The notes beneath the pieces were generated by a model, which was not told the origin of the DNA, searched no databases, and worked only from the letters and a program-made list of their open reading frames with translations. Below, in pieces: positions 1 through 42,801 of a stretch of DNA of 42,801 nucleotides. The stretch lies in assembly GCA_944358415.1 (NCBI GenBank), contig CALVRA010000009.1, positions 1 through 42,801 of the forward strand, written 5' to 3'. Origin of the DNA: an uncultured Bacilli bacterium. Its GTDB lineage: Bacteria; Bacillota_I; Bacilli_A; RF39; UBA660. A program made the translations under genes and the position numbers. Each line of letters starts with the position of its first letter. The first letter of the stretch is position 1.

Positions 1-82
1 GTCTAACAAACAAAAACACACTAACAGCCAAAAACAGTATAAACTGAATAATCTGAAACACTTTAAAACCATTTGTTTTCAA
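1..82 (-). CDS. N-terminus of a membrane protein, cut by window end
   Basis: An open frame runs leftward off the window from a TTG codon at 82-80. An AGGTGG Shine-Dalgarno sits at about 97-92, a normal distance from the TTG, whereas the in-frame GTG at 91 would have no spacer. The 27 visible residues begin MKTNGFKVFQ and then become hydrophobic (FILFLAVSVFLFV), so this is probably a signal anchor or first membrane helix. It follows the lipoprotein gene by about 20 bases and is probably the last visible gene of the ccdA-thioredoxin-lipoprotein operon. The function cannot be told from this fragment. Confidence 0.5.
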   Translation of the reverse strand, partial: MKTNGFKVFQIIQFILFLAVSVFLFVR

Positions 83-104
83 AACTATCACCACCTAAAA
101 TATA

Positions 105-491
105 TTATTCACATACATAATCTTGAAGCTCAAGCATTCCTTTAAGCTCACCATAAGTAATTTTTTGATTCATCTTAATTCCAATAAAACTATCCTTATC
201 ATTATCTGTTACTAACCTAATACCACCATTAATCAAAGATACTTTCATATAAGGTTTACTTGATCTTACACTATTTGCTATATCAGTAAGCTGACTTCTA
301 TATTCATCTGGAAAAATCATATCAACCGTAAACTTCATATCAGCCACTCTATCATCCTTAACCTTAACCTCTATTTTAGAATACTTCTTAATATCCTCAG
401 ACTCATCATCAAAAGTGCATATTAACTTCTGACTATTTCCACATCCAGTCATCATAAAAACTACAAATAACAAAAACAAATATTTTTTCAT
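105..491 (-). CDS. small lipoprotein of unknown function
   Basis: The 128-residue protein starts MKKYLFLLFVVFMMTGCGNS, a type II signal peptide with lipobox MTGC, so Cys17 should be lipidated and the mature protein should sit on the outer face of the membrane. The rest is hydrophilic and contains two further cysteines, one near residue 25 and one next to the C-terminus (YVCE). These could form a disulfide that the neighbouring thioredoxin acts on, but that is inference. The layout loosely resembles DUF1307/YehR-type small lipoproteins; I cannot confirm membership. ATG follows directly after the TAA of the thioredoxin gene (TAA-ATG), and the Shine-Dalgarno GAGG lies inside the end of that gene, so translation is probably coupled. 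Confidence 0.7.
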   Translation of the reverse strand: MKKYLFLLFVVFMMTGCGNSQKLICTFDDESEDIKKYSKIEVKVKDDRVADMKFTVDMIFPDEYRSQLTDIANSVRSSKPYMKVSLINGGIRLVTDNDKDSFIGIKMNQKITYGELKGMLELQDYVCE

Positions 492-926
492 TTATTTTAC
501 CTCACTCAAAATTTTTTCTCCATTAACCGCTCCAACTAACGTTGAAGTAACCTCACCATTTTTAAATATCATAATAGTTAGCGTCGCACTAGCTGGATAT
601 TCTTTAATAATATCCTCACACTTCTTAGAATCTACATTAAGAGTTGCCACTTTAATATCTTTGTTATTCTTAGCTATATCGATTAAAGTTGTCATCATAG
701 CCACACATGGTGGACATGAATTAGAAGAAAAATCTAAAATAACTGGCTTATCAGACTTCAAAACCTCTTTCTCAAAATTCTCATCCGTAATCTTCACAAC
801 TCCCACACTAACCGCATCTTCTAAAACTTCTTCATTATTCATATTTATATAATAAAAACTTCCAATACCACCTAATATACAAACAAAAATAATAATTCCT
901 ATAATTAGCATAACTTTCTTCCCCAT
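492..926 (-). CDS. membrane-anchored thioredoxin-like protein
   Basis: The 144-residue protein has one N-terminal membrane helix (residues 4-26) and a thioredoxin-fold domain from about 44 to the end. The active-site motif is SNSCPPCVAM with CPPC at 71-74, preceded by the typical beta strand VILDFS. A CPPC centre and an external location suit a thiol-disulfide reductase of the TlpA/ResA/TrxA-like group. It lies 9 bases downstream of ccdA, whose product passes electrons across the membrane to such proteins, so the pair probably forms an extracytoplasmic thiol-reduction system. Its natural partner is not visible. The family is clear but the precise substrate is not. Confidence 0.85.
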   Translation of the reverse strand: MGKKVMLIIGIIIFVCILGGIGSFYYINMNNEEVLEDAVSVGVVKITDENFEKEVLKSDKPVILDFSSNSCPPCVAMMTTLIDIAKNNKDIKVATLNVDSKKCEDIIKEYPASATLTIMIFKNGEVTSTLVGAVNGEKILSEVK

Positions 927-935
927 AAAAACCTC

Positions 936-1586
936 CTAAATAATTCCTATAATACCTTCTATAATCTTCCATATACCAAATATAATTAATATACTTCCTG
1001 AAATCCTATTGATAATATTATAATGTTTCTTAATAAAATCAAAAGTACTTTTAAGTTTTTCCAAAAACAAAGTCGTAATCATAAATGGAATAGCTAAACC
1101 TAAAGAATAAAGTAAAAGAAGTATAGCTCCTTTTAAAACGCTGCCCGTAGTACTAGCTAAAATCAAAGCCGATGATAAAAATGCCCCTACACAAGGTGTC
1201 CATGTCAAAGAAAATATAATTCCAAATAAAATAGAGGTTAAAAAAGTCAAATCATTTTTACCAAAATTAACCCCTTTAGCCTTATTTAAAAACTTAAATA
1301 ATATCACTCCCACATAATTAAGCCCAATAATAATTAAAAATAAACCAAATACAATATTCAAATAATCCGTATATTCATGTATAACCTTACCAAACGAACT
1401 TGCAAAAACACCAAGTAAAATAAAAACTATACTAAATCCCAAAACAAAACCAAACGCATTAAACAAAGATTTTTTTAAATTCTCATTTTTACCCGCAAAA
1501 TATGAAATATAAAGTGGAATTACTGGCAAAACACAAGGCGAAATAAAAGAAGCAAATCCCTCAAAAAAAGTAATAATATATTCCAT
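936..1586 (-). CDS. ccdA: CcdA/DsbD-type transmembrane electron carrier
   Basis: The 216-residue integral membrane protein has about six hydrophobic segments. The two conserved cysteines of the family are present: Cys18 in SPCVLPVIPLY and Cys132 in LTWTPCVGAF. In CcdA these shuttle reducing power from cytoplasmic thioredoxin to the outside. It is first in an operon with the membrane thioredoxin (gap 9 bases) and the lipoprotein. A promoter with -35 TTTACT and -10 TATAAT lies just upstream, and AGGAGG precedes the ATG. No cytochrome c or haem genes are visible, so the role may be thiol repair of surface proteins and not cytochrome maturation (inference). Confidence 0.9.
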   Translation of the reverse strand: MEYIITFFEGFASFISPCVLPVIPLYISYFAGKNENLKKSLFNAFGFVLGFSIVFILLGVFASSFGKVIHEYTDYLNIVFGLFLIIIGLNYVGVILFKFLNKAKGVNFGKNDLTFLTSILFGIIFSLTWTPCVGAFLSSALILASTTGSVLKGAILLLLYSLGLAIPFMITTLFLEKLKSTFDFIKKHYNIINRISGSILIIFGIWKIIEGIIGII

Positions 1587-1616
1587 TAAAACCTCCTACT
1601 TTTCTCTTACATAATA

Positions 1617-1645
1617 ATTATACTAGTTTTAGATATTTTAGTAAA
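1617..1645 (-). promoter_or_regulatory. promoter of ccdA operon
   Basis: On the minus strand TTTACT (1645-1640) and TATAAT (1622-1617) are separated by 17 bases, a good match to a vegetative sigma-A promoter. It lies 31 bases before the ccdA start. Confidence 0.6.
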
Positions 1646-1646
1646 T

Positions 1647-1675
1647 CAAAAAAAGAATTACCACCCAGATAATTC
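1647..1675 (-). terminator. Rho-independent terminator after mazG operon
   Basis: On the minus strand GAATTA pairs with TAATTC across a 9-base loop and is followed by an uninterrupted T run (1654-1647). It lies immediately after the stop of the MazG-like gene and separates that operon from ccdA. Confidence 0.7.
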
Positions 1676-1676
1676 C

Positions 1677-1976
1677 CTAATCACTAACTCTAACTTTAAC
1701 CCCATTAATCTCCTTATAAACACGCCTTTCGTTTTTAGAAACCTTTTTCATAATCTCATCTTCTAAATCAAAACCAAGCATCTCTGATAAACCAAGTAAA
1801 TAAATAGCCACATCCGCTAGTTCCTCACTCAAATCATCTTTCTTCTTTCTGTACGCCTCATAAGCCTCGGCCACCTCACCATATAAAAAGCAAAACTCTT
1901 TTTCTACATCCGTAATATTAAATCCCTTATTAACCTTATTTTGCCAAACATCTTTTTGAACCTGTTTTAAACTCAT
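1677..1976 (-). CDS. MazG-like nucleotide pyrophosphohydrolase
   Basis: This 99-residue all-alpha protein has the metal-binding signature of the MazG/dUTPase superfamily: GEVAEAYE (Glu34, Glu37) followed by EELADVAIY (Glu51, Glu52, Asp55). Such single-domain proteins hydrolyse (d)NTPs to monophosphate and pyrophosphate and act as house-cleaning enzymes in the cytoplasm; the substrate is not readable from sequence. It is the last gene of a three-gene operon, 11 bases after the upstream membrane-anchored protein, and is followed by a terminator. The length is normal for the short MazG-like class. Confidence 0.85.
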   Translation of the reverse strand: MSLKQVQKDVWQNKVNKGFNITDVEKEFCFLYGEVAEAYEAYRKKKDDLSEELADVAIYLLGLSEMLGFDLEDEIMKKVSKNERRVYKEINGVKVRVSD

Positions 1977-1987
1977 ATCCGCTTCTC

Positions 1988-2680
1988 CTATCCTATCTGA
2001 TTTATTAACTCTTCATATTCTCTTTCAATATTACCATCAGAAAAAACAATATTTTCTCCATCTATAACCCAGCTATTTGAATTATCAGATAACAAATTTA
2101 AAACATCCTCTGAAATATTCAAAATAGAAATAAGCTCATCTATCGAATTTTCCACTGTTTTATCCGAAATAATAACACCATCCACTAATTTCTTTTCATA
2201 TAAATCAGTATAATAACTATCTAAACCCTTATCTGAAATATAACTCATAGCTTTATCTTTTGTCATATTCTCAGTGTAATTTTTCTTACACTCCTCTAGC
2301 TTACTTCTTACTGAAGAAATATATTTTTTAGAACTTATAAAATCTTTTCCATCAGACAAATAATTATCCACTGAAAGCAAAGTAACTATTCTCTCATCAT
2401 TTATAATATCTAATATTTCAATCAGATTATTCAAAGTATCTTTTAAATAACTCTTAAAAGAAACCTCTACCATCGCATAATCACCGCTCGTAATAGTCCT
2501 ATCTAATCTTTCATTTATCTCATCTATATCAATATCTTCCGCATTAGCCAGTTCATTTATCTCACTAACCTCTTCCATTAACTTATCTTCCTGACCCAAA
2601 TCAGAAATAACCATATATCCTATAATTCCAATAATAACTAATAAAATTACTATAATAGCAAATATAACTTTCTTTTTCAT
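1988..2680 (-). CDS. membrane-anchored protein of unknown function
   Basis: The 230-residue protein has one N-terminal transmembrane helix (residues 4-26, KKVIFAIIVILLVIIGIIGY) and then a long acidic, mostly helical domain rich in Glu, Asp and Ser with no cysteine-based or catalytic motif that I recognise. The topology suggests an outward-facing domain. It lies between another anchored unknown protein (gap 20 bases) and the MazG-like gene (gap 11 bases), so all three are probably one transcript. I do not recognise the family. Confidence 0.65.
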   Translation of the reverse strand: MKKKVIFAIIVILLVIIGIIGYMVISDLGQEDKLMEEVSEINELANAEDIDIDEINERLDRTITSGDYAMVEVSFKSYLKDTLNNLIEILDIINDERIVTLLSVDNYLSDGKDFISSKKYISSVRSKLEECKKNYTENMTKDKAMSYISDKGLDSYYTDLYEKKLVDGVIISDKTVENSIDELISILNISEDVLNLLSDNSNSWVIDGENIVFSDGNIEREYEELINQIG

Positions 2681-2700
2681 TTTAATTCTCTCCTTTTAAT

Positions 2701-3489
2701 TTATTCCAAAACTACCATATCTACATAACTAGCCAAATAATTATCCTCTAAAATAAGTTTACCCTTCTCTAATTTAAACACACTCGTTTTTGGAATATCT
2801 ATATCTTCCGAAGCTATAGATATTTTATTCCTCGTATAATATAACTTATTGCCTTTTATTTCATAAATGCCACTAGACTTTTCCAAATCTTTTCGCAAAA
2901 CAAATCGCCAATCATCTGGTTTACTAGTCAAATACTCTATAACTAACTCCGCCGTAAATTTTCCACTTTTCTCATCAAATCCATCAGTAAATACTGCCCT
3001 AACCATTGGCTTAAACTCCTTATCCGGTGATAGTGAAATACCATCTCCCATCGCATGCTTAGAAAGCATTCCACCCATTTTTTTAGAATATTCCTCTGCT
3101 TTTTTCAAAAAACAATAATTACCATACCTTACACTATAAGTAATCGTATTATATAAAATATTATTTTTAACCGAATAATCAATAACCGTAAAATCATTAT
3201 TTACATCATAATAATAAGTAGTATCATTACAATACACTTTCTTTAAAGTATTCAAATAACTCTTAACCTCTTTTTTCAAAACCTTATTGCCCCTAACATT
3301 TTTGTATGAATAACTTCGGTCATTTTCCTTACCCATAAATGATAATCTTGGAACCCCTAATATAATAAACTGCTTCTCTAAACCACTACCATCAGTATAA
3401 CTTTTTAAATTGTAACCCAAAGAACCTATTTTCAAAAAAACAAATATAACTAATAAAATCGAACAAATAATCAGTATCCACTTCTTCAT
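2701..3489 (-). CDS. exported/anchored protein of unknown function
   Basis: The 262-residue protein begins with a hydrophobic signal anchor (residues 4-21, WILIICSILLVIFVFLKI) and continues as a beta-rich soluble region ending LASYVDMVVLE. No lipobox and no catalytic motif are visible. It is the first gene of the operon leading to the MazG-like gene. The start ATG is preceded by GGTGGTGAAG, and a promoter (TTGAAA, 18 bases, TATAAT) lies just upstream. I do not recognise the family. Confidence 0.65.
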   Translation of the reverse strand: MKKWILIICSILLVIFVFLKIGSLGYNLKSYTDGSGLEKQFIILGVPRLSFMGKENDRSYSYKNVRGNKVLKKEVKSYLNTLKKVYCNDTTYYYDVNNDFTVIDYSVKNNILYNTITYSVRYGNYCFLKKAEEYSKKMGGMLSKHAMGDGISLSPDKEFKPMVRAVFTDGFDEKSGKFTAELVIEYLTSKPDDWRFVLRKDLEKSSGIYEIKGNKLYYTRNKISIASEDIDIPKTSVFKLEKGKLILEDNYLASYVDMVVLE

Positions 3490-3507
3490 AGAAACTTCAC
3501 CACCAAC

Positions 3508-3537
3508 ATTATATCCTAAATCAGAAAATTATTTCAA
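3508..3537 (-). promoter_or_regulatory. promoter of the mazG operon
   Basis: TTGAAA (3537-3532) and TATAAT (3513-3508) on the minus strand are separated by 18 bases and lie about 20 bases before the start of the 262-residue protein. Confidence 0.6.
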
Positions 3538-3569
3538 TATTTGGCTTGCCAAAACCCTACTTATTATAA

Positions 3570-3596
3570 GCAAAAAAACAAACTAAAAAGTCTGTT
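3570..3596 (-). terminator. terminator after flavodoxin
   Basis: On the minus strand AACAGACT pairs with AGTTTGTT (one G-U pair, three-base loop) and is followed by a T-rich run. It lies shortly after the flavodoxin stop codon and would end the long retron-to-flavodoxin transcript. Confidence 0.6.
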
Positions 3597-3614
3597 AAAA
3601 TAAAATTATGGCAA

Positions 3615-4079
3615 TTACTCTTGAACAAATTTCACATAATCTGCACTATCTTCTGTGCCATTAAACCTTCTAGCCGATACAAAATTCAAATTAGGATAAT
3701 GCTTCCTCAAATCTTCAAGTGCATACTCACACCCTGAACCGCCACTAGTTACAAACACATAAATATTCTTATTAGAAAAATCATTTAACTCAATAAATGT
3801 ATTAATAACTCTTGGAGCCACACCCCACCAAATTGGAAAACCAATCAAAATCTTATCATAATCATCACTAATAACCTCATTTAAAATCTCTGGCCGAGAA
3901 CCTTCATTAGTCATTTCAAGTGATGACCTACTTTCCTTATTATTCCAATCTAAATCTAAATCTGTATATTTATCCCTAGGAACAATTTCAAGTATCTTCC
4001 CATCCAAAGCCTTAGCTATTTTTTCTGCCACCTTCTCAGTTACTCCACTAGCTGAAAAATAACTAACTAATATTTTCAT
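3615..4079 (-). CDS. flavodoxin
   Basis: This 154-residue protein starts MKILVSYFSASGVTEKVAEK, which carries the FMN phosphate-binding loop SASGVTEK (residues 9-16) of the flavodoxin fold. Later segments GFPIWWG (around 80-86) and TSGGSGCEY (around 111-119) match the FMN ring-binding loops of the flavodoxin_4-type group. Proteins of this group are cytoplasmic electron carriers or NAD(P)H-linked reductases. It is 28 bases downstream of the Cys/His-rich peptide gene, with AAAGGA as ribosome binding site and no promoter visible in the gap, so it may be co-transcribed with the retron genes. Whether that linkage has meaning is unknown. Confidence 0.85.
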   Translation of the reverse strand: MKILVSYFSASGVTEKVAEKIAKALDGKILEIVPRDKYTDLDLDWNNKESRSSLEMTNEGSRPEILNEVISDDYDKILIGFPIWWGVAPRVINTFIELNDFSNKNIYVFVTSGGSGCEYALEDLRKHYPNLNFVSARRFNGTEDSADYVKFVQE

Positions 4080-4107
4080 ATAATCAAATCCTTTCTAAAA
4101 TAAAAAT

Positions 4108-4326
4108 CTAACTATGATGTCCATATCTACGATGACTATGCTTATATTCTATTAAGCTTTTATTATCGCAAAAACCATCATTATTTTTATCTACATAATT
4201 TCTCTGATAACCACATTCATCATTTAAACATGTTTTATTTTTATTTCCATATCCAAGAGCCTTAACAGAAAAAGTAAAAACCAAAGAAATAACTAACCCC
4301 ATTAATATAACACCTAATTTTTTCAT
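4108..4326 (-). CDS. small secreted Cys/His-rich peptide with EF-hand-like loop
   Basis: The 72-residue protein has a signal peptide (residues 1-23, ending SVKALG). The short mature part holds TCLNDEC, the calcium-loop-like segment VDKNNDGFCDNK (DxNxDG) and a His-rich tail (HSHRRYGHHS). Three cysteines in the mature part and the acidic loop resemble the small 'DxNxDGxCD' secreted peptides of gut Bacillota. Metal binding is likely but not proven. Its ATG overlaps the stop of the DUF6512-like gene (ATGA, 4323-4326), so the two are translationally coupled. Function unknown. Confidence 0.7.
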   Translation of the reverse strand: MKKLGVILMGLVISLVFTFSVKALGYGNKNKTCLNDECGYQRNYVDKNNDGFCDNKSLIEYKHSHRRYGHHS

Positions 4327-4868
4327 TTATTATTTCCTTCCTTCTTTGAAAATATCTCCGTATGACCACTAAAACCATATTTATTAGATATTGGATCTTT
4401 AAATAGAAACGACTTCATCGGTAAAAGTGTCAGTACCATATAAAAACCAAATAAAATAAATAATCCTATACATGATAAATAACTAATCATAAATCCCAAA
4501 AATTCCATATCTATTATATAATAAAATGTCATTTGGCTCAAAATAATTGAAACATAAAATAAAGCAATATCAATAACTAAAATAGACCTTTTTAAAAAGA
4601 ATTTATATGTATAGAAAATAAACGGAATAACTATAATCAAAACAAGTAAACTTAAAAGCTTAGCTAAAAAATAATTACCAGAGCTTCCATATAAAAATCC
4701 ATCATATAACCCCCAAATAAAGGTGGGTGTCAAAGCAATTTTAATGTGTTCCCAAATACTTTCATTAACCGCCGTAAAAAGACCAATCACCTTATTATGA
4801 TTAGTTAAATCATAAAGAAAATGTGAAAACGTACCAATTAAAGAAATAATTATAATACTAAATATCAT
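4323..4868 (-). CDS. DUF6512-like integral membrane protein
   Basis: The 181-residue protein has about five hydrophobic segments. The N-terminal part, with GTFSHFLYDLTNHNKVIG and FTAVNESIWEHIK (residues 36-48), matches my memory of DUF6512 family proteins, which share a VNESxWEH motif with conserved Glu, Trp and His in or near the membrane. No biochemical function is known to me. It starts 58 bases after the retron reverse transcriptase with AAAGGGGG as ribosome binding site and no clear terminator between them, so it is the nearest gene that could work with the retron. It may equally be an unrelated housekeeping neighbour. Confidence 0.7.
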   Translation of the reverse strand: MIFSIIIISLIGTFSHFLYDLTNHNKVIGLFTAVNESIWEHIKIALTPTFIWGLYDGFLYGSSGNYFLAKLLSLLVLIIVIPFIFYTYKFFLKRSILVIDIALFYVSIILSQMTFYYIIDMEFLGFMISYLSCIGLFILFGFYMVLTLLPMKSFLFKDPISNKYGFSGHTEIFSKKEGNNK

Positions 4869-4926
4869 AAATTGCCCCCTTTAACTAATATATTTTTTAA
4901 TCTCTTGATTTGTTATGTGCAAATAA

Positions 4927-5877
4927 CTATAAATTATTTAGTAATTTCAATATAAATTTTCTATATTCTATAAATTCCTTATCATTATTCACCATCAAAA
5001 CAAAATTAATTTTACCAAATAAATTACACAAATAACTAAATTTATCTTTTATATTTAATTTCTTCAAATGAGAATAAATTCCATACTTTTTTATATAATA
5101 AACTTCTTGTCTAATCTTCTTTCTTTTTTTTCTCAAAACCTGTGCCTTTTCATTAACACAAATACCAGTCACAGTTTGCGAATTATTACTATAAATCACA
5201 CGTATCTTATCATAATTTAGCTGCATTCCAAGCTTCTTAAGTTCATCTTTAACTTTGTAAATAACCTTTTTCACATCAAAATCACCAGAAAAAGTCATAT
5301 CATCTGAATAACGTGTATAATTAATATTATTTTCCCCACAAAAAGCTCCAATTTTTTCATCAAAATTTCGCATAATCAAATTAGAAATATAAGAAGAAGT
5401 AGGGGCTCCTTGCGGTAAAAATTCATTATAAGTACATAAATAAGTCAATAATATTCTCACACTCTTAGGAAAATACTCTTCCAAAAAACATCTATTATAA
5501 ACATCCATAAAACTTATACTGTTAAAAAAATCCTTAATATCTAATTTTAACAAAATCTTCTTACCTAAATGTAATAAAGCATTATCTTTAATGGATTTTC
5601 CTTTAACATAAGCAGTCGCATACTTTGATACCTTAAACCCTTCTAAAACATTATTTAAAATTCTCTTTTGAATACACTTTAAAAAATAACTAGGCTCATA
5701 TATAACTCTCTTACTACCATCTTTCTTTGGTATCTCATATTTTTTATAATTACATTCTATATTATTACTAAGTATATAAAGTTTTTTAATCTTTTCTTTA
5801 TCACTCAGATTACCATCAATTAGATTAAGAGATAACAAAAATTCATTAGACTTATCTTTAGTAATATTGTCGAACAT
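4927..5877 (-). CDS. retron-type reverse transcriptase
   Basis: The 316-residue enzyme shows the palm/finger motifs of bacterial reverse transcriptases: LDIKDFFNSI, QGAPTSS and the catalytic TRYSDDMTFSG (YSDD at 190-193). Two retron hallmarks are present: NALLH (99-103, the NAxxH motif) and TVTG (235-238, the VTG motif used to recognise the msr RNA). There is no maturase or endonuclease domain, which argues against a group II intron protein. The start was moved to ATG 5877, because GAGGTGAT gives it an 8-base spacing; the GTG at 5886 and ATG at 5883 sit on top of that site. The msr-msd RNA lies directly upstream. The enzyme should make msDNA primed from a guanosine 2'-OH of that RNA. Confidence 0.93.
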   Translation of the reverse strand: MFDNITKDKSNEFLLSLNLIDGNLSDKEKIKKLYILSNNIECNYKKYEIPKKDGSKRVIYEPSYFLKCIQKRILNNVLEGFKVSKYATAYVKGKSIKDNALLHLGKKILLKLDIKDFFNSISFMDVYNRCFLEEYFPKSVRILLTYLCTYNEFLPQGAPTSSYISNLIMRNFDEKIGAFCGENNINYTRYSDDMTFSGDFDVKKVIYKVKDELKKLGMQLNYDKIRVIYSNNSQTVTGICVNEKAQVLRKKRKKIRQEVYYIKKYGIYSHLKKLNIKDKFSYLCNLFGKINFVLMVNNDKEFIEYRKFILKLLNNL

Positions 5878-5893
5878 TTTCATCACCTCTTAA

Positions 5894-6068
5894 AAGAGCA
5901 ATACCCAAGATATTGTAATATGAAAGCGTGCAATACTACATGAAATGTAGGATAAGCACGATGGAGTATTACAATCATAATGATTTAACACTCGTATAAT
6001 CATTAACTATACTTATAAATGTCCCTTAGCGACTCGCTAAAATATAAAATTAAACCACTATTGCTCTT
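5894..6068 (-). ncRNA. retron msr-msd RNA
   Basis: Minus-strand RNA of about 175 bases. Repeat a1 AAGAGCAATA (6068-6059) is exactly complementary to a2 TATTGCTCTT (5903-5894). The base after a1 is G6058, the expected branch guanosine. The msr part holds hairpin TTAGCG/CGCTAA with an AGT loop (6040-6026) and an 8-bp stem TAATGATT/AATCATTA (6005-5998 with 5985-5978). The msd part is a long hairpin: 9 bp ATTGTAATA (5975-5967 with 5920-5912), 5 bp CGTGC/GCACG (5960-5956 with 5931-5927) and a 6-bp tip CTACAT/ATGTAG with a TTC loop (5950-5936). a2 ends 8 bases before the reverse transcriptase ribosome binding site region. The layout is as in known retrons; the sequence is unlike any I can name. Confidence 0.9.
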
Positions 6069-6074
6069 AAAAAT

Positions 6075-6083
6075 ATTATAGCA
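6075..6083 (-). promoter_or_regulatory. retron promoter (extended -10)
   Basis: TGCTATAAT on the minus strand is an extended -10 element (TG at 6083-6082, TATAAT 6080-6075). A start seven bases further falls on A6068, the first base of repeat a1. No good -35 is seen; that region is occupied by the T run of the hsp20 terminator. Confidence 0.65.
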
Positions 6084-6084
6084 C

Positions 6085-6112
6085 AAAAAAATGACTTAAA
6101 AAGCCATTTTAT
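6085..6112 (-). terminator. terminator after hsp20
   Basis: On the minus strand AATGGCTT pairs with AAGTCATT (one G-U pair, three-base loop), followed by seven T residues. It begins at the hsp20 stop codon and insulates the heat-shock gene from the retron transcript. Confidence 0.65.
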
Positions 6113-6489
6113 TTAATTTCAATAGTTTTTGAAGGTTTTTCGATAGTTTCTTTTGGCATACATACTTTTAAAACACCATCTTTAAACTCAGCTGATACTT
6201 TACTTTCATCTATATCGCCAACATAGAATTTACGTTCCATAGAACCATAAAATCTCTCTTGACGAATAAAGTCTTTCTTTTCCTCTTTATCTTCAGATGC
6301 TCTTTCAGCTTTAATAGTTAAATAACCATCATTATAATCAACTGTCACATCATCTTTACTTAAACCTGGCATATCAGCTTCAATAACATAATTATCTTTA
6401 TCTTCATAGATGTCACATTTCATATCAACACTTGGAGTAAAAATGTCAAACATACTATCTAAATCAAATCTTCTTGGTAACATTCTCAT
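6109..6489 (-). CDS. small heat shock protein Hsp20
   Basis: The 126-residue protein is an alpha-crystallin domain chaperone: EADMPGLSKDDVTVDY in the first half, GVLKVCMPK near residue 110 (the conserved GVL strand) and a short C-terminal KTIEIK tail that should dock in a neighbouring subunit. It binds unfolding proteins in the cytoplasm as an oligomer. Of three close in-frame ATGs, the one at 6489 has the best spacing from AAGAAGG. It is monocistronic with its own terminator. A CIRCE element overlaps its promoter, so it is probably repressed by HrcA and induced by heat. Confidence 0.9.
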   Translation of the reverse strand: MRMLPRRFDLDSMFDIFTPSVDMKCDIYEDKDNYVIEADMPGLSKDDVTVDYNDGYLTIKAERASEDKEEKKDFIRQERFYGSMERKFYVGDIDESKVSAEFKDGVLKVCMPKETIEKPSKTIEIK

Positions 6490-6517
6490 ATTCATTCCTT
6501 CTTTCTTTTACAATTAT

Positions 6518-6546
6518 GTTATACCACTATTTTTAGCACTTGTCAA
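6518..6546 (-). promoter_or_regulatory. hsp20 promoter
   Basis: TTGACA (6546-6541) and TATAAC (6523-6518) on the minus strand with exactly 17 bases between. The -35 hexamer lies inside the CIRCE operator. Confidence 0.8.
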
Positions 6547-6559
6547 GTATGAGTGCTAA
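6533..6559. promoter_or_regulatory. CIRCE operator (HrcA binding site)
   Basis: TTAGCACTT, nine bases, GAGTGCTAA: one mismatch from the CIRCE consensus TTAGCACTC-N9-GAGTGCTAA. It overlaps the -35 of hsp20. HrcA is not in the window. Confidence 0.88.
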
Positions 6560-6573
6560 AAAATGACAAAATT

Positions 6574-6605
6574 TTTAAAAAAAGATGATTTATAAAACCA
6601 TCTTT
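6574..6605 (-). terminator. terminator at end of gltX
   Basis: On the minus strand AAAGATG pairs with CATCTTT across an 11-base loop, followed by a T run. The gltX stop codon lies inside the hairpin loop. Confidence 0.7.
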
Positions 6606-8230
6606 ACTCTCTCATTCATTCTATTCTTTCCAAGTAACCTCATAATCTCATATAAATCAGGAGTATTAGACTTACTAGTTAAACTAACTCTTATAACTGT
6701 ACTAAAATCCGCAATACTTCCTTTATAATTATCAGGATTTTCTTTATATTCTCTCATTTCACCTGCATATCCAAGCTCCATAGCTGCTTTTTTCATATTA
6801 CTAAACCAAGTATCCTTATCATCATTTATATCATAATATTTATTTAAATAAATATCTAATATATTTTTAATATCATTTTTATCAGTAATCTTTTGAAATT
6901 CATATTCTTTAGGTTCAAATAATTCATCATACATATACCAAATTTGATTTTTTACATCGCCAAAATATCCAATATCCTTACGAGGCTTTTTCTGCTCTCT
7001 TTCAATGTTAAATATTTTAGTAGAATAATCTTTATATTTTTCTAAAAGTAAAGCAAAATCTTTATCATACATTCTTGCCCACTCAAGCGTCATATCATAA
7101 ACTTCACTTGCCTTTAGCGTACTAATATAATTTTTAGAAATATTCATAAGCTTATCATGATCAAATAAACTTCCGCCAACTGGCATCTTTTTAAAATCTA
7201 AAACAAACTCTGAAACATCCTTATCCTTATTTTGATTCATCCACATTTCAAAATTAGAATTCGCCACAGTTTCTAAATAAAGCATAACCGCTTTATTAGG
7301 AATACCTTTCTCATGATAATAACTAATAGCAGCCTCTGGATCTTTTCTCTTACTGAGCTTCCTTTTAGTTCCATTATCTTCAATAGTAATTGGCGAAATA
7401 TGCGCATATTTAGGAACTTTAAACCCTAAATATTCAAATAACTGAACATGCACAGGAACTGAAGAAAGCCACTCATCACCTCTAATAACATGTGTTGTTC
7501 TCATCAAATGATCATCAACCGCATGAGCAAAATGATATGTTGGAAGTCCATCAGATTTAATAATAACAATATCTTGATCATTTTCAGGTAATTCTATTTT
7601 ACCCTTAATTTCATCTTTAAATTTAAATCTATGGTTAAAATTACCTTTAGACTTTAATCTAATAATATATTTTTCACCATTCTCAATTTTTTCAATCACT
7701 TCTTCCATAGTTAAACTACGGCATCTTGCATAATAACCATAATAACCTATTCTCTCTTTATGTTTTTCTTGTCTTTCTCTATCTTCCTTTAAACTTTCCT
7801 GCGAGCAAAAACAAGGATAAGCCTTATCTTCAATAATTAATTTTTTTGCAAAAGCTTTATAAATATCTTCCCTTTCACTTTGAGTATAAGGACCATATTC
7901 TCCTTTATCACCATCAATAGTAACACCCTCATCAAAAATAATATCAAAATTAGCTAAATCATTAATAATTTTAGAAGTCCCATCCTCAATACTCCTTTTT
8001 TGATCAGTATCCTCTATTCTTAAAAAGAAAACACCATTACTTTGATTAGCCATTTTCATAGAAATAAAAGCCGCATATAAAGCTCCTAAATGAACAAACC
8101 CTGTTGGACTAGGTGCATATCTTGTTACCATTGCTTTATCATCTAAATTTCTATTTGGATATAACTTTTCATAATATTCAAAATCATGCTTTGTTTTTAA
8201 TAATCTATCTGCATACTCTTTTCTATCCAT
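6590..8230 (-). CDS. gltX: glutamyl-tRNA synthetase
   Basis: The 546-residue class I synthetase has RYAPSPTGFVHLGAL with the HIGH-type motif HLGA at 47-50, and the KMSKS-type loop KRKLSKRKDP at 289-298. RIEDTD at 71-76 and GDEWLSS at 251-257 are typical of GluRS. It charges tRNA-Glu in the cytoplasm. At 546 residues it is longer than the usual 460-500, with the extra length mainly in the C-terminal half. Cys140, Cys142 and Cys170 could form part of a zinc site like that in some GluRS proteins. No GatCAB genes are here, so discrimination between tRNA-Glu and tRNA-Gln cannot be judged. It is monocistronic, with a terminator overlapping its stop. Confidence 0.95.
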   Translation of the reverse strand: MDRKEYADRLLKTKHDFEYYEKLYPNRNLDDKAMVTRYAPSPTGFVHLGALYAAFISMKMANQSNGVFFLRIEDTDQKRSIEDGTSKIINDLANFDIIFDEGVTIDGDKGEYGPYTQSEREDIYKAFAKKLIIEDKAYPCFCSQESLKEDRERQEKHKERIGYYGYYARCRSLTMEEVIEKIENGEKYIIRLKSKGNFNHRFKFKDEIKGKIELPENDQDIVIIKSDGLPTYHFAHAVDDHLMRTTHVIRGDEWLSSVPVHVQLFEYLGFKVPKYAHISPITIEDNGTKRKLSKRKDPEAAISYYHEKGIPNKAVMLYLETVANSNFEMWMNQNKDKDVSEFVLDFKKMPVGGSLFDHDKLMNISKNYISTLKASEVYDMTLEWARMYDKDFALLLEKYKDYSTKIFNIEREQKKPRKDIGYFGDVKNQIWYMYDELFEPKEYEFQKITDKNDIKNILDIYLNKYYDINDDKDTWFSNMKKAAMELGYAGEMREYKENPDNYKGSIADFSTVIRVSLTSKSNTPDLYEIMRLLGKNRMNERVKMVL

Positions 8231-8284
8231 AATATCCCTCTTTCCTTTAATATTATCTTATAATACAAAATAAAAATCAAGCAC

Positions 8285-8316
8285 AAAAACAAAATAAGCT
8301 CATTTTTGAGCTTATT
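8285..8316 (-). terminator. terminator at end of LCP gene
   Basis: On the minus strand AATAAGCTC pairs perfectly with GAGCTTATT (9 bp, six-base loop), followed by TTGTTTTT. It overlaps the stop codon of the LCP gene. Confidence 0.8.
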
Positions 8317-10366
8317 CTGTTATTTCGGCATCTGTAGACGTATCATCAGAAGTACCACCATCTCCACCAGTACTAGAGCCACCTTGAGAACCACCTGTAG
8401 AACTTCCAGAACTAGTAGAATCACCATCTTCCTTAGGTGGTGTAGGTATTCCAGCACCATTTAAAGCATCATTTTCATCATCATTATCTTTACTACTAGA
8501 AGAACTTGAACTACTAGTAGATGGTGTCGATGTCGTATTTCCACCAGCCGTTACTGTAATTGAACTAACATCTTCAACATTAGCCCCAGATGGTACACTT
8601 TGACTTAAAACATAGCCATTTCCACCTTTCACACTAACACTTATACCATGACTAGAACAATATGATCTCACATAATCCACAGTTTTTCCAACAAAACTAG
8701 GAAGCTGTACCAAAGACCTTGAACCAGTTTCATCCGCACCAATAACTTCTTTCTCATAAGGAGTATTCACATCAAAACTAAATGATTTAATTACCTTAGT
8801 TTTTTTCTTACCTAAATTTTCTTTCATTGCATTAGAAACCGCTTTCACACTATCATCATATAAAACATAATTGTAAAGTGATAAATTAGTTCCACCGTAA
8901 TCATATATTCTTGCATCATAACCATTTAACTTTAATCTTTGAATACCTAAAACATCAGCCATATTATCCATACCACTACTCTTAGAAGCCACATCTTTAA
9001 ATACATTGTATAAAGAAAGTATTTGATCAGTAGTCATATTAGTAACCATATTATTGCTAATCGTATCTAATAATTTATAAACTGTATCTAAACTATCAAT
9101 ATCCTTAAATTTATTAAGTAACGCGGTTACAACCTCCTGTTGATGTTCTCCTCTAATAAAATCATTACTTGTATAATTTGTCCACTTAGAAGAACACATA
9201 CTAGGATTTGGATGACGATTACGTGCAAACGCTAAAGCTTGCTCACCATTTAAAGTTTGAAGTCCCTTTTCAATATAAATCGTATTCGCACCCCACTGTC
9301 TTTTACTATTTTGCTCACACAAATTATAAGGAACGTCAATTTCTACGCCACCTAACGCATCTACAAGTTGTACCACACCAGCAAAATTAATTTTAACATA
9401 ATAATCAATATTAATATCTAAGAAATTTTCAATAGTATTCATCATACATGTCTCGCCTTTCCAAGCCGCATGCGTAATCTTATTCTTACGCTCACCAGGG
9501 AAACATGCGATTGGAACATAAGAATCTCTTGGAATACTTAATATAGTCGTACTTAAAGTCTTTGGATTAAAAGTAATAACCATAAGTGAATCACCATTAA
9601 ATGACCCATTTTTAATGCCTTCCGCATCAGAATCAACACCCATAAGTAAAACTGTAAATGGCTCAGTTATTTCCTTCGCATTAGCTTCATTAACCTCATC
9701 ATTTTCTTCTTTCACTTTCTTACTTTCTGTAAGTAACACCTTAGTCTTATCCTTTATATCTTCATAACCTTCCATACTACCAAACATTACCGAATAATTA
9801 GTTGGTAAAAATATATAATTAATCTCTTCATTATATAAAGCATCTATAAGCGCAATATAACTATCATATTCTTTGGTCTTATTATCTAACTTTTGTTTTT
9901 CTAAAACCTCAAGTGGTATTTTGTATCCTTCATAACTAGTCTTATCATTTAAAATACCAATCTCTGAATCACCAATATCTTTAATACTAGAAACTTTATT
10001 ATCTTTCAAAGTAACTAGACTAGTAGAATAAGTTGTATATCCAGAAGTATCACTAACCTTAGATAAAGTATTGTAAACCTTATCTACATTATATCCAGCA
10101 AATACAGAAAGGCCTCCTATCAAAAGCATTAAAATAATAACAATAAAAAGCTTTACTTTCTTATATCTGCCTAAAAATCTAAGACTTAAAATAAACAAAA
10201 CAAAACTCAAAATTCCAAGTCCAATTGAACCAAATAATCTTAAATTATTTTCAATATTGTTAAGCTTTGATATCGAAAAAATAAAATATCCTACTCCACC
10301 AAATAAAACTAAAACACTAATTAAACATACAAAAAATAATAGTTTATGCTTAGTAAGTTTTTTCAT
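8312..10366 (-). CDS. LytR-CpsA-Psr wall-polymer ligase with PASTA-like domain
   Basis: This 684-residue protein has three N-terminal membrane helices (about 8-30, 43-63, 73-93), an accessory extracellular segment, and an LCP domain from about 235 to 400 (TVLLMGVDSD, LSIPRDSYVPI, ALAFARNRH). LCP enzymes transfer undecaprenyl-linked glycopolymers such as teichoic acids to peptidoglycan. Between about 545 and 606 there is a PASTA-like repeat (LPSFVGKTVDYVRSYCSSHG ... VLSQSVPSGANV), and then a roughly 75-residue Ser/Gly/Thr/Asp-rich tail that looks like a disordered wall-spanning segment. An LCP enzyme with a PASTA wall-binding domain is less usual. It has its own promoter and terminator. Confidence 0.88.
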   Translation of the reverse strand: MKKLTKHKLLFFVCLISVLVLFGGVGYFIFSISKLNNIENNLRLFGSIGLGILSFVLFILSLRFLGRYKKVKLFIVIILMLLIGGLSVFAGYNVDKVYNTLSKVSDTSGYTTYSTSLVTLKDNKVSSIKDIGDSEIGILNDKTSYEGYKIPLEVLEKQKLDNKTKEYDSYIALIDALYNEEINYIFLPTNYSVMFGSMEGYEDIKDKTKVLLTESKKVKEENDEVNEANAKEITEPFTVLLMGVDSDAEGIKNGSFNGDSLMVITFNPKTLSTTILSIPRDSYVPIACFPGERKNKITHAAWKGETCMMNTIENFLDINIDYYVKINFAGVVQLVDALGGVEIDVPYNLCEQNSKRQWGANTIYIEKGLQTLNGEQALAFARNRHPNPSMCSSKWTNYTSNDFIRGEHQQEVVTALLNKFKDIDSLDTVYKLLDTISNNMVTNMTTDQILSLYNVFKDVASKSSGMDNMADVLGIQRLKLNGYDARIYDYGGTNLSLYNYVLYDDSVKAVSNAMKENLGKKKTKVIKSFSFDVNTPYEKEVIGADETGSRSLVQLPSFVGKTVDYVRSYCSSHGISVSVKGGNGYVLSQSVPSGANVEDVSSITVTAGGNTTSTPSTSSSSSSSSKDNDDENDALNGAGIPTPPKEDGDSTSSGSSTGGSQGGSSTGGDGGTSDDTSTDAEITE

Positions 10367-10391
10367 ACAAATCCTCCTCGCATACTATATA

Positions 10392-10420
10392 AGTATATCC
10401 TATATTTTAAATTTTAACAA
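10392..10420 (-). promoter_or_regulatory. promoter of the LCP gene
   Basis: TTGTTA (10420-10415) and TATACT (10397-10392) on the minus strand, 17 bases apart, 26 bases before the start codon, which is preceded by GAGGAGG. Confidence 0.6.
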
Positions 10421-10485
10421 GACCTGCATAAAATATTTTCCCCAATTTGAACAAAATAAATACAAAAATTGACAAACTTTTTTAA

Positions 10486-10515
10486 TAAATTAAAAACCGC
10501 CAAAATATAGCGGTT
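10486..10515 (-). terminator. terminator after tRNA-Cys
   Basis: On the minus strand AACCGC pairs with GCGGTT across a nine-base loop and is followed by TTTAATTT. It lies 11 bases after the 3' end of the tRNA. Confidence 0.7.
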
Positions 10516-10525
10516 CTTTCAAAAT

Positions 10526-10599
10526 TGGAGGGCCTAGTCGGATTTGAACCAACGATCAGGGAGTTGCAGTCCCATGCCTTACCACTTGGCTATAGACCC
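10526..10599 (-). tRNA. tRNA-Cys (GCA)
   Basis: A 74-base cloverleaf including an encoded CCA. The acceptor stem is GGGTCTA/TAGGCCC with one G-U pair. The D arm is GCC-AAGTGGTAA-GGC, the anticodon loop CTGCAAC with anticodon GCA, and the T loop GTTCAAATC. The discriminator base is T (U73), as expected for tRNA-Cys. It is the only tRNA I can find in the window and is preceded by an unassigned structured region. Confidence 0.96.
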
Positions 10600-10609
10600 A
10601 GTCAAAAGG

Positions 10610-10843
10610 TTGAATTGTAAGAGAATTACTAGAAATTTTATTAAAAATTTCACCGGTTTCAACCAGACCGAAGTACTTGTGCGTCATTTATATAAATGAC
10701 TAAAATGCAACAGCACGTACTATAAAAACAGGCAAAGTAAAATTTTCTACAGCACGTGCTAAGCAATATCATTTTATTATATTTTAATTATCTTGTCAAT
10801 AATTGTCGAATTTTTTTGAGTAAAAAATTCTCTTATCATTCAA
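10610..10843 (-). ncRNA. candidate structured RNA upstream of tRNA-Cys
   Basis: There is no reading frame of note in this stretch between pheT and tRNA-Cys. It is bounded by 18-base inverted repeats (10610-10627 and 10826-10843; 16 of 18 complementary). Inside, on the minus strand, AGTACGTGC can pair with GCACAAGTACT (one bulge) around a perfect 18-base palindrome centred on TATA (10683-10700). CTGGT/ACCGG and GAAATTTT/AAAATTTC form further hairpins. A direct repeat ACAGCACGT occurs at 10710 and 10749 (plus strand). Promoter-like TTGACA-N17-TAAAAT (10799-10771) would start an RNA near 10764 reading into the tRNA. I could not match it to 6S, SRP, RNase P, tmRNA or a known riboswitch. Confidence 0.4.
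10771..10799 (-). promoter_or_regulatory. promoter for tRNA-Cys / upstream RNA
   Basis: TTGACA (10799-10794) and TAAAAT (10776-10771) on the minus strand, 17 bases apart, pointing at tRNA-Cys. The tRNA begins about 165 bases further on, so a long leader is implied. Confidence 0.55.
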
Positions 10844-10872
10844 AATATATGTCAATTCAATAATAATTATAC

Positions 10873-13245
10873 TTATTTATTTCTAAGTTCCGCACCAAGT
10901 TCTTTAGAGACCTTATCAATTATATTATTAAAAACTTCCATAACTTCATCTTCACTAAGCGTCTTAGATTCTGATGAAAAAGTAAGTGAATAAGCTAAAG
11001 ATTTTTTACCTTCTAAAACATTCTCACCCTCATAAACATCAAATAGCCTAACATCGCTCAAAAGTCTGCCACCAGATTTTTTAATAGCATTCATAACCTC
11101 TAAAGAAGTTATACCCTTATCCACAATAAACGCCATATCTTTAACAATCTCTGGATATTTTAAAGCTTCCTTAAACTTAATTGGCTTAACCTTACTCATC
11201 AAAGCCTCCAAAGAAAGCTCAGCTACAAACACATCATCTTTACTAACTGATGGATGTACCTTACCAATTATACCTATCATCTTTCTATCAAGCATAATCT
11301 TCGCACAAATTCCAGGATGTAAATCAGTTAATGTAGCCTTTTCAAAAGTATATCTGTTCTTAAATCCTAAATAATCCAAAACATTTTGAACAATACCTTT
11401 TACTAAATAAAAATCTACCGGAATATTAAGATTCTGCCATTTACTCAAAATATAATTTCCTTCCATCAAAATAGAAATCTTACTTTCCTCATTATAATCC
11501 GCATCATAAGTCTTAGAAATCTCATAAATCATAACATCACTAACCTTATGTGCACGATTATATTCATAAATCTTAAGTAATGATGGAATCAAAGTAGTTC
11601 TAAGTACTGATTTATCCACACTCATTGGCTTAGGTAAATTAATCTGCTTTTTATCCTCATACTTAAAGCTATCGGCCATATTAGGTGACACTAAAGTATA
11701 ACTCTTAACCTCATTTAAACCTAAACTACGAAGCCTTTTAGAAATAATCTTACGATATTTTATATCAGATGCATACTCACCTTTTTTAATAGGTACATTT
11801 GGTAACGTTGACTTCAAATTATGATAACCATAAAGTCTGCCAACCTCTTCCGCAATATCATTCACATAAGGATCAATATCAAGTCTCCTTGGTGGAATAA
11901 CCACCTCAAACTCTCCATTATTATATTCAAACGGAAAACCTAAACGATTAAGCTCTATCTTAACATCATCATCAGAAATTTGAATTCCAAGTAACGCATT
12001 AATCTCAGATGATTTAAAATTCACTTTCTTTACTGTCTTATCCATTTTATCATGTTTAACAGTTCCTGATAAAACCGTCGCTCCTGCATATTTTTCAAGT
12101 AAATGACAAGCCCTTTCAATCGCCTTTAAAGTATATTCATAACTAAGTCCCTTACCATATCTAATAGAAGCCTCACTTCTCAAATCAAGTCTGTTAGAAG
12201 TATTTCTAATACTAACCCCATCAAATATCGCACTTTCAATTAAAATAGACTTAGTATCTGAAGTAACCTCAGTATTTTCACCACCCATTACTCCAGCAAT
12301 ACAAACTGGTTTATCACCATCAGTAATAACAATATCGTTACTACTTAAAACCCTTTTTTTACCATCTAAAGTTGTAATCTCTTCATTCTCTAAAGCATCT
12401 CTAACTAAAATTTTCTCACCTAAAGCATCTTTGTCAAAAAAGTGAAGTGGCTGACCATACTCAAGCATCACATAATTTGAAATGTCCACAACATTGTTAA
12501 TAGACCTCATACCATAAGCCGTAAGTCTCCTTTTAATAAACTCTGGTGACTCACCTATCTTAACACCAGTAACCATCTTAGCTAAATAATAAGGACATTT
12601 ATCCGTTTCAACCTTCAAATTAAAATGATTTTTAATATCATCTTTAATAGGACTTGTCTTATCATCTGGTAAAACAACTGGCCTATTTAAAATTGCTCCA
12701 ATCTCATAAGCAAAACCAATATGATAATAACAATCATTATTACGGTGTTTATGAATATCAAGTTCATATAAAGTATCATCTAAATTAAGATACTTCATCG
12801 CATCCATACCAACCTTTGCCTTACTACTGACCTCATAAATACCCTTGCTATAAGTCTCATCATTTTTTTCTTCCAACCCAAGCTCATAAAGCGCACAAAG
12901 CATACCATTAGACTCTACTCCTCTAATCTTACTTTTCTTAATCTCAAAATTACCAGGTAAAACTGCTCCAGGTAAAGCCACAATAACTTTAAGACCTTTT
13001 CTAACGTTAGGAGCTCCACAAACAATCTGTAAATTCTGATTTCCCACATCAACTTGACATACATGTAAATGATCAGAATCAGGATGCATCTCGCATTCTA
13101 AAACCTCACCAATTACCAAATTATCAATATGATTAGTAATAACCTTTTCAATATTAATGCCAGCTTTCGTTATCTTAACCGCAAGCTCTTTTAAATCTTG
13201 ATCAGAAATATCAATATAATCTTTAACCCACTCTAAATCTATCAT
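10873..13245 (-). CDS. pheT: phenylalanyl-tRNA synthetase beta chain
   Basis: This 790-residue protein has the full bacterial PheT layout: an N-terminal tRNA-binding EMAP-like domain (about 39-150, VGNQNLQIVCGAPNVRKG), B3/B4 editing region (about 205-385), B5 and the inactive core domain (about 400-680), and a C-terminal anticodon-binding domain (about 695-788). It pairs with PheS as an alpha2-beta2 enzyme that charges tRNA-Phe and edits mis-charged tyrosine. Its start overlaps the pheS stop (TAATG). The order pheS-pheT under a T-box is standard for Bacillota. Confidence 0.96.
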   Translation of the reverse strand: MIDLEWVKDYIDISDQDLKELAVKITKAGINIEKVITNHIDNLVIGEVLECEMHPDSDHLHVCQVDVGNQNLQIVCGAPNVRKGLKVIVALPGAVLPGNFEIKKSKIRGVESNGMLCALYELGLEEKNDETYSKGIYEVSSKAKVGMDAMKYLNLDDTLYELDIHKHRNNDCYYHIGFAYEIGAILNRPVVLPDDKTSPIKDDIKNHFNLKVETDKCPYYLAKMVTGVKIGESPEFIKRRLTAYGMRSINNVVDISNYVMLEYGQPLHFFDKDALGEKILVRDALENEEITTLDGKKRVLSSNDIVITDGDKPVCIAGVMGGENTEVTSDTKSILIESAIFDGVSIRNTSNRLDLRSEASIRYGKGLSYEYTLKAIERACHLLEKYAGATVLSGTVKHDKMDKTVKKVNFKSSEINALLGIQISDDDVKIELNRLGFPFEYNNGEFEVVIPPRRLDIDPYVNDIAEEVGRLYGYHNLKSTLPNVPIKKGEYASDIKYRKIISKRLRSLGLNEVKSYTLVSPNMADSFKYEDKKQINLPKPMSVDKSVLRTTLIPSLLKIYEYNRAHKVSDVMIYEISKTYDADYNEESKISILMEGNYILSKWQNLNIPVDFYLVKGIVQNVLDYLGFKNRYTFEKATLTDLHPGICAKIMLDRKMIGIIGKVHPSVSKDDVFVAELSLEALMSKVKPIKFKEALKYPEIVKDMAFIVDKGITSLEVMNAIKKSGGRLLSDVRLFDVYEGENVLEGKKSLAYSLTFSSESKTLSEDEVMEVFNNIIDKVSKELGAELRNK

Positions 13246-14285
13246 TAATTGGCCTCCTTTCTATCAAATACTTTACTTTCTCTTAAATCATTCGTATAAA
13301 ATACCCTTAAATCATTAATACCATATTTAATCATAGCTAACCTCTCTGCTCCAAAGCCAAACGCAAAACCAGACCACTCTTTAGGATTATAGCCACAATT
13401 CTCTAAAACCTTCGGATGTACCATTCCTCCACCAGCTACCGTAATATAACCAGTATTCTTACAAATATTACATCCCTTTCCCTTACAATGATGACAACTA
13501 ATATCCATCTCTACAGAAGGTTCCGTAAAAGGATAATAACTAGGTCTAAATCTTGTTTCACAATCTTCACCAAATAAATGTTTTGCAATCACATCAAAAG
13601 TTCCCTTTAAATCAGATAAACTAATATTTTTATCAACAAGCAAACCCTCTATCTGCATAAACTGATGAGAATGTGTCGCATCATCATCATCCCTTCTATA
13701 AGTTTTACCAGGACAAATCATTCTAATTGGAACTTTTCCTCCTCCAGCAAGCATGCATCTAATTTGAACTGGTGAAGTTTGACTTCGTAAAAGTAACTCC
13801 TCACCCTCAATATAAAACGTATCTTGTGCATCTCTAGCTGGATGTCCCTTAGGTAAATTAAGCATTTCAAAATTATACTTATCCTTTTCAACCTCCGGAC
13901 CATCAATCACATCAAATCCCATTGAAAGAAGTAACTCTTCTACATCCTCAATCATTTTCTCTAAAATACTTGGTGCCCCAAGCTTAATTTCCATTGCTGG
14001 AAGCGTAATATCAATACTCTCATTTTGTAATTTTTCATTTAATAACTTTACTTCTATTTCTTCTTTTTTACTATCGATAAGTTCATTAACCGAAACCTTG
14101 ACATTATTAATCAAAGCTCCAAAAGACTTCTTATCCTCATCACTAAGTTCCCTCATTTTGGCATATAAAGATGTAATAACACCTTTCTTCCCCAAATAAT
14201 GAGCCTTAACCTCACTTAAATCGTGTAAAGAAGAAACACCTTCTAAATCTTTTTTTAAATTACTTAAAATTTCCTCTAATTCCAA
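13245..14285 (-). CDS. pheS: phenylalanyl-tRNA synthetase alpha chain
   Basis: The 346-residue catalytic subunit has class II motif 2 (FRPSYYPFTEPSVEMDI) and motif 3 (GFAFGFGAERLAMIKYG). The coiled N-terminal arm (MELEEILSNLKKD) binds tRNA. A CHHC...CNIC pair of CxxC knuckles lies after motif 2, a potential zinc site known in some PheS proteins. The start is TTG at 14285, six bases after AGGAGGG. The longer frame beginning at ATG 14315 would start inside the T-box terminator hairpin and so is not used. Expression should rise when uncharged tRNA-Phe binds the leader. Confidence 0.95.
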   Translation of the reverse strand: MELEEILSNLKKDLEGVSSLHDLSEVKAHYLGKKGVITSLYAKMRELSDEDKKSFGALINNVKVSVNELIDSKKEEIEVKLLNEKLQNESIDITLPAMEIKLGAPSILEKMIEDVEELLLSMGFDVIDGPEVEKDKYNFEMLNLPKGHPARDAQDTFYIEGEELLLRSQTSPVQIRCMLAGGGKVPIRMICPGKTYRRDDDDATHSHQFMQIEGLLVDKNISLSDLKGTFDVIAKHLFGEDCETRFRPSYYPFTEPSVEMDISCHHCKGKGCNICKNTGYITVAGGGMVHPKVLENCGYNPKEWSGFAFGFGAERLAMIKYGINDLRVFYTNDLRESKVFDRKEAN

Positions 14286-14302
14286 AAAAATCCCTCCTAA
14301 CA

Positions 14303-14520
14303 AAAAAATCACCATCCAATAAGGACGTGATTAACGTGGTACCACCTTAATTCGTAAGTAAAACTTACCTCAAAAACTATAACGCGTTACCGATATGTCT
14401 TTGCACACATAGCTCCTAAGGTGAATTCATAAAAGATTATTACTAGTTTCCACCAACCACTAGCTCTCTACAAATAATTACTTTTACTACTACGTCTTAA
14501 TCATCGCTTTTCAAATTACA
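14303..14520 (-). promoter_or_regulatory. T-box leader, phenylalanine-specific
   Basis: Minus-strand leader of pheST. It has AGAGAG followed by GGTTGGTG in stem I, specifier codon TTC (14425-14423) in the context GAATTCACC, and the T-box AAGGTGGTACCACG (14348-14335) that pairs with the tRNA acceptor end. The terminator hairpin ATCAC...GTGAT with TCC/GGA (14331-14308) is followed by seven T. Specifier TTC matches the downstream Phe enzyme. Confidence 0.93.
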
Positions 14521-14526
14521 GTATCA

Positions 14527-14554
14527 ATTATAACACATTTTTCTAAAAACACAA
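14527..14554 (-). promoter_or_regulatory. promoter of T-box-pheST
   Basis: TTGTGT (14554-14549) and TATAAT (14532-14527) on the minus strand with 16 bases between, just before the T-box leader. Confidence 0.55.
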
Positions 14555-14556
14555 AG

Positions 14557-14579
14557 AAAAAAACACTAACTAAGTGTTT
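14557..14579 (-). terminator. terminator after the 85-residue protein gene
   Basis: On the minus strand AAACACT pairs with AGTGTTT across a five-base loop and is followed by TTTTC. It overlaps the stop codon at 14566. Confidence 0.65.
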
Positions 14580-14823
14580 TCCCATTACTAACTACATTTT
14601 GAGCCTGATAGTCTTGAACTACCATCTTTAAACTTTCTAAAGTTCCAGGCTCCACTTTCTGCCCCAGTGGTAAATAAAACTTTTCCGCATAAATATTTTC
14701 TACACCAACACTAGGAAATGCCGTAAACATCTTCTCCTGCATATCAAATACATGTGAAGTTCCGCCATGTTTTCTATTTTCATAATTACTATTCATATCA
14801 TTAATAATATCAGCTAATACCAT
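14566..14823 (-). CDS. small protein of unknown function
   Basis: The 85-residue soluble protein begins MVLADIINDMNSNYENRKHG and ends QNVVSNGKTLS. There is no signal peptide, membrane helix or motif that I recognise. Its start overlaps the stop of the pseudo-metallopeptidase gene (TAATG), so the two are co-translated, and it is closed by its own terminator. The tight coupling suggests that the two proteins act together, perhaps as a complex (inference). Confidence 0.6.
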   Translation of the reverse strand: MVLADIINDMNSNYENRKHGGTSHVFDMQEKMFTAFPSVGVENIYAEKFYLPLGQKVEPGTLESLKMVVQDYQAQNVVSNGKTLS

Positions 14824-15356
14824 TATTTTACCTCCGCTTCTGCCATAGCCCTTACAACCATTTGGCTATCATTTTTAAAATAAGCATCGAATAAAACATC
14901 ATTGCCAATAACCTTACTGATTAAATTAGTCATAATAATCTCATCAGTAAAGAAATTATTATCCACATCACCAACTAAATTATTCGTAAGAATTTCAGTA
15001 TATCCCTCATTTAATGCTAAAAGTGAATCATTATCATCATTAAAACCATAATGGTTATCCTTAGATGTAATCACTCCAAGCAAACTGTGCATAAGCCAGT
15101 GCCTCGCATCTGCCTCGGTAATAAGTCCGTAATTAATAGCTATTTCATTATTATGAGGAATGTACTTACAAGGCATTTTTACTAAGTACATACTCTCTCT
15201 TTTTATCTTTAAAGTCTTAAGTCTCTCTTTCAAAGTCGTCAAATCAATATCCTTAAATATTTCGTGAAAAATTGTAATAAGTTCTAAAAGATTATCTTTA
15301 ACCTCTATAGTTAAATTTTCATTACCATCTAATATGACTTTGATTTCTTCCATCAT
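14823..15356 (-). CDS. metallopeptidase-like protein lacking the catalytic Glu
   Basis: This 177-residue protein has ADARHWLMHSLLG (H86, H90), where a zinc peptidase would have HExxH; the catalytic Glu is replaced by Trp87. A downstream LNEGYTE (115-121) looks like the third-ligand helix of gluzincin-type peptidases, where NEGxTE is common. It could therefore bind zinc without cleaving, or be a degenerate relative. The spacing of about 27 residues between the two motifs is plausible. There is no signal peptide. An extended -10 promoter lies directly upstream and AGGTGG precedes the ATG. The family assignment is from motif memory only. Confidence 0.55.
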   Translation of the reverse strand: MMEEIKVILDGNENLTIEVKDNLLELITIFHEIFKDIDLTTLKERLKTLKIKRESMYLVKMPCKYIPHNNEIAINYGLITEADARHWLMHSLLGVITSKDNHYGFNDDNDSLLALNEGYTEILTNNLVGDVDNNFFTDEIIMTNLISKVIGNDVLFDAYFKNDSQMVVRAMAEAEVK

Positions 15357-15376
15357 AACTTAACCACCTGATTTGT

Positions 15377-15385
15377 ATTATATCA
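15377..15385 (-). promoter_or_regulatory. extended -10 promoter of the 177-residue protein gene
   Basis: TGATATAAT on the minus strand (TATAAT 15382-15377). No clear -35 is seen. The start site would lie only a few bases before the Shine-Dalgarno AGGTGG. Confidence 0.5.
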
Positions 15386-15497
15386 CACACAAAAGCAAAA
15401 GTATACATTTTTTCCACTTTTTTTTGACATTTGTTATACACTTTTATTTTAATAAACATGCAAAACTCCTTATATTATAATACTTTGCACACTTTTA

Positions 15498-15526
15498 TTG
15501 CCTAATTTTATAAATTGTTATATAAT
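15498..15526 (+). promoter_or_regulatory. promoter of the D-aspartate operon
   Basis: TTGCCT (15498-15503) and TATAAT (15521-15526), 17 bases apart. Transcription would start near 15533, inside a GTGGAAA dyad. Confidence 0.6.
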
Positions 15527-15551
15527 GTGGAAAAGTGGAAAGTTTTCCACA
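15526..15551. promoter_or_regulatory. GTGGAAA dyad over the start site, possible operator
   Basis: GTGGAAA occurs at 15527 and 15535 and inverted as TTTCCAC at 15544-15550, so GTGGAAA-GT-TTTCCAC is a near-perfect palindrome at the predicted transcription start. The ends also match the loose DnaA-box pattern TTWTNCACA (15543-15551 plus; 15534-15526 minus). Another TTTCCAC is at about 15411. Either a repressor site or DnaA boxes would fit. Confidence 0.35.
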
Positions 15552-15577
15552 AAATGTAAATAGAAAGTGTGATAAAA

Positions 15578-16801
15578 ATGAAAACATTTCTTCCAATAAT
15601 TTTAGGAACCGATGCTAACGCCTATGGACTAGCTAGATCATTTAACGATAAATATAATATAAAATCACTAGCACTAGGTTCTTTCCCATTAAAAGAAACT
15701 AAAAATAGTAAAATAATTGACGTTAAAATAATCAAAGACATAAATAAAGAAGAAGTCTTAATTAATACCCTATTAAAACTAGGTAAAGAATATAAACAAA
15801 AATATGACTACTTAATTTTACTATCATGCGCTGAATGGTACACCAACCCAATCGTCAATAATATAGAAAAACTAAAAGAATATTATATTCTACCATTCAT
15901 GAATAAAGAGTTAAAAGACAAACTAGAAGATAAAGAAAGCTTCTATCAAATATGTGAAAAATATAATTTAGACTACCCTAAAACATATATTGTCACCAAA
16001 GAAAACAAAGATAATATAACCTTGCCTTTCAACTACCCTGTCGCCCTAAAACCATCAAATAGTACTCTATATTCGAATGTAAACTTTGAAGGTAAAGAAA
16101 AAAGCTATAAAATAAAAGATAAAGATACTCTAAAACAAACCGTAGATAAAATATTTGACTCTGGCTATAATGGACATATCATCATCCAAGATTTTATCCC
16201 AGGTAGTGATGACACCATGTACGTTTTAAACTGTTACTCAAACAAAGAAGGTAAAGTCAAAATGATGTGCTTTGGTAGATGTATCTTAGAAGAACACTCA
16301 CCTTACGGTGTCGGTAACTATAGAGCTATCATCTCAGACGGAAATAAACAAATTTATGAAAAAATAAAAAATTTCCTAGAAGATATCCACTACATCGGCT
16401 TTTCTAACTTTGATTTAAAATATGACTACCGCGATCAAACATATAAACTATTTGAAATAAACATTCGTCAAGGAAGAAGTAGTTACTTCACCACTGCCGC
16501 TGGTTTAAACCTAGCCCAATATTTAGTCGAAGATTACGTTCTAAACCTAGACAAAAACCCAGAATACAATTATAATAAATTCTTGTGGCTTCACACCCCA
16601 AAAAAAGTATTAAATAAATATGTATATAATCAAGATGTCTTAAATGAAGCCAAAGCATTAATAAAACAAAATAAATATGCATATACCCTAAAAAATAAAA
16701 AGGATAATAGTTTAATCAGAAACCTTTGGATTCAAAGAATCTATAATAAAGACTATCAAACATTTAAACTATATCCACCAAAAAAGGAAGATGAAAAATG
16801 A
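15578..16801 (+). CDS. ATP-grasp ligase, probable D-aspartate ligase
   Basis: The 407-residue protein begins LPIILGTDANAYGLARSF, like carboxylate-amine ligases of the Aslfm type. It has an ATP-grasp core: PVALKPSNS (about 149-157), IIQDFIPGSD (about 203-212) and the Mg-binding end FEINIRQGRSS (about 294-304). Aslfm of Enterococcus faecium adds D-Asp to the lysine side chain of UDP-MurNAc-pentapeptide. The next two genes are an aspartate racemase and an asparagine synthetase, which fits D-Asp/D-Asn cross-bridge synthesis. ATG 15578 was preferred to GTG 15569 for spacing. Its stop overlaps the racemase start (ATGA). The substrate is inferred from context. Confidence 0.82.
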   Translation: MKTFLPIILGTDANAYGLARSFNDKYNIKSLALGSFPLKETKNSKIIDVKIIKDINKEEVLINTLLKLGKEYKQKYDYLILLSCAEWYTNPIVNNIEKLKEYYILPFMNKELKDKLEDKESFYQICEKYNLDYPKTYIVTKENKDNITLPFNYPVALKPSNSTLYSNVNFEGKEKSYKIKDKDTLKQTVDKIFDSGYNGHIIIQDFIPGSDDTMYVLNCYSNKEGKVKMMCFGRCILEEHSPYGVGNYRAIISDGNKQIYEKIKNFLEDIHYIGFSNFDLKYDYRDQTYKLFEINIRQGRSSYFTTAAGLNLAQYLVEDYVLNLDKNPEYNYNKFLWLHTPKKVLNKYVYNQDVLNEAKALIKQNKYAYTLKNKKDNSLIRNLWIQRIYNKDYQTFKLYPPKKEDEK

Positions 16802-17475
16802 ACTATGAATTAGGCATAATTGGTGGCTTAGGCCCCCTTGCCAGCAGTTATTTCTATAAAATAATTACTGAAAAAACAAAAGCAAATAAAGACCAAGATC
16901 ACTTAAATATTATAATACTAAGCGATGCCAAAACCCCAGATAGAACTGCATACATTTTAGATAATACCAAAGACAGCCCATATCCCTATCTTTTAAAAGA
17001 TTGTCAAACCTTAGAAAAATTGGGCTGTAAAATGATAAGTATTCCTTGCAATACCTCTACCTACTTTCATAAAGAGCTTCAAAATCAAATAAATATTCCA
17101 ATCAGTAACATGATTGAAAATACTGCCGACTACATCAAAGAAAAAGGATACCATAAAACTGCTATATTAGCTACAAAAGGTACCATACAATCAAATTTAT
17201 ATCAACAAGCCTTAGAAAAAAATAACATAAATTATATTCTCCCAGACAAAGAAAAAGTCATGTCAATCATCTATGACTATGTCAAAAAAGGAAAAAAAGT
17301 TCCAAAAACATTATGGGAAGATACCATTAAAAACCTAAACTGTGACTGTTATATTTTAGGATGCACCGAATTATCAATATTAAAAGAAACATTTAATTTA
17401 AATGAAAAATTTATTGACCCCTTAGAAATAGAAGCCGAAAAAATCTTAAAATTCTTTAACAAAGAAAGGATGTGA
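16798..17475 (+). CDS. aspartate racemase
   Basis: The 225-residue cofactor-independent Asp/Glu racemase starts MNYELGIIGGLGPLAS. The two catalytic cysteines are seen in SIPCNTSTYF (Cys84) and LGCTELSIL (Cys189). It interconverts L- and D-aspartate in the cytoplasm. It sits between the ATP-grasp ligase (4-base overlap) and the asparagine synthetase (4-base gap), so it probably supplies D-Asp for the peptidoglycan cross-bridge, as the racemase linked to Aslfm does in enterococci. A glutamate racemase role is less likely given this context. Confidence 0.88.
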   Translation: MNYELGIIGGLGPLASSYFYKIITEKTKANKDQDHLNIIILSDAKTPDRTAYILDNTKDSPYPYLLKDCQTLEKLGCKMISIPCNTSTYFHKELQNQINIPISNMIENTADYIKEKGYHKTAILATKGTIQSNLYQQALEKNNINYILPDKEKVMSIIYDYVKKGKKVPKTLWEDTIKNLNCDCYILGCTELSILKETFNLNEKFIDPLEIEAEKILKFFNKERM

Positions 17476-17479
17476 AAAA

Positions 17480-19309
17480 ATGTGCGGATTTTGCGGATAC
17501 ATAAATAGAAAAGAAAAAACACATATTAAAAAAATGAATGATATGATTGCTCATCGTGGACCAGACGATGAGTCATATTATACAGATGATTTAATAGCCA
17601 TGGGCTTTAGAAGATTAAGTATCATTGACCTAAAAGGTGGTCGCCAGCCCATTTCCAACGAAAATAATACCATGTATATTACCTTCAACGGTGAAATATA
17701 TAACTATAAAGAAATAAAAAAAGACCTCATAAACAAAGGTCATATTTTCAAAACAAATACCGATACCGAAGTAATACTTCATGGATATGAAGAATATAAA
17801 GAAAAAATTTTAGATAAACTAAGAGGTATGTTCGCCTTTGTCATTTGGAATAAAACAAACCAAACCCTTTTTGGAGCTAGAGATCATTTTGGACAAAAGC
17901 CATTTTATTATGCTAATATGCAAGGAACATTTATGTACGCCTCTGAAATAAAAAGCCTTTTAAAACATCCTGATTTCTTAAAACAAATCAACAAAGAAAC
18001 TTTAAAACCATATCTAACATTTCAAACATCTGTCTTAAATGAAACATTTTTCAAAAATGTCTATAAACTAAAACCAGGTCATTACTTCACTTATGATGAA
18101 AATACAAAAAAAATGGATATCCAAAAGTATTATGAAGTAACCTTTAATCCGAAAAAAGAGGACTTTGAAAATCTCGTAGATAAAATAGATGAAACCATAA
18201 CTAAATCTATAGACTATCACACAATAAGTGATGTTCCAGTTGGCTCTTATCTATCAGGTGGCATCGACTCATCTTATGTCGTAAGCTATTTAAAACCAAA
18301 TAAAACCTTCTCTGTTGGTTTTGACTATCAAAACTTTAACGAAGTCCCTCTAGCCAAAGACTTATCAGATATTCTTCATATTCAAAACAAAAATGAACTC
18401 ATCAATGCTGACGACTTCTTCGAAAGCATTGATAAAGTACAGTATTACGCCGACGAACCAACCGCTAACCTTTCAGCTGTTCCTCTATATTTTCTATCTA
18501 AACTAGCCTCTAAAGACGTTAAAGTAGTCTTATCAGGTGAAGGTGCCGACGAACTATTTGGTGGCTATACAAGTTATGATGAAGATGAAAAATTAAAAAA
18601 ATATCGTAAACTACCATTTTTCATCAGAAAATTTTTCAAACTAATCATCTCACCTCTTCCTCAATTTCATGGTAAAAACTTTTTAACCAAAGGAGGCAGT
18701 AAAATAGAAGACTACTTCATAGGACAAGCTTTCGTTTTTGATAACAAAGAAGCAAATCAAATACTAACTGATAAATATAAAAGTGACTTAAAATATCAAG
18801 ATATTACCAAACCATACTTTGATAAAGTAAAAGACAAAGATGATTTAACTAAAATGCAATATTTAGATATGAACCTTTGGCTTCCAAACGATATCTTATT
18901 AAAAGCCGATAAAATGAGTATGGCAAACTCCCTAGAACTTAGAGTTCCCATACTAGATAAAGAAGTATTCAAGCTAGCTAGTACCATCCCAACTGAATAT
19001 AAACTATCTCATGGTACAACCAAATATATTCTAAGAAAATCAGCTTCTAAAAGAATACCAGAATCTTGGTATAAAAGAAGAAAAAAAGGCTTTCCAGTCC
19101 CAATCATCAAATGGTTTAGAGAAGAAAAATATTATAATATTGTAAAAAAAATGTTTGAAGAAGATTTTACCAAAGAATTCTTCGACCAACAAAAATTACT
19201 TAAAATGTTAGAAAAACATTATAAAGGTCAAAAAAACTACTGTAGGAAAATATGGAATGTCTATGTTTTTCTAGTATGGTATAAAAAATTTTTCATTGAA
19301 ATACAATAA
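17480..19309 (+). CDS. asnB: glutamine-hydrolysing asparagine synthetase
   Basis: The 609-residue protein has an N-terminal class II glutaminase domain whose Cys2 (MCGFCGYI) is the nucleophile, with IAHRGPDDE and the FNGEIYNY segment following. The C-terminal synthetase domain has the PP-loop SGGIDSSYV (around 259-267) and SGEGADELFGGY. It makes amides from aspartate with ATP and glutamine. In lactobacilli a relative (AsnH) amidates D-Asp in the cross-bridge to D-Asn. The position right after the ligase and racemase favours that role, though free asparagine synthesis is equally possible. A terminator follows. Confidence 0.9.
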   Translation: MCGFCGYINRKEKTHIKKMNDMIAHRGPDDESYYTDDLIAMGFRRLSIIDLKGGRQPISNENNTMYITFNGEIYNYKEIKKDLINKGHIFKTNTDTEVILHGYEEYKEKILDKLRGMFAFVIWNKTNQTLFGARDHFGQKPFYYANMQGTFMYASEIKSLLKHPDFLKQINKETLKPYLTFQTSVLNETFFKNVYKLKPGHYFTYDENTKKMDIQKYYEVTFNPKKEDFENLVDKIDETITKSIDYHTISDVPVGSYLSGGIDSSYVVSYLKPNKTFSVGFDYQNFNEVPLAKDLSDILHIQNKNELINADDFFESIDKVQYYADEPTANLSAVPLYFLSKLASKDVKVVLSGEGADELFGGYTSYDEDEKLKKYRKLPFFIRKFFKLIISPLPQFHGKNFLTKGGSKIEDYFIGQAFVFDNKEANQILTDKYKSDLKYQDITKPYFDKVKDKDDLTKMQYLDMNLWLPNDILLKADKMSMANSLELRVPILDKEVFKLASTIPTEYKLSHGTTKYILRKSASKRIPESWYKRRKKGFPVPIIKWFREEKYYNIVKKMFEEDFTKEFFDQQKLLKMLEKHYKGQKNYCRKIWNVYVFLVWYKKFFIEIQ

Positions 19310-19313
19310 AAAT

Positions 19314-19336
19314 CGCTATTTTACTAGCGTTTTTTT
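19314..19336 (+). terminator. terminator after asnB
   Basis: CGCTA pairs with TAGCG across a six-base loop, followed by seven T. It separates the D-aspartate operon from glmS, which has its own promoter. Confidence 0.75.
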
Positions 19337-19347
19337 AATATAAAAAT

Positions 19348-19376
19348 TTGACATTTTATAAATTTTTTCATAAAAT
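19348..19376 (+). promoter_or_regulatory. promoter of glmS
   Basis: TTGACA (19348-19353) and TAAAAT (19371-19376) with 17 bases between, upstream of the ribozyme. Confidence 0.7.
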
Positions 19377-19412
19377 GATAGCAAAGGATAGATATCAAAG
19401 GAGGTTAACCAT

Positions 19413-19540
19413 CTTCCTTAGCGCCAGAACCATAAAGGTTGACGAGGATGATAGTTATCGAATATTCGGCGGATGCTATCACGGTGGGAATCGTTAAAAA
19501 TATGACAAAACATAAAATAAACCTTATGTACAAAACATAT
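19413..19540 (+). ncRNA. glmS ribozyme/riboswitch
   Basis: The conserved core is present in order: AGCGCCAGAAC (19420-19430), GTTGACGAGGATG (19438-19450), TTATCGAATATTCGGCGGATG (19455-19475, given as position for its key ATCGAAT and CGGCGGATG parts) and a GTGGGAATCG pairing segment. GlcN6P-induced self-cleavage would fall between A19420 and G19421. The 3' boundary is approximate, because the outer helices after 19500 are hard to place. It precedes glmS, so it is a feedback switch on GlcN6P synthesis. Confidence 0.95.
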
Positions 19541-19570
19541 TTTCCAAAATAAATTGCAAAGGAGAATTTT

Positions 19571-21367
19571 ATGTGTGGTATTGTTGGTAGCATAAGCACC
19601 AAAACAAATATAATACCAATTCTTTTAGACGGCTTAAAAACCCTTGAATACCGTGGATATGACTCTGCTGGTTTAAGCTACATAAAAGATGGTAATTTAA
19701 CTATAAATAAAGTAAAAGGTCGTGTAAAAGACCTTGAAAAAAATATTAAAAAAGATGCTTTTTCTAATATTGGCATCGCTCATACTAGATGGGCAACTCA
19801 TGGAAAAGTAAATGAAATTAATGCCCATCCTCACCATGTTGGAAAAATTACTATTGTCCATAATGGTATCATTGAAAATTTTAATAAATTAAAACATAAA
19901 TTAGAGGATAAAGGATATAAATTTAAATCAGAATCTGATACAGAAATAGCTACTGGATTATTAGATTATTACTATAATAAATATCAAAGCATTGATAAAG
20001 CTATTCAAAAATTTATCAAAAAAGTCGACGGTAGTTATGCCATTTGTCTAATATTAGATAATGAAGATGCCATCTACGTCATCAAAAAAGATAGCCCATT
20101 AATCATCGGAAAAGGAAAAGATGAAAACTATATTGCAAGTGACGTCCCAGCTATATTAAAATACACCAAAAACTACTACATCTTAGAAGACTATGAATAT
20201 GGAAAAGTAACAAATGAAAAAATAACCATTTATGATAAAGATGGAAACATTATAAAAAAAGAACTAAAAGAATATCAAGGAAGTACTCGAACATCTGATA
20301 AAGGTATTTATGAACACTACATGCTTAAAGAAATCATGGAACAAAACACCACCATCAGAAAAACTATAGACCCTTATATTAGTAGCATAAATGACCTACT
20401 AAAACTTCCAGATTTAACCAAATATGAAAGAATAGATATCATAGCTTGTGGAACAGCCATGTATGCTGGTCTTGCAGCCAAATATCTATTTGAAGAATAT
20501 ACCAATACAAAATGTGAAGTATTTCTAGCCAGTGAATATAGATATCAAAATAATTTTTTAAATGACAAAGTATTATCAATATTTATATCACAATCTGGTG
20601 AAACCGCCGATACCCTAGCCGCCTTAAAGAAAGTTAAAGAAAACAAATGTGACAGTTTAGGTATTGTCAACGTCAAAGAAAGCTCTATCGCAAGAAACAT
20701 AGATAAAGTATTGTACACCGAAGCTGGAACCGAAATAGCCGTTGCCTCAACCAAAGCTTATACAGCCCAAGTTGCTCTACTTTCCACTTTAATATTAGCT
20801 CATGCTTATAGAAAACAAATATTCAAAGAAGAAAAAATCATAAAAATTTTAGAAGAATTTAAAAATATTGATCAAATATTAAAACCAATTTTAGAAAATA
20901 CTGACCTTTATAAAAAAATAGCCGATGAAATATATGAAAAAAATGATATTTTCTATATTGGAAGAGGTTTAGACTATGCTCTTGCTATGGAAGGAGCACT
21001 AAAACTAAAAGAAATATCTTATATTCATAGTGAAGCTTATGCCGCTGGTGAATTAAAACATGGAACAATATCTTTAATCACCCAAGGAACCCCAGTATTT
21101 GCCAGTGCTACTAATAAAAAAATAAACTCAAAAACAATAAGTAACCTAAAAGAAGTTATTTCAAGAGGAGCTAAATGTTATCTAATCACTGATGAAGATT
21201 TCAAAGATAATTCTATTCAATTAATAAAAATAAAAAAAGTAAGCATGTTTCTTAAACCAATACTTACAGTTATTCCTTATCAATTAATTGCTTACTATAC
21301 AGCTAAATTAAAAGGCTGTGACATTGATAAACCTAGAAATCTAGCTAAATCTGTTACTGTAGAATAA
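19571..21367 (+). CDS. glmS: glucosamine-fructose-6-phosphate aminotransferase (isomerizing)
   Basis: The 598-residue protein has an N-terminal glutaminase with nucleophile Cys2 (MCGIVGSI), GIAHTRWATHG and the amidotransferase fold. Two SIS sugar-isomerase domains follow (IACGTAMYAG and FISQSGETADT; IGRGLDYALAMEGALK). The C-terminal signature PRNLAKSVTVE closes the sugar site. It converts fructose-6-P and glutamine to GlcN6P, the first step to UDP-GlcNAc for peptidoglycan. The normal length and the upstream ribozyme leave little doubt. It is monocistronic between its own promoter and a shared terminator. Confidence 0.97.
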   Translation: MCGIVGSISTKTNIIPILLDGLKTLEYRGYDSAGLSYIKDGNLTINKVKGRVKDLEKNIKKDAFSNIGIAHTRWATHGKVNEINAHPHHVGKITIVHNGIIENFNKLKHKLEDKGYKFKSESDTEIATGLLDYYYNKYQSIDKAIQKFIKKVDGSYAICLILDNEDAIYVIKKDSPLIIGKGKDENYIASDVPAILKYTKNYYILEDYEYGKVTNEKITIYDKDGNIIKKELKEYQGSTRTSDKGIYEHYMLKEIMEQNTTIRKTIDPYISSINDLLKLPDLTKYERIDIIACGTAMYAGLAAKYLFEEYTNTKCEVFLASEYRYQNNFLNDKVLSIFISQSGETADTLAALKKVKENKCDSLGIVNVKESSIARNIDKVLYTEAGTEIAVASTKAYTAQVALLSTLILAHAYRKQIFKEEKIIKILEEFKNIDQILKPILENTDLYKKIADEIYEKNDIFYIGRGLDYALAMEGALKLKEISYIHSEAYAAGELKHGTISLITQGTPVFASATNKKINSKTISNLKEVISRGAKCYLITDEDFKDNSIQLIKIKKVSMFLKPILTVIPYQLIAYYTAKLKGCDIDKPRNLAKSVTVE

Positions 21368-21398
21368 AACCTGAAGTTTATAAAGCCTCAGGTTTTTT
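21367..21398. terminator. bidirectional terminator between glmS and the 149-residue protein gene
   Basis: AAACCTGA pairs with TCAGGTTT across a 13-base loop, with a T run on the plus strand and GTTTTATT on the minus strand. It serves two convergent genes. Confidence 0.75.
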
Positions 21399-21827
21399 CT
21401 TAATTTTTTGATAAGGAAATTTACCATTTGAAATAATATTTTTTGACTCAAACAATTGAATTCGTAAATCAATATACTTTAAAATATAACCTCTAAGTTC
21501 ATCAGACACAAAAATAGGTAAAACAGATTTAATTTCTAAAACATTTTCCACTAAAAACTCATCACTAAAATCAAACAATTGTAAAATATAATCTCTAACT
21601 TTCATTTGTTCTTCAACTCTTATATTATGTGCCAAAATTGAAAGCTGAACCTGAACCACCCTTAACTTCATAATTTTCCTAATATCCATATTATTACTTA
21701 CAATCCTTCTAGTAGGTGGTTTTTGAGGGAAAAATTTTTCAGGCATTTCTATTTTTTTACCAAAATTTATCCTACACACACCTTTTAAATAATCTTCAAT
21801 CACTTTTAACTCTTCATCAGTTTTCAC
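21378..21827 (-). CDS. protein of unknown function
   Basis: The soluble, mainly helical, basic protein of 149 residues (MKTDEELKVIEDYLKGV...) has no signal peptide, membrane helix or recognised motif; a KKKPEAL tail ends inside the shared terminator. GTG 21827 was chosen as start because AAGGTG lies six bases ahead; the frame could begin three codons earlier. A promoter TTGACA-N17-GATAAT lies upstream, so it is transcribed apart from clpC. Function unknown. Confidence 0.6.
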   Translation of the reverse strand: MKTDEELKVIEDYLKGVCRINFGKKIEMPEKFFPQKPPTRRIVSNNMDIRKIMKLRVVQVQLSILAHNIRVEEQMKVRDYILQLFDFSDEFLVENVLEIKSVLPIFVSDELRGYILKYIDLRIQLFESKNIISNGKFPYQKIKKKPEAL

Positions 21828-21849
21828 ACAAATCACCTTACAAATTATT

Positions 21850-21878
21850 ATCTATTAATAATATTAATTTGTCAATCA
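21850..21878 (-). promoter_or_regulatory. promoter of the 149-residue protein gene
   Basis: TTGACA and GATAAT on the minus strand, 17 bases apart, directly after the clpC stop. Coordinates are good to a few bases. Confidence 0.5.
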
Positions 21879-24161
21879 TACTCCTTGTTTCAAATTTTTA
21901 ATATAAACCTCATTTTTATCATCTATAATACCATCAATAACCACAGTCTCAATCTTATCTTTAATAACTTTAGCTATCTTTCTGGCGCCATATTCCTCAT
22001 AATTACATAAACCTAAAATTTCTTCCTCTACCTCTTTAGATATTCTTACTTTAATCTTATCTTTATACTTAGCCTTAAACTCTTTTAATAACATCCTAAT
22101 AATCTTTAAAATATCCTCTTTACCTAAAGCATTAAAATAAATAACTTTATCTACTCTATTCATAAAAGGAATAGAAAAACTCTCATTAAGTTTAGTTAAC
22201 TTACTATTATTAAATCCAACATTAACTTCGTGAAAACCAACATTTGAAGTCATAATAATAACCACATTATCAAACCTAATAACCTTACCTTTACTATTTT
22301 TAACCTTACCCTCATCTAAAATCTGTAAAAACAAATTAATAATATTCGTATGGGCTTTCTCAATCTCATCTAAAATAAGTACTGAATAAGGTTTACTTCT
22401 AACCTCTTCAAAAACATTAGTATTATCATCATAACCAACATATCCAGGTGGCGAACCAATTAGTTTACTGATACTATGAGCTTCCTTAAACTCACTCATA
22501 TCGAGTTTAATAATATTTCTCTCCCCAACTAAATTTTCTCCAAATATTTTAGATAAAGCAGTCTTCCCAACCCCAGAAGGACCACAAAACAAAAACGAAT
22601 AACACTTATCATTAAATCCCAACTTTATTTTTTTAGCTACCTTTGTTACCTCTTTAATAGCTTCATCTTGTCCTATAATTTTTTTACTAAGTATTTGTTC
22701 TGTATGCTTAATTAGTTTACTTTTCTCATTCAAAATCTCATAAATTGGAACTCCAGTTTTCATATTAATTACCTCAGCCACATCTAACTTAGTTATTACT
22801 TGACTATGCTTCTTATAAAGTTTTAACTCCAAATTATTAATCTTATTCATAAGATCAAACTCTTGCCTCTTATAATCACTTGCCACATTAAAATCATTAT
22901 TTAAAATAGCCTCTTTCTTACTCTTAATTACCTCTTTTAACTTTTTATTATAAAAACTATACTCTTTCAAACTCTTACTTTCCTTTAAACTGACCTTCGC
23001 ACAAACCTCATCTAAAACATCAATAGACCTATCTGGTTCATTTCTATTATAAATATATTTACTAGCTAAATTAATAATTAAATCAATAATTTCATCACTA
23101 ATAATGACTTTATGATATCCCTCATAAATTTCCTTCAAATTTAAAAGAATATCCCTAACCGTCTCTTTTTTAGGAGCATCTATCATTACCGTTTGAAAAC
23201 GTCTTTCTAAAGCACTATCCTTTTCAATATACTTCTTATACTCATCAGTAGTTGTCGCCCCAATACACCTAATCTTTCCTCTAGCCAAAGCCGGTTTAAA
23301 AATATTCGAAGCATCTATCGCCCCCTCAGCTCCCCCTGCTCCAACTAAAGTATGAATTTCATCAATAAATAAAATAATATCATCATTCTCTTCAATTTCC
23401 TTTAAAATTTTATTCATTCGCTCTTCAAATTCGCCTCTATATTTCGTCCCAGCAACAGAAGAGGCCATATCTAAGCTAATAATTCTCTTATCTCTAAGTG
23501 CTAAAGGAACTTCACCATTAACTATCATGTTTGCAAGTTCTTCTACAATTGCCGTTTTTCCAACTCCTGCTTCACCAATTAATAATGGATTGTTCTTTCT
23601 TCTTCTACATAAAATTTCTAATACTCTTTTTATCTCTTCATCTCTTCCTGTAACTGGATCCAAAAGTCCATTCAAAGACCTTTTATTTAAATCAACTCCA
23701 ATTTCATCTATTAATAACTTTTTATGGCTTTTTTGGCTAAATGTCTTCTCAGAAAATTCACTATAAAGCTCATCAATATCAATATTCATACCCATCAAAA
23801 TACGAATAGCCACTCCTTCACCTTCATCTAATAAACTAGCAAATAAATGGTTAATTGTCACAATACCATTATTATTCTCTTTCGCATCATAAGTTGCATT
23901 CTCTAATATTCTTTTTAAAAGTGGCGTATATAAAAACCACTCACTAGCCTTACTACCCATACCAATTATTTTAACAATCTCGCTTCTAAATTTATTATAA
24001 TCTAAATCATATCCTTTTAATTTTTCACTAACTTCATTTTCACTTTTTAGTATAGCCAGTAATAGATGTTCAGAAGAAACATAAGGATGTTTCAAATCAA
24101 ACATCTCCTTTTTTGCATTAACTAATACTTTTCTTGCTTCCTCTTCAAAGTTTCCAAACAT
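21876..24161 (-). CDS. clpC: ClpC-type AAA+ chaperone-unfoldase
   Basis: The 761-residue protein has Clp N-domain repeats (about 3-140) and AAA1 with Walker A GEAGVGKT (196-203) and Walker B ILFIDEIH. A short middle region with a UVR-type helix (AILNNDFNVASDYKRQEFD, 418-436) follows. AAA2 has GPSGVGKT (527-534), LILDEIEKAH and the GYVGYDD pore loop. It unfolds proteins for ClpP, with adaptors such as MecA in Bacillota. Neither CtsR, McsA/B nor ClpP is adjacent, unlike the classic ctsR operon. I see no convincing tandem CtsR site upstream, so regulation is open. Confidence 0.93.
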   Translation of the reverse strand: MFGNFEEEARKVLVNAKKEMFDLKHPYVSSEHLLLAILKSENEVSEKLKGYDLDYNKFRSEIVKIIGMGSKASEWFLYTPLLKRILENATYDAKENNNGIVTINHLFASLLDEGEGVAIRILMGMNIDIDELYSEFSEKTFSQKSHKKLLIDEIGVDLNKRSLNGLLDPVTGRDEEIKRVLEILCRRRKNNPLLIGEAGVGKTAIVEELANMIVNGEVPLALRDKRIISLDMASSVAGTKYRGEFEERMNKILKEIEENDDIILFIDEIHTLVGAGGAEGAIDASNIFKPALARGKIRCIGATTTDEYKKYIEKDSALERRFQTVMIDAPKKETVRDILLNLKEIYEGYHKVIISDEIIDLIINLASKYIYNRNEPDRSIDVLDEVCAKVSLKESKSLKEYSFYNKKLKEVIKSKKEAILNNDFNVASDYKRQEFDLMNKINNLELKLYKKHSQVITKLDVAEVINMKTGVPIYEILNEKSKLIKHTEQILSKKIIGQDEAIKEVTKVAKKIKLGFNDKCYSFLFCGPSGVGKTALSKIFGENLVGERNIIKLDMSEFKEAHSISKLIGSPPGYVGYDDNTNVFEEVRSKPYSVLILDEIEKAHTNIINLFLQILDEGKVKNSKGKVIRFDNVVIIMTSNVGFHEVNVGFNNSKLTKLNESFSIPFMNRVDKVIYFNALGKEDILKIIRMLLKEFKAKYKDKIKVRISKEVEEEILGLCNYEEYGARKIAKVIKDKIETVVIDGIIDDKNEVYIKNLKQGV

Positions 24162-24232
24162 ATTTAGCTCCTCTCTAATATATTCTATGTTTATATTGGG
24201 AACCTTTGAAACTTTTTATTCGTCAAAAAAAG

Positions 24233-24265
24233 AGCATTAACATAAAAACGTCAATACTCTAACTT
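24233..24265 (-). terminator. terminator-like hairpin upstream of clpC
   Basis: On the minus strand GAGTATT pairs with AATGCTC (one G-U) across a 14-base loop, followed by seven T. No minus-strand gene ends nearby, so it may be an attenuator or the remnant of a lost gene. Confidence 0.45.
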
Positions 24266-24366
24266 ATTCTAATACTTTTAATTTAAGCTTAGACTATATT
24301 TGTAATTTAACCAATTTCAATAATACTAGTCACCTTAAAAATATAAACAAAATAAATAAAAAAATT

Positions 24367-24584
24367 ATGACCACAAGATTAACCATATTTGAAAAAGAAA
24401 ATAACAAACAAGCTCAAGATATAGCCAAAGAACTTGGAATTTTAAAAATCACATACTCTGGATATAAAAATCCAAATTTACCAAATTTAATACAAACATT
24501 AATGCTAAAAAAAAAATTGCCATAAAATATAATTATTCCATGGACTGGATAATTGGAAGAAACGATGAAAAACATATTAATTAG
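24367..24584 (+). pseudogene. degenerate Xre-family HTH regulator
   Basis: Plus-strand remnant in the 458-base gap between clpC and the next gene. The first frame reads NNKQAQDIAKELGILK and TYSGYKNPNLP, the helix-turn-helix of a Cro/CI-type repressor, and then stops at LKKKLP. The C-terminal end IAIKYNYSMDWIIGRNDEKH continues in another frame across the A-run at about 24509-24519 and stops at 24584. The usual residues between 'GYENGK.EPN' and 'L..IA..YNVS.D.L.G' are shortened as well. A terminator follows on the same strand. It is probably a lost repressor, perhaps from a decayed mobile element or toxin-antitoxin module. Confidence 0.75.
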
Positions 24585-24605
24585 AACTTAACGTTCTTTT
24601 TTCAT
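24584..24605 (+). terminator. terminator after the Xre pseudogene
   Basis: AGAAC pairs with GTTCT across a five-base loop, followed by six T on the plus strand, immediately after the pseudogene stop. Confidence 0.6.
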
Positions 24606-24632
24606 AGTAAAAAGAAAGTCTAAACTTTCTTA
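24605..24632 (-). terminator. terminator at end of the 406-residue membrane protein gene
   Basis: On the minus strand AAGAAAGT pairs with ACTTTCTT across a four-base loop that contains the TAG stop, followed by TTTAC. Confidence 0.65.
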
Positions 24633-25840
24633 TATAACCTACACTTTTCAAGTACTCTTACCATCAAATCAAAATTAGGTATTTGTAAATTATCAACAGC
24701 TGCCCTATCATCATAAATCTCTAAACTAACACCCCTCATAAGTCTATATCTTATAACCACATCTAAAGTAGATTGTATATCTACAATATTTAAATTATCA
24801 ACCAAATCTAAAGGCTCATTATGTACAAGTTTTGGTTTAGGCACTTCCTTAATAACTGTAATCATAGACTCCTCAGGTTTTAGTAAATTAGGCTTAACCT
24901 CCAAAACATTATCATTAATAAACTTATTACCTTTACTTTCTACATTAGTATTTTTCTTAACATCTGGTGTTTTAACCACATCTTTAACCTTAGAAAGTAA
25001 CTTACCTTTCTTTAACCTCTTAGGTAAAACCTTAGGGACAGTTTTTTTAATAACCCTAGGTTCAATAACCTTTTCTAACTCATCACTAAACCTAATTGAC
25101 TCTAACTTGTTAACATCAAACTTAAAAGGTTTTAACTTAGGCTTACTAGTAGACTCCGTATCAGCTACATTAATATATCCTATTTTATTATTATCAATTT
25201 CAATATTCTTAATCAAAGCCGGCCTCTTAGTTTTCTCTAAAGTAGTAATTTGCTCCTCTATTTCCTCTCTTAAAGGTGTACCTCTTCTATCTAAAATATC
25301 CGTCACCTTATTAATACCATTAATAATTAAAATTGAAATAATTTCTAAAGCAAATGTTCCAATAAGTATCTGCATAAGTGTCAAAACATCACTATTTGAA
25401 TAAAGAGCATTATCCGCATATATATTAATATTTTTTGCCTTTACTAAACTTAAAATAAGTAAAAAAAGCATCTGAACAATCGCAAAAGCTGTAATATTAA
25501 TAATTTTATTTACCCTATACATTTTTTTACTGAAAAAACTATATAAAGCAATAATACTACAAAGTATAGTTGCTCCAAATAAAGTAATAAAATTAGGAAA
25601 ATAAAGCGTCATAAATAAACCATCCATCAAATTGTCAAATAATTCAAATATAACTTCCCCACCTACAAATAAAACACAAATAATCACTAATAAATATACA
25701 AAAATAAAACCCTTTTTACCATGTTTTTTCTGAAGTAAAAACATAATTGCCGGAACAAGTAAAATAACAATAAAAAGTGGGTGCTCAAAAATATTATCAA
25801 AAAGTATTTTAAACTTCTCACCTAAAGATAACTCTTTCAT
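24620..25840 (-). CDS. membrane protein of unknown function with basic cytosolic tail
   Basis: The 406-residue protein has about five membrane helices in the first 180 residues (first at about 20-37, HPLFIVILLVPAIMFLL). A roughly 220-residue soluble tail rich in Lys, Pro and Val follows, ending in a small folded segment (ISLEIYDDRAAVDNLQIPNF). ATG 25840 was chosen because GGAGGT lies seven bases ahead; GTG 25849 has no room for a ribosome binding site. It follows the flippase gene by 33 bases and is probably its operon partner. I do not recognise the family; a wall- or envelope-assembly role is only suggested by the neighbour. Confidence 0.65.
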   Translation of the reverse strand: MKELSLGEKFKILFDNIFEHPLFIVILLVPAIMFLLQKKHGKKGFIFVYLLVIICVLFVGGEVIFELFDNLMDGLFMTLYFPNFITLFGATILCSIIALYSFFSKKMYRVNKIINITAFAIVQMLFLLILSLVKAKNINIYADNALYSNSDVLTLMQILIGTFALEIISILIINGINKVTDILDRRGTPLREEIEEQITTLEKTKRPALIKNIEIDNNKIGYINVADTESTSKPKLKPFKFDVNKLESIRFSDELEKVIEPRVIKKTVPKVLPKRLKKGKLLSKVKDVVKTPDVKKNTNVESKGNKFINDNVLEVKPNLLKPEESMITVIKEVPKPKLVHNEPLDLVDNLNIVDIQSTLDVVIRYRLMRGVSLEIYDDRAAVDNLQIPNFDLMVRVLEKCRLYKKV

Positions 25841-25873
25841 AGCTCCCACCTCCTATACAACATTTTACCATAT

Positions 25874-27517
25874 TTATGTCCTTTTTTTATAAAATTTTAG
25901 CTTACAAATAATCTTATCAGTAAACTCCCTACCGACAATCTCAGATATTGTATTCGATTTATAAGCCACAAAGAAATAAATAACAGCGCCTAAAACTCCA
26001 TATAAAATAATATATAAAATAGATTCCATTCTATTAACAGAAAAAGACGGAATAAATAAATTCAAAATAGAAAGTCCTAAAACCATAATTAAAGTGCACA
26101 TAATAATCTTAATAAATGACCTCAAAGCTCTCATATAACTAATACCAGTCTCATTCTTAATCTTTTTTAATAAATATAAAGAAGCTAAAGTATCAATAAT
26201 CATATTCAAACTAATAGTCGCATAATAAGACTCTATTCCAAGAAAACTAAATAAATGCATAAATGGCACATTAAGTAAAATTTTAAAAATAAGTGAACCT
26301 AGTAACGCTACAATAGTCACCTTAGTCTTATTCATTGTCTGATTTGTATTTACCATAACTGAACAAATAGAAAGTGGTATCTGAGACAAAATAAGCAACT
26401 TAAAAATAGAACTATTAAGCTCATCATATCCATAAAACACCGTCCATACTGCTGATGACATAAAACTAATACCTACAGAAAGTGGAATAGTCACCAAACA
26501 TAAAGTCTGTAAAGCTTGCGTAATTTTCCCATTTACCTCTTTCATATTGCGTACTGCATAAGCAGAAGCAATAGTCGGAATAAGTGAAGTAATAATACCA
26601 GTAGATATTGACATAACAATCATATTAAGCTTAGAACCCCAAGTTTGAATAACACTAACTACATTCTCACTTATCGCTGTCGTATATCCTAAACCAACTA
26701 AACCCTTAACCACCGTAAATACATCAACCATAACATAAATAGATTGTAAAAGAGAAATAATTACAAACGGCATTGCATAAAAAACAATTTTTCTAACCAA
26801 AGCTTTATTAGTAATCTTTTTTTCCTCTATTTTAGGCTTCTCATTTCTTTTTAAATCCTTTGCTTTCCTAATTTTTAAAAACACATAAAAATATGCCACA
26901 ATAGCTCCAGCAGTTGCTCCAAAAACAGCCACTCCAACTGCCGTGTTTAAAGATAAATGAAAAACTTTCAAAGCCAAAAAGCTACCAAGTAAAATAACAG
27001 TAACCCTAGCCAACTGCTCTAAAATATCACTAATAGCTGACACCTGCATAATCTTATGACCTTGTAAATATCCCTTAGACACACTTAAAAATGGTACAAC
27101 TAAAACAGCCGTTGAAATAACTCTAATAACCATTGTAACATCTTCTACACTATTTCCACCCTCAACTCCACCAATAATCATATTAGCTAAACTAGGAGCA
27201 AAAATAAATAACACTAAAAATGAAATAATACAAAGTAAAGATATAACCTTTAAACCAATTTTAAATACCCTCTCTTTTGTATTATAAAACTTCATCTCAT
27301 TATATTCACTTACAACCTTACTCATAGCAACCGGTATACCAGAAGTCGCTAAATTCAAAAACACATTGTAAATAGAATATGCATAACTATATAAAGCTCC
27401 GCCTTGCGTTCCAATAATTGCATAAAATGGAATAACATAAACAAGACCAATAACCTTACAAATTACAATACCTAAAACTGAAATAAATGCCCCTGCTAAA
27501 AAACCAGTTCGCTTCAT
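25874..27517 (-). CDS. MurJ/SpoVB-type lipid-linked oligosaccharide flippase
   Basis: The 547-residue polytopic protein has about 14 membrane helices of the MOP/MATE-like superfamily. It opens with GAFISVLGIVICKVIGLVYV, GTQGGALYSYAYSIYN and TSGIPVAMSKVVSEYN, which are hallmarks of the polysaccharide-transport/SpoVB/MurJ branch. These proteins flip lipid II or related undecaprenyl-linked sugars across the membrane. Whether it is the main lipid II flippase cannot be decided. It begins eight bases after the Cse60-like gene, whose last codons carry its ribosome binding site (AGGTAGGTG). Confidence 0.88.
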   Translation of the reverse strand: MKRTGFLAGAFISVLGIVICKVIGLVYVIPFYAIIGTQGGALYSYAYSIYNVFLNLATSGIPVAMSKVVSEYNEMKFYNTKERVFKIGLKVISLLCIISFLVLFIFAPSLANMIIGGVEGGNSVEDVTMVIRVISTAVLVVPFLSVSKGYLQGHKIMQVSAISDILEQLARVTVILLGSFLALKVFHLSLNTAVGVAVFGATAGAIVAYFYVFLKIRKAKDLKRNEKPKIEEKKITNKALVRKIVFYAMPFVIISLLQSIYVMVDVFTVVKGLVGLGYTTAISENVVSVIQTWGSKLNMIVMSISTGIITSLIPTIASAYAVRNMKEVNGKITQALQTLCLVTIPLSVGISFMSSAVWTVFYGYDELNSSIFKLLILSQIPLSICSVMVNTNQTMNKTKVTIVALLGSLIFKILLNVPFMHLFSFLGIESYYATISLNMIIDTLASLYLLKKIKNETGISYMRALRSFIKIIMCTLIMVLGLSILNLFIPSFSVNRMESILYIILYGVLGAVIYFFVAYKSNTISEIVGREFTDKIICKLKFYKKRT

Positions 27518-27525
27518 ACAAACAC

Positions 27526-27693
27526 CTACCTATAAACAACTAAAGCCGAAAAACAGTAAATTTGCTCCTCTGAAACCGCAATAGCTGTCGAAAACTTAAT
27601 ATCAATTATTTCTGGTTCACACTCAGAAATAAACTTATTTATTGCCTCTTCTAAATCTTTTTCATGACTTTCATCAAAAACTTTTACTTTCAT
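27526..27693 (-). CDS. small Cse60-like protein
   Basis: The 55-residue reading frame MKVKVFDESH EKDLEEAINK-type start leads to a short beta-alpha-beta protein ending AVSEEQIYCFSALVVYR (given in parts). The pattern 'KVFD...EKDLE..IN.F......I.DIK.S.A......IYCFSALI.Y' is what I recall for the Spore_Cse60/DUF2758 family, named for a sporulation gene of Bacillus. It has GGTGAT as ribosome binding site, and its stop overlaps the ribosome binding site of the flippase gene, so the two are coupled. A sporulation role is not implied; the family also occurs in non-sporulating Bacillota. Confidence 0.75.
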   Translation of the reverse strand: MKVKVFDESHEKDLEEAINKFISECEPEIIDIKFSTAIAVSEEQIYCFSALVVYR

Positions 27694-27740
27694 TATATCA
27701 CCAAATAATAATATAACAAAAATATAAACACCAAAATGTC

Positions 27741-27761
27741 AAAAAAAGAGGAAAATCCTCT
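27741..27761 (-). terminator. terminator after the M23 peptidase gene
   Basis: On the minus strand AGAGGA pairs with TCCTCT across a three-base loop, followed by a T run. The M23 gene stop is at 27760. Confidence 0.65.
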
Positions 27762-28950
27762 AACTCCTATTTCCATAATAAGATGTAAATCTTACCCCTT
27801 TACCAGGAATATTTGTTATATATTTATGAGGATTTTCTCTTCCACTGTTATTATAATGTATTCCCCTAAACGCATTCACATGAACATGCGTACCGGCAGA
27901 ACAGCTATCTTCACTAGCTAAACCGCCCATAGACCCTAATTTAGTATCCGGATTAACACCTTGTCCAACTCTAACATTAACGCTCGTCATATGCCAATAA
28001 GAAGTTGTAAATCCAAGTCCCGTATGATAAACATAAACAATATGGTTCCCACAAGCTCCAGGCTTCTTAGGATAAGTAATATTAATAACCTCACCAGCTG
28101 CCACTGGATAAACCGCATCACCGTGTTCACTATTAGAAAAATCAACCCCTGTGTGGAAATCACTACTCCTTTGACCATAATCACTAGTAACTCTTCCCCT
28201 AGTAATTGGCATATAAGTCCTACCAGTAACTACAATACCATTTGGTCTATTTTTATCTTTTTCATTTTGACACTGCGTTAAAGTTTGATTCTCACTACAT
28301 CCATGATTAACTAAATTATTAATCAAACTAATAGTCGTCTTATACTCTTCATCTTTACTAAGCATACCTTCTTGTAAAGTCTCAATCTCCTCACTTAACC
28401 TTGCCTCTAAAACAGCAAGTTCTTGTTGTTTCGCACTAAGTTCTTGTTGCTTAGTATTAAGTTCAGATTTTTTACTATCTAACTTTTCCACATCTTTATT
28501 ATATTCTTCAATCAACTCTTCATTGTAATTGCCAAGCTGTTCAGCCACTGAAATACGGTAAATAAAATCAGTAAAATCCGTTGCCCCAAAAATATATTCC
28601 AAATAATTAGAATCACCATTAGTAACCTGAACAAATGCCATAATATCTTTCATTTGTTCATCTTTTTTATCAATATCTTTTTGAATCTCTTCTATCTGCT
28701 TTTCCGTATCTTCAATTTGCCCATTAATACTAGCGATCTCACTTTCTACTTGTTTTTTATCCGCCTGAGCTTTACTTCTTTCAGCTTCCGTAAGCGCTTT
28801 CTCATTTTTGGCCTTATTATAAGCATCTCTATTAGCCTTAGCTTCCGCTCTAAGCTGTCCTAAAGTTTTTTCCTTCGCATAACTAGTTGGTAAAAACATA
28901 CTAAATAAAACTAAAACAATCATAAATAAACTAATAAATCTAAACTTCAA
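27760..28950 (-). CDS. secreted coiled-coil M23 peptidoglycan hydrolase
   Basis: The 396-residue protein has a signal peptide (cleavage near TSYA-KE, residue 25) and a long coiled coil (about 28-220, rich in Glu, Lys, Gln). A LytM/M23 domain lies at about 250-385 with zinc-binding motifs HTGVDFSN and HVHVNAF and the GNHIVYVYH strand. The layout is that of EnvC-like or PcsB-like hydrolases that act in septum splitting, often controlled by FtsEX through the coiled coil. No ftsEX is in the window. It starts with TTG after GAGGTGG, ten bases after the YgjP-like gene. Confidence 0.9.
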   Translation of the reverse strand: MKFRFISLFMIVLVLFSMFLPTSYAKEKTLGQLRAEAKANRDAYNKAKNEKALTEAERSKAQADKKQVESEIASINGQIEDTEKQIEEIQKDIDKKDEQMKDIMAFVQVTNGDSNYLEYIFGATDFTDFIYRISVAEQLGNYNEELIEEYNKDVEKLDSKKSELNTKQQELSAKQQELAVLEARLSEEIETLQEGMLSKDEEYKTTISLINNLVNHGCSENQTLTQCQNEKDKNRPNGIVVTGRTYMPITRGRVTSDYGQRSSDFHTGVDFSNSEHGDAVYPVAAGEVINITYPKKPGACGNHIVYVYHTGLGFTTSYWHMTSVNVRVGQGVNPDTKLGSMGGLASEDSCSAGTHVHVNAFRGIHYNNSGRENPHKYITNIPGKGVRFTSYYGNRS

Positions 28951-28959
28951 AATACCACC

Positions 28960-29604
28960 TCATTCTTTTAAAATAGCCACTGCTTTTTTATAATCAGGCA
29001 TATATTCTCTAACCGTTTCCCAAAACTCCTTAGAATGATCAAAATGCACCAAATGTGAAAGTTCATGAATAATTACATAGTCAATTTCATGAACTGAATA
29101 CTCAATTAACTTAGAATTAAGGGTAACTGATGTATCTCTTTTGTTGCACACACCCCACCTTGTTTTCATACTTCTAATTTTTAACTTTGGAAAAGGAATA
29201 TCCTCATCAAATAAATTGTAATTAAACTCTAATCTCTCAGAAAAAATCCTTTTCATTTCTCTTTTAAGCCACTTTTCTAAAGTCTTATCATCACGCACAT
29301 ATATCTTATAATCACTTATCTCTACTTTATCAAATGGTACTTTAATTATATCATATTTTTCACCAAGATAATAAAAAAGCTTTTCTTTTTCCAGTTTTTT
29401 CTTAGCCTTTGACAAAGCCTTTCTTAAAAAATCCTTTTCATTATCAAGCATAACCTTCACATTTCTTTTACTAGTCAAATAATTCGTCGTTACATAAATT
29501 GTCAAATCATCTTTAATTTTAATATAAGTATTCTTATTATTTTTTTTAATAATTAAAACCTTATATACTTCTCCGTCTAATTTATAATCAAAAACTACTT
29601 CCAT
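28960..29604 (-). CDS. YgjP-like zinc metallopeptidase
   Basis: The 214-residue protein has RSMKTRWGVCNKR followed by the zinc motif IIHELSHLVHFDHSKEFW (HELSH at 180-184), the signature of the YgjP/DUF45 (WLM-related) family. The cytoplasmic role is unclear; relatives are described as putative metal-dependent hydrolases. ATG 29604 was chosen because GGTGG lies just ahead. It overlaps no neighbour but is ten bases before the M23 hydrolase gene, so the two may be one transcript. Confidence 0.88.
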   Translation of the reverse strand: MEVVFDYKLDGEVYKVLIIKKNNKNTYIKIKDDLTIYVTTNYLTSKRNVKVMLDNEKDFLRKALSKAKKKLEKEKLFYYLGEKYDIIKVPFDKVEISDYKIYVRDDKTLEKWLKREMKRIFSERLEFNYNLFDEDIPFPKLKIRSMKTRWGVCNKRDTSVTLNSKLIEYSVHEIDYVIIHELSHLVHFDHSKEFWETVREYMPDYKKAVAILKE

Positions 29605-29656
29605 TTTTACCACCAAAATAATTCTATCACAAAAGAAAAAAAGGTCAAACCCTATA

Positions 29657-30052
29657 TTATTTAACCTCTAACTTAGATGTACAGTGTGGACATCTAACTG
29701 CCTTAACATTAATTTCACTAAAACAGTATGGGCATATTTTAAATGATGGTTTCTTCTCCTTTTTAGGTCCAAGCTCCTTTATCTTATTAATTGCCTTAAC
29801 AATACAAAAAAGTGCGAAAGCCATAATTAAAAAATTAACTAAAGCTGATATAAAAGCTGATATAAACAAAGAAATATCACGCCATCCATAACGAGCCCCA
29901 CCAGTCACTACATTTAAAATAGGGTTAATAAAATTATCTGTAAATGAAGTCACAATCCCAGTAAAACCTGTTCCTATAACAACACCAACAGCCATATCAA
30001 TCATATTTCCTTTTAAAGCAAAAGTCTTAAATTCTTCAATAAATTTCTTCAT
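29657..30052 (-). CDS. mscL: large-conductance mechanosensitive channel with C-terminal zinc ribbon
   Basis: The 131-residue MscL has N-terminal MKKFIEEFKTFALKGNMIDM, pore helix TM1 (VGVVIGTGFTGIVTSF) and TM2 at about 63-87. It opens under membrane tension to release solutes on osmotic down-shock. In place of the usual plain C-terminal helix it ends in a CPYC...CPHC zinc ribbon (about 106-129), seen in some Bacillota MscL proteins. Promoter TTGGAA-N17-TACAAT is upstream. The longer frame starting 11 codons earlier lacks a ribosome binding site. Confidence 0.93.
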   Translation of the reverse strand: MKKFIEEFKTFALKGNMIDMAVGVVIGTGFTGIVTSFTDNFINPILNVVTGGARYGWRDISLFISAFISALVNFLIMAFALFCIVKAINKIKELGPKKEKKPSFKICPYCFSEINVKAVRCPHCTSKLEVK

Positions 30053-30075
30053 AAAACTCACTTCTTTCACCAAAT

Positions 30076-30104
30076 ATTGTACCATACAAACAACTTTATT
30101 CCAA
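30076..30104 (-). promoter_or_regulatory. promoter of mscL
   Basis: TTGGAA (30104-30099) and TACAAT (30081-30076), 17 bases apart, with TG before the -10. Confidence 0.6.
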
Positions 30105-30120
30105 ATTAATATAATTTTAA

Positions 30121-30147
30121 AACTATTCGTTTATATAACGAATAGTT
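30121..30147. repeat. 27-base palindrome between mscL and the toxin-like gene
   Basis: AACTATTCGTT and AACGAATAGTT are perfect 11-base inverted copies around TATAT. The element lies between divergent promoters and overlaps the -35 region of the plus-strand transcript. It could be an operator or a terminator-like hairpin; no regulator is visible. Confidence 0.6.
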
Positions 30148-30159
30148 ATATTATGTAAT

Positions 30160-30405
30160 GTTATTAGGAACATTTAATTGAGTGTCGCCTCTTTTCTTGT
30201 TGAAAGGAGGAAAGATAAAGATGAAAATTAAAACATTTATTCTAAAATCGCTTAAACTCATCTGCTTCATTTTACTGCTTCTACTTTACTAGTATTAGCA
30301 ATCAAAACGTAACCATCGAAAAAGACACTCATCAACATTGATAGAGTGTCAAACCCTTTTATTGAGGTGACATTCATTCCAGTTTAAATGTTCCTCTTTT
30401 TTATT
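30160..30405 (+). ncRNA. mRNA of a type I toxin-like peptide with end-to-end pairing
   Basis: Probable -10 elements TATATT/TATTAT at 30147-30154 place the start near 30160, and a T-rich stretch at 30396-30405 follows the last helix. AGGAACATTTAA (30166-30177) is exactly complementary to 30384-30395. GAGTGTCGCCTC (30180-30191) pairs over all 12 bases (two G-U) with 30364-30375. In competition, CCTCTTTTC (30188-30196) can pair with GAAAGGAGG (30202-30210), hiding the Shine-Dalgarno. A third hairpin GACACTC/GAGTGTC (30324-30350) can swap partners with the 5' GAGTGTC. The mRNA therefore has metastable forms like hok or aapA mRNAs. Confidence 0.6.
30221..30292 (+). CDS. 23-residue hydrophobic peptide, probable type I toxin
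   Basis: ATG is preceded by the strong Shine-Dalgarno GAAAGGAGG (30202-30210, 10 bases ahead). The peptide is MKIKTFILKSLKLICFILLL-LLY (split here): a basic N-terminus and one membrane helix, the form shared by small membrane toxins such as Ibs, Ldr, Fst and TxpA. Such peptides insert into the membrane and are kept silent by antisense RNA and mRNA structure. The sequence does not match a named toxin I know. The surrounding RNA structure and a predicted antisense RNA support the call; toxicity itself is untested. Confidence 0.65.
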   Translation: MKIKTFILKSLKLICFILLLLLY

Positions 30406-30425
30406 TTATGAGAATTATCTCATCT
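30319..30425 (-). ncRNA. predicted antisense RNA (antitoxin)
   Basis: On the minus strand TTGAAA (30459-30454), 16 bases, TATTAT (30437-30432) would start an RNA near 30425. The hairpin GACACTC...GAGTGTC (30350-30324) followed by five T (30323-30319) is a good Rho-independent terminator, giving about 105 bases. The RNA would be fully complementary to the 3' part of the toxin-like mRNA, including both end-to-end pairing segments. No reading frame is present in it. Confidence 0.5.
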
Positions 30426-30482
30426 ATATACATAATAACATAAAATTAAGTTTTTTCAATCTCAATTTTTTTAATACACAAT

Positions 30483-30507
30483 AAAAACTACTAAACAGTA
30501 GTCTTTA
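30483..30507 (-). terminator. terminator after the YfcC-type carrier gene
   Basis: On the minus strand ACTACT pairs with AGTAGT across GTTT, followed by TTTTATT, just after the stop at 30505. It isolates the antisense RNA promoter from the upstream gene. Confidence 0.65.
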
Positions 30508-32094
30508 TAAAAGCGTAATAATTCCGCATGTTAACAATACTAATAAGAATGCAATTAAAGCAAATTTCCAAATATATTTTATCCATTCCTTATAAGAAAC
30601 TTTAAACAAACTAAGTCCTGCAATTAAAATCACACTAGTTGGGAAAATAAGCATTGCAATTCCATAAACTGATTGAATTAAAAGTCCTGCATTAGAAAGT
30701 GCGGCTGCATCAAATCCAGAAACATAAGCTGAAACATTCGCAAGTAAATAATACAAATCATTAAAGAAGAAACTACCTATTAATGAAACAAAACCTGTTG
30801 TAAGAACATTAAATCCATCAGTAAGTTCAAATATCTTCGCATTAATTGTATCTACTAAAGTTCCAGTTCCACTGTATGAAGCTTGATATAAAATAGATAA
30901 TATCACACTTGCCAAAGCTGCTAAACAAGCTGTTGGAAGCCATTTCTTCACACCTTCTGTAAAACTATCAATAAAATCATTTAAACTTAGTCTATAAATC
31001 CAAGCAATAATACCAGACATAATAATTAGTGCCCCTGCAAACTCAACATTACTCCAATATCCAAGCTCAGAAAGACCACTTAATAGATGTTCAAAAATTG
31101 GAAAATCCTCAATTTCAACACTCATAATAGCCTCATGGATATTACTAAAGAAATCAATACCAAATGCATAATACCAATTATACATGCCGACTAAACAAAG
31201 AATAAATATTAATAAGAAGACAATAACAAGTGGCACTGCACTAACTTTAGACTTTTCAGAAACTTTTTTAACTGATTTAGAAACCGCAAAAGCTTTAGTA
31301 TTTGACTTAGTAGTTTTCTTACCAGAACTAGCCTTTTTACTACTAGATGTTTTTTTACCATCTTTAACCGTCTTTTTACTAGACTTAGAAGTAGTAGCCT
31401 TAGTAGTTTTAGAAACTTTCTCTACTTTAGTAGCCTTTACTTCTTTCTCATCTTTATTAACTTTAGCCTCTTTTACATCTTTTACCGTAGTTCTTTTACT
31501 AGAAGTAAGTATTACAAAAATAAGAGCTACAACTAAAATAACTAATAAAATTACTTTAGCCACAATTTGATTACTCATCTCTAAACCTAAAAGATTTTTT
31601 GTATATCCTGTAATATTAAATCCATAAGTTGATGCAATTGAACCGACAAGTAATGAACCAACTGTTGAAGCAAGCACTGTAATTTTATCATAATTCATCG
31701 CAAACAGTACTGCTGCAAATAAAGGAACAAGTGCAAAAAGTGGAATAATTAAACCAGTAACAGAAGAAAGCACAGTAAATAAAATAACTGTTAAAATTAC
31801 AAATCCTCTTTCTTTACCTATAAATGCTTTAGTCATTTTACCAGTAACTTTTTCCAAAGCGCCAGTCCTTTCCATAACGCCATAAAGTCCACCAATAACC
31901 GCAAATACAATTCCATATAAAACAAAAGTTGTAAATGCTTGAATAGGTGTATTAAATAAATCAATTAATCCTACAGGGTCTATACCATTAGTTGTAAGCT
32001 CACCACTAGAATATGTACCTACTGGAATAATCCAACTTAACACTACGAAAATTAAGAAAGAAATTCCAATTACCTTAAGTAACTTCTTTTTCAC
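30505..32094 (-). CDS. YfcC/DcuC-type membrane carrier with lysine-rich loop
   Basis: The 529-residue protein has a first half of about six helices (residues 6-199), a second half of about six helices (287-529), and the start GISFLIFVVLSWIIPVGTY typical of the YfcC branch of anaerobic C4-dicarboxylate/ion transporters. Members are thought to carry dicarboxylates, basic amino acids or peptides; the substrate here is unknown. Between the halves lies a loop of nearly 90 residues (199-286) made mostly of Lys, Ser, Thr, Val and Ala, like a histone H1 tail, which is not usual for the family. It starts with GTG after GGGAGG; an extended -10 (TGATATAAT) lies upstream. Confidence 0.8.
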   Translation of the reverse strand: MKKKLLKVIGISFLIFVVLSWIIPVGTYSSGELTTNGIDPVGLIDLFNTPIQAFTTFVLYGIVFAVIGGLYGVMERTGALEKVTGKMTKAFIGKERGFVILTVILFTVLSSVTGLIIPLFALVPLFAAVLFAMNYDKITVLASTVGSLLVGSIASTYGFNITGYTKNLLGLEMSNQIVAKVILLVILVVALIFVILTSSKRTTVKDVKEAKVNKDEKEVKATKVEKVSKTTKATTSKSSKKTVKDGKKTSSSKKASSGKKTTKSNTKAFAVSKSVKKVSEKSKVSAVPLVIVFLLIFILCLVGMYNWYYAFGIDFFSNIHEAIMSVEIEDFPIFEHLLSGLSELGYWSNVEFAGALIIMSGIIAWIYRLSLNDFIDSFTEGVKKWLPTACLAALASVILSILYQASYSGTGTLVDTINAKIFELTDGFNVLTTGFVSLIGSFFFNDLYYLLANVSAYVSGFDAAALSNAGLLIQSVYGIAMLIFPTSVILIAGLSLFKVSYKEWIKYIWKFALIAFLLVLLTCGIITLL

Positions 32095-32192
32095 TTTTTT
32101 CTACCTCCCATTAAGAATTATATCAAAAAAACCTTATAATATAAAGCTTTTTTAAATAATTTTCATCACTTTTTCACATTAAAAAATCATGT

Positions 32193-32198
32193 TATAAT
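32193..32198 (+). promoter_or_regulatory. promoter of the radical SAM gene (extended -10)
   Basis: TGTTATAAT (32190-32198) with TTTTCA (32171-32176) 16 bases ahead, 17 bases before the start codon. Confidence 0.55.
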
Positions 32199-32214
32199 AA
32201 TAAAGGTGATCTAA

Positions 32215-33156
32215 ATGAATACTTTTATATACTCAAACACAAACAAACGTTACCACACCTTAGACTATTTTTATAAACAAAAATTCCACACAAAAGTAAG
32301 TAAAATAAGCCTAAATGCTGGGTTTACTTGTCCTAATATCGATGGAACATTATCTAAAAATGGCTGCATATACTGTTCAAAAACAGGTAGCGGCGAATAT
32401 GGTGGAAATATTGAAGACGACTTAGTCACTCAATTTAATCAAATCAAAAAAATAATGGATAAAAAATGGCCAAATTCAAAATACATTGGATATTTTCAAG
32501 CAAGAACCAATACATATGCCCCATTAAACATTTTAAAAGAAAAATATGAAGAAATTTTAAATCAAAAAAACGTTGTTGGTTTATCTATCGCCACAAGACC
32601 AGATTCCATAACCGATGAATGCATAGATTATCTAGCACAACTAAATCAAAAAACATTCATCACTGTCGAACTAGGGCTTCAAACAATTCATGAAAAAACA
32701 TCAAAAATAATAAATAGATGTCATGACTTAAAATGTTTTGAAAACACCTTAAAAAAATTAAAAGAAAAAAACATTTTCACTGTTGTTCACATCATCAATG
32801 GATTGCCTGGTGAAACCAAAGACATGATGATTGAAACAGTAAAATACTTAAACAAACAAAAAATTGATGGAATAAAAATCCATATGCTTGCAGTCTTAAA
32901 AAATACACCATTAGAAAAATATTATCGAATAAAACCATTCCATATCCTAACCAAAAAAGAATACATAGATATTGTAATTAATCAGCTAGAATACTTAAAT
33001 CCAAAAATTGTTATCCAAAGACTAACCTCAGATCCAGTAAAAAAAGATTTAATAGCTCCAACATGGATTACAAAAAAAATCGATGTCTTAAATAACATCG
33101 ATAAAGAAATGGTTAAAAGAAATACCTATCAAGGAGCTAAATGTGATACTGTTTAG
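32215..33156 (+). CDS. YhcC/TIGR01212-type radical SAM protein
   Basis: The 313-residue protein has the wide-spaced cluster motif of this family: NAGFTCPNIDGTLSKNGCIY plus a following Cys (Cys39, Cys51, Cys54). The segments QARTNTYAP, ATRPDS, VELGLQT and HIINGLPGE are typical as well. Three cysteines hold a 4Fe-4S cluster that cleaves S-adenosylmethionine. The reaction of YhcC/YtqA-like proteins is not established as far as I know; the family resembles Elp3-type enzymes. It is alone on the plus strand, and its end overlaps the convergent 122-residue gene by 20 bases. Confidence 0.9.
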   Translation: MNTFIYSNTNKRYHTLDYFYKQKFHTKVSKISLNAGFTCPNIDGTLSKNGCIYCSKTGSGEYGGNIEDDLVTQFNQIKKIMDKKWPNSKYIGYFQARTNTYAPLNILKEKYEEILNQKNVVGLSIATRPDSITDECIDYLAQLNQKTFITVELGLQTIHEKTSKIINRCHDLKCFENTLKKLKEKNIFTVVHIINGLPGETKDMMIETVKYLNKQKIDGIKIHMLAVLKNTPLEKYYRIKPFHILTKKEYIDIVINQLEYLNPKIVIQRLTSDPVKKDLIAPTWITKKIDVLNNIDKEMVKRNTYQGAKCDTV

Positions 33157-33505
33157 GCTTATTTCTCAAAGATAACTTTGAATTCACACTTTTAATATAA
33201 TTTAAAGGTTTTTCTTTAAACATTTCATATCCAAAATAACTAACTCCCTCATAATTGATAAACGACTTATCAAGAAAACATGTATCAAGACAAATCATTC
33301 CCTCGTTATCATGGTAAACATACATCATCTCATTTTCATTTAAAACCATATAACTAAGGCACATCTCACTATTAGAAATAGAGCCATTTGTCATACTATC
33401 TGTATTAATATTAAATCCATCTCGACAGACAATTACATCTTCTAAAAAAGTAATTAACTTATCTCCTAAATTATAATATAAATTTTTCATCTGCTGTTTA
33501 TTCAT
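33137..33505 (-). CDS. protein of unknown function downstream of feoB
   Basis: The soluble, acidic 122-residue protein (MNKQQMKNLYYNLGDKLITF...) has no signal peptide or metal-binding cysteine cluster, although it has four scattered cysteines. ATG 33505 follows AGGAGG by seven bases. It lies 48 bases after feoB in the same direction and may be co-transcribed, but it does not look like FeoA or FeoC. I do not recognise it. Confidence 0.6.
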   Translation of the reverse strand: MNKQQMKNLYYNLGDKLITFLEDVIVCRDGFNINTDSMTNGSISNSEMCLSYMVLNENEMMYVYHDNEGMICLDTCFLDKSFINYEGVSYFGYEMFKEKPLNYIKSVNSKLSLRNKPKQYHI

Positions 33506-33553
33506 TAAACATCCTCCTTTAGACCTATATATTAACACCAAATCCAAAAATAA

Positions 33554-35581
33554 TCAACCAAACAAAAGATTTATTACAAAACAAATGCTCACTCCAATGC
33601 ATAGTGGTATTATAAAAGCCAAAAAACTCCAAAAATAGCTACCTGTTTCCTTTTTTATTGTAATTAAAGTTGTTAAACAAGGAAAATGAAATAAAGAAAA
33701 AATCATTACACAAATAGCCGTAACTAAACTCCAACCATTATCTATAAATAATGTCTTAAGCAACATCATATCATTAATATCCACAATCATACCAAGTGAC
33801 ATATACCCCATCACCATAATCGCCGTAACAATTTCATTAGCTGGAAAGCCTAAAAGAAAAGCCATCAAAATTACTCCATCCATCCCTATCATTTCCCCAA
33901 AAGGATTTAAAAAATTAGAAAAAATCTTAAGTAAACTATTACCATCTATACAAACATTCGCAAAAATCCAAATTATAAGTCCTGCTGGAGCTGAAACCAA
34001 AAGTGCTCTTTTTAAAACAAACCAAGTCCTATCAATCAAAGACCTAACCAAAACCTTACAAATTTGTGGTTTTCTATAAGGTGGAAGTTCTAAAGTAAAA
34101 GATGAAGAAACCCCTTTCAAAATAGTAACAGATAAAATCTTTGAAACAATAAAAGTCACAATCACCCCAATTAAAATAAATATCAAAAGTATTAAAGCTC
34201 TCATCAAACCAGAAGAACCATCAGTAATCAAAAACATCGTAATCAAAGAAATCAAAAGTGGAAAACGCCCATTACAAGGAACAAAACTATTAGTCAAAAT
34301 TGAAATAAGCCTTTCCCTATCAGAATCAATTATTCTCGCTCCTGTCACACCAACCACATTACAACCAAATCCCATAAGCATCGTTAAAGATTGCTTTCCA
34401 CAAGAATTACATTTTTCAAACCCCTTATCCAAATTAAAAGCAATTCTAGGTAACAATCCAAAATCTTCTAAAATCGTAAAAAGTGGAAAAAATATCGCCA
34501 TTGGTGGAAGCATTACTGCCACTACCCAAGCCATAACCCTATAAATTCCATGTACCAGTAAATCTGAAAACCAAGTAGGCAAAAATGAAATTAAAAAATT
34601 ATATAAAACATCTTCAAACCAAAACAATTTATCATATAAAAAATCAGAAGGAATATTAGCTAAACTAATCGTAATCCACAAAATTAAAAATAAAAGTAAA
34701 AGCATAATAGGTATCCCTGTAATTTTATTTGTTAAAATTTTATCTAAAAATCGATCTTTCTTATTATAATCTAACTTTCCATAATGTAAAACATCCAAAC
34801 AAATCTTTTCACTTTCCTCATTAATCTTCTCAAGCATTAACCGTTCAATATCTTCTCGATAAATTCCTTTTTTTCTAAACTTATTTAAAATCATATTTTT
34901 CTCATCTTTAATATCTAAATTTCTCATTAGATCAGTCTTATATTTAAAATCAAAAGCATTAATAAAATCATAATCATCAGTTAAATATCTTAAAATTACA
35001 TTATCACTATTAATCAAAATATTAGGTATAAACTTTTTTAAAGAATCAATCTCATCTGATAAAAAATCATAATTAATCTTTTTAAAACCACTTTTCTTAA
35101 AACAAATTTTCTCTAAAGCCAAAAGTAACTCATCAAAACCTTTTTTACTTCTAGCTACCATCCCAACAACAGGAATTCCTAATAAATTACTAAGTTTATC
35201 CATATCAATATCAATTTTTTTCTTTTTAGCCTCATCTAACAAATTAACACATAAAACTACCTTATCCGTAATCTCTAAAACTTGTAAAACTAAATTCAAA
35301 TTTCGCTCTAAAGCTGTTCCATCACAAACTATAATCAAACCATCATAATTTGAAAAATAAACAAAATCCCTCGTAACTTCTTCTTCTTTAGAATGAGCAA
35401 ATAATGAATAACACCCAGGCAAATCCTCAAATTGATATCTAACCCCATTATAAACTTTGTAGCCAGTCGTACTACTAACCGTCTTCCCAGGCCAATTACC
35501 AGTGTGCTGTCTCATTCCAGTTAAACCATTAAATATAGTACTCTTACCAACATTTGGATTTCCAATCAAACCAATTTTCAT
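33554..35581 (-). CDS. feoB: ferrous iron transporter FeoB
   Basis: This 675-residue protein has an N-terminal G domain with GNPNVGKS (7-14), the GNWPGKTV switch and DLPGCYS (G3), then a helical spacer. A membrane part with two Gate repeats follows (FPLFTILEDFGLLPRIAFNLDK, given by position around 360-380, and KRALLVSAPAGLIIWIF near 525). It imports Fe(II) and is the main anaerobic iron route in many gut bacteria. No feoA gene is adjacent, which is unusual but not rare. The short hydrophilic N-terminal G4 motif NLLDEA replaces NxxD as normal in FeoB. Confidence 0.95.
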   Translation of the reverse strand: MKIGLIGNPNVGKSTIFNGLTGMRQHTGNWPGKTVSSTTGYKVYNGVRYQFEDLPGCYSLFAHSKEEEVTRDFVYFSNYDGLIIVCDGTALERNLNLVLQVLEITDKVVLCVNLLDEAKKKKIDIDMDKLSNLLGIPVVGMVARSKKGFDELLLALEKICFKKSGFKKINYDFLSDEIDSLKKFIPNILINSDNVILRYLTDDYDFINAFDFKYKTDLMRNLDIKDEKNMILNKFRKKGIYREDIERLMLEKINEESEKICLDVLHYGKLDYNKKDRFLDKILTNKITGIPIMLLLLFLILWITISLANIPSDFLYDKLFWFEDVLYNFLISFLPTWFSDLLVHGIYRVMAWVVAVMLPPMAIFFPLFTILEDFGLLPRIAFNLDKGFEKCNSCGKQSLTMLMGFGCNVVGVTGARIIDSDRERLISILTNSFVPCNGRFPLLISLITMFLITDGSSGLMRALILLIFILIGVIVTFIVSKILSVTILKGVSSSFTLELPPYRKPQICKVLVRSLIDRTWFVLKRALLVSAPAGLIIWIFANVCIDGNSLLKIFSNFLNPFGEMIGMDGVILMAFLLGFPANEIVTAIMVMGYMSLGMIVDINDMMLLKTLFIDNGWSLVTAICVMIFSLFHFPCLTTLITIKKETGSYFWSFLAFIIPLCIGVSICFVINLLFG

Positions 35582-35659
35582 ACAAACGCCTCCATATTTC
35601 CATCATATTATATGAAATAAAAAAAGAAGCGTAACACCTTTGTTTAACACCTTTTAACA

Positions 35660-35690
35660 AATAAAATAACTACTTTTAATAAGTAGTTAT
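35660..35690 (-). terminator. terminator after the HerA-like gene
   Basis: On the minus strand ATAACTACT pairs perfectly with AGTAGTTAT (9 bp, seven-base loop), followed by TTTATTT. It overlaps the stop at 35687. Confidence 0.75.
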
Positions 35691-37459
35691 CTATCTATAA
35701 ACCAATTTCCAGAAATATCACAGCTACTACTAGATGGAGTTGGATTAGGCTTATCCATTTTAATTAAAACTGGAACATGAAAAGCACTTCCAAAACCAAT
35801 ACAAGTCCCAGGCTGTAACGTCCTCAATCTTTTAACAACCTCTGTTGTAATATTTGGAACCATATCTCTAATATATTGAATATCTCTAGGATGAAGCATT
35901 TTAAAAATCAAGAAATTACTACACTGTGAAATAGATGTCTCAGATAAATCAGATGGCCTTTGAGAAATGAGCCCTAATAAAACACCATACTTACGTCCCT
36001 CTTTTGTAATTCTATCAAAAATATTATAACCAATTACATCAACATCACTATCATTTTGAACATATCTATGTGCTTCCTCCAAAATAATATGAAAAGGTAA
36101 ACTTGCTCTTTTTTCTAAATTCTTCGCATAATCATAAAGTAATCTCGAATATATCTTAGTAATTGTCTTCGCAAACCTATCATCAACATAATTAATATTA
36201 AAATTAATGATTTGAGCTTTCCTACCATTTGGTGCCATCAAAAGCTCCTTAATATATTCATCCTTACTAACATATCTATCACACTCAAAATATTTCGCAT
36301 AATCGCCATTAATTAAAGCGTGTAAACGAACCCTAAGAACATTATTTTCATCATATACACGATTACTATTAAGTACACCTTCTGAAAGTAAAGCAAAATC
36401 TAAAGCCATAATCAAATCATTAAGTCCATATTTAAAAGAACCATCAGGAAGTGTAAGTTCAATACTATCATCCAAAAATGACTGCATAAAATTAGTAAGT
36501 AATTCCATTTCTCTAAGTTTACCAGAAGCATCAATAATCAAACATTGTTTTAAACTTCTAATATATCCTGGCTGATAAATCTGTGTTTCTAAATTCAAAT
36601 CCTTTGTATGATATGTTGTTAAAACAGAAAATATTTGATCACGAATCTGTGTTGAATTTTTACCACTAGATAAAATATCTAAAATTGCTCTTGCAATAAT
36701 ATCATTTTTCTGTTTAATAACCTCTTTTTCATCTCTAACAAAAAGACCAACTAACTTTAAAGCCTTCTCAATAATTGGCAGTTGTACCTGTGATGATGCT
36801 CCTAAAAGTAAAGCAATATCATCTACTGTAAGTAACCACAAAGGAATTTTCAAAATCTCAGTATCATTAACCATTTTAACATTAGTAGTATAAGCTTTAA
36901 AACTAATTTCTGGAACCTTACTACTAATATCTTTAAACGCACTATGATACTCTCCATAAGCATCAAAAATAAATATACTAGCCCTATAAGCAACTGTACT
37001 CTTCTTTTCAAAAATATTTTGAATTAACTTAGCTATTCCCCAAGATTTACCACTGCCAGTCGAACCAAAAATTGCAAAATGATTCGCAAAAAAGGGATTA
37101 ATCTCAAAACCAACCTTCACTCCAGGATATACAGGACTTTCTCCAATATAAATATCCTCTTTTTCGTTATACTGTGGAATACTAATAATCATTGGTATTT
37201 TTTCTTTAGAAATAAGCTTTACTACCGCTCCAAAAGAAGGTTTACGCATCACTCCAAAAACAAAGTGATTATCCACAATCTGACCAACCAAATTAATATA
37301 AGCAATATTCTCTTTAATATCAACAATCTCACCAACAAGCATCTGATTATTATCTTCCATAACTACGTGTAAATTAATCAAATTTTGAAAATCGCTAAGA
37401 TTAATTGATAATTTAAGTAAAACCTTATCCTCTTCAATTCCAATTATCTTTCCAAGCAT
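35687..37459 (-). CDS. HerA-like/DUF87 ATPase
   Basis: The 590-residue protein has an N-terminal HAS-barrel-like beta domain (about 1-105) and a RecA/FtsK-type ATPase with Walker A GSTGSGKS (132-139), Walker B region IFIFDAYGEYHSAF and late motifs ILEEAHRYV and LISQRPSDLS. This is the HerA/DUF87 layout of hexameric DNA translocases. In archaea HerA works with NurA; in bacteria it also appears with Sir2, DUF4297 and similar defence partners. None of these is next to it here; its neighbours are YqeH and FeoB. ATG 37459 was preferred for spacing from AGGGGA. A chromosomal DNA-processing role is more likely than defence. Confidence 0.85.
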   Translation of the reverse strand: MLGKIIGIEEDKVLLKLSINLSDFQNLINLHVVMEDNNQMLVGEIVDIKENIAYINLVGQIVDNHFVFGVMRKPSFGAVVKLISKEKIPMIISIPQYNEKEDIYIGESPVYPGVKVGFEINPFFANHFAIFGSTGSGKSWGIAKLIQNIFEKKSTVAYRASIFIFDAYGEYHSAFKDISSKVPEISFKAYTTNVKMVNDTEILKIPLWLLTVDDIALLLGASSQVQLPIIEKALKLVGLFVRDEKEVIKQKNDIIARAILDILSSGKNSTQIRDQIFSVLTTYHTKDLNLETQIYQPGYIRSLKQCLIIDASGKLREMELLTNFMQSFLDDSIELTLPDGSFKYGLNDLIMALDFALLSEGVLNSNRVYDENNVLRVRLHALINGDYAKYFECDRYVSKDEYIKELLMAPNGRKAQIINFNINYVDDRFAKTITKIYSRLLYDYAKNLEKRASLPFHIILEEAHRYVQNDSDVDVIGYNIFDRITKEGRKYGVLLGLISQRPSDLSETSISQCSNFLIFKMLHPRDIQYIRDMVPNITTEVVKRLRTLQPGTCIGFGSAFHVPVLIKMDKPNPTPSSSSCDISGNWFIDR

Positions 37460-37505
37460 ATCTACCATCCCCTATTTTAATTCTATCATACAAATTAAAG
37501 AAAAA

Positions 37506-38459
37506 TCAAATAATTGTCTTCCTAATTAAATAACTAATATCATCCTTAAGCCATAAAACAATATGTACATCTTTTTTAAACGTAATAAAACCTAAACCTT
37601 TAATTACTAAATCACTATTTTTTATTACATCAATCTCATGCTTTTTCCACAAACATTCCTTATTTTTATAAACCCTTCTAATATCTAAATTATTAGACAT
37701 AAAACAAACTATATTTGTATCATCTAAATCTAATCTTAAAAAATCTTCAATCAATAAACTAGTCCATTTTTTTATCTGAAAACTAATCGGTCTGATTTCC
37801 TTTTTAGGTGTTATTTTTTTAAGTAAATTTTCATCTGCTTTTAATACCAAACTTCCATTATCCAGTAAACCAGGCGTATCAATCAAAGTAATTTCTTCAT
37901 CAACTTTGTTTTCAACCACCCCTAAAGTTGTCGACGGTAAATTACTAACTGTAAGTTCTGACATACTCATTCCATAATTTTTCAAAAACTTATTAATAAG
38001 TGTACTCTTTCCAACATTAGTATAACCAATAACATAAACATTATTACTTTTCTTATACTTCAAAATCAAACTATAAAGCAAATCAAAATTATAATTATTC
38101 TTACTAGAAACCATCACTTTAATACAAGGAAAATCAATTTTATCAAGCAGTTTTTCCTTCTTTATACTTCTAGGAATCAAATCAGCTTTACTTAAAATTA
38201 AAATAATTGGGCTTTTTAAATGTAAATCCGATAAACTGTATAAATTTAAAAAATCAGTAACTAATAAAATCAAATCACTTTTTGAATCAATATCCAAAAT
38301 CATTTGTCTATAATCCTTATCAGTTACCTTTAAATACTTATTATAATGTTTAATATTAAAACATCTTTCACATAACTTATTGTTTAAATTTCTAGTATAT
38401 CCAATCTCTTTAGGACTTCTATCTTGTAAAATAGCTCCACATCCAATACATTTAATCAT
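37506..38459 (-). CDS. yqeH: YqeH ribosome-assembly GTPase
   Basis: The 317-residue circularly permuted GTPase has an N-terminal zinc finger CIGC...CERC (Cys4, 7, 30, 33). G4 SKAD (90-93) comes before G1 GYTNVGKS (145-152) and G3 DTPGL (194-198), the order that defines the permuted class. The C-terminal domain binds RNA. YqeH is needed for 30S subunit assembly in Bacillus. It overlaps yqeG by eight bases, an arrangement conserved in Bacillota, although the usual following genes (aroE, yqeI, nadD) are replaced by the HerA-like gene. Confidence 0.94.
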   Translation of the reverse strand: MIKCIGCGAILQDRSPKEIGYTRNLNNKLCERCFNIKHYNKYLKVTDKDYRQMILDIDSKSDLILLVTDFLNLYSLSDLHLKSPIILILSKADLIPRSIKKEKLLDKIDFPCIKVMVSSKNNYNFDLLYSLILKYKKSNNVYVIGYTNVGKSTLINKFLKNYGMSMSELTVSNLPSTTLGVVENKVDEEITLIDTPGLLDNGSLVLKADENLLKKITPKKEIRPISFQIKKWTSLLIEDFLRLDLDDTNIVCFMSNNLDIRRVYKNKECLWKKHEIDVIKNSDLVIKGLGFITFKKDVHIVLWLKDDISYLIRKTII

Positions 38460-38973
38460 AATACCTTCCTTGCCAAAACAAATCCATATCTCTAAGCTTT
38501 TTTATTTTTCTTCTTTCTTTAAACCTATGAATTTTTGTAATTAAAAAATCTTTTTCACTAACTGGATTAACCAAAATAGTAGTAATTCCAGCTCTATTAC
38601 CAGCTCTTACATCAGTCATTATTTGATCTCCTATAATAGCCACCTCTGAAGCTTCAAAACCATAATCTTTCAAAACCTTAACTAACTTCTTAATACTAGG
38701 CTTATGCGCACTTGAAACTCCATCAACACCTAAATAATTTCTAAACCCCTTAAGTCTAATTTGTGGGCTATTAGTAAATATAATAATTTTAAAGCCTTTC
38801 TGCTTTAAACTAACAAATAAATCTTTTGCTTTCTTAGGCATTTCTACACTAAAAGGAGGAACAATAGTATTATCTAAATCAAAAAGCAAACATTTTATAC
38901 CTCTACCTAGTAACTTAGAATAATCTATCGTATAAATACTTTTTTGATAAATATCCGGTAAATATCCTTCCAT
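38452..38973 (-). CDS. yqeG: YqeG-family HAD phosphatase
   Basis: The 173-residue HAD type IIIA phosphatase has motif I LLFDLDNTIVPP (Asp34 and Asp36 region), motif II IIIFTNSP and motif III/IV VAIIGDQIMTDVRAGNRAG. Such proteins dephosphorylate small phosphorylated substrates; relatives act on phosphatidylglycerolphosphate in plastids and cyanobacteria, but the bacterial substrate is not firmly known to me. It is translationally linked to yqeH by an eight-base overlap. Confidence 0.92.
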   Translation of the reverse strand: MEGYLPDIYQKSIYTIDYSKLLGRGIKCLLFDLDNTIVPPFSVEMPKKAKDLFVSLKQKGFKIIIFTNSPQIRLKGFRNYLGVDGVSSAHKPSIKKLVKVLKDYGFEASEVAIIGDQIMTDVRAGNRAGITTILVNPVSEKDFLITKIHRFKERRKIKKLRDMDLFWQGRYYD

Positions 38974-39035
38974 AAAACACCTCCTTCAATCTCCAATATA
39001 ATAATATCATATTTTAACATTTATCTTCAATATAT

Positions 39036-40208
39036 TTAAAATTCATTCTTATCAATTTTTGTAAGAAAAAAACAAAAAATCAAAACCACAAAACCCAAAA
39101 AAATCAAAAGATAATTCAAATAATCAAAACCTAAAATACTGACAATTAATAACAAATAATAACCAACCACTCTTCCCAAATTTAAAACAATTTCCCTAAT
39201 CGACCAATATTCCGTCTTTTCATTATTGTTAATCTTCTTTTTTGCTAAATTAAAAAGTCTAATCCCATAAGCAAAAGTTAAAATACCGGTTCCAAATATT
39301 CCTAAAACAACATTGTAAAAAATCACTGTAAAATTAGATACATTAAAAGCAAATAATATCATACTTAAAAAAAGAATAACTCCAGAACATATTATAACAT
39401 TTTTATCATTTTTTCCTTTATAAAATTTTGAATAAATAAACAAAAACAACAAACTTATCAAAGACACACATGAATTAATAATACCTAAATGTAGTTCTGA
39501 CTTAAAAGTAATCATAATTAAAATAGTTATAATAGTCCCAAGTACACCATCAGAAAAAATAAGACCATTTAAAAATTCCACATAAAGCATCTCTCTTTCT
39601 TGCTTATTTTTCAAAGACTTTTTAAAAGATCCTAATAAATCATAAACTTTATCAGATTTAGGAAGAGGTTTCAAATAAAAAGAAGCTACTATTTGTACAA
39701 CCGAAAATATTAAAATAATTAAAGCCGTAAGTTGATAACTTGTACTAGAAATCAAAAACCCTAATAATAACGGAACAAATACTGATACAAAACTTTTAAT
39801 AACATTTATTTTAAATTCAAAACTAGCTCTTTCAAAATTCTGAACCACATCAGTATGATACAAATTAAAAGGTAAATTTAAAAACATCGATGAAAAACCT
39901 AAAAAGAAAGCTAAAAACCCATAATGTGTAGTAATATTATTTCCAAACCCCATAATCAAAAGTACACATAAAAATCTCATTATAATACCTATTCTAAAGA
40001 CAAAAAGTGAACCCTTTTTTTCGGTAACATAACCAGCAAACATTCCAAATAGACAATAGAACAAATAATTAAATATATTAAAAAGAGATAAATTATATAT
40101 ATTTTCCAAAGAAACACTTACAAAGTAAGCCACTAAAAAAGGTCCTAAAAAAACACTAATAATCTTCATACAAGCAAATATAATCATAACTATTTTTTCA
40201 TTTTTCAT
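39036..40208 (-). CDS. MFS-type transporter
   Basis: The 390-residue protein has about twelve membrane helices. Between helices 2 and 3 it has GMFAGYVTEKKGSLFVFRIG, a form of the MFS loop motif (G-x-x-x-D-R-x-G with changes). A longer polar loop occurs around residues 185-215. It is not close to a named drug efflux or sugar family that I can identify. It lies alone between yqeG and dacA with gaps of about 60-70 bases. Substrate unknown. Confidence 0.75.
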   Translation of the reverse strand: MKNEKIVMIIFACMKIISVFLGPFLVAYFVSVSLENIYNLSLFNIFNYLFYCLFGMFAGYVTEKKGSLFVFRIGIIMRFLCVLLIMGFGNNITTHYGFLAFFLGFSSMFLNLPFNLYHTDVVQNFERASFEFKINVIKSFVSVFVPLLLGFLISSTSYQLTALIILIFSVVQIVASFYLKPLPKSDKVYDLLGSFKKSLKNKQEREMLYVEFLNGLIFSDGVLGTIITILIMITFKSELHLGIINSCVSLISLLFLFIYSKFYKGKNDKNVIICSGVILFLSMILFAFNVSNFTVIFYNVVLGIFGTGILTFAYGIRLFNLAKKKINNNEKTEYWSIREIVLNLGRVVGYYLLLIVSILGFDYLNYLLIFLGFVVLIFCFFLTKIDKNEF

Positions 40209-40261
40209 AAGCCTTACTCCCTATCCTATTAAATTATATCATCTTTTATTTTAATTAAAAA

Positions 40262-40296
40262 GAAAAAACAATATAAGTCATTCTAAACTCATATTG
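40262..40296 (-). terminator. terminator after the D,D-carboxypeptidase gene
   Basis: On the minus strand CAATATGAGT pairs with ACTTATATTG (10 bp, one G-U, eight-base loop), followed by six T. It overlaps the stop at 40278. Confidence 0.75.
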
Positions 40297-41435
40297 CCAA
40301 TAATCATATCCCAAATATTTCTAACCAATAAATTACCATAATTTGCTTTCAAAACATTTTTTTCAACCGTCAAATTTAAACTCTGAACCACATTATTATC
40401 CTCTTTAATAACCATCGTTCCAACATTATCCCCAACTTTTAAAGGAGCCATCAAAGATTTTAATTTAATATCATAACTAATATTTCCGTTTTTCTCACTT
40501 TTTTTCTTAACAATAGTTGCACTTCCCTTTGGAACAATTTTTACATATTCGTCCTTACCATTTAAAACTTTATACTTACCTAAAGAATTTTTATTACTAA
40601 GTAAATTAACCACTTTATATTGAGCAAAAGCATAATCAAGCATTTCACTTACTTCTTGGTTTCGAATTTTACTAGTCTCTTCTCCCATTACAACTGCAAT
40701 TACTCTCATCCCATCTTTCATCGCAGTAGCCGTCATACAGTACCCTGCATCATCAGTAAAACCAGTTTTTAATCCATCAACCCCATCATAAAATCTAACT
40801 AGTCTATTAGTATTAACAAGCCATATTTTTCTATCTGTATTTTCTCTTAAATAATCCTCATAAATCTTTGTATACTCTAAAACCTTTTCATGCCGAACAA
40901 GCTCCTTAGCTATCAAAGACATATCTCTACTACTCGAATAATGATCCGCATCATCTAACCCATGAGGATTTTTAAAATGTGTATTAGTAAGACCAAGCTC
41001 ATTTGCCCTTTTATTCATCATACTCACAAAATTACTCACATTTCCAGCTACTGTTTCTGCTAAAGCAACCACTGCATCGTTTCCAGAAGCAATAGCCACT
41101 CCCTTAAATAAATCACGAACGCTCATCTTCTCACCAGTCTCAAGCAATATCTGACTTCCTCCCATACTAGAAGCATTCTCACTCACCGTAACCATCTGAT
41201 CCCAAGAAATTATTCCATCTTCAATTGCCTCAATTATTAAAAGCATACTCATCATTTTTGTCATGCTAGCTGGATGTAATTTTTCATCCGCATTTTTTTC
41301 AAACAAAATCTTCCCACTACTAGCCTCAATCAAAATAGCCGATTTCGCACTTTCAGCAAGCTTTAAATCATCCGCTAAAACAATATCACACCTAATAAAT
41401 AAAAATAAAAAAAGAATTACTAATATTTTTTTCAT
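40278..41435 (-). CDS. D-alanyl-D-alanine carboxypeptidase (PBP5/DacF type)
   Basis: The 385-residue protein has a signal peptide (about 1-21) and the three penicillin-binding motifs: SMTK (Ser57, Lys60), SGN (117-119) and KTG (223-225). A C-terminal PBP5-like beta domain follows, and then a weakly amphipathic end (LLVRNIWDMIIGNMSL) that should tether it to the outer face of the membrane. It trims terminal D-Ala from pentapeptides and so limits cross-linking. In Bacillus the closest types are DacA and DacF; I cannot decide between them. Confidence 0.93.
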   Translation of the reverse strand: MKKILVILFLFLFIRCDIVLADDLKLAESAKSAILIEASSGKILFEKNADEKLHPASMTKMMSMLLIIEAIEDGIISWDQMVTVSENASSMGGSQILLETGEKMSVRDLFKGVAIASGNDAVVALAETVAGNVSNFVSMMNKRANELGLTNTHFKNPHGLDDADHYSSSRDMSLIAKELVRHEKVLEYTKIYEDYLRENTDRKIWLVNTNRLVRFYDGVDGLKTGFTDDAGYCMTATAMKDGMRVIAVVMGEETSKIRNQEVSEMLDYAFAQYKVVNLLSNKNSLGKYKVLNGKDEYVKIVPKGSATIVKKKSEKNGNISYDIKLKSLMAPLKVGDNVGTMVIKEDNNVVQSLNLTVEKNVLKANYGNLLVRNIWDMIIGNMSLE

Positions 41436-41485
41436 AACATCGCCTCTATTTAAAAATATGTCGTAAATCTTTTTTTATACTATCT

Positions 41486-41848
41486 TTAACACTCTTTCTT
41501 TGTAAAATTATATTTATATTGGTTTTTTTCTGTATCAAAACTAATCTCTACTACCCCACACAATTTGGAACTATCCTTAGGATCTTGTAAATCAGAACTA
41601 TCTATAAAACCATCATCAGCTAACCTATCAATATCTAAAGAAAACACCGAATCATCAAGTGGAAGTTCATCTGCATGTATCGTTCCCCATTGCTTAGCTG
41701 CCTGCTCAATTGTATTTTTTTGCGTATCAGAAAGTGAACTTCTAGAATCTCCCATAATACTCATAACTGATGTTGTCACTAAAGTAGCTATCACTCCAAG
41801 CAAAACAATAACCACCAATAACTCTATTAAAGTAAAACCTTTTTTCAT
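41486..41848 (-). CDS. type IV prepilin-like protein (second of a pair)
   Basis: The 120-residue protein starts MKKGFTLIELLVVIVLLGVI: prepilin peptidase site G4-F5, Glu9 and the class III-like hydrophobic helix. Two cysteines near the C-terminus (LCGVVEI and the final Cys) can form a pilin-type disulfide loop. ATG 41848 directly follows the MxxGFTLIE rule; the frame extends 15 codons upstream into the first prepilin gene but lacks a signal there. The gap to the first prepilin stop is one base. The secretion or pilus machinery is not in the window, so its role (ComG-like pseudopilus, adhesion or secretion) is open. Confidence 0.85.
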   Translation of the reverse strand: MKKGFTLIELLVVIVLLGVIATLVTTSVMSIMGDSRSSLSDTQKNTIEQAAKQWGTIHADELPLDDSVFSLDIDRLADDGFIDSSDLQDPKDSSKLCGVVEISFDTEKNQYKYNFTKKEC

Positions 41849-41849
41849 A

Positions 41850-42227
41850 TCAGCACGCTCCCTCATATTCATAAACAAACTGATAATTTTCATACTTTAC
41901 ACATACCTTTGTATCTAAAGAAACATCACCCTTATCAGTCATATCTTTAATTGATTTATCCTCTAAATAACCTGACCTTTGTAAATCATCTAAAGTAATA
42001 TAAGTTATCGCTTTATCCTCAAAATAAATCTTATCATCTACAGCCTTTAAATTACTAACACCAAACTGTCTAGCTGCATCTAAAACAGCTCTTTCCTGTT
42101 CATCATTAAGCCTAGTCTGCGTCCTATTTAAAATACCTGTCACATTCGGCATAATAATTATTAAAACAATTGCCAAAATAACAATAACTGCCAAAAGTTC
42201 AATCAAAGTAAATCCTCGATTTTTCAT
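41850..42227 (-). CDS. type IV prepilin-like protein (first of a pair)
   Basis: The 125-residue protein starts MKNRGFTLIELLAVIVILAI with prepilin cleavage after Gly5. Its central part (DEQERAVLDAARQFG) resembles the paralogue (DTQKNTIEQAAKQWG), so the pair arose by duplication. Cysteines in KVCVKYE and at the very C-terminus (EGAC) suit a D-loop disulfide. It is first of the two-gene unit and is followed one base later by the second prepilin gene. No prepilin peptidase, ATPase or inner-membrane platform gene is nearby. Confidence 0.85.
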   Translation of the reverse strand: MKNRGFTLIELLAVIVILAIVLIIIMPNVTGILNRTQTRLNDEQERAVLDAARQFGVSNLKAVDDKIYFEDKAITYITLDDLQRSGYLEDKSIKDMTDKGDVSLDTKVCVKYENYQFVYEYEGAC

Positions 42228-42255
42228 ATCCTCACCCTATAATAAATATATCACA

Positions 42256-42293
42256 AAAAAGAAAAAAAACATAGACCCTAAAAAGCGTCTACA
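42256..42293 (-). terminator. terminator after khpA
   Basis: On the minus strand TGTAGAC pairs with GTCTATG (two G-U) across a 10-base loop, followed by eight T. It follows the khpA stop. Confidence 0.6.
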
Positions 42294-42523
42294 TTAATAA
42301 TTGCTCTTTTCTCATGATTAAGATAACTACTAGCTTGAACAATAGTCCTGATAGAAGAAATAATCATTCCTTTTTTACCTATAACTCTTCCCATATCATC
42401 AGAACTAACTAAAACCTCAATTGTAATCTTATCTTCATCATCAAAAGCTTTCACTGATACCATATCTGGATTTTTAACCAAACTCTTAACTAAAAACTCT
42501 GTTAAATTTCCAAGTTCCATCAT
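42278..42523 (-). CDS. khpA: KH-domain RNA-binding protein KhpA
   Basis: The 81-residue single KH domain has the RNA-binding GxxG loop in VIGKKGMII (GKKG around residue 49-52) and EVLVSSDDMGRVIG ahead of it. KhpA (YlqC) forms a dimer, often with KhpB, and binds many transcripts; in streptococci it affects cell elongation. It directly follows rpsP (shared base at 42523), the usual rpsP-khpA order of Bacillota, but rimM and trmD do not follow here, and a terminator does. Confidence 0.92.
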   Translation of the reverse strand: MMELGNLTEFLVKSLVKNPDMVSVKAFDDEDKITIEVLVSSDDMGRVIGKKGMIISSIRTIVQASSYLNHEKRAIINVDAF

Positions 42524-42801
42524 TATTTACTTTCTTTAGAAAATTTCATTTCATGGAATTTCTTATTAATTCCTTTTTTACTAAATAAACTTTTAACTGT
42601 ATCAGTAGGAATAGCTCCATTTTGAAGCCATTTTAAAGCTATATCTTCTTTAATATTAATCTCTGCTGGTTCAGACACTGGATTATAAGTACCAACAAGT
42701 TCAATATACTTACCATCTCTTTTAACTCTTGAATCAGCAGCTACAATACGGTAAAATGGTTTTCTTTTAGCTCCCATTCTTAAAAGTCTTAATTTAACTG
42801 C
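42523..42801 (-). CDS. rpsP: 30S ribosomal protein S16 (5' end outside window)
   Basis: The 92 visible codons include [20 protein letters not shown], the standard S16 N-terminus, so the reading frame runs past 42801 and only the start codon is missing. The internal ATG at 42777 (MGAKRK) is therefore not the start. GTYNP and the end region [11 protein letters not shown] are usual. S16 is an early 30S assembly protein. khpA follows with a one-base overlap. Confidence 0.96.

Follow-up and report, generated by a model that had tools for sequence, protein, structure and literature searches.

The 42,801-nucleotide stretch of DNA analysed here (contig CALVRA010000009.1, hereafter the window) very likely carries a complete Ec107-type (Eco5) retron, located on the chromosome of an uncultured gut Bacilli bacterium; this judgement covers anatomy, membership and production of msDNA jointly. 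Ec107 has long been known as a retron that consists of a reverse transcriptase (RT) only and has no explained role. General features of retrons were found, namely an RT recognized by retron profiles, a1/a2 repeats with a G at the end of a1, an msr hairpin and an msd hairpin. The initial annotation had proposed a complete retron, and this proposal was borne out by an RNA model, covariation, RT phylogeny, profiles, a conserved promoter and the fold.

Organization of the retron locus

The retron is located on the minus strand. Behind the Hsp20 terminator, which lies just outside the element, an extended -10 promoter, a1, a G, the GCGAGUCGC hairpin, a linker, the msd region, a2, a Shine-Dalgarno sequence and the RT gene follow each other in 5' to 3' direction (Table 1). 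The 10-base a1/a2 repeats, the G after a1, the three-tier msd hairpin and the extended -10 described initially are all present and conserved in relatives.

Table 1. Features of the retron locus in the window
Feature	Position	Strand	Basis and remarks
Extended -10, TG-N-TATAAT	6083-6075	-	Sequence; 6-nt gap to a1
a1 repeat, AAGAGCAATA	6068-6059	-	10-bp perfect pairing with a2; covarying pairs
Candidate branch (priming) guanosine G6058, context TAG-T	6058	-	Invariant column after a1 in alignment A1
Conserved msr hairpin, UUUUAGCG-AGU-CGCUAAGG	6042-6024	-	Covariation; kept in E. coli Ec107
Linker insertion with extra hairpin, ~25 nt	5982-6006	-	Without counterpart in L250 or any other aligned relative
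msd template, three-tier hairpin (9 + 5 + 6 bp)	5904-5976	-	Fold and covariation; minimum of the putative reverse-transcribed part
msd outer stem	5975-5967/5920-5912	-	Fold
msd middle stem	5960-5956/5931-5927	-	Fold
msd tip stem	5950-5945/5941-5936	-	Fold
a2 repeat, TATTGCTCTT	5903-5894	-	Pairs with a1
Retron RT ORF, 319 aa, no fused domain	4927-5886	-	PADLOC, Pfam, PDB, AlphaFold2
Approximate stretch that most likely replaced the 277-aa gene and variable second gene of same-genus genomes	4893-6074	-	blastn breakpoints

Transcription of the retron should begin at a1 or close to it. A scan for -35/-10 consensus promoters missed this promoter, as it lacks a -35 element. Among the window copy and those of 55 relatives, 47 of 56 have TATAAT ahead of a1, at a median distance of 7 nt from the a1 core, as compared to 1 of 56 control windows, and TGn precedes the -10 in 35 of the 56. 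The promoter is part of the retron cassette. Translation of the RT likely starts at the ATG at 5877, which has GAGG 8 nt upstream and would yield 316 aa, rather than at the GTG at 5886.

Two msr hairpins had been annotated. The GCGAGUCGC hairpin is universal; the second one lies in the linker insertion and is missing from L250, the sister copy of the window retron. Relatives contain a short GGA/UCC-type hairpin ahead of the GCGAGUCGC hairpin. The msr hairpin UUUUAGCG-AGU-CGCUAAGG is likely the stem-loop recognized by the RT.

Two further structured RNAs of the window, a T-box leader before pheS (14318-14513, minus strand) and a glmS ribozyme before glmS (19409-19553, plus strand), gave clear Rfam matches and are ordinary.

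Conservation of the msr-msd RNA

A 10-bp perfect inverted repeat at equal spacing occurred in 44 of 2000 dinucleotide shuffles; therefore, a1/a2 alone is weak evidence. The fold showed a z-score of -3.99, and none of 200 shuffles was equally stable. Comparison with relatives was decisive for retron anatomy over chance. The sequence ahead of the RT was inspected in 60 relatives, and a simple pattern gave an RNA set of 55 relatives plus the window (n = 56). The a1/a2 core, the G after a1 and the hairpin are kept in all 56 copies. Five relatives fell outside this set: in L126 the pattern is present but its core is altered, L132 and L133 have divergent RNAs that are still detected by the model, L134 has a degenerate RT with an adjoining RNA still matched by the model, and the RT of L135 is distant and does not belong to the clade. 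Homologous RTs without a1/a2 repeats and msd hairpin, the case that would speak against a retron, were sought; the copies of the family that were read all have the RNA, except degenerate or contig-end ones.

Over 40 copies, a structure of 39 pairs was 93.6% paired, as compared to at most 44% when the partners were slid. Pairs changed on both sides numbered 27 of the 39, and the covariation score was 0.319 versus at most 0.086 with slid partners. Within a1/a2, columns 7-213 were G-C in 27 and A-U in 13 copies, columns 9-211 A-U in 34 and G-C in 6. The conserved msr hairpin was paired in 98.4% of cells, with changes on both sides in six of its eight pairs; the msd helices were 93.9%, 98.8% and 89.7% paired, with compensatory changes.

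A covariance model (R2) was built from 22 Bacillota relatives without the window and without Ec107. This search with relatives, which had been proposed initially, identified exactly 5895-6067 (minus strand) of the window with E = 2.9e-12. R2 also matched Ec107 (E = 6.4e-8) and the elements of Pseudocitrobacter (2.7e-8) and Budvicia (1.3e-8); retron-free and type III-A loci gave no match. The same architecture is recognizable in E. coli Ec107/Eco5, so the description of the RNA as new-looking did not hold. A search of Rfam found no family matching the msr-msd RNA. Hence, the remark that retrons of AT-rich uncultured Bacillota are poorly described is fair for the RNA; the RT is well fitted by an existing PADLOC profile (see below).

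A second msr-msd RNA was observed in a genome with another retron (G450:C11:40373-40523, corresponding to L245:4874-5024); the contig ends soon after it.

The reverse transcriptase and its relatives

The motifs NAxxH, YSDD and VTG listed initially were found at residues 102 (NALLH, region X), 193 and 239 (region Y), respectively; catalytic motifs are intact in nearly all RTs. The best PADLOC profile was RT_Ec107-like (411 bits, 5.3e-124, residues 12-313), ahead of the second, RT_III-A (349 bits), by about 63 bits. Pfam assigned RVT_1, and a PDB search matched the RT of Ec86 (2.2e-35). An AlphaFold2 model based on 23 clade sequences reached a mean pLDDT of 88.8; its best PDB folds were all retron RTs (Ec86, Eco7, Ec83, Ec67). 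As judged from this model, a fused effector domain would not fit into the RT.

The placement of the RT in a phylogeny, likewise proposed at the outset, put it into one clade with the RT of Ec107. This clade comprised 106 RT-only sequences including the window and Ec107 (E. coli L330), with an SH-aLRT value of 89 in a quick tree, i.e., below the 95 mark. Just outside the clade was the type III-A RT encoded on a plasmid of Vagococcus lutrae. With RNA models trained on Bacillota, matches immediately ahead of RT genes were obtained in Listeria goaensis, Vagococcus acidifermentans, Lacrimispora and Blautia and also, among Enterobacterales, in Budvicia, Pragia and Pseudocitrobacter.

The search of E. 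coli was bridged via the Pseudocitrobacter element. Of 5426 complete E. coli genomes, 373 have an Ec107-type retron, in each case on the chromosome. In strain E2348/69, the element alone occupies the interval from pyrE to slmA, which in the older literature is the Ec107 site. In K-12, these two genes are separated by a 36-bp palindromic sequence instead of the retron. An earlier Bacillota-trained RNA model matched the pyrE-slmA element with E of ~1e-7, and the element fits retron Ec107/Eco5 as described (PMC6868368). According to its annotation, at least one E. coli copy (L331) is broken by an internal stop.

The window retron and Ec107 share the RT clade (43% RT identity) and an RNA with a GCAAUAG start, the GCGAGUCGC hairpin, an msd hairpin and a UAUUGC a2; both consist of an RT only, without effector, and replace an intergenic stretch (PMC6868368), in the window most likely one with resident genes. 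They differ in that the window RNA has 31% GC as compared to 57% in Ec107, and in that the window retron has YSDD instead of YCDD, a shorter msd, the linker insertion and another chromosomal site. The sister copy L250 (CASEAD010000144.1, uncultured bacterium) has an RT 69% identical to that of the window, a very similar ncRNA layout and likewise an RT only; it adjoins capsule/exopolysaccharide genes and is without the 25-nt linker insertion. The nearest effector-bearing RTs outside the clade belong to type III-A retrons of V. lutrae (pK136-2-B) and a Priestia megaterium plasmid, with 48.6% and 38% identity, respectively. These have PRTase_III-A and WH_III-A genes upstream of the RT, and the ncRNA models do not match them. 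Retron-Eco1 (Ec86) shares the RT fold and the general retron layout with the window retron, but RT identity is 29% over the fold alignment, and Eco1 has an NDT-type effector (PMC8989520).

Insertion site, distribution and history

Genomes of the same genus contain a 277-aa gene and a variable second gene between Hsp20 and DUF6512, the 277-aa gene sitting behind the Hsp20 terminator. Homology between the window and L196, L197 and L199 in blastn ends at 6068-6075 and resumes at 4892-4895. A full RT was found in none of 43 other genomes of the genus. This layout together with the missing RT suggests that the retron most likely replaced resident genes in the lineage of the window. The Hsp20-to-DUF6512/flavodoxin site is variable within the genus (L196, L197, L199, L202), with a conserved 277-aa protein and, as second gene, a 269-aa membrane protein or a 141-aa protein. 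No defence profile matched the 277-aa gene, and Pfam gave only a weak sub-threshold match.

Within the order, 70 of 385 genomes matched at E ≤ 1e-20; most matches were full-length homologues with 49-63% identity. In the search of genome contigs, a single-protein query remained without matches and an alignment query gave matches. Among RT pairs with 70-80% identity, a flanking gene was shared in 34 of 476, which shows a changing context and is not a measured rate of jumping. In another genus, the retron is located at one place, upstream of ychF. The last codons of the RT (N-K-E-F-K-T-Y-Q...) persist in the ychF promoter region of five retron-free genomes (L349, L350, L352, L355, L360), with alignment scores of 53-66 as compared to a shuffle maximum of 38. 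These tails are scars of repeated retron loss. Taken together, the replacement in the window lineage, the changing flanks and the ychF locus point to gain, vertical descent and repeated loss.

A precise target site such as a terminator palindrome, as for Ec107, was considered and could not be established: the Hsp20 terminator is kept in the window, and the retron at the ychF locus is ancestral and was repeatedly lost. In G034, a genome of the window's genus, an RT 3'-end remnant lies behind the terminator of a ribosomal-protein gene at a contig end (L209:2930-3120), a site that differs from that of the window. Viral contigs gave at most 44% identity and a phage collection at best 42%; hence, these searches gave no evidence of phage-borne copies of the clade.

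Search for an effector and alternative explanations

Clustering of genes within ~4 kb of 144 loci, near-duplicates included, revealed no family in more than 12 loci, and in an earlier set of 60 loci no family occurred in more than nine. No homologue of a PRTase or winged-helix protein was found near 123 RT-only loci, and Pfam and PADLOC profiles identified no effector among the neighbour genes. The stand-alone RT is the rule for the whole clade. The initial description of the enzyme as stand-alone is supported. Near the window retron neither a type III-A PRTase nor a WH gene was found, i.e., it does not classify as a type III-A retron. A type III-A PRTase in trans was absent from 24 of 25 retron-bearing genomes including the window's own, the exception being a weak partial match (4.4e-4); this search covered one known effector type, and an effector in trans could be missed in the window genome, which is 75.8% complete. 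Retrons without clear effector association have been noted (PMC8867640); with Ec107 being RT-only, an effector-less clade across two phyla is partly known already.

That the whole clade, in Bacillota and Enterobacterales, works without any dedicated effector protein, the RT-msDNA being active itself or acting on a core host protein, is conceivable but somewhat less likely than not. A tripartite retron in which a toxin restrained by RT-msDNA is hidden in a neighbour or an unlinked gene is a fairly unlikely alternative. Most characterised retrons are tripartite (PMC12548924), and a multi-pass membrane protein, DUF6512 (4323-4868), is encoded ~60 bp downstream on the same strand; however, DUF6512 is found at the same place in retron-free genomes of the genus and not beside the retrons of relatives, and it was rejected as effector. 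The absence of a recurring gene cluster and of a type III-A PRTase in trans, and the position of Ec107 alone between pyrE and slmA, also argue against a hidden toxin.

A decaying or selfish remnant, i.e., a functionless retron that is without its former effector and is maintained by transfer and drift, is a rather improbable explanation. It would agree with the patchy presence in the order and the lack of full copies elsewhere in the genus, with the repeated loss seen in the RT tails at the ychF locus and in G034, and with flanks that are rarely common even between closely related RTs. However, the RNA structure is kept by compensatory changes and is recognizable across two phyla, and catalytic motifs are intact in nearly all RTs, indicating long-term selection on msDNA production; broken copies (L101, L134) are few. 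The explanation by an ordinary RT, whether group II intron maturase-like, DGR or DRT/Abi, next to hairpins that arose by chance can practically be dismissed. RVT_1 is common to all of these enzymes, and weak matches to group II and DRT profiles were obtained, but retron profiles and folds scored far higher and neither a DRT nor a fused domain was found. The conserved msr-msd RNA with its covariation, the match of a model built without the window and the RT tree refute this explanation.

Discussion

The Ec107-type reading allows a mode of action to be proposed. The extended -10 promoter would start the transcript at a1, a1 and a2 would pair, and the C-terminal region of the RT would bind the conserved GCGAGUCGC stem-loop. 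On the template immediately 5' of a2, DNA synthesis could then be primed by the 2'-OH of G6058; the RT would copy the msd hairpin, and host RNase H1 would trim the RNA to leave a branched msDNA of roughly 72-110 nt. Priming, reverse transcription of msd and trimming are proposed by analogy with validated retrons (PMC6868368, PMC8989520), and msDNA of Ec107 itself is long established (PMC6868368). The position of the candidate branch G agrees with the description of retrons in PMC6868368. The commonest priming context given there is TAGC; that of the window retron is TAGT, as in many relatives, which speaks somewhat against the reading.

The msDNA should comprise at least 72 nt (5904-5975), so the 60-70 bases predicted initially are probably too short. 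By analogy with Ec107, with a product of 107 nt that should reach ~12 nt beyond the outer stem, a length of about 85 nt may be expected; copying of the linker insertion would raise this to as much as ~110 nt. The linker insertion could also alter termination.

The RT-msDNA complex presumably either works on its own or cooperates with a host protein from another locus, and its task is most probably the sensing of stress or phage. Ec107 is expressed more strongly under phosphate starvation and in stationary phase (PMC6868368), which leaves room for a role other than defence. The clade most likely arose from retrons similar to type III-A by loss of the PRTase and winged-helix genes.

Beyond the known facts on Ec107, the conserved RNA and the wide spread of the lineage deserve to be recorded. 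Ec107 is not an oddity: it is part of an old, widespread, effector-less lineage with more than 100 relatives and one conserved RNA. Furthermore, the covariance model provides a practical finder for Ec107-type retrons, for which Rfam has no family; the retrons that can be found in this way include many small AT-rich msDNA producers with a possible use in genome editing. The lineage also makes it testable which job an msDNA has when there is no toxin to restrain; if the clade indeed works without a dedicated effector, the tripartite toxin-antitoxin scheme would not be universal for retrons.
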